Assembly (NCBI GenBank): GCA_016650295.1
Contig: JAENWA010000057.1
Span: forward strand, 1-35,794
Length of the DNA: 35,794 bases
Direction: 5' to 3'
From: Desulfuromonadales bacterium
GTDB lineage: Bacteria; Desulfobacterota; Desulfuromonadia; Geobacterales; Pseudopelobacteraceae
Positions 1 to 35,794 of this stretch are shown piece by piece. The translations under genes were made by a program, and so were the position numbers. The notes beneath the pieces are model-generated. The model did no database searches. It was not told where the DNA came from and was given only the letters and a program-made list of their open reading frames with translations. Numbering within the stretch: position 1 is the stretch's first letter; each line of letters begins with the position of its first letter.

Positions 1-135
1 GCGACGGACACCCTTGCCGTCCGGCTAATGGTTCCCACCATCAGGGTCCATAGAGGACTTTCACCTCCAAGTCACTGCTTGACCACCACAATCAAGCAGA
101 CGGCGCTTACGCGCCACGCGCCATGCTGGGCGCAC
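1..135 (-). mobile_element. Group II intron, 5' end (runs off the window)
   Basis: Read on the minus strand, the sequence starts with GTGCGCCCAGCATGG at 135. This fits the conserved GUGYG start of group II introns. It continues into TGGAGGTGAAAGTCCTC (52-68) and then a GGGAACC / GGCAAGGGTG segment, wording I recognise from domain I of bacterial group II introns. The rest of the ribozyme and any reverse transcriptase would lie left of the window. The true first base could be 137, because GTGTGCG also fits. The plus-strand open frame across 1-165 is a frequent spurious translation of such introns and is not called as a gene. The assignment rests on remembered consensus, so the intron class is not given. 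Confidence 0.7.
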
Positions 136-188
136 ACGGCTTGGGAGAACAGCGGCAGTTTTTAGGCCGCTGCTTCTGCCGGTTGGAC
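136..188 (-). repeat. attC-like site interrupted by the intron
   Basis: On the minus strand this reads GTCCAAC (188-182, matching RYYYAAC) and then an imperfect hairpin: AGAAGCAGCGGC pairs with GCCGCTGTTCT around a short loop, with one extrahelical G. It ends AAGCCGT directly before the intron. The two intact attC-like sites nearby end AGCCGTT in the same orientation, so the intron seems to split the GTTRRRY core after GT. The right half of the core would be beyond the intron, outside the window. Confidence 0.5.
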
Positions 189-235
189 TTTGGTTTTCTC
201 GTTTCATTACTTGCCAGCGTCTGCTCCGGTATTCT

Positions 236-279
236 AAAAACGCTGTGAAGTCTTGGGGTAAAAGACTTACGGCGTTTTT
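236..279 (-). terminator. Hairpin downstream of the 315-1100 gene
   Basis: AAAAACGC (236-243) pairs with GCGTTTTT (272-279), and an inner AAGTCTT pairs with AAGACTT. This gives a long interrupted hairpin with A and T tracts at both ends. It lies about 36 nt past the stop of the minus-strand gene and can work as a terminator in either direction. It could instead be a degenerate attC site, since CTAAC flanks it, but the core boxes are poor. Confidence 0.55.
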
Positions 280-314
280 GTTAGCTTGAAATGTCTCGTA
301 TCAAGGGTTGAACT

Positions 315-1100
315 TTATTTTTTCTCTTTTTTCGATTCCTTAATGTCGATACTTCCGTCAATTTTGGGTTCTTTGATGAATTTAAATAAGGATGTCGCTC
401 CCATAGTATATCCATCAACTGCTAGCTTTGCCGCTTGGAGTGCGCTGTCTTTATATTTATCAAATAACTCTTTATCTATTTCTTCATGGATATAATTTTC
501 ATGTGTAATGATGCAAGGTGGAAATCCTGCCGGCACGCCAACAGTCGTAACAAATAGCTGATATTGATAGCCAATATGAACAGCTTTCCTCTTTTTTAGC
601 CCCATATATTCAGTTGTCTCTTCTACCTTAATGTATGGCCTGACTTCGACAGTGAACGCTTTTGATCTCTCGTCAATTGATCTCAGTTCATCAGCACGTC
701 CTCTTTCGTAAAAGGATCTTACCTCCTCCTCCCTTACGGTATTTAACTCTCTAACTTTGTTTTCAAGCTTGTCTTGCCAATATGTTGAAATTTCTTCTAG
801 TCTTTTCGCATTATCGGACTTTTCAATATTCAATTCTGAACATTTAGCATCAAATTGATCTTGCCATTTTTTATTAATATCCTCGGTCATTGATGAATTT
901 TCAGCTCTTAATTGAGAGATATCATAGGTATGTGCTAATAAATTCTTGGATATCTGATCTTCAGCATTTTTCCATTTGTTATTCGCGTTGTTTATTTCTT
1001 CTAATAAACCCACTTCACTTTTCTTTTGGATTTGCTTGGAACAAACATAAGCTATAAATGCCGATACTAAACCAGTAATTACTGCAATTTCGGTTGTCAT
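315..1100 (-). CDS. Membrane-anchored coiled-coil protein of unknown function
   Basis: This 261-residue protein is not recognised. Residues about 4-20 form one hydrophobic N-terminal segment, after which a long charged region (about 25-150) has coiled-coil character and repeated tryptophans. A mixed alpha/beta C-terminal part (about 150-235) follows, and a Lys-rich tail ends the protein. The layout suggests a cytoplasmic coiled coil tethered to the inner membrane. The start is preceded by GGAGAGTCA. The gene is AT-rich compared with the housekeeping genes further right, and it begins 34 nt after an attC-like site, as a cassette gene would. Transfer is therefore likely. No function can be assigned from sequence. 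Confidence 0.7.
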   Translation of the reverse strand: MTTEIAVITGLVSAFIAYVCSKQIQKKSEVGLLEEINNANNKWKNAEDQISKNLLAHTYDISQLRAENSSMTEDINKKWQDQFDAKCSELNIEKSDNAKRLEEISTYWQDKLENKVRELNTVREEEVRSFYERGRADELRSIDERSKAFTVEVRPYIKVEETTEYMGLKKRKAVHIGYQYQLFVTTVGVPAGFPPCIITHENYIHEEIDKELFDKYKDSALQAAKLAVDGYTMGATSLFKFIKEPKIDGSIDIKESKKEKK

Positions 1101-1133
1101 TGACTCTCCTTTTCCTGATTAATTTAGATTGTC

Positions 1134-1195
1134 GTTCAACGGCTAGAGGGTCTGCTGTGTAGCGAAGCGGAGACAGCAGCACCCGAGTGTTAGAT
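1134..1195 (-). repeat. attC-like recombination site
   Basis: On the minus strand the site runs from ATCTAAC (1195-1189, RYYYAAC) to GTTGAAC (1140-1134, GTTRRRY). Between them is an imperfect palindrome in which GGGTGCTGCTGT pairs with ACAGCAGACCC. It is 62 bp long. It starts 8 nt after the stop of the 74-residue gene and ends 33 nt before the start codon of the next minus-strand gene, which is normal cassette spacing. The core boxes are symmetrical, so the orientation is inferred from the gene layout. Confidence 0.7.
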
Positions 1196-1203
1196 GTTAT
1201 CTA

Positions 1204-1428
1204 CTATCTCACCGTGATGTATATGAATACTCCAACTGCAACTACAATGGCGATGATAGCTAAATAAAGATGCCCAATCTTTACTGACCTACCGCATCGG
1301 TCCCGTCCAAACCTTTTTCCACAGTGTTCGCATGCCTCCCATGGCGGCCATAGTTTAAATCGATCTGCCGTTGAAACGATTGTAGAAAAGCAATAAGGGC
1401 AGACATTATCGAGACTTGGACCTTCCAT
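1204..1428 (-). CDS. Small zinc-ribbon protein with one C-terminal membrane segment
   Basis: The 74-residue product has CPYC near residue 11 and CEHC near residue 33, a likely four-cysteine zinc ribbon. A single hydrophobic helix covers about residues 52-72. It would be a tail-anchored membrane peptide with a metal-binding cytoplasmic head. A GGAGTAACGAACAG ribosome site precedes the ATG. It sits alone between two attC-like palindromes, so it looks like a one-gene integron cassette. No specific family is recognised. Nearby CGKR and CGR residues add two further cysteines. Confidence 0.65.
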   Translation of the reverse strand: MEGPSLDNVCPYCFSTIVSTADRFKLWPPWEACEHCGKRFGRDRCGRSVKIGHLYLAIIAIVVAVGVFIYITVR

Positions 1429-1477
1429 CTGTTCGTTACTCCTTCCATGTGTATTTCAGCTTTTCGTTCAATTTCTC

Positions 1478-1550
1478 ATCTAACGGCTCGCGCAGTTGAC
1501 CCGTTCGGGCAGCCTTTCCGCCCGGCCGGTGTCCAACTGCCTGGTTGGGA
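1478..1550 (-). repeat. attC-like recombination site
   Basis: On the minus strand it runs from TCCCAAC (1550-1544, one base off RYYYAAC) to GTTAGAT (1484-1478, a perfect GTTRRRY) and is preceded by AGCC. The interior folds: GCAGTTGGAC pairs with GTCAACTGC with one extrahelical base, a typical attC feature. It is 73 bp long and lies between the stop of the synthetase gene and the start of the zinc-ribbon gene. Confidence 0.65.
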
Positions 1551-1624
1551 CTTCTCATTTTTAGCCTTCTGCCATTTTACTTTTATCTCGTGTCAATGAG
1601 TGACCCTCGAACGACCCGCAAACC

Positions 1625-2707
1625 TTATTCTTCATAACTCGAAGGGACATAGTTCCCTATCGCAATTCCTGCGGTAGAAAACTTTTCTAATTGTCCCATT
1701 TTAAACGGCGCAAACCATTCGGCATTGGCGTACGGGTGATGCTTTATATAGTCATCTCCCATACCTGCTAACAGCATTAATTCAAACCTCGTCATTTGAC
1801 CTTGGCTCGTACCCCAGAGTATTCGACCAAGTTCATAGCCATCATAACCCGCTATACACTCGTCAATTTGCTTAAAATTCAGAAACCCAAATTTACGTAA
1901 CATACGTGCTGTAAACTCGTACGAGTAGTCAGACATTCGGCCATCCGAACCGAGTCGTTTATTGAGAAACGTTTTTAAGGCGTCAGGCGTGATCTCTACC
2001 ACTTCTAACTTGCCTTCTTCAACAGAGGTTCTAGCATTAAGTCTTATTTCTTCGTCAGCATCTTGAATTGCTTGAAATTCCCTGTCTGCTATTTCAAATA
2101 ATCCGGCAAGTGCCGTAAATCTTCTCCTGATTTGGGTTGGTATAACTTCAACGGATTTGTATTGGATGTCGTGCTCAATCTCTGCCCAAGCATGCTGAAG
2201 TATCGTCCTTACTTGAATTTCGGCTATTAAATCAGCATACCTGCTATATTCTGGAAATTTTGTTCGAGCTTCCGTTAATGAGACAAGGTAGTGAACGCTT
2301 TGGTAACCTAATTTGCCATCTTTATGTAATAAGTCAGCTTTATCGAATTTTTCTATTACTGTAAATTGCTCGTTGATTATCTGATCAACATCTAACAATG
2401 TGCGTGGGAAAAATGTTATGACTCGAACACCAGCAAGATCAGTAATATCTTTAATTGGATTTAGATACTTTGGTCTATTAGAATCCTCTTTAGAAGGCTT
2501 TGCAGATTTCTTTCCAAAGCTATCTATTTCTTTGGCTCTTGCATCTATAGAGGCAACTGTTATTTTCCCAACGTTTATAGCATTTATAAGAATATCCTTT
2601 GTTATTTCAGCAAACGCTTCGTACATTGGTCGGAGTTTTTGATAATCATACTCAGAATTTTTCTGATGTAGTGTGAAATCAAACTCGTTTGCTTCTGATG
2701 TATCCAT
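1625..2707 (-). CDS. RelA/SpoT-domain nucleotide pyrophosphokinase-like protein
   Basis: The 360-residue protein carries a RelA/SpoT synthetase domain at about residues 40-215. Visible motifs are DLAGVRVI, GYQSVHYLV (the G-loop tyrosine region) and EIQVRTILQHAWAEIEHD. There is no HD hydrolase domain and no TGS or ACT domain, so it resembles a small alarmone synthetase with an extra C-terminal region of about 145 residues. Family members make (p)ppGpp-like alarmones, and some (toxSAS, CapRel) are toxins or phage-defence effectors that act on nucleotides or tRNA. Which activity applies here is not shown. It lies in an AT-rich, cassette-like position and has no obvious partner antitoxin gene next to it. 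The promoter region carries clustered palindromes. Confidence 0.85.
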   Translation of the reverse strand: MDTSEANEFDFTLHQKNSEYDYQKLRPMYEAFAEITKDILINAINVGKITVASIDARAKEIDSFGKKSAKPSKEDSNRPKYLNPIKDITDLAGVRVITFFPRTLLDVDQIINEQFTVIEKFDKADLLHKDGKLGYQSVHYLVSLTEARTKFPEYSRYADLIAEIQVRTILQHAWAEIEHDIQYKSVEVIPTQIRRRFTALAGLFEIADREFQAIQDADEEIRLNARTSVEEGKLEVVEITPDALKTFLNKRLGSDGRMSDYSYEFTARMLRKFGFLNFKQIDECIAGYDGYELGRILWGTSQGQMTRFELMLLAGMGDDYIKHHPYANAEWFAPFKMGQLEKFSTAGIAIGNYVPSSYEE

Positions 2708-2757
2708 ATTTTCACTCCTTCATTAATTACATACCAACTCGTTGATCATCGGTATCC

Positions 2758-2878
2758 GTATATAAGTGACTTGTCACCTATATAGGCAAACAGTGCCGTA
2801 TATAAGTGACCTAAGAGTCACCTATATACGTTGCTTCTTCTTTTTCTACGGCAAGCGCCGGCAACCGGTATAGGTGAC
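2758..2878. repeat. Cluster of GTATATAAGTGAC palindromes, possible operators
   Basis: Unit 1 (2758-2785) is GTATATAAGTGAC, two bases, then GTCACCTATATAG. Unit 2 (2798-2829) is GTATATAAGTGAC, six bases, then GTCACCTATATAC. A fifth half site, GTATAGGTGAC, sits at 2868-2878. The half sites match at 11 or more of 13 positions. The cluster lies 50-170 bp upstream of the synthetase start, so a dimeric repressor could bind there. Recombinase or transposon-end binding sites are an alternative. Confidence 0.6.
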
Positions 2879-2969
2879 TTGCATTTGCCATCCAGGGTCG
2901 CATCTCAACAGCAAACAAGCAACCACTAACACCGCCCCCCCCACTCTCCACTTTCAAACCCAAATCAAC

Positions 2970-3011
2970 CATTTCCTACTGAACACATCGGCTCCTATCC
3001 GTCCAATCTCT
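2970..3011. repeat. 42-bp direct repeat A, copy 1
   Basis: This block begins CATTTCCTACTGAACACATC and matches 3995-4036 with one mismatch in the same orientation. The pair flanks the ORF6N gene and its shorter repeats, which suggests past duplication or recombination around that gene. Confidence 0.8.
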
Positions 3012-3033
3012 CAAACCACAACCATCCACCCAT

Positions 3034-3070
3034 TCATATCTTCACCCGTTGCAACATTTCAATTGCGCTA
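3034..3070. repeat. 37-bp direct repeat B, copy 1
   Basis: This segment is identical to 3909-3945. On the minus strand it encodes the final SAIEMLQRVKI and stop codon of the ORF6N protein. The second copy gives the same ending to a mini-ORF upstream. Confidence 0.9.
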
Positions 3071-3912
3071 ACATCCATTTTCGAGAAAGCGAACCATTTT
3101 TTCCCCAGGTCTTTCAGCGATGCACCAATGTGATAAATGTCATCATCGATAATGAGAAAACGGTCGTGCGAAGATTTGAACGTTTGCACGTCAATAGCGG
3201 GGTATTGCCGGTTATATTTTTCAATATCCAAGGCCAATGCCTGGCCGATGCTTTTTGTCAGAATTAGGGTGGTTACCTCTGCTTCTCTCTTGGATAACAG
3301 AGTCAACACGCTTTCATCCACGTAGTTGTCGATAAGAATAATCCGCTGGGTGGCGGAACGAATCAGGTCGCAGACAAAGGCGTAGGCATCGAAGACTTGT
3401 CCATCAAAAAATATGCCTTGCTTTGGTTTGATACTTTTGTCTTCAAGTGCGTTGAAAAGCTGCTCAAATTTTTCGTCGACTTTGATTTCATGCAGCAATT
3501 GACGTTTTTCGATACTCTCCAGTCGCATAAAGAGATCGGCGTTGTTCGCCAGAAACTGACGCATTTTCACGAAGGCGCGCATAATTGCGATGTTGATTTC
3601 AACTGCACGCTTGCTGGTTAATACCGCTGAAAGCGAGGAGACTCCTTGTTCGGTAAAAACAAAGGGTTTAGCTCCGCCTAATTGTTTTTTTGAAGGTATC
3701 ACAGATTGTGATACCAGCGAATCGACTTCATTTTCAGTCAACTCAAACATAAAATCAGATGGAAATCTGGCTGGGTTTCTCTTGACTGCTTGCTTGAGTG
3801 CGCGGGTTTCCACCTCGTAGAGTTCCGCCAGATCACGGTCCAACATCACCTGCACACTGCGTATGGTGTAGATGCGACTTTCAATATTCACCACCTGAAC
3901 CAATTCGCTCAT
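3034..3912 (-). CDS. ORF6N-domain DNA-binding protein with PLD-like C-terminal domain
   Basis: The 292-residue protein starts with an ORF6N domain (about 5-90), with the typical VMLDRDLAELYEVETRALKQAV and RFPSDFMFEL blocks. ORF6N is a DNA-binding module common in phage and mobile genes. A middle helical part (about 110-160) is followed by a domain with RIILIDNYVDES and HDRFLIIDDDIYHIGASL. These resemble a phospholipase-D-like fold with a single HxxF-type catalytic motif in place of HKD. The protein could be a DNA-targeted regulator or nuclease-like effector, but activity is not proven. The ATG overlaps the stop of a 26-codon ORF as ATGA, so translation may be coupled. Its last 37 bp are duplicated exactly just upstream of its start. 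Confidence 0.85.
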   Translation of the reverse strand: MSELVQVVNIESRIYTIRSVQVMLDRDLAELYEVETRALKQAVKRNPARFPSDFMFELTENEVDSLVSQSVIPSKKQLGGAKPFVFTEQGVSSLSAVLTSKRAVEINIAIMRAFVKMRQFLANNADLFMRLESIEKRQLLHEIKVDEKFEQLFNALEDKSIKPKQGIFFDGQVFDAYAFVCDLIRSATQRIILIDNYVDESVLTLLSKREAEVTTLILTKSIGQALALDIEKYNRQYPAIDVQTFKSSHDRFLIIDDDIYHIGASLKDLGKKWFAFSKMDVSAIEMLQRVKI

Positions 3913-3945
3913 ATCTTCACCCGTTGCAACATTTCAATTGCGCTA
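3909..3945. repeat. 37-bp direct repeat B, copy 2
   Basis: This is an exact copy of 3034-3070. It spans the start codon of the ORF6N gene and the end of the 26-codon ORF. Confidence 0.9.
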
Positions 3946-3989
3946 TCCTTCATAGCTCTAATTCCGGAAAACAGTTCATTTAACCCCAT
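3909..3989 (-). CDS. 26-codon ORF ending like the ORF6N protein (leader or gene remnant)
   Basis: The frame starts ATGGGGTTAAAT, encodes MGLNELFSGIRAMKD, and then has the same SAIEMLQRVKI ending as the downstream ORF6N protein. Its stop overlaps the ORF6N start as ATGA. It may be the tail of a lost upstream gene copy, left by recombination at repeat B, or a leader peptide that couples translation. It has no convincing ribosome site of its own. Confidence 0.4.
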   Translation of the reverse strand: MGLNELFSGIRAMKDSAIEMLQRVKI

Positions 3990-3994
3990 GTCAA

Positions 3995-4036
3995 CATTTC
4001 CTACTGAACACATCGGCTCCCATCCGTCCAATCTCT
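3995..4036. repeat. 42-bp direct repeat A, copy 2
   Basis: This is the same block as 2970-3011, with one mismatch (C for T in CTCCCATCC). It lies upstream of the mini-ORF and the ORF6N gene. Confidence 0.8.
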
Positions 4037-4088
4037 AAAACCTTAACAATCCACAACCATTCTCATACCGCAAACTCTTTTCAAGTTC

Positions 4089-4110
4089 AATTTCCGGACG
4101 TCCGGAAATT
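4089..4110. promoter_or_regulatory. 22-bp perfect palindrome, possible operator
   Basis: AATTTCCGGAC is followed without a gap by its exact reverse complement. It lies 99 bp upstream of the mini-ORF/ORF6N unit on the minus strand. A gapless dyad of this length fits a dimeric regulator site. It has no T tract, so it is not a terminator. Confidence 0.5.
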
Positions 4111-4144
4111 TGCGTAACTATCCGATTTGACACAAAACCACTCT

Positions 4145-4261
4145 CTAAAATGCCCCATTTATTATGCAAGCACTGTCACTGGCACCTTCAATTTCTTGCG
4201 GCGTGATAACGGGAAACTCCCCATATATCCAAATTCGATTAAAATCTTCATGGTCAATCAT
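4145..4261 (-). CDS. Possible 38-residue ORF or gene remnant
   Basis: The frame starts MIDHEDFNRIWIYGEF and continues with PVITPQEIEG, ending in NGAF. Its composition looks protein-like, but there is no clear ribosome site. It begins just 25 bp after a strong minus-strand terminator, which leaves little room for its own promoter. It may be the tail end of a decayed gene. No family is recognised. Confidence 0.22.
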   Translation of the reverse strand: MIDHEDFNRIWIYGEFPVITPQEIEGASDSACIINGAF

Positions 4262-4285
4262 TTACTACGAGTCCCGACCTGTAGC

Positions 4286-4331
4286 AAAAAAAAACCGCCA
4301 GACCGGCATTCTTCCCGGTTCAGCGGCTTTT
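4286..4331 (-). terminator. Rho-independent terminator (minus strand)
   Basis: On the minus strand, GCCGCTGAACCGG pairs with CCGGTCTGGCGG around a short loop, and a run of nine T (4294-4286) follows. It would stop transcription coming leftward from the RNase H-like gene region. On the plus strand the T run is only four, so it is weaker in that direction. Confidence 0.75.
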
Positions 4332-4492
4332 AAAAATATGCTATTTTCCCCAAATCCATCCCAGCCCCACAGACATAACATAGCCCTGATAAACAGGATA
4401 GTTCGTTTACGAAATCATTCAAAAATGATTTCTAACTTACTAAAAGTGCCTCATCCTACCCCACCCTCACCTGCCTGTCAAAGGAAACACTA

Positions 4493-4654
4493 GGAGTCTG
4501 TCGGACTTAGGAAATCGTAGCGAAAATCCGACTGGGCGAGGACAGATTTTGCCGATTTTGCAGGTCAATAGTCATTCTATTGACCAAGAAAGCGGTGAAA
4601 TATGGACCGCGCAGGCGGATTTGCAGTAGATTTCTCCTAAGTCCAACAGGCTCC
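4493..4654 (+). mobile_element. 162-bp MITE-like element, copy 1
   Basis: The ends are GGAGTCTGTCGGACTTAGGA and the reverse complement of GGAGCCTGTTGGACTTAGGA, which are terminal inverted repeats matching at 18 of 20 positions. The centre has GGTCAATAG, five bases, CTATTGACC. There is no reading frame for a transposase. A second copy of equal length lies inverted at 30853-31014 and is more than 90 percent similar by eye. The element is too short to be autonomous and would rely on a transposase that recognises these ends. Confidence 0.8.
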
Positions 4655-4773
4655 TAGATCCATATTCCTTTAGCGCAACGACTTTTTCCTGAAGATATTC
4701 CAGCTCCTGCCGCGCCTGTTTTCCGAATAAATCCATGCCTGCACCTGTTCCGGTTTATGTGCCGTCAGGGCAT

Positions 4774-5301
4774 TCATTCGGAGTGCAAGCGGTCCTGTTT
4801 CAAGGCTTTCCTCACTCCTCGATCCACATACGAAAAGATCCGCTGGACAGTGTCGTGGGTGCAGGCAGGGGAGTGCCCCGATACTTTGCACACCTGAAAG
4901 CCCAGTTGTTCGTATGCTGCATAAAACTCACGATAAAGCTGGGCATTGCCCAACGGTCGCCCTGAGCGCTTGGCAATATAATCACTGTTTTCAAGAGCGG
5001 CTCTTCTCCCCAACAGCCCGGCAACACACTGGGAATCGGTATAAATCCGCAGAACCCCGCCAGCCTGGCTTGTGATCTCCTCCCGCACATTTTCCAGTGC
5101 CCACAAGAGTGTCTGAACTTCGAGGGTTGTGGATGAAATTTCCGCAAATTGCTTGATTACAAGCCGTGCGGTCACTTCGCCCTGCTCGATGTCCTGCGGT
5201 TCCACATCCGGAAACGACACGGGGACCAGCAGATAGCCGCCAATGCCGAGCTTGCGCTGTGGATTCAGACTCACATCGGTGAAAAGGGCAAAACTGATCA
5301 T
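4774..5301 (-). CDS. RNase H-fold protein
   Basis: The 175-residue product has the acidic residues of an RNase HI-type active site: Asp in LFTDVSLN (about 9), Glu in TTLEVQTLLWAL (about 61), Asp in IYTDSQCVAG (about 88) and Asp in CTHDTVQRIFSYVDRG near the C-terminus. The family cuts RNA in RNA:DNA hybrids, but this sequence is divergent from housekeeping RnhA and its substrate is unknown. It lacks a separate hybrid-binding domain. The start has GGAG about 12 nt upstream. It stands alone between the MITE region and the ferredoxin, with the ferredoxin terminator upstream, so it probably has its own promoter. Confidence 0.75.
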   Translation of the reverse strand: MISFALFTDVSLNPQRKLGIGGYLLVPVSFPDVEPQDIEQGEVTARLVIKQFAEISSTTLEVQTLLWALENVREEITSQAGGVLRIYTDSQCVAGLLGRRAALENSDYIAKRSGRPLGNAQLYREFYAAYEQLGFQVCKVSGHSPACTHDTVQRIFSYVDRGVRKALKQDRLHSE

Positions 5302-5424
5302 TGAATAAAGATACTCCGGGAAGCTGCGTTAATTGGTTGTACTGCAAATACACGGTTATCTGCACCTTCGACAGAGACCGGCAATGTCCGTGACTGCTCT
5401 GCGCGCAGCACACCCTGCCGTACA

Positions 5425-5464
5425 CAATAAAAAAGGCCCGTGTCGCCACGGGCCTTTTTTATTG
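5425..5464. terminator. Bidirectional terminator after the ferredoxin
   Basis: An 18-bp perfect inverted repeat, CAATAAAAAAGGCCCGTG with loop TCGC, has six A on one side and six T on the other, so it can act in both directions. It lies 18 bp past the ferredoxin stop on the minus strand and separates it from the RNase H-like gene. Confidence 0.9.
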
Positions 5465-5482
5465 CTTTCGCATCAATGCTGA

Positions 5483-5650
5483 TTAGGCATGGATGGCATT
5501 CACGGGACAGGTATCCACGCAAGCGCCGCAGTCGATGCAGGTATCGGCGTCGATGACGCGTTTGCTGCCCTGCTCGGCAATAGCGTTGACGGGACAGGAA
5601 TCCTCACATGCTGCACAGTTGGTGCAATCGTCGGTAATGGTATGGGACAC
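5483..5650 (-). CDS. 2[4Fe-4S] ferredoxin
   Basis: This 55-residue protein has two CxxCxxCxxxCP clusters: CTNCAACEDSCP near residues 9-20 and CIDCGACVDTCP near 38-49. It is a clostridial-type bacterial ferredoxin that would carry low-potential electrons between cytoplasmic oxidoreductases. I chose the GTG start because AAGGAGGAAG sits 6 nt upstream and the mature length then fits the family. An upstream in-frame ATG would add a 21-residue extension that does not look like ferredoxin. It is followed by a strong terminator, so it is probably a single-gene transcript. The acetate kinase gene is divergent. Confidence 0.93.
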   Translation of the reverse strand: MSHTITDDCTNCAACEDSCPVNAIAEQGSKRVIDADTCIDCGACVDTCPVNAIHA

Positions 5651-5907
5651 GGTTCTTCCTCCTTCTAAGATTGGTTTTCCCGATGGGAAACAGTGATAAT
5701 CTAGCATACACATTTTCTAAATGTCCAGTAAAGATTACACAAGAATATCGCTATCTGTCTGTATACATAATCACAAATGTGTTGAATTTGGAGAGTCTCT
5801 CATGTATATAACAAAAACAGTTTTATTTCAGCTATTTATTTTAGTCTGCTTGTTAGTTTTTTATTGATATTATAAATAAATCTCTGTTTATTTAGAGGGA
5901 GACAACT

Positions 5908-7173
5908 ATGATTATTATGGCATTAAACTGCGGCAGTTCTTCGGTAAAATATCAGCTTTTCGACTGGGATAAAAAAGAGGTTGTTGCCAAGGGGATGGTC
6001 GAGCGCGTCATCATTGGTGACTCCTTTATCATGCATGAGGTTCCCGGGCGTGAAACATACCATCATCAGCAGGATTGCGTCAACCATCAGGCGGCCATCG
6101 ACCTGCTGATCAAAACCGTTACCGATCCGGTACATGGTGTCCTCAAGAGTGTCGATCAAATTTCGGCCGTCGGCCATCGCGTGGTTCATGGCGGCGAGAA
6201 ATTCACCTGTTCAGTGATGATCGACGAGACTGTTCTGGATGCGGTCAAGGAGGTGCAGCATCTGGCTCCGCTGCACAACCCGCCCAACATCGAAGGGATC
6301 GAGGCGGCCCAGGCCCTTATGCCGACCATTCCCCACGTGGCCATCTTCGACACCGCCTTCCATCAGACCATGCCGGAGCAGGCCTATATCTATCCCCTGC
6401 CCTACGAATGGTACGAGAAATACCAGGTGCGGCGCTATGGCTTCCACGGCACCTCGCACCTGTACGTATCCAAGCGGGCCGCCATTCTGCTGGGCAAGGA
6501 AGCTTCAGAGTGCAATATCATTACCATGCACATCGGTAACGGCGTCTCCCACTGCGCCATCAAGGGCGGGGTTTCAGTTGACACCACCATGGGACTGACC
6601 CCGCTGGAAGGTGCGGTCATGGGAACCCGCTGCGGTGACATCGATCCGGCCATCCCGGCCTTTATGATGCAGAAGGAAAACCTGTCCGCCAAGGAGATCG
6701 ACAGCATCCTCAACAAGAAGAGCGGCGTGATGGGCATCACCGGACGCTTCACCGACCGTCGCGACGTGATCGAGAATGCCAACGCCGGCGACACTCGCTG
6801 CCAGCTGTCGCTGGATATCGAATCCTACCGTTTGAAGAAGTATATCGGCGCTTTTATGGCAGCGGTAGGCAAGCTGGATGCGGTAGTATTCACCGCCGGT
6901 GTGGGCGAGATGGGCGCTCTGATCCGCGAGAAAGCCATCGAAGGACTGGAACACATCGGCATCTTCCTTGACAAGGAACGCAACAAGGGAGCCATGACCC
7001 GCAAACGTGAAACCCTGATTACTACAGACGAATCACCGGTCAAGGTCTATGTCATCCCCACCGACGAAGAGCTGGTCTTTACCGAGGACGTGGTGGGTAT
7101 CCTGAACGGCACCTACACCGACCACATGAACTTTGAATACTCGTTTGCCAAGGCGGATTTCGTCCGCAAGTAA
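5908..7173 (+). CDS. ackA: Acetate kinase
   Basis: The 421-residue protein interconverts acetate plus ATP and acetyl phosphate plus ADP in the cytoplasm. The N-terminal ALNCGSSSVKYQLF phosphate-binding block, VGHRVVHGGEKF, RRYGFHGTSH, HIGNGVSHCAIKGG and MGTRCGDIDP all match the ASKHA-fold acetate kinase family. VFTAGVGEMG takes the place of the usual VFTGGIGEN, a mild departure. The start is supported by AGAGGGAGACAACT. The 190-bp upstream region is very AT-rich, with a possible TTGTTA / TATAAA pair at weak spacing. No phosphotransacetylase gene is adjacent, although the two are usually paired. A terminator follows. Confidence 0.96.
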   Translation: MIIMALNCGSSSVKYQLFDWDKKEVVAKGMVERVIIGDSFIMHEVPGRETYHHQQDCVNHQAAIDLLIKTVTDPVHGVLKSVDQISAVGHRVVHGGEKFTCSVMIDETVLDAVKEVQHLAPLHNPPNIEGIEAAQALMPTIPHVAIFDTAFHQTMPEQAYIYPLPYEWYEKYQVRRYGFHGTSHLYVSKRAAILLGKEASECNIITMHIGNGVSHCAIKGGVSVDTTMGLTPLEGAVMGTRCGDIDPAIPAFMMQKENLSAKEIDSILNKKSGVMGITGRFTDRRDVIENANAGDTRCQLSLDIESYRLKKYIGAFMAAVGKLDAVVFTAGVGEMGALIREKAIEGLEHIGIFLDKERNKGAMTRKRETLITTDESPVKVYVIPTDEELVFTEDVVGILNGTYTDHMNFEYSFAKADFVRK

Positions 7174-7198
7174 GCCGGCAGATTCCAGCATATTCAAT

Positions 7199-7232
7199 AA
7201 AAAGGCCGTCAGAAACCTCTGGCGGCCTTTTT
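7199..7232 (+). terminator. Terminator after ackA
   Basis: AAAAAGGCCGTCAGA pairs with TCTGGCGGCCTTTTT with one mismatch and loop AACC. It lies 25 bp past the ackA stop and has A and T tracts, so it may also stop leftward transcripts from the kinase gene. Confidence 0.88.
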
Positions 7233-7343
7233 ATGTCTTGTGCACGTACCTAAACCGGACAATCCGGAAACCAAATAAATATTGTTTTTCTACAGGTTGC
7301 TACCGCTATATAGTACCCCGTTTGAAGTGCTATGGAACTAAAT

Positions 7344-10300
7344 TTATGTAGCGTTGTTTACCGCCAGAAGGGTAACGATGGCAGTCGTCCCACAACCGGC
7401 AGACGATTCGAAGCGGATTGTTCCCTTATGTTCCTTGATGATAGAATCCGATATGTAGAGACCCAAACCGGTGCCGCCCTCAGCCATCTTGGTCGTGAAA
7501 AAAGGCTCCCTTAGCCGGGCCATAACGGTCTGGTCCATGCCGCAACCTTCATCCCTGACCGTAATAGTGATAGTTCCTGCTTCCATGCTGTCGGCTGTCG
7601 CGATATGAACCCCCGCCTGCTTGTCGGGGAGGGACTGCAGTGCGTTCATGATCAGGTTGATGATAACCTGCTCTATCTGCTGACTGTTACCACGGGCCTG
7701 GAGGAGCGGCTCTTGCAAGTTCATTTCAAAAATATCGGTATAGATGTGAATATGGTGCCAGAGAATCGAGGCGGCATTTTGAATCAAGCGATTGACGTCG
7801 ATTACTTCCTGTAAACTGCTTTTGTCCTCCCGCACGAAGTCTCTCATATTGTTGACAATGGTGGTGATCCGGCTCGATCCCTCCGAAATGCCTTTCAGAA
7901 GTCTTGGAGCAAGTCCCCTCATCTTTGAGAACGGAATGCCCCGGAGTGTGAAGTCGCCATGCTCCGAGCGAATCTGCTCCAGCAATGGCTCGGCGTCCTG
8001 CCAGACATCTACGAGCATGGCGGCGTTGATGGATATGCAGTTGTTGGGGTTGTTTATTTCATGGGCGACACTGGATGCGAGCATACCGATGGAGGTCATC
8101 TTGTTAGTGTGGATCAGCTTCGCCTGGGTATCTCTGACCTCTTCCTCCAACCGTACCTTCTCGGTGATGTCCCTGATGGAGCAATGAATAACGTACTCCT
8201 CGCGAAGGCGCAGAATTTTGCAGCGGATTGCGATCGTAATCGAGGCGCCGTTCCTGCGTATGCCGTGAGCCCGGTCAAGTTGGAAGACCTTGCTCAGGTC
8301 ACTCAGCGTAATGGTATCAACCAGATCGGAGAAATCTTCCCTGTTTATCATCTCAAAGGGATTCAGGGCCAGCATCCCGGCGCGATCGTAGCCGAACAGT
8401 TCCAGTGCCGCCGGATTGGCGTCGATGATCTCGAAATTGTCCATCCGGATCAGGAGGATGGCATCGCTGTTCTGGACGAATAGCTGGTGAAAACGCTCTT
8501 CACTCTCCCGTAATGCATCTTCGGTGCACTTTCGATCATGAATGTCTCTGGCGATACCTGTGGTGCCCAACAACTCGCCATTTTCGTCAAACATCGGCAT
8601 TTTGATGGTTTCACTCCATCTCCTGCTGCCGTTCCTGTCGACAATCTGCTCTATCATACGCTTCTGGGTGGCTGAGACCATGACCGATTTATCGTCTTCC
8701 CGGTATTTGCTGGCCAGATCCTCGGGCCAGACGTCGCGATCCGTCTTGCCTATCAGCTGTTCTGGAGTCAGGTTGCAGGCATCGGCATAGGCCGTGTTAA
8801 CTGTTATGAACCGGCTGTCGCGATCCTTGAGCCAGATCAGGTCGGGAATGATGTCGAGGATCGCCTGCTGCCGCAGTTGGATTTCTCGAAGCGCTTCCAC
8901 GGCCCGTTTGCGTTCGATAGCGATGCTGGCCAGATGGGCCGCGCGTTCGACCAGGAGCAGTTCCGCAGAATCCGGCTTGCGGGACTCAGGATAGTAGACT
9001 GCGAATGTCCCCATGTTCGCCCCGTTGGTTGACCGTATCGGCATTGACCAGCAGGCCCGCAGCCCGAAGCTCAGGGGGAGTTTCCGGTATTTTGCCCAGT
9101 GGGGGTCGGTGGCGATGTCTGCGGTAACAACCAGTTGGTTCGTGAACGCGGCACTGCCACAGGCCCCGATGTTCAGGCCGATCCGGGTGCCGTCTATTGC
9201 CTTGGCGTAACTTTCCGGAAGGCTTGGGGCAGCCCCATGCCGAAGGTGTATGCCGTCATCGTCAAGCAGCAGAACGGCACAGAGGGCATTCGGCGAGAAC
9301 CTCTCGACATTCTTGCACAGAATCTCGAGCACTTCTGAAAGTGACGCCTCCCGCACAATCATCTCCAGGACCAGCTTTTCGCCGGACATCAGATGTTCAG
9401 TCCGTTTCTGCTCGGTTATATCGAGGATCACCCCGACCAACCCGTTTATCTCGCCCGCCGTGTCGGTAAAGGTAGCCTTATTGAAGATGACGTCGTGGCG
9501 GCCGCCGTCGGCATAAACCACCGAGGATTCGTACACCTGGACTCCCGGACCGGTAAACAGCGCCTCATCCATTTCGAAGTATCGGTCAGCCAGGTTCGGC
9601 GGGGCCAGATCGTACACCGTCTTTCCCACCACCTCCCCCCGCTTCCGCCCCAGATAATTTTCAAAGGCGACATTACAGCCGATGTAGCGACCGCCCCGGT
9701 CTTTGTAAAAAATGGGATTCGGGATCGTGTCAATCAAGGTCTGAAGGAAGGTCAACTGGCTCTGGAGGCTCACATCGAGCTCCTTGTGCCGGGTAATGTC
9801 GAGGAACGAAATGATACTTCGGTTGCTGCCGGGGAAAAGGTTCACGTGAACAAGAATGTTGCGCAGCGAACCATCGCGATGTAACATTTCGCACTCATAG
9901 GTATGCGGGGCCGATGCCGGATCAATGCGGCGATTCCGGTGGTAGGCAAGCATCTGATCCCGGCTTTCCGGGGTGACGAATGCCGTCCAGCTTAATTGGC
10001 CCTCCACTTCCTCACGCGTATAGCCGAGAAGTTTTGTGAATTCATGGTTGATCAGCGAAACAGTGGTGTCGTCTTCGCTCACGAAAATGGCGGTTCCCGT
10101 GGTATCAAAGAGGGTCCGGTACTGCTCTTCGGAGGCCCGGAGAGCTTCCTGTGCCAGAGTCAAGTCGGTGATGTCGTAGTGCTGGATAAAATAGCCAACC
10201 ACCCTCTTACCTTCAGCCAGGTGGGGGATGTACGCGGTTTGCAGGGTCACGGAGCTGCCGTCGTTACGAAGTAATTCATGGGTGAAAATTATCTCCGTTC

Positions 10301-11243
10301 CCGTCAAGACCTTTCGGATGTTGTCTTCCCTGGAAGAAAAATACCCGTCTCCTACCACCTCTTTTGCGCTTCTGCCGGCCAGTTCTTCTCCAGCTACCCC
10401 GAACAGCTCTTCGTAGCGCCTGTTGGCAAAAAGGAAGCGCATATTCGTGTCTATATAGGCGATACTGACCGGCACTGAGTCGGTGATGAGCCTGATCCGG
10501 TCCGCCATATTGCGCACTTCTTCCTCCGCCTTAACCCGTTCACGGAGCAGCCCCCACGCAATGGCAATCAACAGAATTTCCAGGATGGTGGCACCTGCGA
10601 TAACATTATATCTCTGGCGGGAGTAACTCTGAAAAAATTCTCCCTGCTTGACGCCGACATACATGACTCCAATGATCCTGCCACTGCGGTCACGAATCGG
10701 GTCATACGCAGTGAAATAGGGGATGCCGAGAATAGCCGCTTCACCACGGTACGGGCGTTTTTCCTTGAAGATAGCGTCGTAGGCGGGACCGGAGAGTTTG
10801 GTGCCGACTGCCCGGCTACCGTCCTCCTTGAGCACGTTGGTTGATATCCGCGTGTCATCCATGAAGATGGTCGCCGTGCCGCCAAATATCGCCTTGATCT
10901 TGTCGGGCAGTTCGTAATTTCCGTTGATCACATAATTGCCCGCCATCATTCGGCCGTCAACGATGCGGAAGTCGTCACCCTTTGCAAGGAGGAGTTGCCA
11001 GAAAGTCCGGATAGCCTGTTCCTGCCCACTGGTTACCAGTTGCAGCGCCTCGGAATGCATCTGGGCGAGGAAAAACAGGGTGCTTAAAAGGACAGCGGAA
11101 GTAACGATGAAACAGCTGATGAGGAACAGGTTGAGTCTGGATTTCAATGGGATTCTCCCGGATATGGTATGCGGCGTATCGAAAAAAGAGGGGGAAATCA
11201 TGTTGTCGTGTGGTGGCCGGGGTCGAGCTTTAATGAAAATCAT
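7344..11243 (-). CDS. Multi-PAS/GAF sensor histidine kinase with Cache domain
   Basis: The 1299-residue protein has TM1 (about 36-61), a periplasmic single-Cache region (65-210), TM2 (213-233), three PAS domains (250-358, 370-485, 495-612), a GAF domain (625-778), two more PAS domains (790-903, 910-1028), a HisKA dimer domain with His1061 in SSVAHEINNPNN, and an ATPase domain with N box (INLIMNALQ), DEGCGMD and GGTGLGLYIS. It would autophosphorylate on His1061 and pass phosphate to a separate response regulator, most likely the divergent NtrC-type gene at 11425. The start is unsure: an ATG at 11201 would remove 14 residues, and neither start has a good ribosome site. The ligand is unknown. 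Confidence 0.93.
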   Translation of the reverse strand: MIFIKARPRPPHDNMISPSFFDTPHTISGRIPLKSRLNLFLISCFIVTSAVLLSTLFFLAQMHSEALQLVTSGQEQAIRTFWQLLLAKGDDFRIVDGRMMAGNYVINGNYELPDKIKAIFGGTATIFMDDTRISTNVLKEDGSRAVGTKLSGPAYDAIFKEKRPYRGEAAILGIPYFTAYDPIRDRSGRIIGVMYVGVKQGEFFQSYSRQRYNVIAGATILEILLIAIAWGLLRERVKAEEEVRNMADRIRLITDSVPVSIAYIDTNMRFLFANRRYEELFGVAGEELAGRSAKEVVGDGYFSSREDNIRKVLTGTEIIFTHELLRNDGSSVTLQTAYIPHLAEGKRVVGYFIQHYDITDLTLAQEALRASEEQYRTLFDTTGTAIFVSEDDTTVSLINHEFTKLLGYTREEVEGQLSWTAFVTPESRDQMLAYHRNRRIDPASAPHTYECEMLHRDGSLRNILVHVNLFPGSNRSIISFLDITRHKELDVSLQSQLTFLQTLIDTIPNPIFYKDRGGRYIGCNVAFENYLGRKRGEVVGKTVYDLAPPNLADRYFEMDEALFTGPGVQVYESSVVYADGGRHDVIFNKATFTDTAGEINGLVGVILDITEQKRTEHLMSGEKLVLEMIVREASLSEVLEILCKNVERFSPNALCAVLLLDDDGIHLRHGAAPSLPESYAKAIDGTRIGLNIGACGSAAFTNQLVVTADIATDPHWAKYRKLPLSFGLRACWSMPIRSTNGANMGTFAVYYPESRKPDSAELLLVERAAHLASIAIERKRAVEALREIQLRQQAILDIIPDLIWLKDRDSRFITVNTAYADACNLTPEQLIGKTDRDVWPEDLASKYREDDKSVMVSATQKRMIEQIVDRNGSRRWSETIKMPMFDENGELLGTTGIARDIHDRKCTEDALRESEERFHQLFVQNSDAILLIRMDNFEIIDANPAALELFGYDRAGMLALNPFEMINREDFSDLVDTITLSDLSKVFQLDRAHGIRRNGASITIAIRCKILRLREEYVIHCSIRDITEKVRLEEEVRDTQAKLIHTNKMTSIGMLASSVAHEINNPNNCISINAAMLVDVWQDAEPLLEQIRSEHGDFTLRGIPFSKMRGLAPRLLKGISEGSSRITTIVNNMRDFVREDKSSLQEVIDVNRLIQNAASILWHHIHIYTDIFEMNLQEPLLQARGNSQQIEQVIINLIMNALQSLPDKQAGVHIATADSMEAGTITITVRDEGCGMDQTVMARLREPFFTTKMAEGGTGLGLYISDSIIKEHKGTIRFESSAGCGTTAIVTLLAVNNAT

Positions 11244-11336
11244 ACTGTTTTCTGTAAGCGGAAGAAAAGCTTTTTTTCAAACAATAGAGATTTTTCTATT
11301 GAAGAAACTGTTCCATCCGGCTTCCTTGCCACCGGG

Positions 11337-11371
11337 AAACCTCATGAGAAGGACTGATTCTCATGAGGTTT
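11337..11371. promoter_or_regulatory. 14-bp inverted repeat between the divergent two-component genes
   Basis: AAACCTCATGAGAA and its exact reverse complement are separated by GGACTGA. No T run follows, so an operator or leader hairpin is more likely than a terminator. A second, shorter dyad (CAATAGA/TCTATTG) lies at 11282-11301. The regulator encoded next door is a candidate to bind here. Confidence 0.55.
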
Positions 11372-11424
11372 GGGCTTGTGGATAAGGGGATATTTGGCTA
11401 CAATCTCCGCCAAGGAGCCGTATC

Positions 11425-12834
11425 ATGGTAACAGTTACCCCCATCCAACCCGCTGTGGTCCTCGTTGACGACGAGCAGGACATTCTATTCAGCTATGAAG
11501 TAATGCTGCAAGGCGCCGCTATTGACAACGTCCTGACATGCAGCGACAGCCGGAATCTCCTCCCCCTGCTTGCCGAAAAGGAAGCAGGGGTGGTAATCCT
11601 GGATCTGCAGATGCCCCATATCTCCGGTACGGAGCTTCTGGCGGAAATTACCGCCAACTACCCCCAAGTGCCGGTGATCATCGTCACCGCAGCCAACCAG
11701 CTTGAGACCGCTGTAGCCTGCATGAAGGCCGGGGCCTTCGATTACCAGGTCAAGCCGGTGGAGATCAACCGGCTGGTGGCGGGAGTGAGGAAGGCGTTGG
11801 AGATGAACTCCCTAAGACGAGAGATCTCCAGTCTCCGGGAATCCCTTCTTACCGGTCGGGTGCGCAACCTGGACGCATTTGCCGCTATACTGACCCGCAA
11901 CCCCAAGATGCAGTCGGTGTTCAGCTACCTCGAAGCCATAGCCGTGACGGACCAACCGGTCCTGATCACCGGCGAGACCGGCGTTGGCAAGGAGCTGGTT
12001 GCGCGGGCCATCCACATGATCAGCGGCGTCGCCGGTGAATTTGTAGCGATCAATTCGGCCGGACTTGACGATCTTATGTTTGCCGACACACTTTTCGGTC
12101 ATCGGAAAGGGGCTTTCACCGGGGCAGGCGAGACGCGGGAAGGGATGGTTGCCAGGGCCGCCGGTGGCACTCTCTTTCTTGACGAGATCGGCGATTTGAG
12201 CACTACTTCCCAGATCAAGCTTCTCCGTCTCCTTCAGGAGCGGGAGTATCATCCTCTCGGGGCTGACCGGCCGATTGCAAGTCGAGCCCGAATTGTTGTT
12301 GCCACTAATCAGAATCTTGAATGCCTGATTACCGGCGGAGCATTTCGCAAAGACCTCTACTACCGCATCTGCGCCCATCAAGTGGAGATTCCGCCACTCA
12401 GGGACCGGCGTGAAGACATCCCGCTTCTGCTGGAGGTTTTCCTCGATGAAGCCGCTCAGGCTCTGCGGAAAGAAAAACCCTCATATCGTCCTGAACTGCT
12501 CTCCCATCTGTCGGTCTACCGTTTCCCCGGTAATGTACGTGAACTGAAGGCCATGGTTTTTGACGCCGTTACTCGCCACAGCGGAGGAAACCTTACCCCG
12601 GCTGCGTTTCAAAAGACTATCGGCGCAAAGTTAACCTCTCCCTCCTCTGATACGGCTCCATCAGGAGTACCGGTGCGGGATTTTGCCGTGACCGGACGGT
12701 TCCCGACTCTCAAGGAGATGGACCAGTATCTCATCGATGAAGCGCTTAACCATGCCAAGGGAAACCAAGGGGCTGCCGCGGCCCTCCTGGGGCTCACCCG
12801 CCAGGCGCTGAACAAGAGGTTGTGCCGCAAGTAA
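11425..12834 (+). CDS. NtrC-family sigma-54-dependent response regulator
   Basis: The 469-residue protein has a receiver domain with phosphoacceptor Asp60 in VVILDLQMPH, Thr88 and Lys110. An AAA+ domain follows, with Walker A GETGVGKE (183-190), the GAFTGA sigma-54 contact loop (229-234) and Walker B FLDEIGDL (251-258), and then a Fis-type helix-turn-helix at the end (NQGAAAALLGLTRQALNKRL). It should activate sigma-54 promoters when phosphorylated. The gene is divergent from the large histidine kinase, its probable partner. The start has AAGGAGCCGTATC upstream. No -24/-12 promoter could be recognised nearby, so its targets are unknown. Confidence 0.95.
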   Translation: MVTVTPIQPAVVLVDDEQDILFSYEVMLQGAAIDNVLTCSDSRNLLPLLAEKEAGVVILDLQMPHISGTELLAEITANYPQVPVIIVTAANQLETAVACMKAGAFDYQVKPVEINRLVAGVRKALEMNSLRREISSLRESLLTGRVRNLDAFAAILTRNPKMQSVFSYLEAIAVTDQPVLITGETGVGKELVARAIHMISGVAGEFVAINSAGLDDLMFADTLFGHRKGAFTGAGETREGMVARAAGGTLFLDEIGDLSTTSQIKLLRLLQEREYHPLGADRPIASRARIVVATNQNLECLITGGAFRKDLYYRICAHQVEIPPLRDRREDIPLLLEVFLDEAAQALRKEKPSYRPELLSHLSVYRFPGNVRELKAMVFDAVTRHSGGNLTPAAFQKTIGAKLTSPSSDTAPSGVPVRDFAVTGRFPTLKEMDQYLIDEALNHAKGNQGAAAALLGLTRQALNKRLCRK

Positions 12835-13143
12835 CCCGCATCACATACGATTTTCCTCTCCACATATGCTCCCTCTCTACCAATCTCTGGAAAGTTGCGA
12901 CATTTTTTGCAACAGCAACTTTTGTCTCAAATCGGCCTATTCTCTATTTATCAATATGTTGCATGAGCAGTTTGAAAATCAGATAGTTTTGTGTCGCACG
13001 TAACCGGAGGAAACGAGCGTGCTCACCTTGGCGTAACTCTGTTTTATTGTTGAATAATATAATTCGATAACCGATGGCATGCTCCATGCATTAGGAGAGA
13101 GATTCGATTGTATGTTCGGAAGGGCTGTCACAAGGAGGTGTAC
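12835..13143. other. Intergenic region upstream of the signalling cluster
   Basis: No gene is seen. It contains an imperfect GTTGC/GCAAC dyad with a T-rich centre (about 12895-12916) and TATAAT at 13058-13063, which lacks a good -35 partner at normal spacing. It probably holds the promoter for the cluster that starts at 13144. I could not find a convincing sigma-28 or sigma-54 site. Confidence 0.45.
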
Positions 13144-14292
13144 ATGGCTAGTCGTAGAATCGGCAGCGTCATGGTGGTTGACGATGATCCCTTATTGCTG
13201 GATTCGGTTACGCTGCTTCTCGGCAGTCACGGCTTTACCGTTTCCGGATATACGGACGGACACAGGGCGCTGGCGGCATTCCGGGAAGACCCGGCCGATG
13301 TAGTGCTTACTGACGTAAACATGCCGGTCATAAACGGCTTCCGCCTTCTGGAGAAAATCCGCACCTTCGATACGGAAACACCGGTCATTTTCATCACCGG
13401 GAATGCCGAGTTTGATGTGGCGCTATCGGCAATCAAGCTGCAGGTCTTCGAGTTCATTGTCAAACCATTTTCCGGCCCAAGACTGATCGACACCGTCGAA
13501 CGAGGCATTTCCCGCAAACGTTTGCTTCAGGCGGAAAAAAAAGCCAGGGCCGAGCTGGAGACCATGGTTACCCGGGGCAACAAAGAGTTAGCCTCTGCGC
13601 TTAAGAGCCAGAAGCTTATGAACAGGGAAATCATCGAGCGCCTTACCATAGCAGCCGAGATGCGTGACGAGGATACCGGCATGCACATCGGCCGGATCGG
13701 TCTTTATGCAGGTGTGATCGCGCAGGCGCTTGGCAAGTCCGATGATTTCGTCGACGCCATCACCTGGGCAAGTGCCATGCACGATGTCGGCAAGATCGGT
13801 ATTCCCGATGCCATCCTGTTCAAGCCGGGCAGCTTCACTCCCGAGGAGTTTGAAATTATCAAGACACATACCGTTATCGGCGGCCACATCCTGCATGGGG
13901 CATCCCACCCTCTCTTGCAGATGGCTGCGACCATCGCCCTCACGCACCATGAAAGATGGGATGGTACGGGCTACCCGAAGGGGTTGCAGGGAGAGGAGAT
14001 TCCTCTGGAGGGGAGGATTGTCATGCTGGCGGACCACTATGACGCGTTGCGCAGTCAGAGGGTCTACAAAACATCTCTTGATCATAAGACATCCTGGCGG
14101 ATTATTGTCGAGGGTGGCGGGCAGACACAACCTGCGCACTTTGACCCGCAGGTCCTCCGAGCCTTCATTGAAACAAGCGATAAATTTTCCGCGATCTACG
14201 ATTCAACCCATAAAAATTCCCTGCAGGATATCGCCGGCTTCAAACGGATAAAGAAGATCATTCATGATGCAACGTTCTGCCCAGCCAACTGA
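13144..14292 (+). CDS. Response regulator with HD-GYP c-di-GMP phosphodiesterase domain
   Basis: The 382-residue protein has a receiver domain (Asp57 in VVLTDVNMP), a helical linker (about 125-170) and an HD-GYP domain with AMHDVGKIGIPD, THTVIGG, LTHHERWDGTGYPKG and ADHYDALRSQR. Such RpfG-like proteins hydrolyse cyclic di-GMP when their receiver is phosphorylated. I chose the ATG with AAGGAGGTGTAC directly upstream, and an upstream in-frame ATG is less likely. It is the first gene of the signalling cluster, and its 3' end overlaps the next gene. It may link the chemosensory pathway to c-di-GMP level, which is inference. Confidence 0.94.
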   Translation: MASRRIGSVMVVDDDPLLLDSVTLLLGSHGFTVSGYTDGHRALAAFREDPADVVLTDVNMPVINGFRLLEKIRTFDTETPVIFITGNAEFDVALSAIKLQVFEFIVKPFSGPRLIDTVERGISRKRLLQAEKKARAELETMVTRGNKELASALKSQKLMNREIIERLTIAAEMRDEDTGMHIGRIGLYAGVIAQALGKSDDFVDAITWASAMHDVGKIGIPDAILFKPGSFTPEEFEIIKTHTVIGGHILHGASHPLLQMAATIALTHHERWDGTGYPKGLQGEEIPLEGRIVMLADHYDALRSQRVYKTSLDHKTSWRIIVEGGGQTQPAHFDPQVLRAFIETSDKFSAIYDSTHKNSLQDIAGFKRIKKIIHDATFCPAN

Positions 14293-16150
14293 TCATTGCA
14301 GCGAAGGCATGCCTGCCTTGCGTCTTGTGCCCGCGGCCGCAGGGGTCGGCGAGCAGCAACCGCCTTCCCGCCGACCTGCCGGACACCTCCAGGCTGCGCT
14401 CCTGGAACGGCTGGACGGACTGGTCAGTGAACTCGACAAACTTCCGGATCTGACTGAAAAGAGTTTTCTGACGGTCTCTGCCAACCTGCAAGGCCTTTGC
14501 GGCCGCTTGCAAAGTATTTCGAAAAACGCCGGCCAGGCCGCTCTGCTCATGTCGGGCCACGACGCGCTCTGCGTCATCGAAGGCCTGGGGCATGCTCTCG
14601 GTTGCATGGAGGATCTGCTTGGCGCTACAAGCCTGATCGTCGACCGGTCGATCACCGGCCTCTGCCGGATCATTGACGAACTCGAAGATGTCCAGCAGCT
14701 GGTGACGGATTTCAAGGAGCGGGCACGCACCCTGCGCATGCTGCAGATGATCACCAATATCCAGGGGGCCAGTCTGACGAAAGGGACGACCGGATTTCAA
14801 AAGGTTGCCGACGATATCGGCACCCTCTCCATTACCGTGCAGGCAAAAACAGCCTGCATGACCCAGAAAACACAAGCGCTTTCCGCCGAGTTGCAAAAAG
14901 CGGTTACGATGGTGTCGGCTCTGCAAGACAGCCAGAGAAAGCTGACCAGCCGAATCATCGGCGATATCAGGCACGCCATCGTCACCCTGGCTGGAATGCA
15001 CGAAAAAAGCGCCCTGGCAGCGGAGCAGCTGGCGGAAAGCTCGGAGACAATGTCCCATGAACTGAGCGAGGTGGTGATGGCGATGCAATTTCACGACATC
15101 ACTCGCCAGCAGCTGGAGCATACCCGCCAGGCGCTCATCGATGCACGCGTGAAACTCATAACATCACCAGGTAAAGAAACGACACAGGAAATATCCGCTT
15201 TCTCACCGGAAAGTGTCTGCGCCCTCCAGGCGGCACAGATTGCCAACAGCATCAACGAACTGAAAAATGCTATTACCCGGATCGGTACAAACCTCGGGGT
15301 ACTTGCCGGGGACGCGGCGACAACTTCCCGCAATATCCACAGCCTCTTCGGAATGGCCGGGATTGTCGGACAGACATCCATTGCCGAAATTGAAACCGGT
15401 TTGGCTTCGGTGTTGACGGCCTTTGCCGAAAGCAGGACGGTGATCGGGCATCTGGCCATGAACATGCAGACCGTCACGGTCGCCATGGGAGAGGTCACCT
15501 CCTTTGCCGAGAATATCGATTTTATCGGCTCGGAAATAAAACTGATCGCCTTGAATGCCATTATCAAGGCTGTCCAGGCAGGCAAGGACGGCTCCGCATT
15601 CGTCGTAATCGCCACGACAGTGAAACAGGAGTCTGAGGAGATTTGCCGGCAGGCAAGCGCCATCTCCGCTTCAATCGGCAGGATCACCGACCACGTGAAC
15701 AGCTTGCAGGCTGAACTGCCGACCGTGCAGAGTGCCACACCGGAAGGTCAGGAGGCACTGGGCGACATGTCGGGCGCTCTAACCACCCTGAGAAGACTCT
15801 CCGAAAACGTCATGGGGCTACTGGCACAGACGGACAGGATGGCAACCGGCCTGGCTACGGACATTGAGGAAACGATTACCTGTCTGGATAACCGGGAGAT
15901 GAAAACGCTACTTCAGCAGGAGATACCTACCCGTCTGAACCGGCTGGTGATGGCGGTGCGGAGAATCGACCAAGTGAGTCCGGACGGCGTTGGCGGTAAT
16001 GCTCTGGAGATGTTCCACAACCAGTACACTATGCGGAGCGAACGGAAGGTCCATGAGCTATTTGCGGCGGAGACCTTTGCCGGCCATGATTTTTCAACGG
16101 TCATCCCGCTGGCGGATGATGATTTAGGGGACAATGTCGAGTTATTCTGA
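14264..16150 (+). CDS. Degenerate MCP-like cytoplasmic protein with a CheZ-like motif
   Basis: The 628-residue protein is almost wholly helical and has no membrane segment. Residues about 418-461 (FIGSEIKLIALNAIIKAVQA onward, then GKDGSAFVVIATTVK) resemble the hairpin tip of methyl-accepting proteins, but key residues of the usual [18 protein letters not shown] core are changed. At 274-286 there is MQFHDITRQQLEH, whose Asp278 and Gln282 match the D-x-x-x-Q active-site spacing of CheZ phosphatase. It could scaffold CheA/CheW, or dephosphorylate CheY, or both. The gene overlaps the HD-GYP gene by 29 bp. A later ATG at 14309 is possible. A STAS gene follows 16 bp downstream. Confidence 0.75.
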   Translation: MMQRSAQPTDHCSEGMPALRLVPAAAGVGEQQPPSRRPAGHLQAALLERLDGLVSELDKLPDLTEKSFLTVSANLQGLCGRLQSISKNAGQAALLMSGHDALCVIEGLGHALGCMEDLLGATSLIVDRSITGLCRIIDELEDVQQLVTDFKERARTLRMLQMITNIQGASLTKGTTGFQKVADDIGTLSITVQAKTACMTQKTQALSAELQKAVTMVSALQDSQRKLTSRIIGDIRHAIVTLAGMHEKSALAAEQLAESSETMSHELSEVVMAMQFHDITRQQLEHTRQALIDARVKLITSPGKETTQEISAFSPESVCALQAAQIANSINELKNAITRIGTNLGVLAGDAATTSRNIHSLFGMAGIVGQTSIAEIETGLASVLTAFAESRTVIGHLAMNMQTVTVAMGEVTSFAENIDFIGSEIKLIALNAIIKAVQAGKDGSAFVVIATTVKQESEEICRQASAISASIGRITDHVNSLQAELPTVQSATPEGQEALGDMSGALTTLRRLSENVMGLLAQTDRMATGLATDIEETITCLDNREMKTLLQQEIPTRLNRLVMAVRRIDQVSPDGVGGNALEMFHNQYTMRSERKVHELFAAETFAGHDFSTVIPLADDDLGDNVELF

Positions 16151-16166
16151 AAGGAGAAGGTAATCG

Positions 16167-16526
16167 ATGGAACTCATGATGTCGTCAAATGATACTGCTG
16201 TTGATCCGGCTGCACAGACGGTGCGGCTCTCGGGAAAAGCAACCGTGGCAGGGGCGGTTGATCTGAAGAGGGTTCTCGTGGAAGCACTCGACTCAGCAGA
16301 CGAGGTTATTCTTGATGTCAGCGGGATTACTACCTGTGATCCGTCTTTCTTTCAGCTCCTGTGTGCCGCCCACCAGTCGTCGGCGGTACTGGGAAAGATG
16401 TTGGGGGTTGGCCCCGATGGCCTCGGCGGGCTGCGGAACCTGGCGAAACTATCCGGATGTTATCCTGCATCCGGCTGTGGCCGGGTACAAGGCGGCTGTC
16501 TGCTACAAAAGGAGGAAGATAAATGA
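16167..16526 (+). CDS. STAS-domain protein
   Basis: The 119-residue protein has a STAS fold: a beta strand with TVRLSGKATVAGAVDLKRVL, then EVILDVSGITTCDPSFFQLLCAAH, where Asp-Pro-Ser lies at the position of the phosphorylatable serine of anti-sigma-factor antagonists. The C-terminal part is rich in Gly and Cys. Stand-alone STAS proteins occur next to CheA genes in related bacteria and may take part in the chemosensory array. Start support is AAGGAGAAGGTAATCG. Its stop overlaps the cheY start as ATGA, so translation is probably coupled. Confidence 0.8.
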   Translation: MELMMSSNDTAVDPAAQTVRLSGKATVAGAVDLKRVLVEALDSADEVILDVSGITTCDPSFFQLLCAAHQSSAVLGKMLGVGPDGLGGLRNLAKLSGCYPASGCGRVQGGCLLQKEEDK

Positions 16527-16888
16527 ACAGGACCATATTGACCGTTGACGATTCAGCAAGTATCCGCATGATGGTTTCTTTCACCTTGATGGATAAGGGC
16601 TATCGGGTGATTGAAGCGACGGACGGCTTCGACGGCATCGCCAAACTCCGGGATCAGTCGATAGACATGGTCATCACCGACCTGAACATGCCGAAAATGG
16701 ACGGCATCAGTCTGGTACGAGAGATTCGCCAAAACCCGGGCTTCCGTTTTACCCCGATTATCATGTTGACGACCGAGTCGCAGGATGATCGCAAGGTTGA
16801 GGCCCGGGCCGCGGGCGCAACCGGATGGATCACCAAGCCGTTCCGGCCCGATCAACTGTTGGCCGTGGTAAGGAAGGTCCTCGGATGA
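16523..16888 (+). CDS. cheY: CheY-type single-domain response regulator
   Basis: The 121-residue receiver has Asp9, Asp10, phosphoacceptor Asp53 (MVITDLNMP), Thr83/Thr84 (MLTTES) and Lys105 (WITKPF). It is a stand-alone receiver that CheA should phosphorylate. It has no output domain, so it may act on the flagellar motor or another target. It overlaps the STAS gene by 4 bp and cheA by 4 bp. Confidence 0.95.
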   Translation: MNRTILTVDDSASIRMMVSFTLMDKGYRVIEATDGFDGIAKLRDQSIDMVITDLNMPKMDGISLVREIRQNPGFRFTPIIMLTTESQDDRKVEARAAGATGWITKPFRPDQLLAVVRKVLG

Positions 16889-18897
16889 TGGAACATTTCC
16901 GGCAGACATTCCGGGAGGAGGCGGATGAACTTCTTGTCGAACTGGAACACTCCCTGCTCGAACTGGAGCAAAACCCTGCCGATGATGAGCTGATAGATCG
17001 AGTATTCCGAGCCATGCACACCCTCAAAGGCTCCAGCTCCATGTTCGGTTTTGACGACATTGCCGCCTTCAGCCACGAGGTGGAAACGGTCCTCGACCTG
17101 GTCCGCGACGGCAAGACCGGGGTGACAAAAGAATTGATCAGACTGACTCTCCTGGCCCGCGATCAGATAAAGGCCATGATCAAGGTCTCCGTCGACAATG
17201 GTGAGCTTGACGTAGAACGGACAGAAGAACTCGTTGCCGCCTTCCACAAACTTGTCGGCACGGCATTACCTGTCCTCGTGCCAGCGGGCCTCTCTTCATC
17301 TGCTTCCAGCCAGCCGGGAGATAGCGGCCTGGAAATAGTGTACGCCATACGTTTCCGCCCTGATCGAGATATCTTCAAGCGGGGTCTCAACCCTGTGCAC
17401 CTCCTCAATGACCTGCACGAATTGGGGCTCTGCCGGATCACGGCCAAGACGAACGATATTCCTCCCCTGGCTGATCTCGACCCGGAACTCTGCTACCTGC
17501 AATGGGATATTATGCTTACGACCACGCACGGAGTGGACGCCATCCGTGACATCTTCATGTTTGTCGGCGAAGAAAGCAGTGTTGAAATCGAGGTCATTCC
17601 CAGAGAGAGCGGGGAGGAAGCTCGAAAGATCCGGCCGGAATTGCCGTGCCAGGCTGCCGGATCAGGCAAGCCGCGGACAAAGGCTATAAAGGCTATCTCC
17701 AGTATCAGGGTTGCCGCCGAAAAACTCGATCACCTCGTGAACCTGGTCGGTGAATTGGTAACTGCTCAGGCGCGTCTCAGCCAGACCGCCCTGGCCCACA
17801 ATGATACCGGGCTCATTGCTCTGGCCGAAGAAATCGAACGGCTCACCGAAGGATTGCGCGACACTGCCCTCAATGTCCGCATGCTGCCCATTGGCGGCAC
17901 CTTCGGCAGGATGAGACGTCTGGTCCACGACCTGTCCAGCGAACTCGGCAAGGATGTCGAGCTGATCACCGAGGGAGCGGAGACGGAGTTGGATAAGGCC
18001 GTCATAGAACGGCTTGCCGACCCTCTGGTGCATCTGATCAGAAACAGCATCGATCACGGCATAGAAAAGTCAACGGTTCGTATGGCCGCCGGCAAACCGC
18101 CGTGCGGCACCATTCGACTCACGGCCGCCTATTCCGGGGCCAGTGTGCTGCTAACCCTCAGTGACGATGGTGCCGGAATCGACCGGGAAGCGGTGCATGC
18201 CAGGGGAGTGAAAATGGGGCTGATTTCGGCTGGAACGGAGTTGCCGGACAGGGATCTCCTGAATCTGATCTTTGCCCCCGGGTTTTCCACGTCTGCAAAA
18301 ATCACCAATATCTCCGGACGCGGTGTCGGCATGGACGTGGTCAAAAGAGGTGTCGAGGCGCTGCGCGGCGCCATCAGCATCACCAGCACTCGCGGAGAAG
18401 GAGCCACGGTATCCTTCAGGATTCCCCTTACACTGGCGATCATCGAGAGCCTGCTCGTGCAGATCGGCACCACCAACTTCGTCGTGCCGCTGTCTCTGGT
18501 AGAGGAATGCATTGAACTGACCAGAACGGATGTTGCGCAGGCGCATGGCCGCCGGCTTGTCGATGTTCGTGGAGCAATTATCCCCTATATTTCACTCCGG
18601 GAGAGGTTCGGCATCGGCGGAATCCAGCCGGAAATCGAACAGATCGTCGTTGTCGAGGTGGATGGTAAGCGGATCGGTCTCGTGGTCGACCATGTGATCG
18701 GCGGACACCAGACCGTAATAAAATCTCTCGGGCGCTTATTTCGCGAGGCTCAGGGAATTTCCGGCGCCACCATGCTGGGGGACGGTACTGTAGCGCTGAT
18801 ACTGGATGTGCCGCAACTGGTAGGCGATGAAGAAGTTTTGGAAAGGCGAACCTTTGGTAACGCACCATTCACGGAGAAGGGGACAATGCATGCATGA
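16885..18897 (+). CDS. cheA: Chemotaxis histidine kinase CheA
   Basis: The 670-residue protein has an N-terminal HPt domain with His45 in MHTLKGSSSMFGF, an intermediate region (about 145-260) in the position of the CheY-binding P2 domain, a dimerisation domain (LDHLVNLVGELVTAQARLSQ), a kinase domain with VHLIRNSIDHGIE, DDGAGID and GRGVGMDVVK, and a C-terminal CheW-like domain (about 520-650). It controls phosphorylation of CheY and CheB. I chose the ATG that overlaps the cheY stop as ATGA, with AAGGAAGG upstream, because an upstream frame start would lie inside cheY. The cheW start overlaps the end of this gene. Confidence 0.96.
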   Translation: MMEHFRQTFREEADELLVELEHSLLELEQNPADDELIDRVFRAMHTLKGSSSMFGFDDIAAFSHEVETVLDLVRDGKTGVTKELIRLTLLARDQIKAMIKVSVDNGELDVERTEELVAAFHKLVGTALPVLVPAGLSSSASSQPGDSGLEIVYAIRFRPDRDIFKRGLNPVHLLNDLHELGLCRITAKTNDIPPLADLDPELCYLQWDIMLTTTHGVDAIRDIFMFVGEESSVEIEVIPRESGEEARKIRPELPCQAAGSGKPRTKAIKAISSIRVAAEKLDHLVNLVGELVTAQARLSQTALAHNDTGLIALAEEIERLTEGLRDTALNVRMLPIGGTFGRMRRLVHDLSSELGKDVELITEGAETELDKAVIERLADPLVHLIRNSIDHGIEKSTVRMAAGKPPCGTIRLTAAYSGASVLLTLSDDGAGIDREAVHARGVKMGLISAGTELPDRDLLNLIFAPGFSTSAKITNISGRGVGMDVVKRGVEALRGAISITSTRGEGATVSFRIPLTLAIIESLLVQIGTTNFVVPLSLVEECIELTRTDVAQAHGRRLVDVRGAIIPYISLRERFGIGGIQPEIEQIVVVEVDGKRIGLVVDHVIGGHQTVIKSLGRLFREAQGISGATMLGDGTVALILDVPQLVGDEEVLERRTFGNAPFTEKGTMHA

Positions 18898-19393
18898 AGT
18901 GACAACAGCGGAAACAACACAGTATCTGACATTTACCCTTGAGGAGGAGGTCTTTGCCATCGATATCGGCAAGGTACGGGAGGTCCTCGACTATACCGCG
19001 GTGACCAGGGTGCCCCAAACCCCCGAATTCATGCGCGGAGTTATCAACCTGCGCGGCAATGTGGTGCCGGTGATGGATATGCGACAAAAGTTCGGCATGT
19101 CGGCGACGGAAAAGAGGGTCAATACGTGCATCATCATTATGGAGGTCATGGTTGACGATGAGGTCACGATAATCGGCTCCCTGGCCGATTCGGTCCGGGA
19201 AGTTCTTGACCTGGAACCTGGTCAGATCGAACCGGCACCCCGCATTGGCACACGGCTGAACGTCGATTTCATACAAGGGATGGGGAAGCACGAAAACGGA
19301 TTTGTCATGATACTTGATATCGACAAAATCTTTTGCGACGACGAACTGGCTACCTATGGGACGGATGATGTCATGAACCAGCTCCAGGGATGA
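18890..19393 (+). CDS. cheW: Chemotaxis coupling protein CheW
   Basis: This 167-residue CheW domain has [43 protein letters not shown] and [10 protein letters not shown] blocks. It links CheA to receptors in the chemosensory array. The chosen ATG overlaps the cheA end by 8 bp and has GGAGAAGGGG upstream. A longer frame start inside cheA is rejected because the extra N-terminal residues do not match the family. Confidence 0.95.
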
Positions 19394-19448
19394 ACGACGA
19401 ACGAAAGAAACAGGCCTTGCAAAATCATATCAAAAGGAGAACAGCAAC

Positions 19449-21149
19449 ATGAAATTTAATAATATGAAGATAGGGGTGCGGCTCGGCTTGGGATTCGGGG
19501 CGGTGCTCTTGCTCCTGGTGGCGATTACCATGATGTCAGTCAGTAGTTTAAGCAAGGTCAATGACAATATGGAAAAGATCGTGCAGCTGAATTATGCCAA
19601 GATCAAACTGGCCAGTGATGCCCAGAAAACGCTCAGGAAAGTAGTCGGTGACATAAAGAGCATGCTCATCGTTGAGCCGGGCGCCCTGAAAGATTTGAAA
19701 GCGGAGATCGAGCTGAACCGTGCGATGTACCGGGAGGCCATCGGTAAACTGGAGAAACTGGAATCCTCTGAAAAGGGGAAAGAGCTCTTGAGCCAGATCA
19801 ATACCAACATCGCCAATGCCAAAGAAGCCGACCTGAGGGTTGAAGAACTCAGCTTTGCCGGCAAGACGGCCGAGGCTACGAACGTGTACAACAAGGAAGC
19901 AGACCATCTCATCGAGAAAATTTTCGTTCCTTTTGCAGAACTGGTCAAATACCAGGAAGACCAGATGGCCACAAGCTATGGCGAGGCCGCAAAACTGTAC
20001 CGTACGGCCCGGATCATGACCATTGCGATAGCAGGCTTAGCCCTGCTCTTCGGGGCAATCATCAGCTTCCTTATCACCCGGAGCATCACCAACCCGTTGC
20101 GGGAAGCGGTCAAGGTCTCCAACCGGCTGGCCGCTGGCGACCTGTCGGTATCCGTCGTTTCTTCCAGCCGGGACGAGGCAGGGATGCTCCTGGTAGCCAT
20201 GCAGAACATGATGGAGAAGTTGAGAGAGATCGTTGGCGAGGTAAAGAGCGCCGCCGAAAACGTGGCCGCCGGAAGCCAGGAGCTCTCGTCCAGCTCCGAG
20301 GAGATGTCCCAGGGCGCAAGTGAGCAGGCGGCCGCGGCTGAGGAGGCATCTGCCTCCATGGAGCAGATGACCTCCAATATCCGGCAGAATGCCGATAACG
20401 CCCTGCAGACTGAAAAAATCGCCGTGAAGTCAGCTGCGGCAGCCCTTGAAGGTGGCAAGGCGGTGGTCGAGACCGTAACAGCCATGAAGGAAATTGCCAA
20501 AAAGATCTCCATGATCGAAGAGATCGCCCGTCAAACTAACCTCCTGGCGCTCAATGCCGCCATCGAGGCCGCCAGGGCCGGTGAACACGGCAAAGGCTTC
20601 GCGGTGGTCGCCAGCGAAGTTCGCAAGCTGGCTGAGCGGAGCCAGAAAGCAGCAGCAGAAATCAGCAGCCTGTCGGCCTCCAGTGTCGATGTCGCGGAGA
20701 AAGCAGGCCATCTCCTCAGCTTGATGGTGCCCGATATCCAGAAGACCGCCGAGCTGGTGCAGGAGATCAACGCTGCCAGCCGTGAGCAGGATTTGGGGGC
20801 CGAACAGATCAACAAGGCAATCCAGCAACTCGACCAGGTCATCCAGCAGAACGCATCGGCATCGGAGGAGATGGCTTCCACCTCCGAAGAGCTCTCCTCT
20901 CAAGCTGAACAGCTATCGAATACTGTTGCCTTTTTCCGGCTGGACGAGAAAGAAAGCAGAAACCTTGCTGTTGCGGCCCGCCATCAGCCTTCATCATCAA
21001 GTAATCTGCGTAAATCGATCAACCGCAATACACATGCATCTGCACAAAACAAGAAACTGCATCTCGTGACTGCACCGCTTTCGGCCGGAATAGATCTGGA
21101 CATGGGGGTAGGAGCAGACAAGCTTGATGCCGCGTTCGAGAAATTCTGA
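19449..21149 (+). CDS. Methyl-accepting chemotaxis protein
   Basis: The 566-residue protein has TM1 (about 11-31), a four-helix-bundle-type periplasmic domain (about 32-185), TM2 (about 190-210), a HAMP linker and a cytoplasmic signalling hairpin whose tip reads [20 protein letters not shown] followed by [16 protein letters not shown]. The helices on each side carry Gln/Glu-rich methylation regions such as [20 protein letters not shown]. It should feed signals to the CheA/CheW pair encoded just before. The C-terminus ends EKF and lacks a clear CheR-binding pentapeptide. Start support is AAAAGGAGAACAGCAAC. The ligand is not known. Confidence 0.95.
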
Positions 21150-21187
21150 GCGGTGCCGCATCAATCAATCCGACGAGGAGAACAACA

Positions 21188-22060
21188 GTGCCGAAGATGA
21201 ACGATGAAGAACTGATTGCTGCCCTGCTGGAGAGGTTTGATGCAAACCGGAGGGCTATCAACGACCTTCAGGAACTTACCGAAAAACTGGAAGCAACCAA
21301 TCGTCGACTACAGGACTCGGAAGCCCTCAAGGGGCATTTTCTCTCCAACATCCGCAATGAGATCAACAACCCACTGGCGGCGATCATGGGTTTCGCTTAC
21401 CAGTTGATGGGCGGTGACTGCAGTGCCGAGCAGACGGCCAATAATGGCCGCATGATTTACGATGAAGCATTCGAGCTGCACTTTCAGCTGGAAAATGTTT
21501 TTGCCGCGGCCGGGCTTGAGGCGGGACAGGAAACTCCCGCACCGGAACATATCGATGTTGCGGCAATTCTTATCGAGGTTCTTGAAAGGCTTGAGCATCG
21601 CTGCTCCGAAAAGGAGATCGAACTTCGGCACGGCATTTTCGATTCCGTACCGTTCATTGGCGACCCGAGATTCATGCAGATCATACTCAGGAACCTGGTC
21701 GCAAATGCCCTGGAGTTCAGTCCGAAGGGTGGAATCGTTACCATCGCTCTCTGTACCGATGATTCCATGCTGCGGATTGCCATCCGCGATCATGGACCCG
21801 GCATAGATTCAATCAACCATGACAGGGTGTTTGATCGCTTTTGGCAATTGGATTGGGGGAGATCCAAGAGCCACCGGGGCCTCGGACTCGGACTGAGCAT
21901 CTGCAGGGCCCTTGCCGAACTTTCAGGAGGTACGATCTGTGTCGAGAGTACCATCGGTGCCGGGTGCATGTTTACCTTGAACATTCCCCTGCCGATCGGC
22001 GAAGCCGCAACGGTGGCCCCGGAATGGAATCAGCTCTCCGATACGGTCGAGCGGTACTGA
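21188..22060 (+). CDS. Histidine-kinase-like protein lacking the phosphoacceptor His
   Basis: The 290-residue protein has a short N-terminal coiled coil and then a HisKA-like helix, FLSNIRNEINNPLAAIMGFA. The usual SHELRTPL or AHEINNPL histidine is Asn57 here, encoded by AAT at 21356-21358. The ATPase domain is intact, with N box RNLVANALEFSP, G1 IRDHGPGID and G2 GLGLGLSI. It may bind ATP without autophosphorylating, or act as an allosteric partner, so it should not be called an active kinase from sequence. No transmembrane or sensor domain is seen. The GTG start has GAGGAGAACAACA upstream. It lies between the MCP and cheD. Confidence 0.85.
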   Translation: MPKMNDEELIAALLERFDANRRAINDLQELTEKLEATNRRLQDSEALKGHFLSNIRNEINNPLAAIMGFAYQLMGGDCSAEQTANNGRMIYDEAFELHFQLENVFAAAGLEAGQETPAPEHIDVAAILIEVLERLEHRCSEKEIELRHGIFDSVPFIGDPRFMQIILRNLVANALEFSPKGGIVTIALCTDDSMLRIAIRDHGPGIDSINHDRVFDRFWQLDWGRSKSHRGLGLGLSICRALAELSGGTICVESTIGAGCMFTLNIPLPIGEAATVAPEWNQLSDTVERY

Positions 22061-22104
22061 ATGCCTGTTCAATCGGTGGAGACGGCAAGGAATAGCTACA
22101 AACC

Positions 22105-22620
22105 ATGAGTGAACATTTTCTCTATCCGGGGATGTTATTTGCCGAACAGGAGACTCATCGGGTTACGACCGTTCTCGGTTCGTGCATTGCCGTCTGCCTT
22201 TACGACCCGATCCGGCGCATCGGCGGAATCAATCACTACATGCTGCCCTTGTGGAACGGGGAGGGGCTCCCCACCCCCCGTTACGGAAATGTTGCCATTA
22301 TTGCACTTATCGAGCGGCTCCAAAAATTCGGTTGTCTCACCACCCGCATGCAGGCAAAGCTCTTCGGCGGAGCGGCCATGTGGGACAATGGCAACAGTTT
22401 CGTTTCAGTCGGCGAACGCAATATCAATCAGGCTTGGCTGATGCTTGAACGTTACGAAATACCGGTCGTGGCCCAGGACCTTGGCGGTAGCGCCAGTCGG
22501 AAAATCATTTTTTATAGCGAGACTGGAGAGGTCCTTCTCCGCCGGCAGCACAGCACCTTTCAGTCCGAACGGCGGTCGGGCGATGAGATCGCTGTATCCG
22601 GTCAATTGGTCGCAAGGTGA
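22105..22620 (+). CDS. cheD: Chemoreceptor glutamine deamidase CheD
   Basis: The 171-residue protein has the CheD catalytic residues Cys27 (VLGSCIAVCLYD), His44 (GGINHYMLP) and Thr21. It deamidates glutamines in MCPs so that CheR can methylate them. In some species it also works with CheC, which is not encoded here. Length fits the family. The ribosome site is weak (AAGGAATAG somewhat far upstream). Confidence 0.94.
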   Translation: MSEHFLYPGMLFAEQETHRVTTVLGSCIAVCLYDPIRRIGGINHYMLPLWNGEGLPTPRYGNVAIIALIERLQKFGCLTTRMQAKLFGGAAMWDNGNSFVSVGERNINQAWLMLERYEIPVVAQDLGGSASRKIIFYSETGEVLLRRQHSTFQSERRSGDEIAVSGQLVAR

Positions 22621-22708
22621 CGTAGTGTCATTATGAACGTTTCAGAAATCCGGCGCGACATCCGAGGCTCCTTAATGTAGAAGCAGATATCGAATGAGGA
22701 TGTACTAC

Positions 22709-23074
22709 ATGGCAAAAACCATACTGGTTGTTGAGGATTCATCAAGTATCCGTCAACTGCTGAGCTCCACACTTACGCGGTTCGGGTATACGGTTGTGGA
22801 AGCCGTTGACGGACTGGACGGCTTGGTTAAACTGGAAGACCTTGCAGTTGACCTGATTATTACCGATTTACATATGCCCAGTCTTGATGGCATCGGGCTC
22901 ATTCACGGGGTTCGCGATAATGCCGCATACCGTTTTGTTCCGATTATCATCCTGACAACCGAAAATCAGAATGCCATAAAACATGAAGCGGTGACCGCAG
23001 GCGCCAGCGCCTGGGTCACCAAGCCGTTCAAGCCGGCGGAAATTCTGGACGTCATCCGCAAGGTCATGCACTAA
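22709..23074 (+). CDS. cheY: CheY-type single-domain response regulator (second)
   Basis: This 121-residue receiver has Glu-Asp-Ser-Ser at the N-terminus (VVEDSSSIRQLL), phosphoacceptor Asp in LIITDLHMPSLDG, ILTTEN and VTKPFKP. It parallels the receiver at 16523 and shares its general layout, which suggests an old gene duplication. I prefer the start with GAGGAT upstream, and another ATG 15 bp earlier is possible. The stop overlaps the cheR start as TAATG. It may compete for phosphate from CheA. Confidence 0.92.
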   Translation: MAKTILVVEDSSSIRQLLSSTLTRFGYTVVEAVDGLDGLVKLEDLAVDLIITDLHMPSLDGIGLIHGVRDNAAYRFVPIIILTTENQNAIKHEAVTAGASAWVTKPFKPAEILDVIRKVMH

Positions 23075-23955
23075 TGCTGGCTGAGGCGAAAAGTAAGCAG
23101 AGTGTGCTTGTTGATAAAAGCTGCCGCCTGACAGATGGCGATTTTTTACGACTGGGCCGCTATATTTACGATGCGTGCGGCATCAGGATGCCCATCAGCA
23201 AAAAAACGATGCTTGAATCACGTCTTCAGAAAAGACTGCGCTCTCTGGGTTGCGATACCTTCTCCCAGTACTGCACCTATCTCTTCAGTGCCGAAGGTAG
23301 GGATCTGGAAACTGTCCGAATGATCGACCTGGTGACAACCAACAAAACGGATTTTTTCCGAGAGGCCGATCATTTCGCCTACCTGAGGGAGACGATCCTT
23401 CCGCAATGGCTACGAAGTCAACCGAACGGGAACCCGCGAAGTTTCCGGGTCTGGAGCGCGGGATGTTCCACCGGCGAGGAGCCCTATACGCTGGCCATGG
23501 TCCTTCAGGATTTTGCCGAGCATTGCCCCGGCTTTGATTTTCAGATCCTGGCCACTGACATCTCTACCCGGGTCCTGGAAACGGCCCGGCTTGCGATTTA
23601 TCCGGAAGAGCGTACCGGCCCTGTTTCCATTAACCACAAGAAAAAATATCTGTTGCGGAGCAAGGATCGGAAAGAAGGGCTCGTGCGGGTCACTCCCGAG
23701 CTCAGAAATAAAGTACAGTTCCGCTGGTTGAATTTCATGGCTGATAATTTCGGTCTTCAGGATAAATTTGACATTATTTTTTGTCGAAATGTCATCATTT
23801 ACTTTGATCGGCCAACCCAGGAAGGCCTCCTGAGTCGCTTTTGCGGGCATCTCTCAACTTGCGGGCACCTTTTTCTCGGCCATTCCGAGACCCTGAGCGG
23901 CCAGGGTCTCCCGCTGAGGGCCGTTTATCCCACCGTCTACAGGAACCATTGCTGA
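23074..23955 (+). CDS. cheR: Chemoreceptor methyltransferase CheR
   Basis: The 293-residue protein has an N-terminal helical CheR domain and a C-terminal S-adenosylmethionine fold with [30 protein letters not shown] and [13 protein letters not shown]. It methylates glutamates on MCPs during adaptation. The ATG overlaps the stop of cheY by one base, so translation is likely coupled. Length is normal for the family. Confidence 0.96.
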
Positions 23956-24004
23956 TGTCATCTTCTGCAGGGTCACACATGGTTCATTGCTCTACGCTGA
24001 GTCG

Positions 24005-25075
24005 ATGAGAAAGAAGATCCGGGTTCTCATCGTTGATGATTCCGCTTTGGTGCGTCAGGTCCTGGCAGAGATTGTCGCCTCGGATCCGGAGCTTGAAGTA
24101 CTGGCCACCGCTGCTGATCCGTTCATTGCAGCCGAACGGATGAGGACGGAGGTGCCCGACGTCATCACCCTGGACGTGGAAATGCCTCGAATGGACGGAA
24201 TCTCGTTTCTGCAGCGGATTATGAGTCAGCACCCGATACCGGTGGTGATGTGCTCAAGTCTGACCGAAAAGGGCTCGGAATCGGCATTGACGGCTCTGGA
24301 ATATGGCGCCGTTTCTATAATCGAAAAACCACGCCTTGGCTCTCGTCAGTTTTTTGAAGAATCAGCATTGCAGATCTGCGACGCGATCAAGGCTGCCAGC
24401 AATGTGCGTCCCCGTCAGATAACAACCCAGAAGCGTGAGATTCAGCCAAAACTGACAGCCGATGCGATCATGGCTAAACCCAGATCAATGTCGATGGTAA
24501 GGACTACAGAAAAGGTGGTTGTAGTGGGGGCCTCCACCGGGGGTACGGAGGCGTTGCGCATCTTTCTGGAGTCCCTTCCGCCCGATAGCCCCGGTATCGT
24601 AATTGTCCAGCATATGCCGGAGGGATTTACAAAGGCCTTTGCCCAGAGGTTAGACAAACTCTGCCGGATATCCGTCAAGGAAGCGACGACTAACGACAGC
24701 ATCATTCCGGGTCGTGCCCTTATTGCACCTGGCAACAGGCACACCATTCTGAAACGGAGCGGCGCACGCTACTATGTGGAGGTGCAGGACGGGCCGCTTG
24801 TCTGCCGACATCGTCCGTCAGTCGACGTGCTCTTTCGCTCCGCGGCGAGGTACGCAGGAAATAATGCGGTGGGAGTCATCATGACCGGCATGGGGGATGA
24901 CGGCGCTCGTGGAATGCTTGAGATGAAGGAGACCGGTGCCCTGACCATCGCCCAGGATGAAGCCACGTCGGTGATTTTTGGGATGCCGCATGAGGCGATC
25001 AAGCTTGGCGCGGTGGACCGTGTTCTGCCTCTCCAGGCGATTGCCGGCGAAGTGGCAAAAGCCTGCTTCTTATAA
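24005..25075 (+). CDS. cheB: Chemotaxis response regulator methylesterase CheB
   Basis: The 356-residue protein has a receiver domain with Asp57 ([13 protein letters not shown]) and a methylesterase domain with the Ser ([11 protein letters not shown]), His (VQHMPEGF) and Asp ([11 protein letters not shown]) catalytic residues. It removes methyl groups from MCPs when phosphorylated by CheA. An in-frame TTG 18 bp upstream is an alternative start, and neither has a strong ribosome site. It is the last gene of the cluster. A small TGGTTGA/TCAACCA hairpin at 25099-25115 follows but lacks a T run. Confidence 0.95.
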
Positions 25076-25217
25076 AGACCGATATAGCGATGTACGGTTG
25101 GTTGACAATCAACCACAAGCCCATGAAGCCACCAGACCATCTTTTTGTCATCCATTCAAAATATTTCCGATGTTTTAACTCACGTCTTGTTGCGATTAAA
25201 AGTCGTAAGAGACTGAA

Positions 25218-26414
25218 TCAGAATGTCTTGATAATCTCCCGCACCACCGAGGTGGCGTAACTACCCTTGGGCAGCGTGAATTCCAGTTGCAGCAGATCAT
25301 CCTCAACCAGAAATGACGGTTCACCCAGCTGAACCCTGAGCGGCCGCCGCTCCCCTTCCATACGCAATCCACTCCCCAGGTCAAAGGCTTCCGCAGTACA
25401 TGCCGCACCCGCCAGAATCCCCTGTTCCATTGCCAATACCGCACCGGCAGGCTGTTTCATTTTGCAACCGAACATCGGCCCGCTGGCCGAGATCTCGAAC
25501 GCAACGGCGCGAGGGGCTTCGACGCCCGCATCTTCCACCAGAAAACAGGCGCCGTTAAGATGCTTCCAGGCCAGGTCGCCGGCCTTGACCTGATCGATCT
25601 GCTCCAGACGAAGCTCGACAACCTTGTCGAACAGGTGCGACTGACAGGCCGACAGATACAGTTTTTTCAGGCGGGGGTGGATGACGGAAAAGGCCCGTTC
25701 CCACGCTTCCGGCCGTGCAATCAGCCGCTGCAGCACATCCCGTTCCGTGCGGCAATGTCGCGGCATGAGCCGTAAAGCCTCGACCGGGTCTCCCTGCCGG
25801 TAAGCGGTGATGGCAGCCCGCCACTGTTCATCCTGTACCGCACGCGGGTCACCGATCATGCACTCCACGCCCCCCTGCCAGTCACGGCGCAGCATGGCGG
25901 CGCCGATCAGGTGCGAATTACCCTGGACACCGTAGCGCTGAGTGCCGAAATAATTGGGGACACCGCGCCGGAGCAGCACGTCCAGGATTGCGGCAGTGGT
26001 GTCAGCTGCAGAAGCAGTGACACCCCGGACTATGATGCGGAAGCGGTTTCCCTTGAGATGACCAAGTTTGAGTTTGTTGGAGTGACGAATCGCCGCAAGC
26101 GGCGTGATGCTGTCCAAATGCAGCGCCAGGGCGACTTCCGGTCTGACCTTTTGTAGCGAGATTGTCTGACGGGTAACGCCGATTGCATCCTTCATGCCGG
26201 CATAACCGATATCACGCTCGGGGATTTTCAAGGCCCCGGCGATCCTGCGGATGGCCTCCAGTGTGGTGATGCCGCGCTTTTCAAAGGTCAGGTAGAGATG
26301 CTCGCCCTCTCCGCACGGCGGATAGGCCGGAATCTCTTCAACCATGAAATCGTCGGGGGAGTCCTTGATACTGCCGCCGGTTCCGGGTATGTCGGCCGTC
26401 AGATAGGGATGCAT
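25218..26414 (-). CDS. truD: tRNA pseudouridine(13) synthase TruD
   Basis: The 398-residue protein has the TruD family core with IPERDIGYAGMKDAIGVTRQ, whose Asp is the catalytic residue, and later NYFGTQRYG and LSACQSHLFDKVV. It converts uridine 13 of tRNA to pseudouridine. The start is supported by AGGAAATTAAACCATC. It is convergent with cheB and lies downstream of the PIN toxin gene on the same strand. Confidence 0.95.
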   Translation of the reverse strand: MHPYLTADIPGTGGSIKDSPDDFMVEEIPAYPPCGEGEHLYLTFEKRGITTLEAIRRIAGALKIPERDIGYAGMKDAIGVTRQTISLQKVRPEVALALHLDSITPLAAIRHSNKLKLGHLKGNRFRIIVRGVTASAADTTAAILDVLLRRGVPNYFGTQRYGVQGNSHLIGAAMLRRDWQGGVECMIGDPRAVQDEQWRAAITAYRQGDPVEALRLMPRHCRTERDVLQRLIARPEAWERAFSVIHPRLKKLYLSACQSHLFDKVVELRLEQIDQVKAGDLAWKHLNGACFLVEDAGVEAPRAVAFEISASGPMFGCKMKQPAGAVLAMEQGILAGAACTAEAFDLGSGLRMEGERRPLRVQLGEPSFLVEDDLLQLEFTLPKGSYATSVVREIIKTF

Positions 26415-26464
26415 GATGGTTTAATTTCCTTTGTAATCCTTATTGAGCGCAACTAAATAAACAC

Positions 26465-26971
26465 TCATCCCTCCACCATCTCCCTGGTGATCCGTGCCAT
26501 CGGCGCATAAAACCCGGCGGCAATCATCTGCTTCAATACAGCATTGGCTTTTCTGAGATCAATGACGCCATTCCGCACGGCCTTGATGAGAATACCAACC
26601 GTTCCGGTCAGCGGTATCCCCAGACGCACCGCTTCGCTTCGCGCCAGTCGGTCGTCACAGGCGAATACATACCCGCGTCGGGCGGCAAGTGCCAGGCATG
26701 ATGATTCACCATCGCCAAGCGAAACAGATATCCTCGCATACAACCGCCGCTCGGCCGGGGTTGACAGGTCGTCCTGTCGCGGCCAGCCGTCCGATAAGAG
26801 CTGAACCAGCGGTTCAAGACCAGTATGCCCCTGCCGAAAACCGCGAAGAACCTCCGCAACGACAAAGCCGGAACAAAAGGCGTTAGCGGGATAGATCCTC
26901 CGCAGCAACTCCAGCTGACCGACTTTTGCGAAATTGCTGATTACCATGGTATCAAAAATCACATCAGGCAT
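26465..26971 (-). CDS. PIN-domain toxin-like nuclease (DUF3368 type)
   Basis: The 168-residue protein has the PIN acidic residues: Asp in VIFDTMVISNFA, Glu in VVAEVLRGF, Glu in LGDGESSCLALA and Asp in YVFACDDRLAR. Such proteins are RNA-cleaving toxins of type II toxin-antitoxin systems. I chose the ATG that overlaps the stop of the upstream antitoxin gene by 8 bp. Slightly longer starts are possible. The antitoxin-then-toxin order with overlap is typical. Confidence 0.85.
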   Translation of the reverse strand: MPDVIFDTMVISNFAKVGQLELLRRIYPANAFCSGFVVAEVLRGFRQGHTGLEPLVQLLSDGWPRQDDLSTPAERRLYARISVSLGDGESSCLALAARRGYVFACDDRLARSEAVRLGIPLTGTVGILIKAVRNGVIDLRKANAVLKQMIAAGFYAPMARITREMVEG

Positions 26972-27272
26972 TAGCGGCATCTGCCATGATTTCGTCCACA
27001 CCTTGAACCATCTGCTGAATGCCTCGCTCCTTCAGATAGCTCCGCGCGGTAAGCGGATCGATCCCCAGGGATTGCGCCAGCTTGCCCAGGCTGATGAAAC
27101 CCTCACGGTAAGCGGCAAGCGCAACCTGGTGGCGGCGCTCCACCGTATCCACCGTAATTGTGCTGTCAATGGCATCCCGTACCAGTTCCCCCAACGTGCG
27201 ATGCATGGAAGTTGCCATCTGCTTCAAGGTGATATGTTGATAGGGGGTCAACATGACGTTAGTTCTGATCAT
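26964..27272 (-). CDS. Antitoxin with two DNA-binding segments
   Basis: The 102-residue protein starts with a ribbon-helix-helix-like segment (NVMLTPYQHITLKQMA, then RTLGELVRDAI) and continues with a UPF0175-like helix-turn-helix (YREGFISLGKLAQSLGID, then ARSYL). It is the probable antitoxin and autorepressor for the PIN toxin, which overlaps its 3' end. CGAGGTGCCAA precedes the ATG. A good sigma-70 promoter lies just upstream. The ORF is short but well placed. Confidence 0.8.
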   Translation of the reverse strand: MIRTNVMLTPYQHITLKQMATSMHRTLGELVRDAIDSTITVDTVERRHQVALAAYREGFISLGKLAQSLGIDPLTARSYLKERGIQQMVQGVDEIMADAANA

Positions 27273-27306
27273 TTGGCACCTCGTATATGTGTAACATTAT
27301 GTACTT

Positions 27307-27335
27307 ATTGTATGTCGAAATTAACGCTTGGTCAA
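27307..27335 (-). promoter_or_regulatory. Sigma-70 promoter of the toxin-antitoxin pair
   Basis: On the minus strand, TTGACC (27335-27330) is followed by a 17-bp spacer and TACAAT (27312-27307). Each hexamer matches consensus at five of six positions. It sits 35 bp upstream of the antitoxin ATG. Imperfect GTAnAT/ATnTAC half sites just downstream could bind the antitoxin. Confidence 0.75.
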
Positions 27336-27377
27336 GCAAGATAGAGCCGACGAGACCGGGAATTCGGCGGACATCAT

Positions 27378-27842
27378 TCAGCCCAACATCCCGGTCTGAC
27401 GCATGGCCTCGTAGAGCACGATGCCGGCGGATGTGGAGAGGTTGAGACTGCGTACCTTTTCGGACGGCATGGGGATGGTGATGGAGGTATCGGGGTTGGC
27501 GTCCAGCAGCTCTGCGGGCAGCCCCTTGGTCTCCTTGCCGAAGACGATAAAATCGCCCGGCCTGAAACCGGCTTCCAGATAACTGCGGGCAACCTTGGTG
27601 CTGAGGTAGAGGAAGCGGCTGTCCGGGTAGTGTGCCTTGAGCGCGTCCAGATCCTGCCAGTAATGGATATCAACGAACTCCCAGTAATCCAGTCCGGCCC
27701 GTTTCAGATAGCGGTCGTCGGTAGAGAAACCCAGCTTGCCCACCAGGTGCAGACTGCTGCCGGTGGCAGCGCACAGACGGGCGATATTGCCGGTGTTGGG
27801 GGGGATTTCGGGCTCGATAAGTACGATATTGAATGGTTGCAT
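27378..27842 (-). CDS. trmL: tRNA (cytidine(34)-2'-O)-methyltransferase TrmL
   Basis: This 154-residue SPOUT methyltransferase has IEPEIPPNTGNIARLCAATG, FGKETKGLP and LNLSTSAGIVLYEA, the knot motifs of TrmL. It methylates the wobble nucleotide of certain leucine tRNAs. It is divergent from serA. The short length matches the family, which lacks an extra RNA-binding domain. Confidence 0.93.
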   Translation of the reverse strand: MQPFNIVLIEPEIPPNTGNIARLCAATGSSLHLVGKLGFSTDDRYLKRAGLDYWEFVDIHYWQDLDALKAHYPDSRFLYLSTKVARSYLEAGFRPGDFIVFGKETKGLPAELLDANPDTSITIPMPSEKVRSLNLSTSAGIVLYEAMRQTGMLG

Positions 27843-27880
27843 GACAGAAGAATGTATACCATTAAATCACGCTCCCGCGC

Positions 27881-27909
27881 TTGCATTTTTTTGGAGGCAG
27901 GGCTATTAT
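27881..27909 (+). promoter_or_regulatory. Likely serA promoter
   Basis: TTGCAT (27881-27886), 17 bp, then TATTAT (27904-27909). The -10 matches at five of six positions and the -35 only in TTG. It lies 55 bp upstream of the serA ATG. Confidence 0.5.
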
Positions 27910-27963
27910 TTCGTTTTCCATGAAATCCGTGCAATGCCCAATTATTCCAATCAAGGAGCAGCA

Positions 27964-29589
27964 ATGAAGATTATCGTAACCGACGAGGTATCTGCTGAAG
28001 GGCTCGCCCTTCTGACCCAGGAACCGCGCATCCAGCTGGATGTGCGGCTTGGCCTTAAAAAAGAGGAACTGCTGGCTGTCATCGGTGAGTACGATGTTAT
28101 TATAACCCGCAGCGGAACGAATGTGGACAAGCCGGTACTGGATGCCGGAAAGCGCCTGAAGATGGTGGCCCGGGCCGGCGTCGGCATCGACAATGTGGAT
28201 GTGGACTATGCCAGCTCCAAAGGGGTGATCGTGGTCAACGCCCCCTTCGGCAATACCAACAGCGCCGCCGAACATACCATGGCTCTCCTGCTCTCGTTCT
28301 GCCGCAACGTCACGGTTGCCAACAACAGCCTGAAGGGGGGCGAATGGAAACGCGCGCCTTTTACCGGCCATGAGCTGAAAGGCAAGACCGCCGGCGTGAT
28401 CGGCATCGGCAAGGTCGGCGGCCGCGTCGTAACACGCCTGAAGGCCTTCGAGTGCGAAGTGCTGGCCTGCGATCCCTACATCGGCGTCAAACGGGCCCAC
28501 GATCTGGGGGTCAAGCTGGTATCCCACGATGAAATCTACAAGCACTGCGATATTATCACCGTCCATACCCCGCTGACCGCCGAGACAAAAGGGATGATCG
28601 GCGCCCGCGAATTCGGATTGATGAAGAGCGGCGTGATCGTTCTTAACGTGGCCCGCGGCGGTATTATCGAGGAACAGGCCATGCTGGATGCCCTCAATTC
28701 CGGCAAGGTTATCGGCGGGGCCTTTGATGTCTGGAGCGAGGAACCGCCGGCCACCGAGACCCTCACACAGCTGATCGCCCACAAAAATCTGGTGGTGACG
28801 CCGCATCTGGGCGCCAACACCTTCGAGGCCCAGGTCAATGTGGCCATCGACGTGTCCAAAGAAATCATTAACTATCTGGATGATCAGCCGCTGGAAAATG
28901 CCGTCAACATCCCGCGCTTCGACCTGGCCCTGATGGACCAGATGCGGCCGTTTTTGAACCTGATGAGCGTTCTGTGCGACTTCGGCATCCAGCTCCTGGA
29001 CAGCAACCCGGAAAAGCTGACCTTCGCCTATGCCGGCAGCATCGCCCACTACGACTGTTCCCCGCTGACCGTCTGCGGCCTGTCGACCCTCTTGGACCGC
29101 ATGGTCGATCAGGATGTCAACATGGTCAATGCCTCGCTGATTGCCGAGCAGATGGGTATTGAGGTTGAGGAAATCAAATCCACTCAATCCGATGCCTTTT
29201 CCAATGTCCTGACGCTGATTGCCGAGGGGGGCGGCAAGCGCCGCCTGATCTCCGGAACCCTCTTCGAAGGCGCCCCGCGCATCGTAAAACTGCGCGACTA
29301 CACCATGGATTTCGCCCCCGACGAGCACATGCTGCTGCTGAACTACGGCGACCGTCCCGGCATGATCGGCAGGATCGGCACCATCATGGGGCAGCATGAG
29401 ATCAACATCGCCTCCATGAACCTGGGTCGCCGGGAAAAGAAGGGCGAGGCCATGGTTATCCTTTCGCTGGACTCCGCCATTCCGCAGAACGTGGTGGAAG
29501 AGATCCGGGCTGCCACGGAAGCCTCCTTCATCAAGGCCCTGCATATGCGGGTCGGCTCCTGTACCCGCAGTTGCGGCTGCGGCGCCTGA
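27964..29589 (+). CDS. serA: D-3-phosphoglycerate dehydrogenase
   Basis: The 541-residue enzyme makes 3-phosphohydroxypyruvate in the first step of serine synthesis. It has the NAD-binding GVIGIGKVGGRV motif, the VARGGIIEE arginine region, the TPHLGANTFEAQ histidine, an intervening ASB domain, and a C-terminal ACT domain (DRPGMIGRIGTIMGQHEINI) that may bind serine for feedback control. I chose the ATG with AAGGAGCAGCA. The C-terminus has three extra cysteines (GSCTRSCGCGA), which is unusual. lgt starts 4 bp after the stop. Confidence 0.96.
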   Translation: MKIIVTDEVSAEGLALLTQEPRIQLDVRLGLKKEELLAVIGEYDVIITRSGTNVDKPVLDAGKRLKMVARAGVGIDNVDVDYASSKGVIVVNAPFGNTNSAAEHTMALLLSFCRNVTVANNSLKGGEWKRAPFTGHELKGKTAGVIGIGKVGGRVVTRLKAFECEVLACDPYIGVKRAHDLGVKLVSHDEIYKHCDIITVHTPLTAETKGMIGAREFGLMKSGVIVLNVARGGIIEEQAMLDALNSGKVIGGAFDVWSEEPPATETLTQLIAHKNLVVTPHLGANTFEAQVNVAIDVSKEIINYLDDQPLENAVNIPRFDLALMDQMRPFLNLMSVLCDFGIQLLDSNPEKLTFAYAGSIAHYDCSPLTVCGLSTLLDRMVDQDVNMVNASLIAEQMGIEVEEIKSTQSDAFSNVLTLIAEGGGKRRLISGTLFEGAPRIVKLRDYTMDFAPDEHMLLLNYGDRPGMIGRIGTIMGQHEINIASMNLGRREKKGEAMVILSLDSAIPQNVVEEIRAATEASFIKALHMRVGSCTRSCGCGA

Positions 29590-29593
29590 TTCG

Positions 29594-30397
29594 ATGCAGT
29601 TTCCCCGCATCGACCCGGTATTTCTGAGCATCGGCCCGCTCCAGTTCCGCTGGTACGGGCTGATGTACGTTCTGGCCTTTGTCGCCACCTACCTGATCAT
29701 CCGCAGCGAGGTAAAACGGCGCAGCCTGCCGCTGACCCTCGATGATGTCGCCGACATGGTGTTTTACGGCGCCCTGGGTGTGGTGCTGGGGGGACGGCTG
29801 GGATACATCCTGTTTTACAAGCTGACCTTTTATCTGTCGCACCCGTTGCAGGTTTTTGCCGTATGGGAAGGGGGCATGTCCTTCCATGGCGGCTTTCTGG
29901 GCGTCATTATCGCCTTTGCCATTTACGCCCGCCGCAAGAAGATTCCTTTTTTTACGCTGATCGACATGGCGGCGCTCTGTGCGCCGGTAGGACTGGGTCT
30001 GGGCAGGATCGGCAACTTCATCAACGGCGAACTGTACGGCCGGCAAACGGACGTGCCCTGGGGCATCATTTTTCCGGGCGGAGGTAATCTGCCGCGCCAT
30101 CCCTCACAACTGTACGAGGCCTTTCTGGAGGGGCTGGTACTTTTTCTGGTGGTCCGCTTCGCTTCACGGCGCTCCACAGCCACCGGTGTAGCGGGCTGGA
30201 CGTTTGTGGCCGGTTACGGACTGTTCCGCTTTATCATCGAGTTTTTCCGCCAGCCCGATGATCATCTCGGCCTGATCGTCTCGTTTTTCTCCATGGGGCA
30301 ACTGCTGAGTCTGCCCATGTTCCTGCTGGGCAGTTTCATGGTCTTCAGACTTTTTCGATCCCCCGCCCCTGCCGGCCACCCGGATCAGCGACCATGA
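29594..30397 (+). CDS. lgt: Prolipoprotein diacylglyceryl transferase
   Basis: The 267-residue membrane enzyme adds diacylglycerol to the cysteine of lipoprotein precursors at the inner membrane. It has several transmembrane helices and the family motifs GGMSFHGGFLG, where His is essential, and LGRIGNFINGELYGR. It begins 4 bp after serA and overlaps the next gene as ATGA, so the three genes probably form one transcript. Confidence 0.96.
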   Translation: MQFPRIDPVFLSIGPLQFRWYGLMYVLAFVATYLIIRSEVKRRSLPLTLDDVADMVFYGALGVVLGGRLGYILFYKLTFYLSHPLQVFAVWEGGMSFHGGFLGVIIAFAIYARRKKIPFFTLIDMAALCAPVGLGLGRIGNFINGELYGRQTDVPWGIIFPGGGNLPRHPSQLYEAFLEGLVLFLVVRFASRRSTATGVAGWTFVAGYGLFRFIIEFFRQPDDHLGLIVSFFSMGQLLSLPMFLLGSFMVFRLFRSPAPAGHPDQRP

Positions 30398-30870
30398 AGC
30401 CCTTTCAGCTTGAGCGCATTCAGACACTGCCCGTCACAATCGAAGAGGCCTGGAGTTTTTTTTCCGATCCCGGCAACTTGGCGCGGATCACCCCCCCTTC
30501 CATGAATTTCTGCATCACATCCGGCCCGCAGACCCGTGCCTATGCCGGCCAGATCATGTCCTACTCGGTTCGGCCGCTCCTGGGGATCAGCATGGACTGG
30601 ACCACGGAAATAACCCACGTTTCAGAGCCGGATTTCTTTGTTGACGAACAACGCTTCGGACCGTACCGCTTCTGGCATCATCAGCATTTTTTCCGGGCGG
30701 TGGATGGAGGTACGGAGGTTCGGGATTTGATACACTATCTGCTGCACCATGATCAGCTGGCCGGGCTGGTTAACCGCCTGATCGTGGCCCCGCGCCTGAA
30801 AAGGATTTTTGATTACCGCAGCACGGCCTTACAGAATCTATTCAACTTACCAGGAGCCTGTCAGACTTAG
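30394..30870 (+). CDS. SRPBCC-fold (START-like) protein, C-terminus altered by a MITE
   Basis: The 158-residue protein has a START/SRPBCC-like fold with a hydrophobic ligand cavity. FQLERIQTLPVTIEEAWSFF, then SDPGNLARITPP and VDEQRFGPYRFWHHQHFF are typical of the cyclase/dehydrase-like family. Its ligand is unknown. It overlaps lgt by 4 bp. The final residues (GACQT) and the stop codon come from the inserted 162-bp element that starts at 30853, so the original C-terminus may have been lost or replaced. Confidence 0.8.
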   Translation: MKPFQLERIQTLPVTIEEAWSFFSDPGNLARITPPSMNFCITSGPQTRAYAGQIMSYSVRPLLGISMDWTTEITHVSEPDFFVDEQRFGPYRFWHHQHFFRAVDGGTEVRDLIHYLLHHDQLAGLVNRLIVAPRLKRIFDYRSTALQNLFNLPGACQT

Positions 30871-31014
30871 GGGAAATCTACTGCAAATCCATCTGAACGG
30901 TCCATATTTCGCCGCTTTTTTGGTCAATAGAATGACTATTGACCTGCAAAACCGACAAAATCTGTCCTCGCTCAGCCGAATTTTCGCTACGATTTCCTAA
31001 GTCCGACAGACTCC
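30853..31014 (-). mobile_element. 162-bp MITE-like element, copy 2
   Basis: This is the inverted counterpart of 4493-4654, with terminal repeats GGAGCCTGTCAGACTTAGG and GGAGTCTGTCGGACTTAGG and the same GGTCAATAG/CTATTGACC centre. It lies between the SRPBCC gene and pfkA and extends into the coding end of the former. No transposase is encoded. Target duplications are not clear. Confidence 0.8.
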
Positions 31015-31042
31015 AGTACAATCTTCCTTGAGGTGTTTTCAG

Positions 31043-32005
31043 ATGAAAAGACTCGCAATCCTGACCAGCGGCGGTGACTGTTCCGGCATGAATGCCACCA
31101 TCAGGGCCGCGGCGCGCACCGCTGTCGCCAATGACGTGGAGATGATCGGCTACCGCAAGGGCTACGCCGGTCTGCTGAAGAACGATTACCAGATACTGGA
31201 TACGCGGGCCGTCTCCGGGGTGCTGCAACGGGGCGGCACCTTCCTGCAGTCGGCCCGTTCCGCCGAGTTCCGTACGGAAGAAGGCCGGAAAACAGCCCTG
31301 GCCAACCTGTTGAAGGAGCGGGTCGAAGGATTGATCGTGATCGGCGGCGATGGTTCGCTGAACGGCGCCCTGGCGCTGGACCGACTCGGTTTCCCGGTCA
31401 TCGGTATCCCGGCCAGCATCGACAACGATATCCCCTATACCGATATGGCCCTGGGTGTCGATACGGCGCTCAACAACATCATCTATGCCGTGGACTGCAT
31501 CAAGGATACGGCCAGTTCCCACGACCGGGCCTTTATCGTGGAGGTGATGGGGCGCAACTCCGGCTATCTGGCCTCGACTGCGGCCATTGCTACCGGTGCC
31601 GAGTTCGCCATTGTGCCGGAGGTGGAATTCGACCTGTCGGAGATGTGCCACCAGTTGCGCCGACGCTACGAAGAGGGCCGCACCAACGCCCTGATCATCC
31701 TGGCCGAAGGCGCCGGTCATGCCCAGTCCATCGCCGACGGCATCAAAAACTCGGTCGGCTTCGAAACGCGGGTCACCGTGCTGGGTCACTACCAGCGCGG
31801 CGGGGCGCCATCGTGCTTTGACCGGCTGCTGGGCAGCCGCTTTGGCCGCAAGGCGGTAGAACTGCTGCTGAACGGCACAAAAGGGGTCATGATCGGCACA
31901 TCGGCCTCTTCCCTGACCACGACGCTGCTGGAGATGGTTGTCAGCGGCGGCCAGAAAAAACTCAACGAGGATCTGCTGCGCATGGCAGACATACTGGGTA
32001 TCTAG
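31043..32005 (+). CDS. pfkA: 6-phosphofructokinase
   Basis: The 320-residue enzyme phosphorylates fructose 6-phosphate in glycolysis. LTSGGDCSGMNA, VIGGDGSLNGA, IPASIDNDIPYTD (catalytic Asp) and VEVMGRNSGYLA fit the family. Gly in GGDGS suggests ATP and not pyrophosphate as phosphoryl donor. I chose the ATG with TGAGGTG upstream. A TTG 15 bp earlier is less likely. The stop codon directly abuts the corA start. A MITE sits 28 bp upstream and may affect its promoter. Confidence 0.93.
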   Translation: MKRLAILTSGGDCSGMNATIRAAARTAVANDVEMIGYRKGYAGLLKNDYQILDTRAVSGVLQRGGTFLQSARSAEFRTEEGRKTALANLLKERVEGLIVIGGDGSLNGALALDRLGFPVIGIPASIDNDIPYTDMALGVDTALNNIIYAVDCIKDTASSHDRAFIVEVMGRNSGYLASTAAIATGAEFAIVPEVEFDLSEMCHQLRRRYEEGRTNALIILAEGAGHAQSIADGIKNSVGFETRVTVLGHYQRGGAPSCFDRLLGSRFGRKAVELLLNGTKGVMIGTSASSLTTTLLEMVVSGGQKKLNEDLLRMADILGI

Positions 32006-33079
32006 ATGAAAAACAGCCGCCGGTTTCTCAAAAAACGTTCGATAAAGGCCGGGATGCCGCCCGGCAGCCTGGTCCACATCGGCGACACCCCTGCTGCTGC
32101 GGTATCCATAGAACTGATCGGATACGATCCGGACTCTTTCGAGGAACAGCGCTTTCAGTCGGTCGATGAGTGCCTGCCCTCCCTCAAGCGCCCCGGCATA
32201 ACCTGGGTCAATGTGGAAGGGGTCCATAATGTGGAGATCATCCGTCACCTGGGGGAACAGTATGCCCTGCACCCTCTGGTGCTGGAGGATATCGTCAATA
32301 CGGTTCAGCGGTCCAAGATCGAGGACTACGACGACTATCTCTTCATTGTTCTGCGCATGCTGCGGTCGACAGGCGGGGGGGATTTTACCTCGGAACAGCT
32401 CAGTATGATCCTCGCTCCCAACCTTCTCTTCACCTTTCAGGAAGGGCTGCAGGGGGATGTTTTCGATACGGTGCGGGAGCGTCTCCGCACCGGCAAGGGC
32501 AAGGGCCGGGGCATGGGAGCCGATTATCTGGCCTATGCCCTGATCGATGCCATTGTTGACAGTTATTTCAGCGTACTGGAAGACCTGGGAGAGCGTATCG
32601 TCAATCTTGAGGAAGAGCTGACACTGTCGCCTGACAAGTCGACTCTGCTCATGATTAATGACATTAAAAAGGAGATCATCTACCTGCGCAAGGCCGTCTG
32701 GCCGCTCAGGGAAGCGGTCTCGTTTCTGGAACGCGGGGACAGCCATCTGCTGACACCAGCGACACGTATCTATTTCCGTGACATCTACGATCATACCGTT
32801 CAGGTGATCGAAACCGTTGAGACATACCGGGACCTGCTTTCGGGGATGCTGGACCTGTACCTTTCCAGTATCAGTAATCGCACAAACGAGATCATGAAGT
32901 TCCTGGCCGCAATCGGCACCATCTTCATGCCGCTGACCTTCCTGGTCGGTGTGTATGGCATGAACTTCAAGCATATGCCGGAACTGGAGTGGCATTACGG
33001 CTATTATGCCGTGTGGATTTTCATGGTGGCGCTTTCCGTGGTCATGATTCTGTATTTCAAAAGAAAACGTTGGCTGTAA
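32006..33079 (+). CDS. corA: CorA-family magnesium/cobalt transporter
   Basis: The 357-residue protein has a large cytoplasmic N-terminal domain and two C-terminal transmembrane helices with the YGMNF motif (FLVGVYGMNFKHMPE) that forms the selectivity filter. The family forms pentameric Mg2+ channels in the inner membrane. The ATG follows the pfkA stop with no gap, so the genes are probably cotranscribed. Confidence 0.94.
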   Translation: MKNSRRFLKKRSIKAGMPPGSLVHIGDTPAAAVSIELIGYDPDSFEEQRFQSVDECLPSLKRPGITWVNVEGVHNVEIIRHLGEQYALHPLVLEDIVNTVQRSKIEDYDDYLFIVLRMLRSTGGGDFTSEQLSMILAPNLLFTFQEGLQGDVFDTVRERLRTGKGKGRGMGADYLAYALIDAIVDSYFSVLEDLGERIVNLEEELTLSPDKSTLLMINDIKKEIIYLRKAVWPLREAVSFLERGDSHLLTPATRIYFRDIYDHTVQVIETVETYRDLLSGMLDLYLSSISNRTNEIMKFLAAIGTIFMPLTFLVGVYGMNFKHMPELEWHYGYYAVWIFMVALSVVMILYFKRKRWL

Positions 33080-33092
33080 AGGAGAGCAGATT

Positions 33093-33443
33093 GTGACGCG
33101 ACTGATCCTCAAGTGGGTATTAAACTCCTTTGCCCTGTTCTTTGTGATGAAGCTGATTCCCGGCATCAGGATCGATAACTTCAGTGATCTGCTGGTTGCA
33201 ACCCTGGTGCTGGGGCTGCTGAACGCCTTCCTCAGGCCGCTGGTGATACTGCTGACCCTGCCGGTAACCGTCCTGACCCTGGGTCTGTTCACCCTGGTCA
33301 TCAACGGGGTCATGTTCTACCTGGCGGCCCACCTGGTGCCCGGATTTCACGTGACCGGATTCGGCGCGGCTTTTCTGGCGGCCCTGCTTTTCAGCATCTT
33401 CAGCTTTGTCCTGAACATGATCTTTCAGCCTAAGTCCGCGTAA
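33093..33443 (+). CDS. Small multi-span membrane protein (phage holin 4-2 family type)
   Basis: The 116-residue protein has about four hydrophobic segments, with LLNAFLRPLVILLTLPVTVL and TLGLFTLVINGVMFYLA typical of the widespread PF04020 (phage holin family 4) proteins. These are common in chromosomes and are not evidence for a prophage. The role is unknown. The GTG start has AAAGGAGAGCAGATT upstream. It sits between corA and tilS. Confidence 0.85.
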   Translation: MTRLILKWVLNSFALFFVMKLIPGIRIDNFSDLLVATLVLGLLNAFLRPLVILLTLPVTVLTLGLFTLVINGVMFYLAAHLVPGFHVTGFGAAFLAALLFSIFSFVLNMIFQPKSA

Positions 33444-33447
33444 CAAC

Positions 33448-34836
33448 GTGGCAATCGTCAGCGATCTGCACAGACGCCTCACCGCTACCATCCGCACACG
33501 ACAGCTCTTCATCCCGGGTGACACACTGATTATCGGCCTGTCCGGCGGAGCCGATTCCACCGCCCTGCTGGACCTGCTGGCCACCCTGCCCGATTTCCCC
33601 CTGCAACTTGTCGCCGCCCACCTCAACCATCGCCTGCGGGGAGCGGACTCCGACGCCGACGAGCACTTCTGCCGGGAGCTGGCCGCACGTTATGCCATCC
33701 CGTTTGAATCGCGTTCCGTGGATGTTCTGTCCGAAGCGGCCGGAGCGTCACTCAATCTTGAAGATGCCGGACGGCGGGCGCGGATAGTTTTTTTTGACGA
33801 ACTCGTCTCCAGATGGCAGGCCGCGGGAGTTATCCTGGCGCATCACGCCGACGACCAGGCCGAGACGGTGCTGATGCGCCTATTGCGCGGTTCCGGCATG
33901 ACGGGACTGGCCGGAATGAGTTGGCGAAACGGTCGCGGCTACATCCGTCCCTTGCTGGATATCACCCGTCGCGAACTGGAAGCCTGGCTGGCCGAACGGG
34001 GGCTGACCTGGCGTGAAGATGCCAGCAATCTGGACAGAAGTTACCTGCGCAACCGCATTCGCCACGATCTGCTGCCGCTTCTGGAAGAGTACAATCCTGC
34101 CATCCGGGACGCTCTCGCAGCAACGGCCGGGATACTTTCCGAAGAAGACAGCCTGTTGGATCAACAGGCGCGGCAGGAGGCCGGCCGGATCTGCAGCTTC
34201 ACAGCAGCCGGAGCGACCTGTGACATCTCCCGGCTCACCAGCCTGCCAACCGCCTTGCAGCGCCGGATTATCCGCCTGATGCTGTCGGAGTCGGCCGGTA
34301 ATCTGGAGCAATTCAGCCACAACCATGTGGAGAACATCCTGCAGATGATGACGGCAGTCCGCCCCAACCTTCGTATCAGCCTGCCACAGAAGCTGATAGC
34401 AATAAAAGAATACTCCCGGCTGATTGTCAAACAGGCCGAAGGGCCTCACAGCACCACGGCCGAAATCATAATCCATGGTCCGGGAGAGTACCATCTTCCT
34501 GACGGTTCAACGCTTAGAATCGAATTCTCGCCTCCGCCGGCAGATCCCGGCGCTGAAGGTCCGACCACCGTCTATCTCGACATCGACCGGGTACCTTTCC
34601 CCTGGCATATCCGCACGTTCCGTCCCGGAGACCGCATCCAGCCGCTCGGTATGAGCGGCCGCAAGAAGGTCAAGGATATCTATATTGACGAGAAGATCCC
34701 CCTGGCCCGCCGCGCCCTGATAGCGCTGGTATTCTGCGGCGCGGAGCTGATCTGGATAACCGGTCTGCGCATTTCCAATCCGGCACGGGTAGGCAGGCTG
34801 TCATCACGCACGGTGAAATGCAGCCTGTCAGCCTGA
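33448..34836 (+). CDS. tilS: tRNA(Ile)-lysidine synthase
   Basis: The 462-residue enzyme attaches lysine to cytidine 34 of tRNA-Ile(CAU), which makes it read AUA codons. It has the PP-loop SGGADSTALLDLL and, further on, HHADDQAETVLMRLLRGSG and the RNRIRHDLLPLLEEYNP segment. A C-terminal TilS domain is present. The start is GTG with a weak ribosome site 4 bp past the preceding gene. Confidence 0.95.
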   Translation: MAIVSDLHRRLTATIRTRQLFIPGDTLIIGLSGGADSTALLDLLATLPDFPLQLVAAHLNHRLRGADSDADEHFCRELAARYAIPFESRSVDVLSEAAGASLNLEDAGRRARIVFFDELVSRWQAAGVILAHHADDQAETVLMRLLRGSGMTGLAGMSWRNGRGYIRPLLDITRRELEAWLAERGLTWREDASNLDRSYLRNRIRHDLLPLLEEYNPAIRDALAATAGILSEEDSLLDQQARQEAGRICSFTAAGATCDISRLTSLPTALQRRIIRLMLSESAGNLEQFSHNHVENILQMMTAVRPNLRISLPQKLIAIKEYSRLIVKQAEGPHSTTAEIIIHGPGEYHLPDGSTLRIEFSPPPADPGAEGPTTVYLDIDRVPFPWHIRTFRPGDRIQPLGMSGRKKVKDIYIDEKIPLARRALIALVFCGAELIWITGLRISNPARVGRLSSRTVKCSLSA

Positions 34837-34858
34837 GCGGGGCTGCCGGTTCAGTCAA

Positions 34859-34887
34859 TTGACTTGTATAACAAGCACCAATATGGT
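34859..34887 (+). promoter_or_regulatory. Likely ftsH promoter
   Basis: TTGACT (34859-34864), a 17-bp spacer and TATGGT (34882-34887). The -35 matches at five of six positions, the -10 at four. It is 51 bp upstream of the ftsH start, in the tilS-ftsH gap. A heat-shock promoter, common for ftsH, was not recognised. Confidence 0.55.
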
Positions 34888-34938
34888 ACTTAGGTAAAAT
34901 TTTAAAGCCGTGATTTGTACGAACCGACGGAGGTCTAC

Positions 34939-35794
34939 GTGAACCAGTTTTACAAGAATCTTTCCCTCTGGCTGGTCATCAGCCTGATGATGATCCTGCT
35001 CTTCAACATGTTCAACAAGCCGCGCCCTGTATCCGATAAAATCAGCTACAGCGATTTTATTTCACAGGTCGAAGCGGGCAAGATCACTGCCGTCACTATC
35101 CAGGGCAACGATGTCTTCGGAAAATTTGATGGCAAGGACGGCAAGGAGTTCCGCACCTACAAACCCAACTCCGATGCAGACCTGACCAGCATGCTGCTTG
35201 AGAAAAAGGTTACCATCCAGGCCAAACCTGAAGAAGAAAAGTTCTCCTGGTTTTCAATCTTTATCTCTTGGTTTCCGCTGATTCTGCTGGTGGGTGTCTG
35301 GATCTTCTTCATGCGACAGATGCAGGTCGGCGGCGGCAAGGCCATGTCCTTCGGCAAGAGTCGGGCCAAACTGCTGACCGAATCACAGGGCAAGATCACC
35401 TTTGAGGATGTGGCCGGCATCGAGGAGGCCAAGGAAGAGTTGAACGAGATCATCTCCTTCCTGAAAGAGCCCAAGAAATTCACCAAGCTGGGCGGCAGGA
35501 TTCCCAAAGGGGTGCTGCTGATGGGGCCGCCGGGTACCGGCAAGACCCTTCTGGCCCGGGCCATCGCCGGTGAGGCCGGGGTACCGTTCTTTTCAATCTC
35601 CGGTTCCGACTTTGTCGAGATGTTCGTCGGCGTCGGCGCCAGCCGGGTACGCGACCTGTTCCTGCAAGGCAAGAAGAGTGCCACCTGCATTATCTTCATT
35701 GACGAGATCGACGCCGTCGGCCGTCATCGCGGAGCCGGCCTGGGGGGCGGCCATGACGAACGTGAGCAGACCCTCAACCAGCTGCTGGTGGAGA
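34939..35794 (+). CDS. ftsH: ATP-dependent zinc metalloprotease FtsH, N-terminal part
   Basis: The gene runs off the window, and 285 codons are visible. It has an N-terminal transmembrane segment ([16 protein letters not shown]), a periplasmic domain, a second segment ([14 protein letters not shown]), and the AAA+ domain with Walker A GPPGTGKT and Walker [13 protein letters not shown]. The HExxH zinc site lies beyond the edge. FtsH degrades membrane and regulatory proteins. The GTG start has ACGGAGGTCTAC upstream. The tilS-ftsH order is common in bacteria. Confidence 0.97.

Follow-up and report, generated by a model that had tools for sequence, protein, structure and literature searches.

A 290-residue relative of the histidine kinases, encoded in a che operon of a Desulfuromonadales bacterium, carries asparagine at the phosphoacceptor position, and so do all the orthologues that we compared (61/61), each of them encoded next to cheD. 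By its sequence, from which we infer its function, this protein (psHK) would be a pseudo-histidine kinase in which the substitution is unusually exact and widespread. Probably the kinase has become a regulator in the course of evolution and is not a broken enzyme.

psHK and its operon

The psHK gene lies in a 35,794-nt contig that was analysed over its whole length (the window) and forms an open frame of 290 codons without an internal stop (Table 1). The start codon is GTG, with gaggag located 7 bases upstream; an alternative ATG is found 9 bases in, at 21197, and the aligned orthologues mostly start near residue 4. Pfam recognizes the HATPase_c domain (E = 5.8e-26), and the HisKA match, at 26.0 bits, falls slightly below the cut-off of 26.9. 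Residues 51–63 read FLSNIRNEINNPL, with Asn57 aligned to the phosphoacceptor His of solved kinases. The ATP-box residues N169 and N173, D201, G203, and G205, and G231, G233, and G235 are present; we take these sets to be the N-box, G1, and G2, respectively. Alignment and Pfam confirm the original prediction that Asn57 stands in place of His and that the ATP-binding boxes are intact. The single base change from CAT to AAT that had been offered as an explanation holds for the codon but not for the motif: the best-scoring kinases usually read S-H-E-L-R-T-P, and psHK deviates also at R56, N60, and N61, which argues for an old, rebuilt motif.

No Pfam sensor domain was detected in psHK, in which ~45 residues precede the HisKA-like region, and its Pfam matches with E values up to 1 include neither CheC nor CheX. 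A single-sequence structure model reached a mean pLDDT of 53.4, with the first 40 residues modelled as helix with fair confidence and the remainder poorly.

Table 1. Features of psHK and of the surrounding operon, in coordinates of the window.
Feature	Coordinates	Strand	Basis or remark
Receiver-HD domain protein (HD-GYP type), upstream of operon	13144..14292	+	Pfam
MCP-signal protein, 628 aa	14264..16150	+	Pfam MCPsignal 1.4e-9
STAS-domain protein	16167..16526	+	among compared loci, in source and two nearest relatives only
cheY1	16523..16888	+	similarity and reading
cheA	16885..18897	+	H-kinase_dim at 17698-17871
cheW	18890..19393	+	named by reading
mcp, membrane chemoreceptor	19449..21149	+	named by reading
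psHK, histidine-less HisKA/HATPase_c protein, 290 aa	21188..22060	+	ORF, Pfam
Asn57 codon AAT, phosphoacceptor position	21356..21358	+	sequence, orthologue alignment
Glu58, +1 acidic residue	21359..21361	+	kept in 61/61 orthologues
Asn61, +4 Thr/Asn position	21368..21370	+	Asn 59/61, Asp 2/61
HATPase_c domain with N-box, G1, G2 (residues 158-269)	21659..21994	+	Pfam
cheD	22105..22620	+	Pfam CheD 7.5e-26; adjoins psHK in 61/61 loci
cheY2	22709..23074	+	Pfam Response_reg 5.7e-25
cheR	23074..23955	+	named by reading
cheB, TTG start as listed, ATG at 24005	23987..25075	+	named by reading

The genes follow one another as receiver-HD, MCP-like, STAS, cheY1, cheA, cheW, mcp, psHK, cheD, cheY2, cheR, cheB. 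This whole 12-gene order (13144–25075) is common to two genomes of another family (loci L086, L087); the nearest psHK relatives, G101 and G102, share the full gene order at 40–82% identity per protein. Source psHK groups with the proteins of G101 and G102, which belong to another family, with a support of 100, and three other genomes of the source genus yielded no psHK; transfer of the whole operon into the source lineage is therefore likely. In the source lineage the STAS protein upstream of cheY1 might serve a GHKL ATPase as partner. A general STAS/anti-sigma-like partnership was rejected, as STAS occurs only in the source, L086, and L087 among 63 loci. Farther downstream, at 26465–27272 on the minus strand, UPF0175 and DUF3368 genes overlap by 38 bases, an arrangement that resembles a toxin-antitoxin pair.

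The source genome (99.1% complete) returned no match for CheC, CheX, CheZ, or FliM; it has six matches to the CheA domain H-kinase_dim, five of them above the cut-off. The cell probably lacks flagella but possesses several chemosensory systems.

Conservation of the substitution

With a single sequence as query, 46 of 76 genomes of the family had a match at E ≤ 1e-45, and a 19-row alignment was then used to search the order (141 genomes) and a phylum sample (395 genomes). psHK is present in at least 51 of the 141 genomes of the order (18 candidates per genome scored) and in at least 15 of the 395 drawn across the phylum, 9 of them new (6 candidates per genome scored). Its absence was confirmed in G001, G002, G003, G082, and G083, for which all or nearly all candidates were scored. 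The family is well separated from other kinases, since in a comparison of 20 genomes no orthologue scored below 276 bits and none of the next kinases above 168. A search of a collection of genome contigs returned only one distant, His-bearing kinase, and a plasmid search returned no psHK. In the open-licence literature we found no published description of a histidine-less kinase family beside cheD, and the available portions of PMC8235581, PMC8396549, and PMC3944678 do not mention such a protein.

The resulting set comprises 61 orthologues from 60 genomes of the phylum, including source psHK and two copies from G019, with pairwise identities of 32% to 97% (median 50%). Comparing the acceptor codon among relatives had been proposed as a check on the substitution: His was not seen at position 57 in any orthologue, and Asn is encoded by AAC in 36 and by AAT in 25. 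Glu58 and the N-box, G1, and G2 residues are likewise invariant (61/61), and Asn61, at position +4, is kept in 59, the remaining two having Asp. One orthologue (L085:8975-9742) has a His at residue 56, one before Asn57.

Ordinary kinases served as controls. Of 66 other matches in the source genome 47 were taken; 40 of these aligned at the acceptor position (7 did not), and all 40 have His there, as do 15/15 high-scoring non-orthologous kinases from other genomes. The same window encodes a 1299-aa kinase (7344–11243, minus strand) that reads HEINNP, with a normal His, versus NEINNP in psHK. We then placed 52 orthologues (of the 61, 9 with >85% identity were left out) and 57 kinases (62 less 5 that did not exceed 200 residues) in a tree built without the motif columns by a quick method, with no bootstrap and with many long kinase branches. 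In this tree all Asn proteins group in a single clade with an SH-aLRT of 100 and a branch length of 1.32. Of 49 pairs computed, the 20 closest have dN/dS values of 0.026 to 0.163; psHK is under purifying selection. The simplest reading of these sequences is a single, ancient fixation of Asn that has been maintained since. His and Asn codons are one base apart, which would favor decay, a recent mutation, or a sequencing error, but Asn in 61/61 orthologues with two codons, open frames, and low dN/dS rule these out and leave them virtually no probability. The view that psHK has a non-canonical role and is not decaying is thereby supported.

Pairing with cheD

In all 61 loci cheD starts 10–50 bp past the psHK stop codon on the same strand. 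Among genomes of the order, those with psHK all have a CheD of the psHK-linked subfamily at E ≤ 1e-32 (51/51), versus 2/90 of those without psHK. These two orphan CheD proteins (L136:9888-10364 and L137:8961-9392, in G082 and G083), which lack an upstream psHK, are probably natural psHK losses, and their genomes could reveal what psHK-linked CheD does alone. A supposed psHK-CheD fusion in G066 (a 556-aa open frame) was not borne out, the CheD frame there being about 163 aa.

Cys27 and His44 of CheD, presumably the catalytic pair, are kept in 63/63 proteins (61 psHK-adjacent and the two orphans). Position 21, which aligns with the catalytic Thr in the Thermotoga alignment, is Ser in 34, Thr in 27, and Val in 2 of the 63, and our claim is restricted to Cys and His. 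At the position of the CheC-binding pair (Met101-Phe102 in Bacillus, placed via the Thermotoga alignment), Met-Phe is found in 0/63 and Met-Trp in 3/63 (source, L086, L087). CheC-like docking of CheD was rejected on these counts; the lack of Met-Phe indicates that the CheC interface of CheD is not simply reused.

At a distance of up to 10 kb from the pair, 42/61 loci have genes similar to source cheA, cheW, cheR, cheB, or mcp, 12 loci have none in flanks of at least 7 kb on each side, and in the remaining 7 the flanks are too short to judge. The conserved place inside the che operon on which the original prediction relied thus holds for the 42 loci but not for the 12; the constant neighbour is cheD. 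The suggestion of a CheA modulator is not supported as stated, on the same grounds, and a regulator of CheA only is excluded by the 12 loci in which the pair is away from core che genes. What is inherited as a unit appears to be the psHK-cheD pair and not the che operon. In 14/61 loci the ~1 kb preceding the pair contains a receiver-like stretch, a count that may include parts of larger proteins and leaves out receiver domains of neighbouring cheB (26 with those); no gene like source CheY adjoins the pair in the 12 lone loci. A cassette follows lone psHK-cheD in L073, L075, L079, L080, L082, and L096, six of the nine listed loci without core che genes: a 112–133-aa protein and then an HDOD-like protein, with a partial GGDEF protein after the latter in L080. 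The small protein has a VLARD motif, and the two examples examined gave no Pfam match.

Across the 141 genomes of the order, CheC is matched in 117 and CheX in 131 (126 above the cut-off); the CheC counts are upper bounds, as the CheC model is short and also picks up CheX loci. CheC is matched in 47 (again an upper bound) and CheX in 50 (two weakly) of the 51 genomes of the order that carry psHK, which does not support psHK as a general substitute for CheC/CheX. G101 and G102 have CheC matches, only weak CheX matches, and no FliM match. A FliM search in 17 chosen genomes, 14 of them with psHK, gave a match in 8 of the 14 and none in 6. The psHK-CheD pair suggests an adaptation component that is missing from current chemosensory models and independent of flagella.

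Possible roles of psHK and comparison with known systems

We tentatively favor, somewhat short of calling it probable, a reading of these sequences in which psHK is a non-autophosphorylating kinase relative that binds or dephosphorylates a CheY-like phospho-receiver and works with CheD as CheC does. psHK, which has no sensor domain, should be unable to autophosphorylate because Asn replaces His throughout the clade. It would still bind ATP through its conserved boxes, and a CheY-like receiver may still dock on helix α1, where the phospho-receiver would be bound or dephosphorylated using the +4 Asn. The state of the receiver could then be passed from psHK to CheD, so that receptor adaptation would track the output level, a CheC-CheD-like logic on a kinase scaffold. 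The place of psHK beside cheD fits the known adaptation loop in which CheC mediates the control of CheD by CheY~P; binding is said to matter more than enzyme activity in this CheC-CheD-CheY~P loop in the available part of PMC3513319.

Loss of His with retention of the +4 Asn and the ATP site (N57 61/61, E58 61/61, Asn61 59/61, ATP boxes 61/61) fits a locked phosphatase or a phospho-receiver sensor. The NtrB/NRII variant H139N reportedly retains phosphatase activity. We also count for the receiver reading the single clade, the low dN/dS, the constant pairing with cheD, the 14/61 upstream receiver-like stretches, and a source genome without matches for CheC, CheX, CheZ, or FliM. In HisKA proteins the +1 acid serves kinase activity/autophosphorylation and the +4 Thr/Asn serves phosphatase activity, as described in the excerpt available of PMC3510030. 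According to the same excerpt, CrdS H371A keeps most phosphatase activity, with a receiver half-life of 2.6 min versus 53.5 min for the receiver alone and 0.7 min with wild type; the +4 variant N375A gives 47.6 min, i.e. no dephosphorylation; and the His of EnvZ enhances the reaction but is not required (PMC3510030). A pure phosphatase would not need the invariant E58, however, since CrdS and HK853 require the +1 acid solely for kinase activity, and Asp at +4, as in two orthologues, left CrdS without significant phosphatase activity (PMC3510030, in part). DivL, by alignment, keeps a +4 Thr, yet is no phosphatase in the accessible text of PMC4211667. The reading is further opposed by the counts of Met-Phe in CheD (0/63), by the presence of CheC and CheX matches in most psHK genomes of the order, and by the 12 lone loci without a CheY-like neighbour. 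Alternatively, the two CheY genes of the source operon could provide a phosphate sink.

In CheZ the attacking water is held by Gln, and in CheX by Asn. By analogy of position, Asn57 would sit where His would meet the receiver aspartyl phosphate, and its carboxamide might help to hold such a water, which would make psHK a dedicated CheY~P phosphatase with CheD as bound effector and would mean, jointly, that the CheC-CheD loop had been invented independently a second time, on a kinase scaffold; we consider this combination not very likely. The main rival to the phospho-receiver reading is a nucleotide-driven clamp on CheD: psHK would cycle between ATP-closed and open states and control CheD activity or release without a receiver, which is possible, if doubtful, and Asn57 and Glu58 might, with the same reserve, line the ATP-facing surface and themselves stay unphosphorylated. 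Invariant E58 and a full set of ATP-box residues without an acceptor are what a nucleotide switch would keep, and the 12 lone loci, in which the pair has neither core che genes in its vicinity nor a cheY-like neighbour, point the same way; by itself, however, a clamp leaves the +4 Asn in 59/61 unexplained. Any ATP-dependent role for psHK would fit the invariant ATP boxes.

That psHK is a sensor like DivL, binding a phospho-receiver without dephosphorylating it and relaying its state by allostery, appears unlikely. DivL is the third-best PDB sequence match (the two better ones have His at the position) and binds and stabilises DivK~P with neither kinase nor phosphatase activity, but it binds ATP weakly, as far as the accessible text of PMC4211667 goes. 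In the alignment DivL also misses the first N-box Asn that psHK keeps in 61/61, and it has PAS domains where psHK has only about 45 residues ahead of HisKA. A kinase acting in trans, with psHK joined to an ordinary kinase or CheA and phosphorylating the His of that partner, would account for the ATP-box residues and for the kinase-specific E58 in 61/61. Such heterodimer complementation of H-to-N kinase subunits has reportedly been found in NtrB/NRII work. We regard it as quite improbable here, as the compared loci have no constant kinase partner gene in common, none adjoins the pair in the listed lone loci, and E58 would not sit next to the partner's histidine.

To our knowledge, the acceptor-less pseudo-histidine kinases described so far are mainly isolated examples, DivL among them; psHK represents an old and exact acceptor loss (Asn 61/61) across several families and classes of one phylum. 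The loss is tied to one neighbour gene, so that the role of a histidine kinase without histidine becomes testable with two small proteins. A described setting close to this one is that of the Geobacter Type 2 'E. coli-like' che clusters, which lack cheZ and contain, besides cheD, additional genes whose function is unknown or different (Tran, 2008; PMC2577667, in part); the source operon can be likened to them by described gene content only, and the available part of that survey describes neither the psHK protein nor its Asn.

DivL, the Caulobacter pseudo-histidine kinase (PDB 4q20), resembles psHK in its HisKA/HATPase_c sequence (alignment E = 2.3e-22), in the replacement of the acceptor His, and in its link to receiver signalling. 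The acceptor is Tyr in DivL and Asn in psHK, however; the N-box is degenerate in DivL, whereas N169 is kept in 61/61 psHK proteins; and DivL combines weak ATP binding with PAS domains, whereas psHK lies beside cheD. With the CheC-CheD pair of Bacillus and Thermotoga, psHK-CheD has in common that the protein encoded beside cheD could read CheY~P, with Cys27 and His44 of CheD kept, but psHK has no CheC Pfam match and the CheC-binding Met-Phe occurs in 0/63 CheD proteins. The transmitter phosphatases of the HisKA type, CrdS and EnvZ, have in common with psHK the +4 Asn, the +1 Glu, and the sequence of HisKA α1; the loss of His was engineered in these proteins, whereas in psHK it is natural and fixed.
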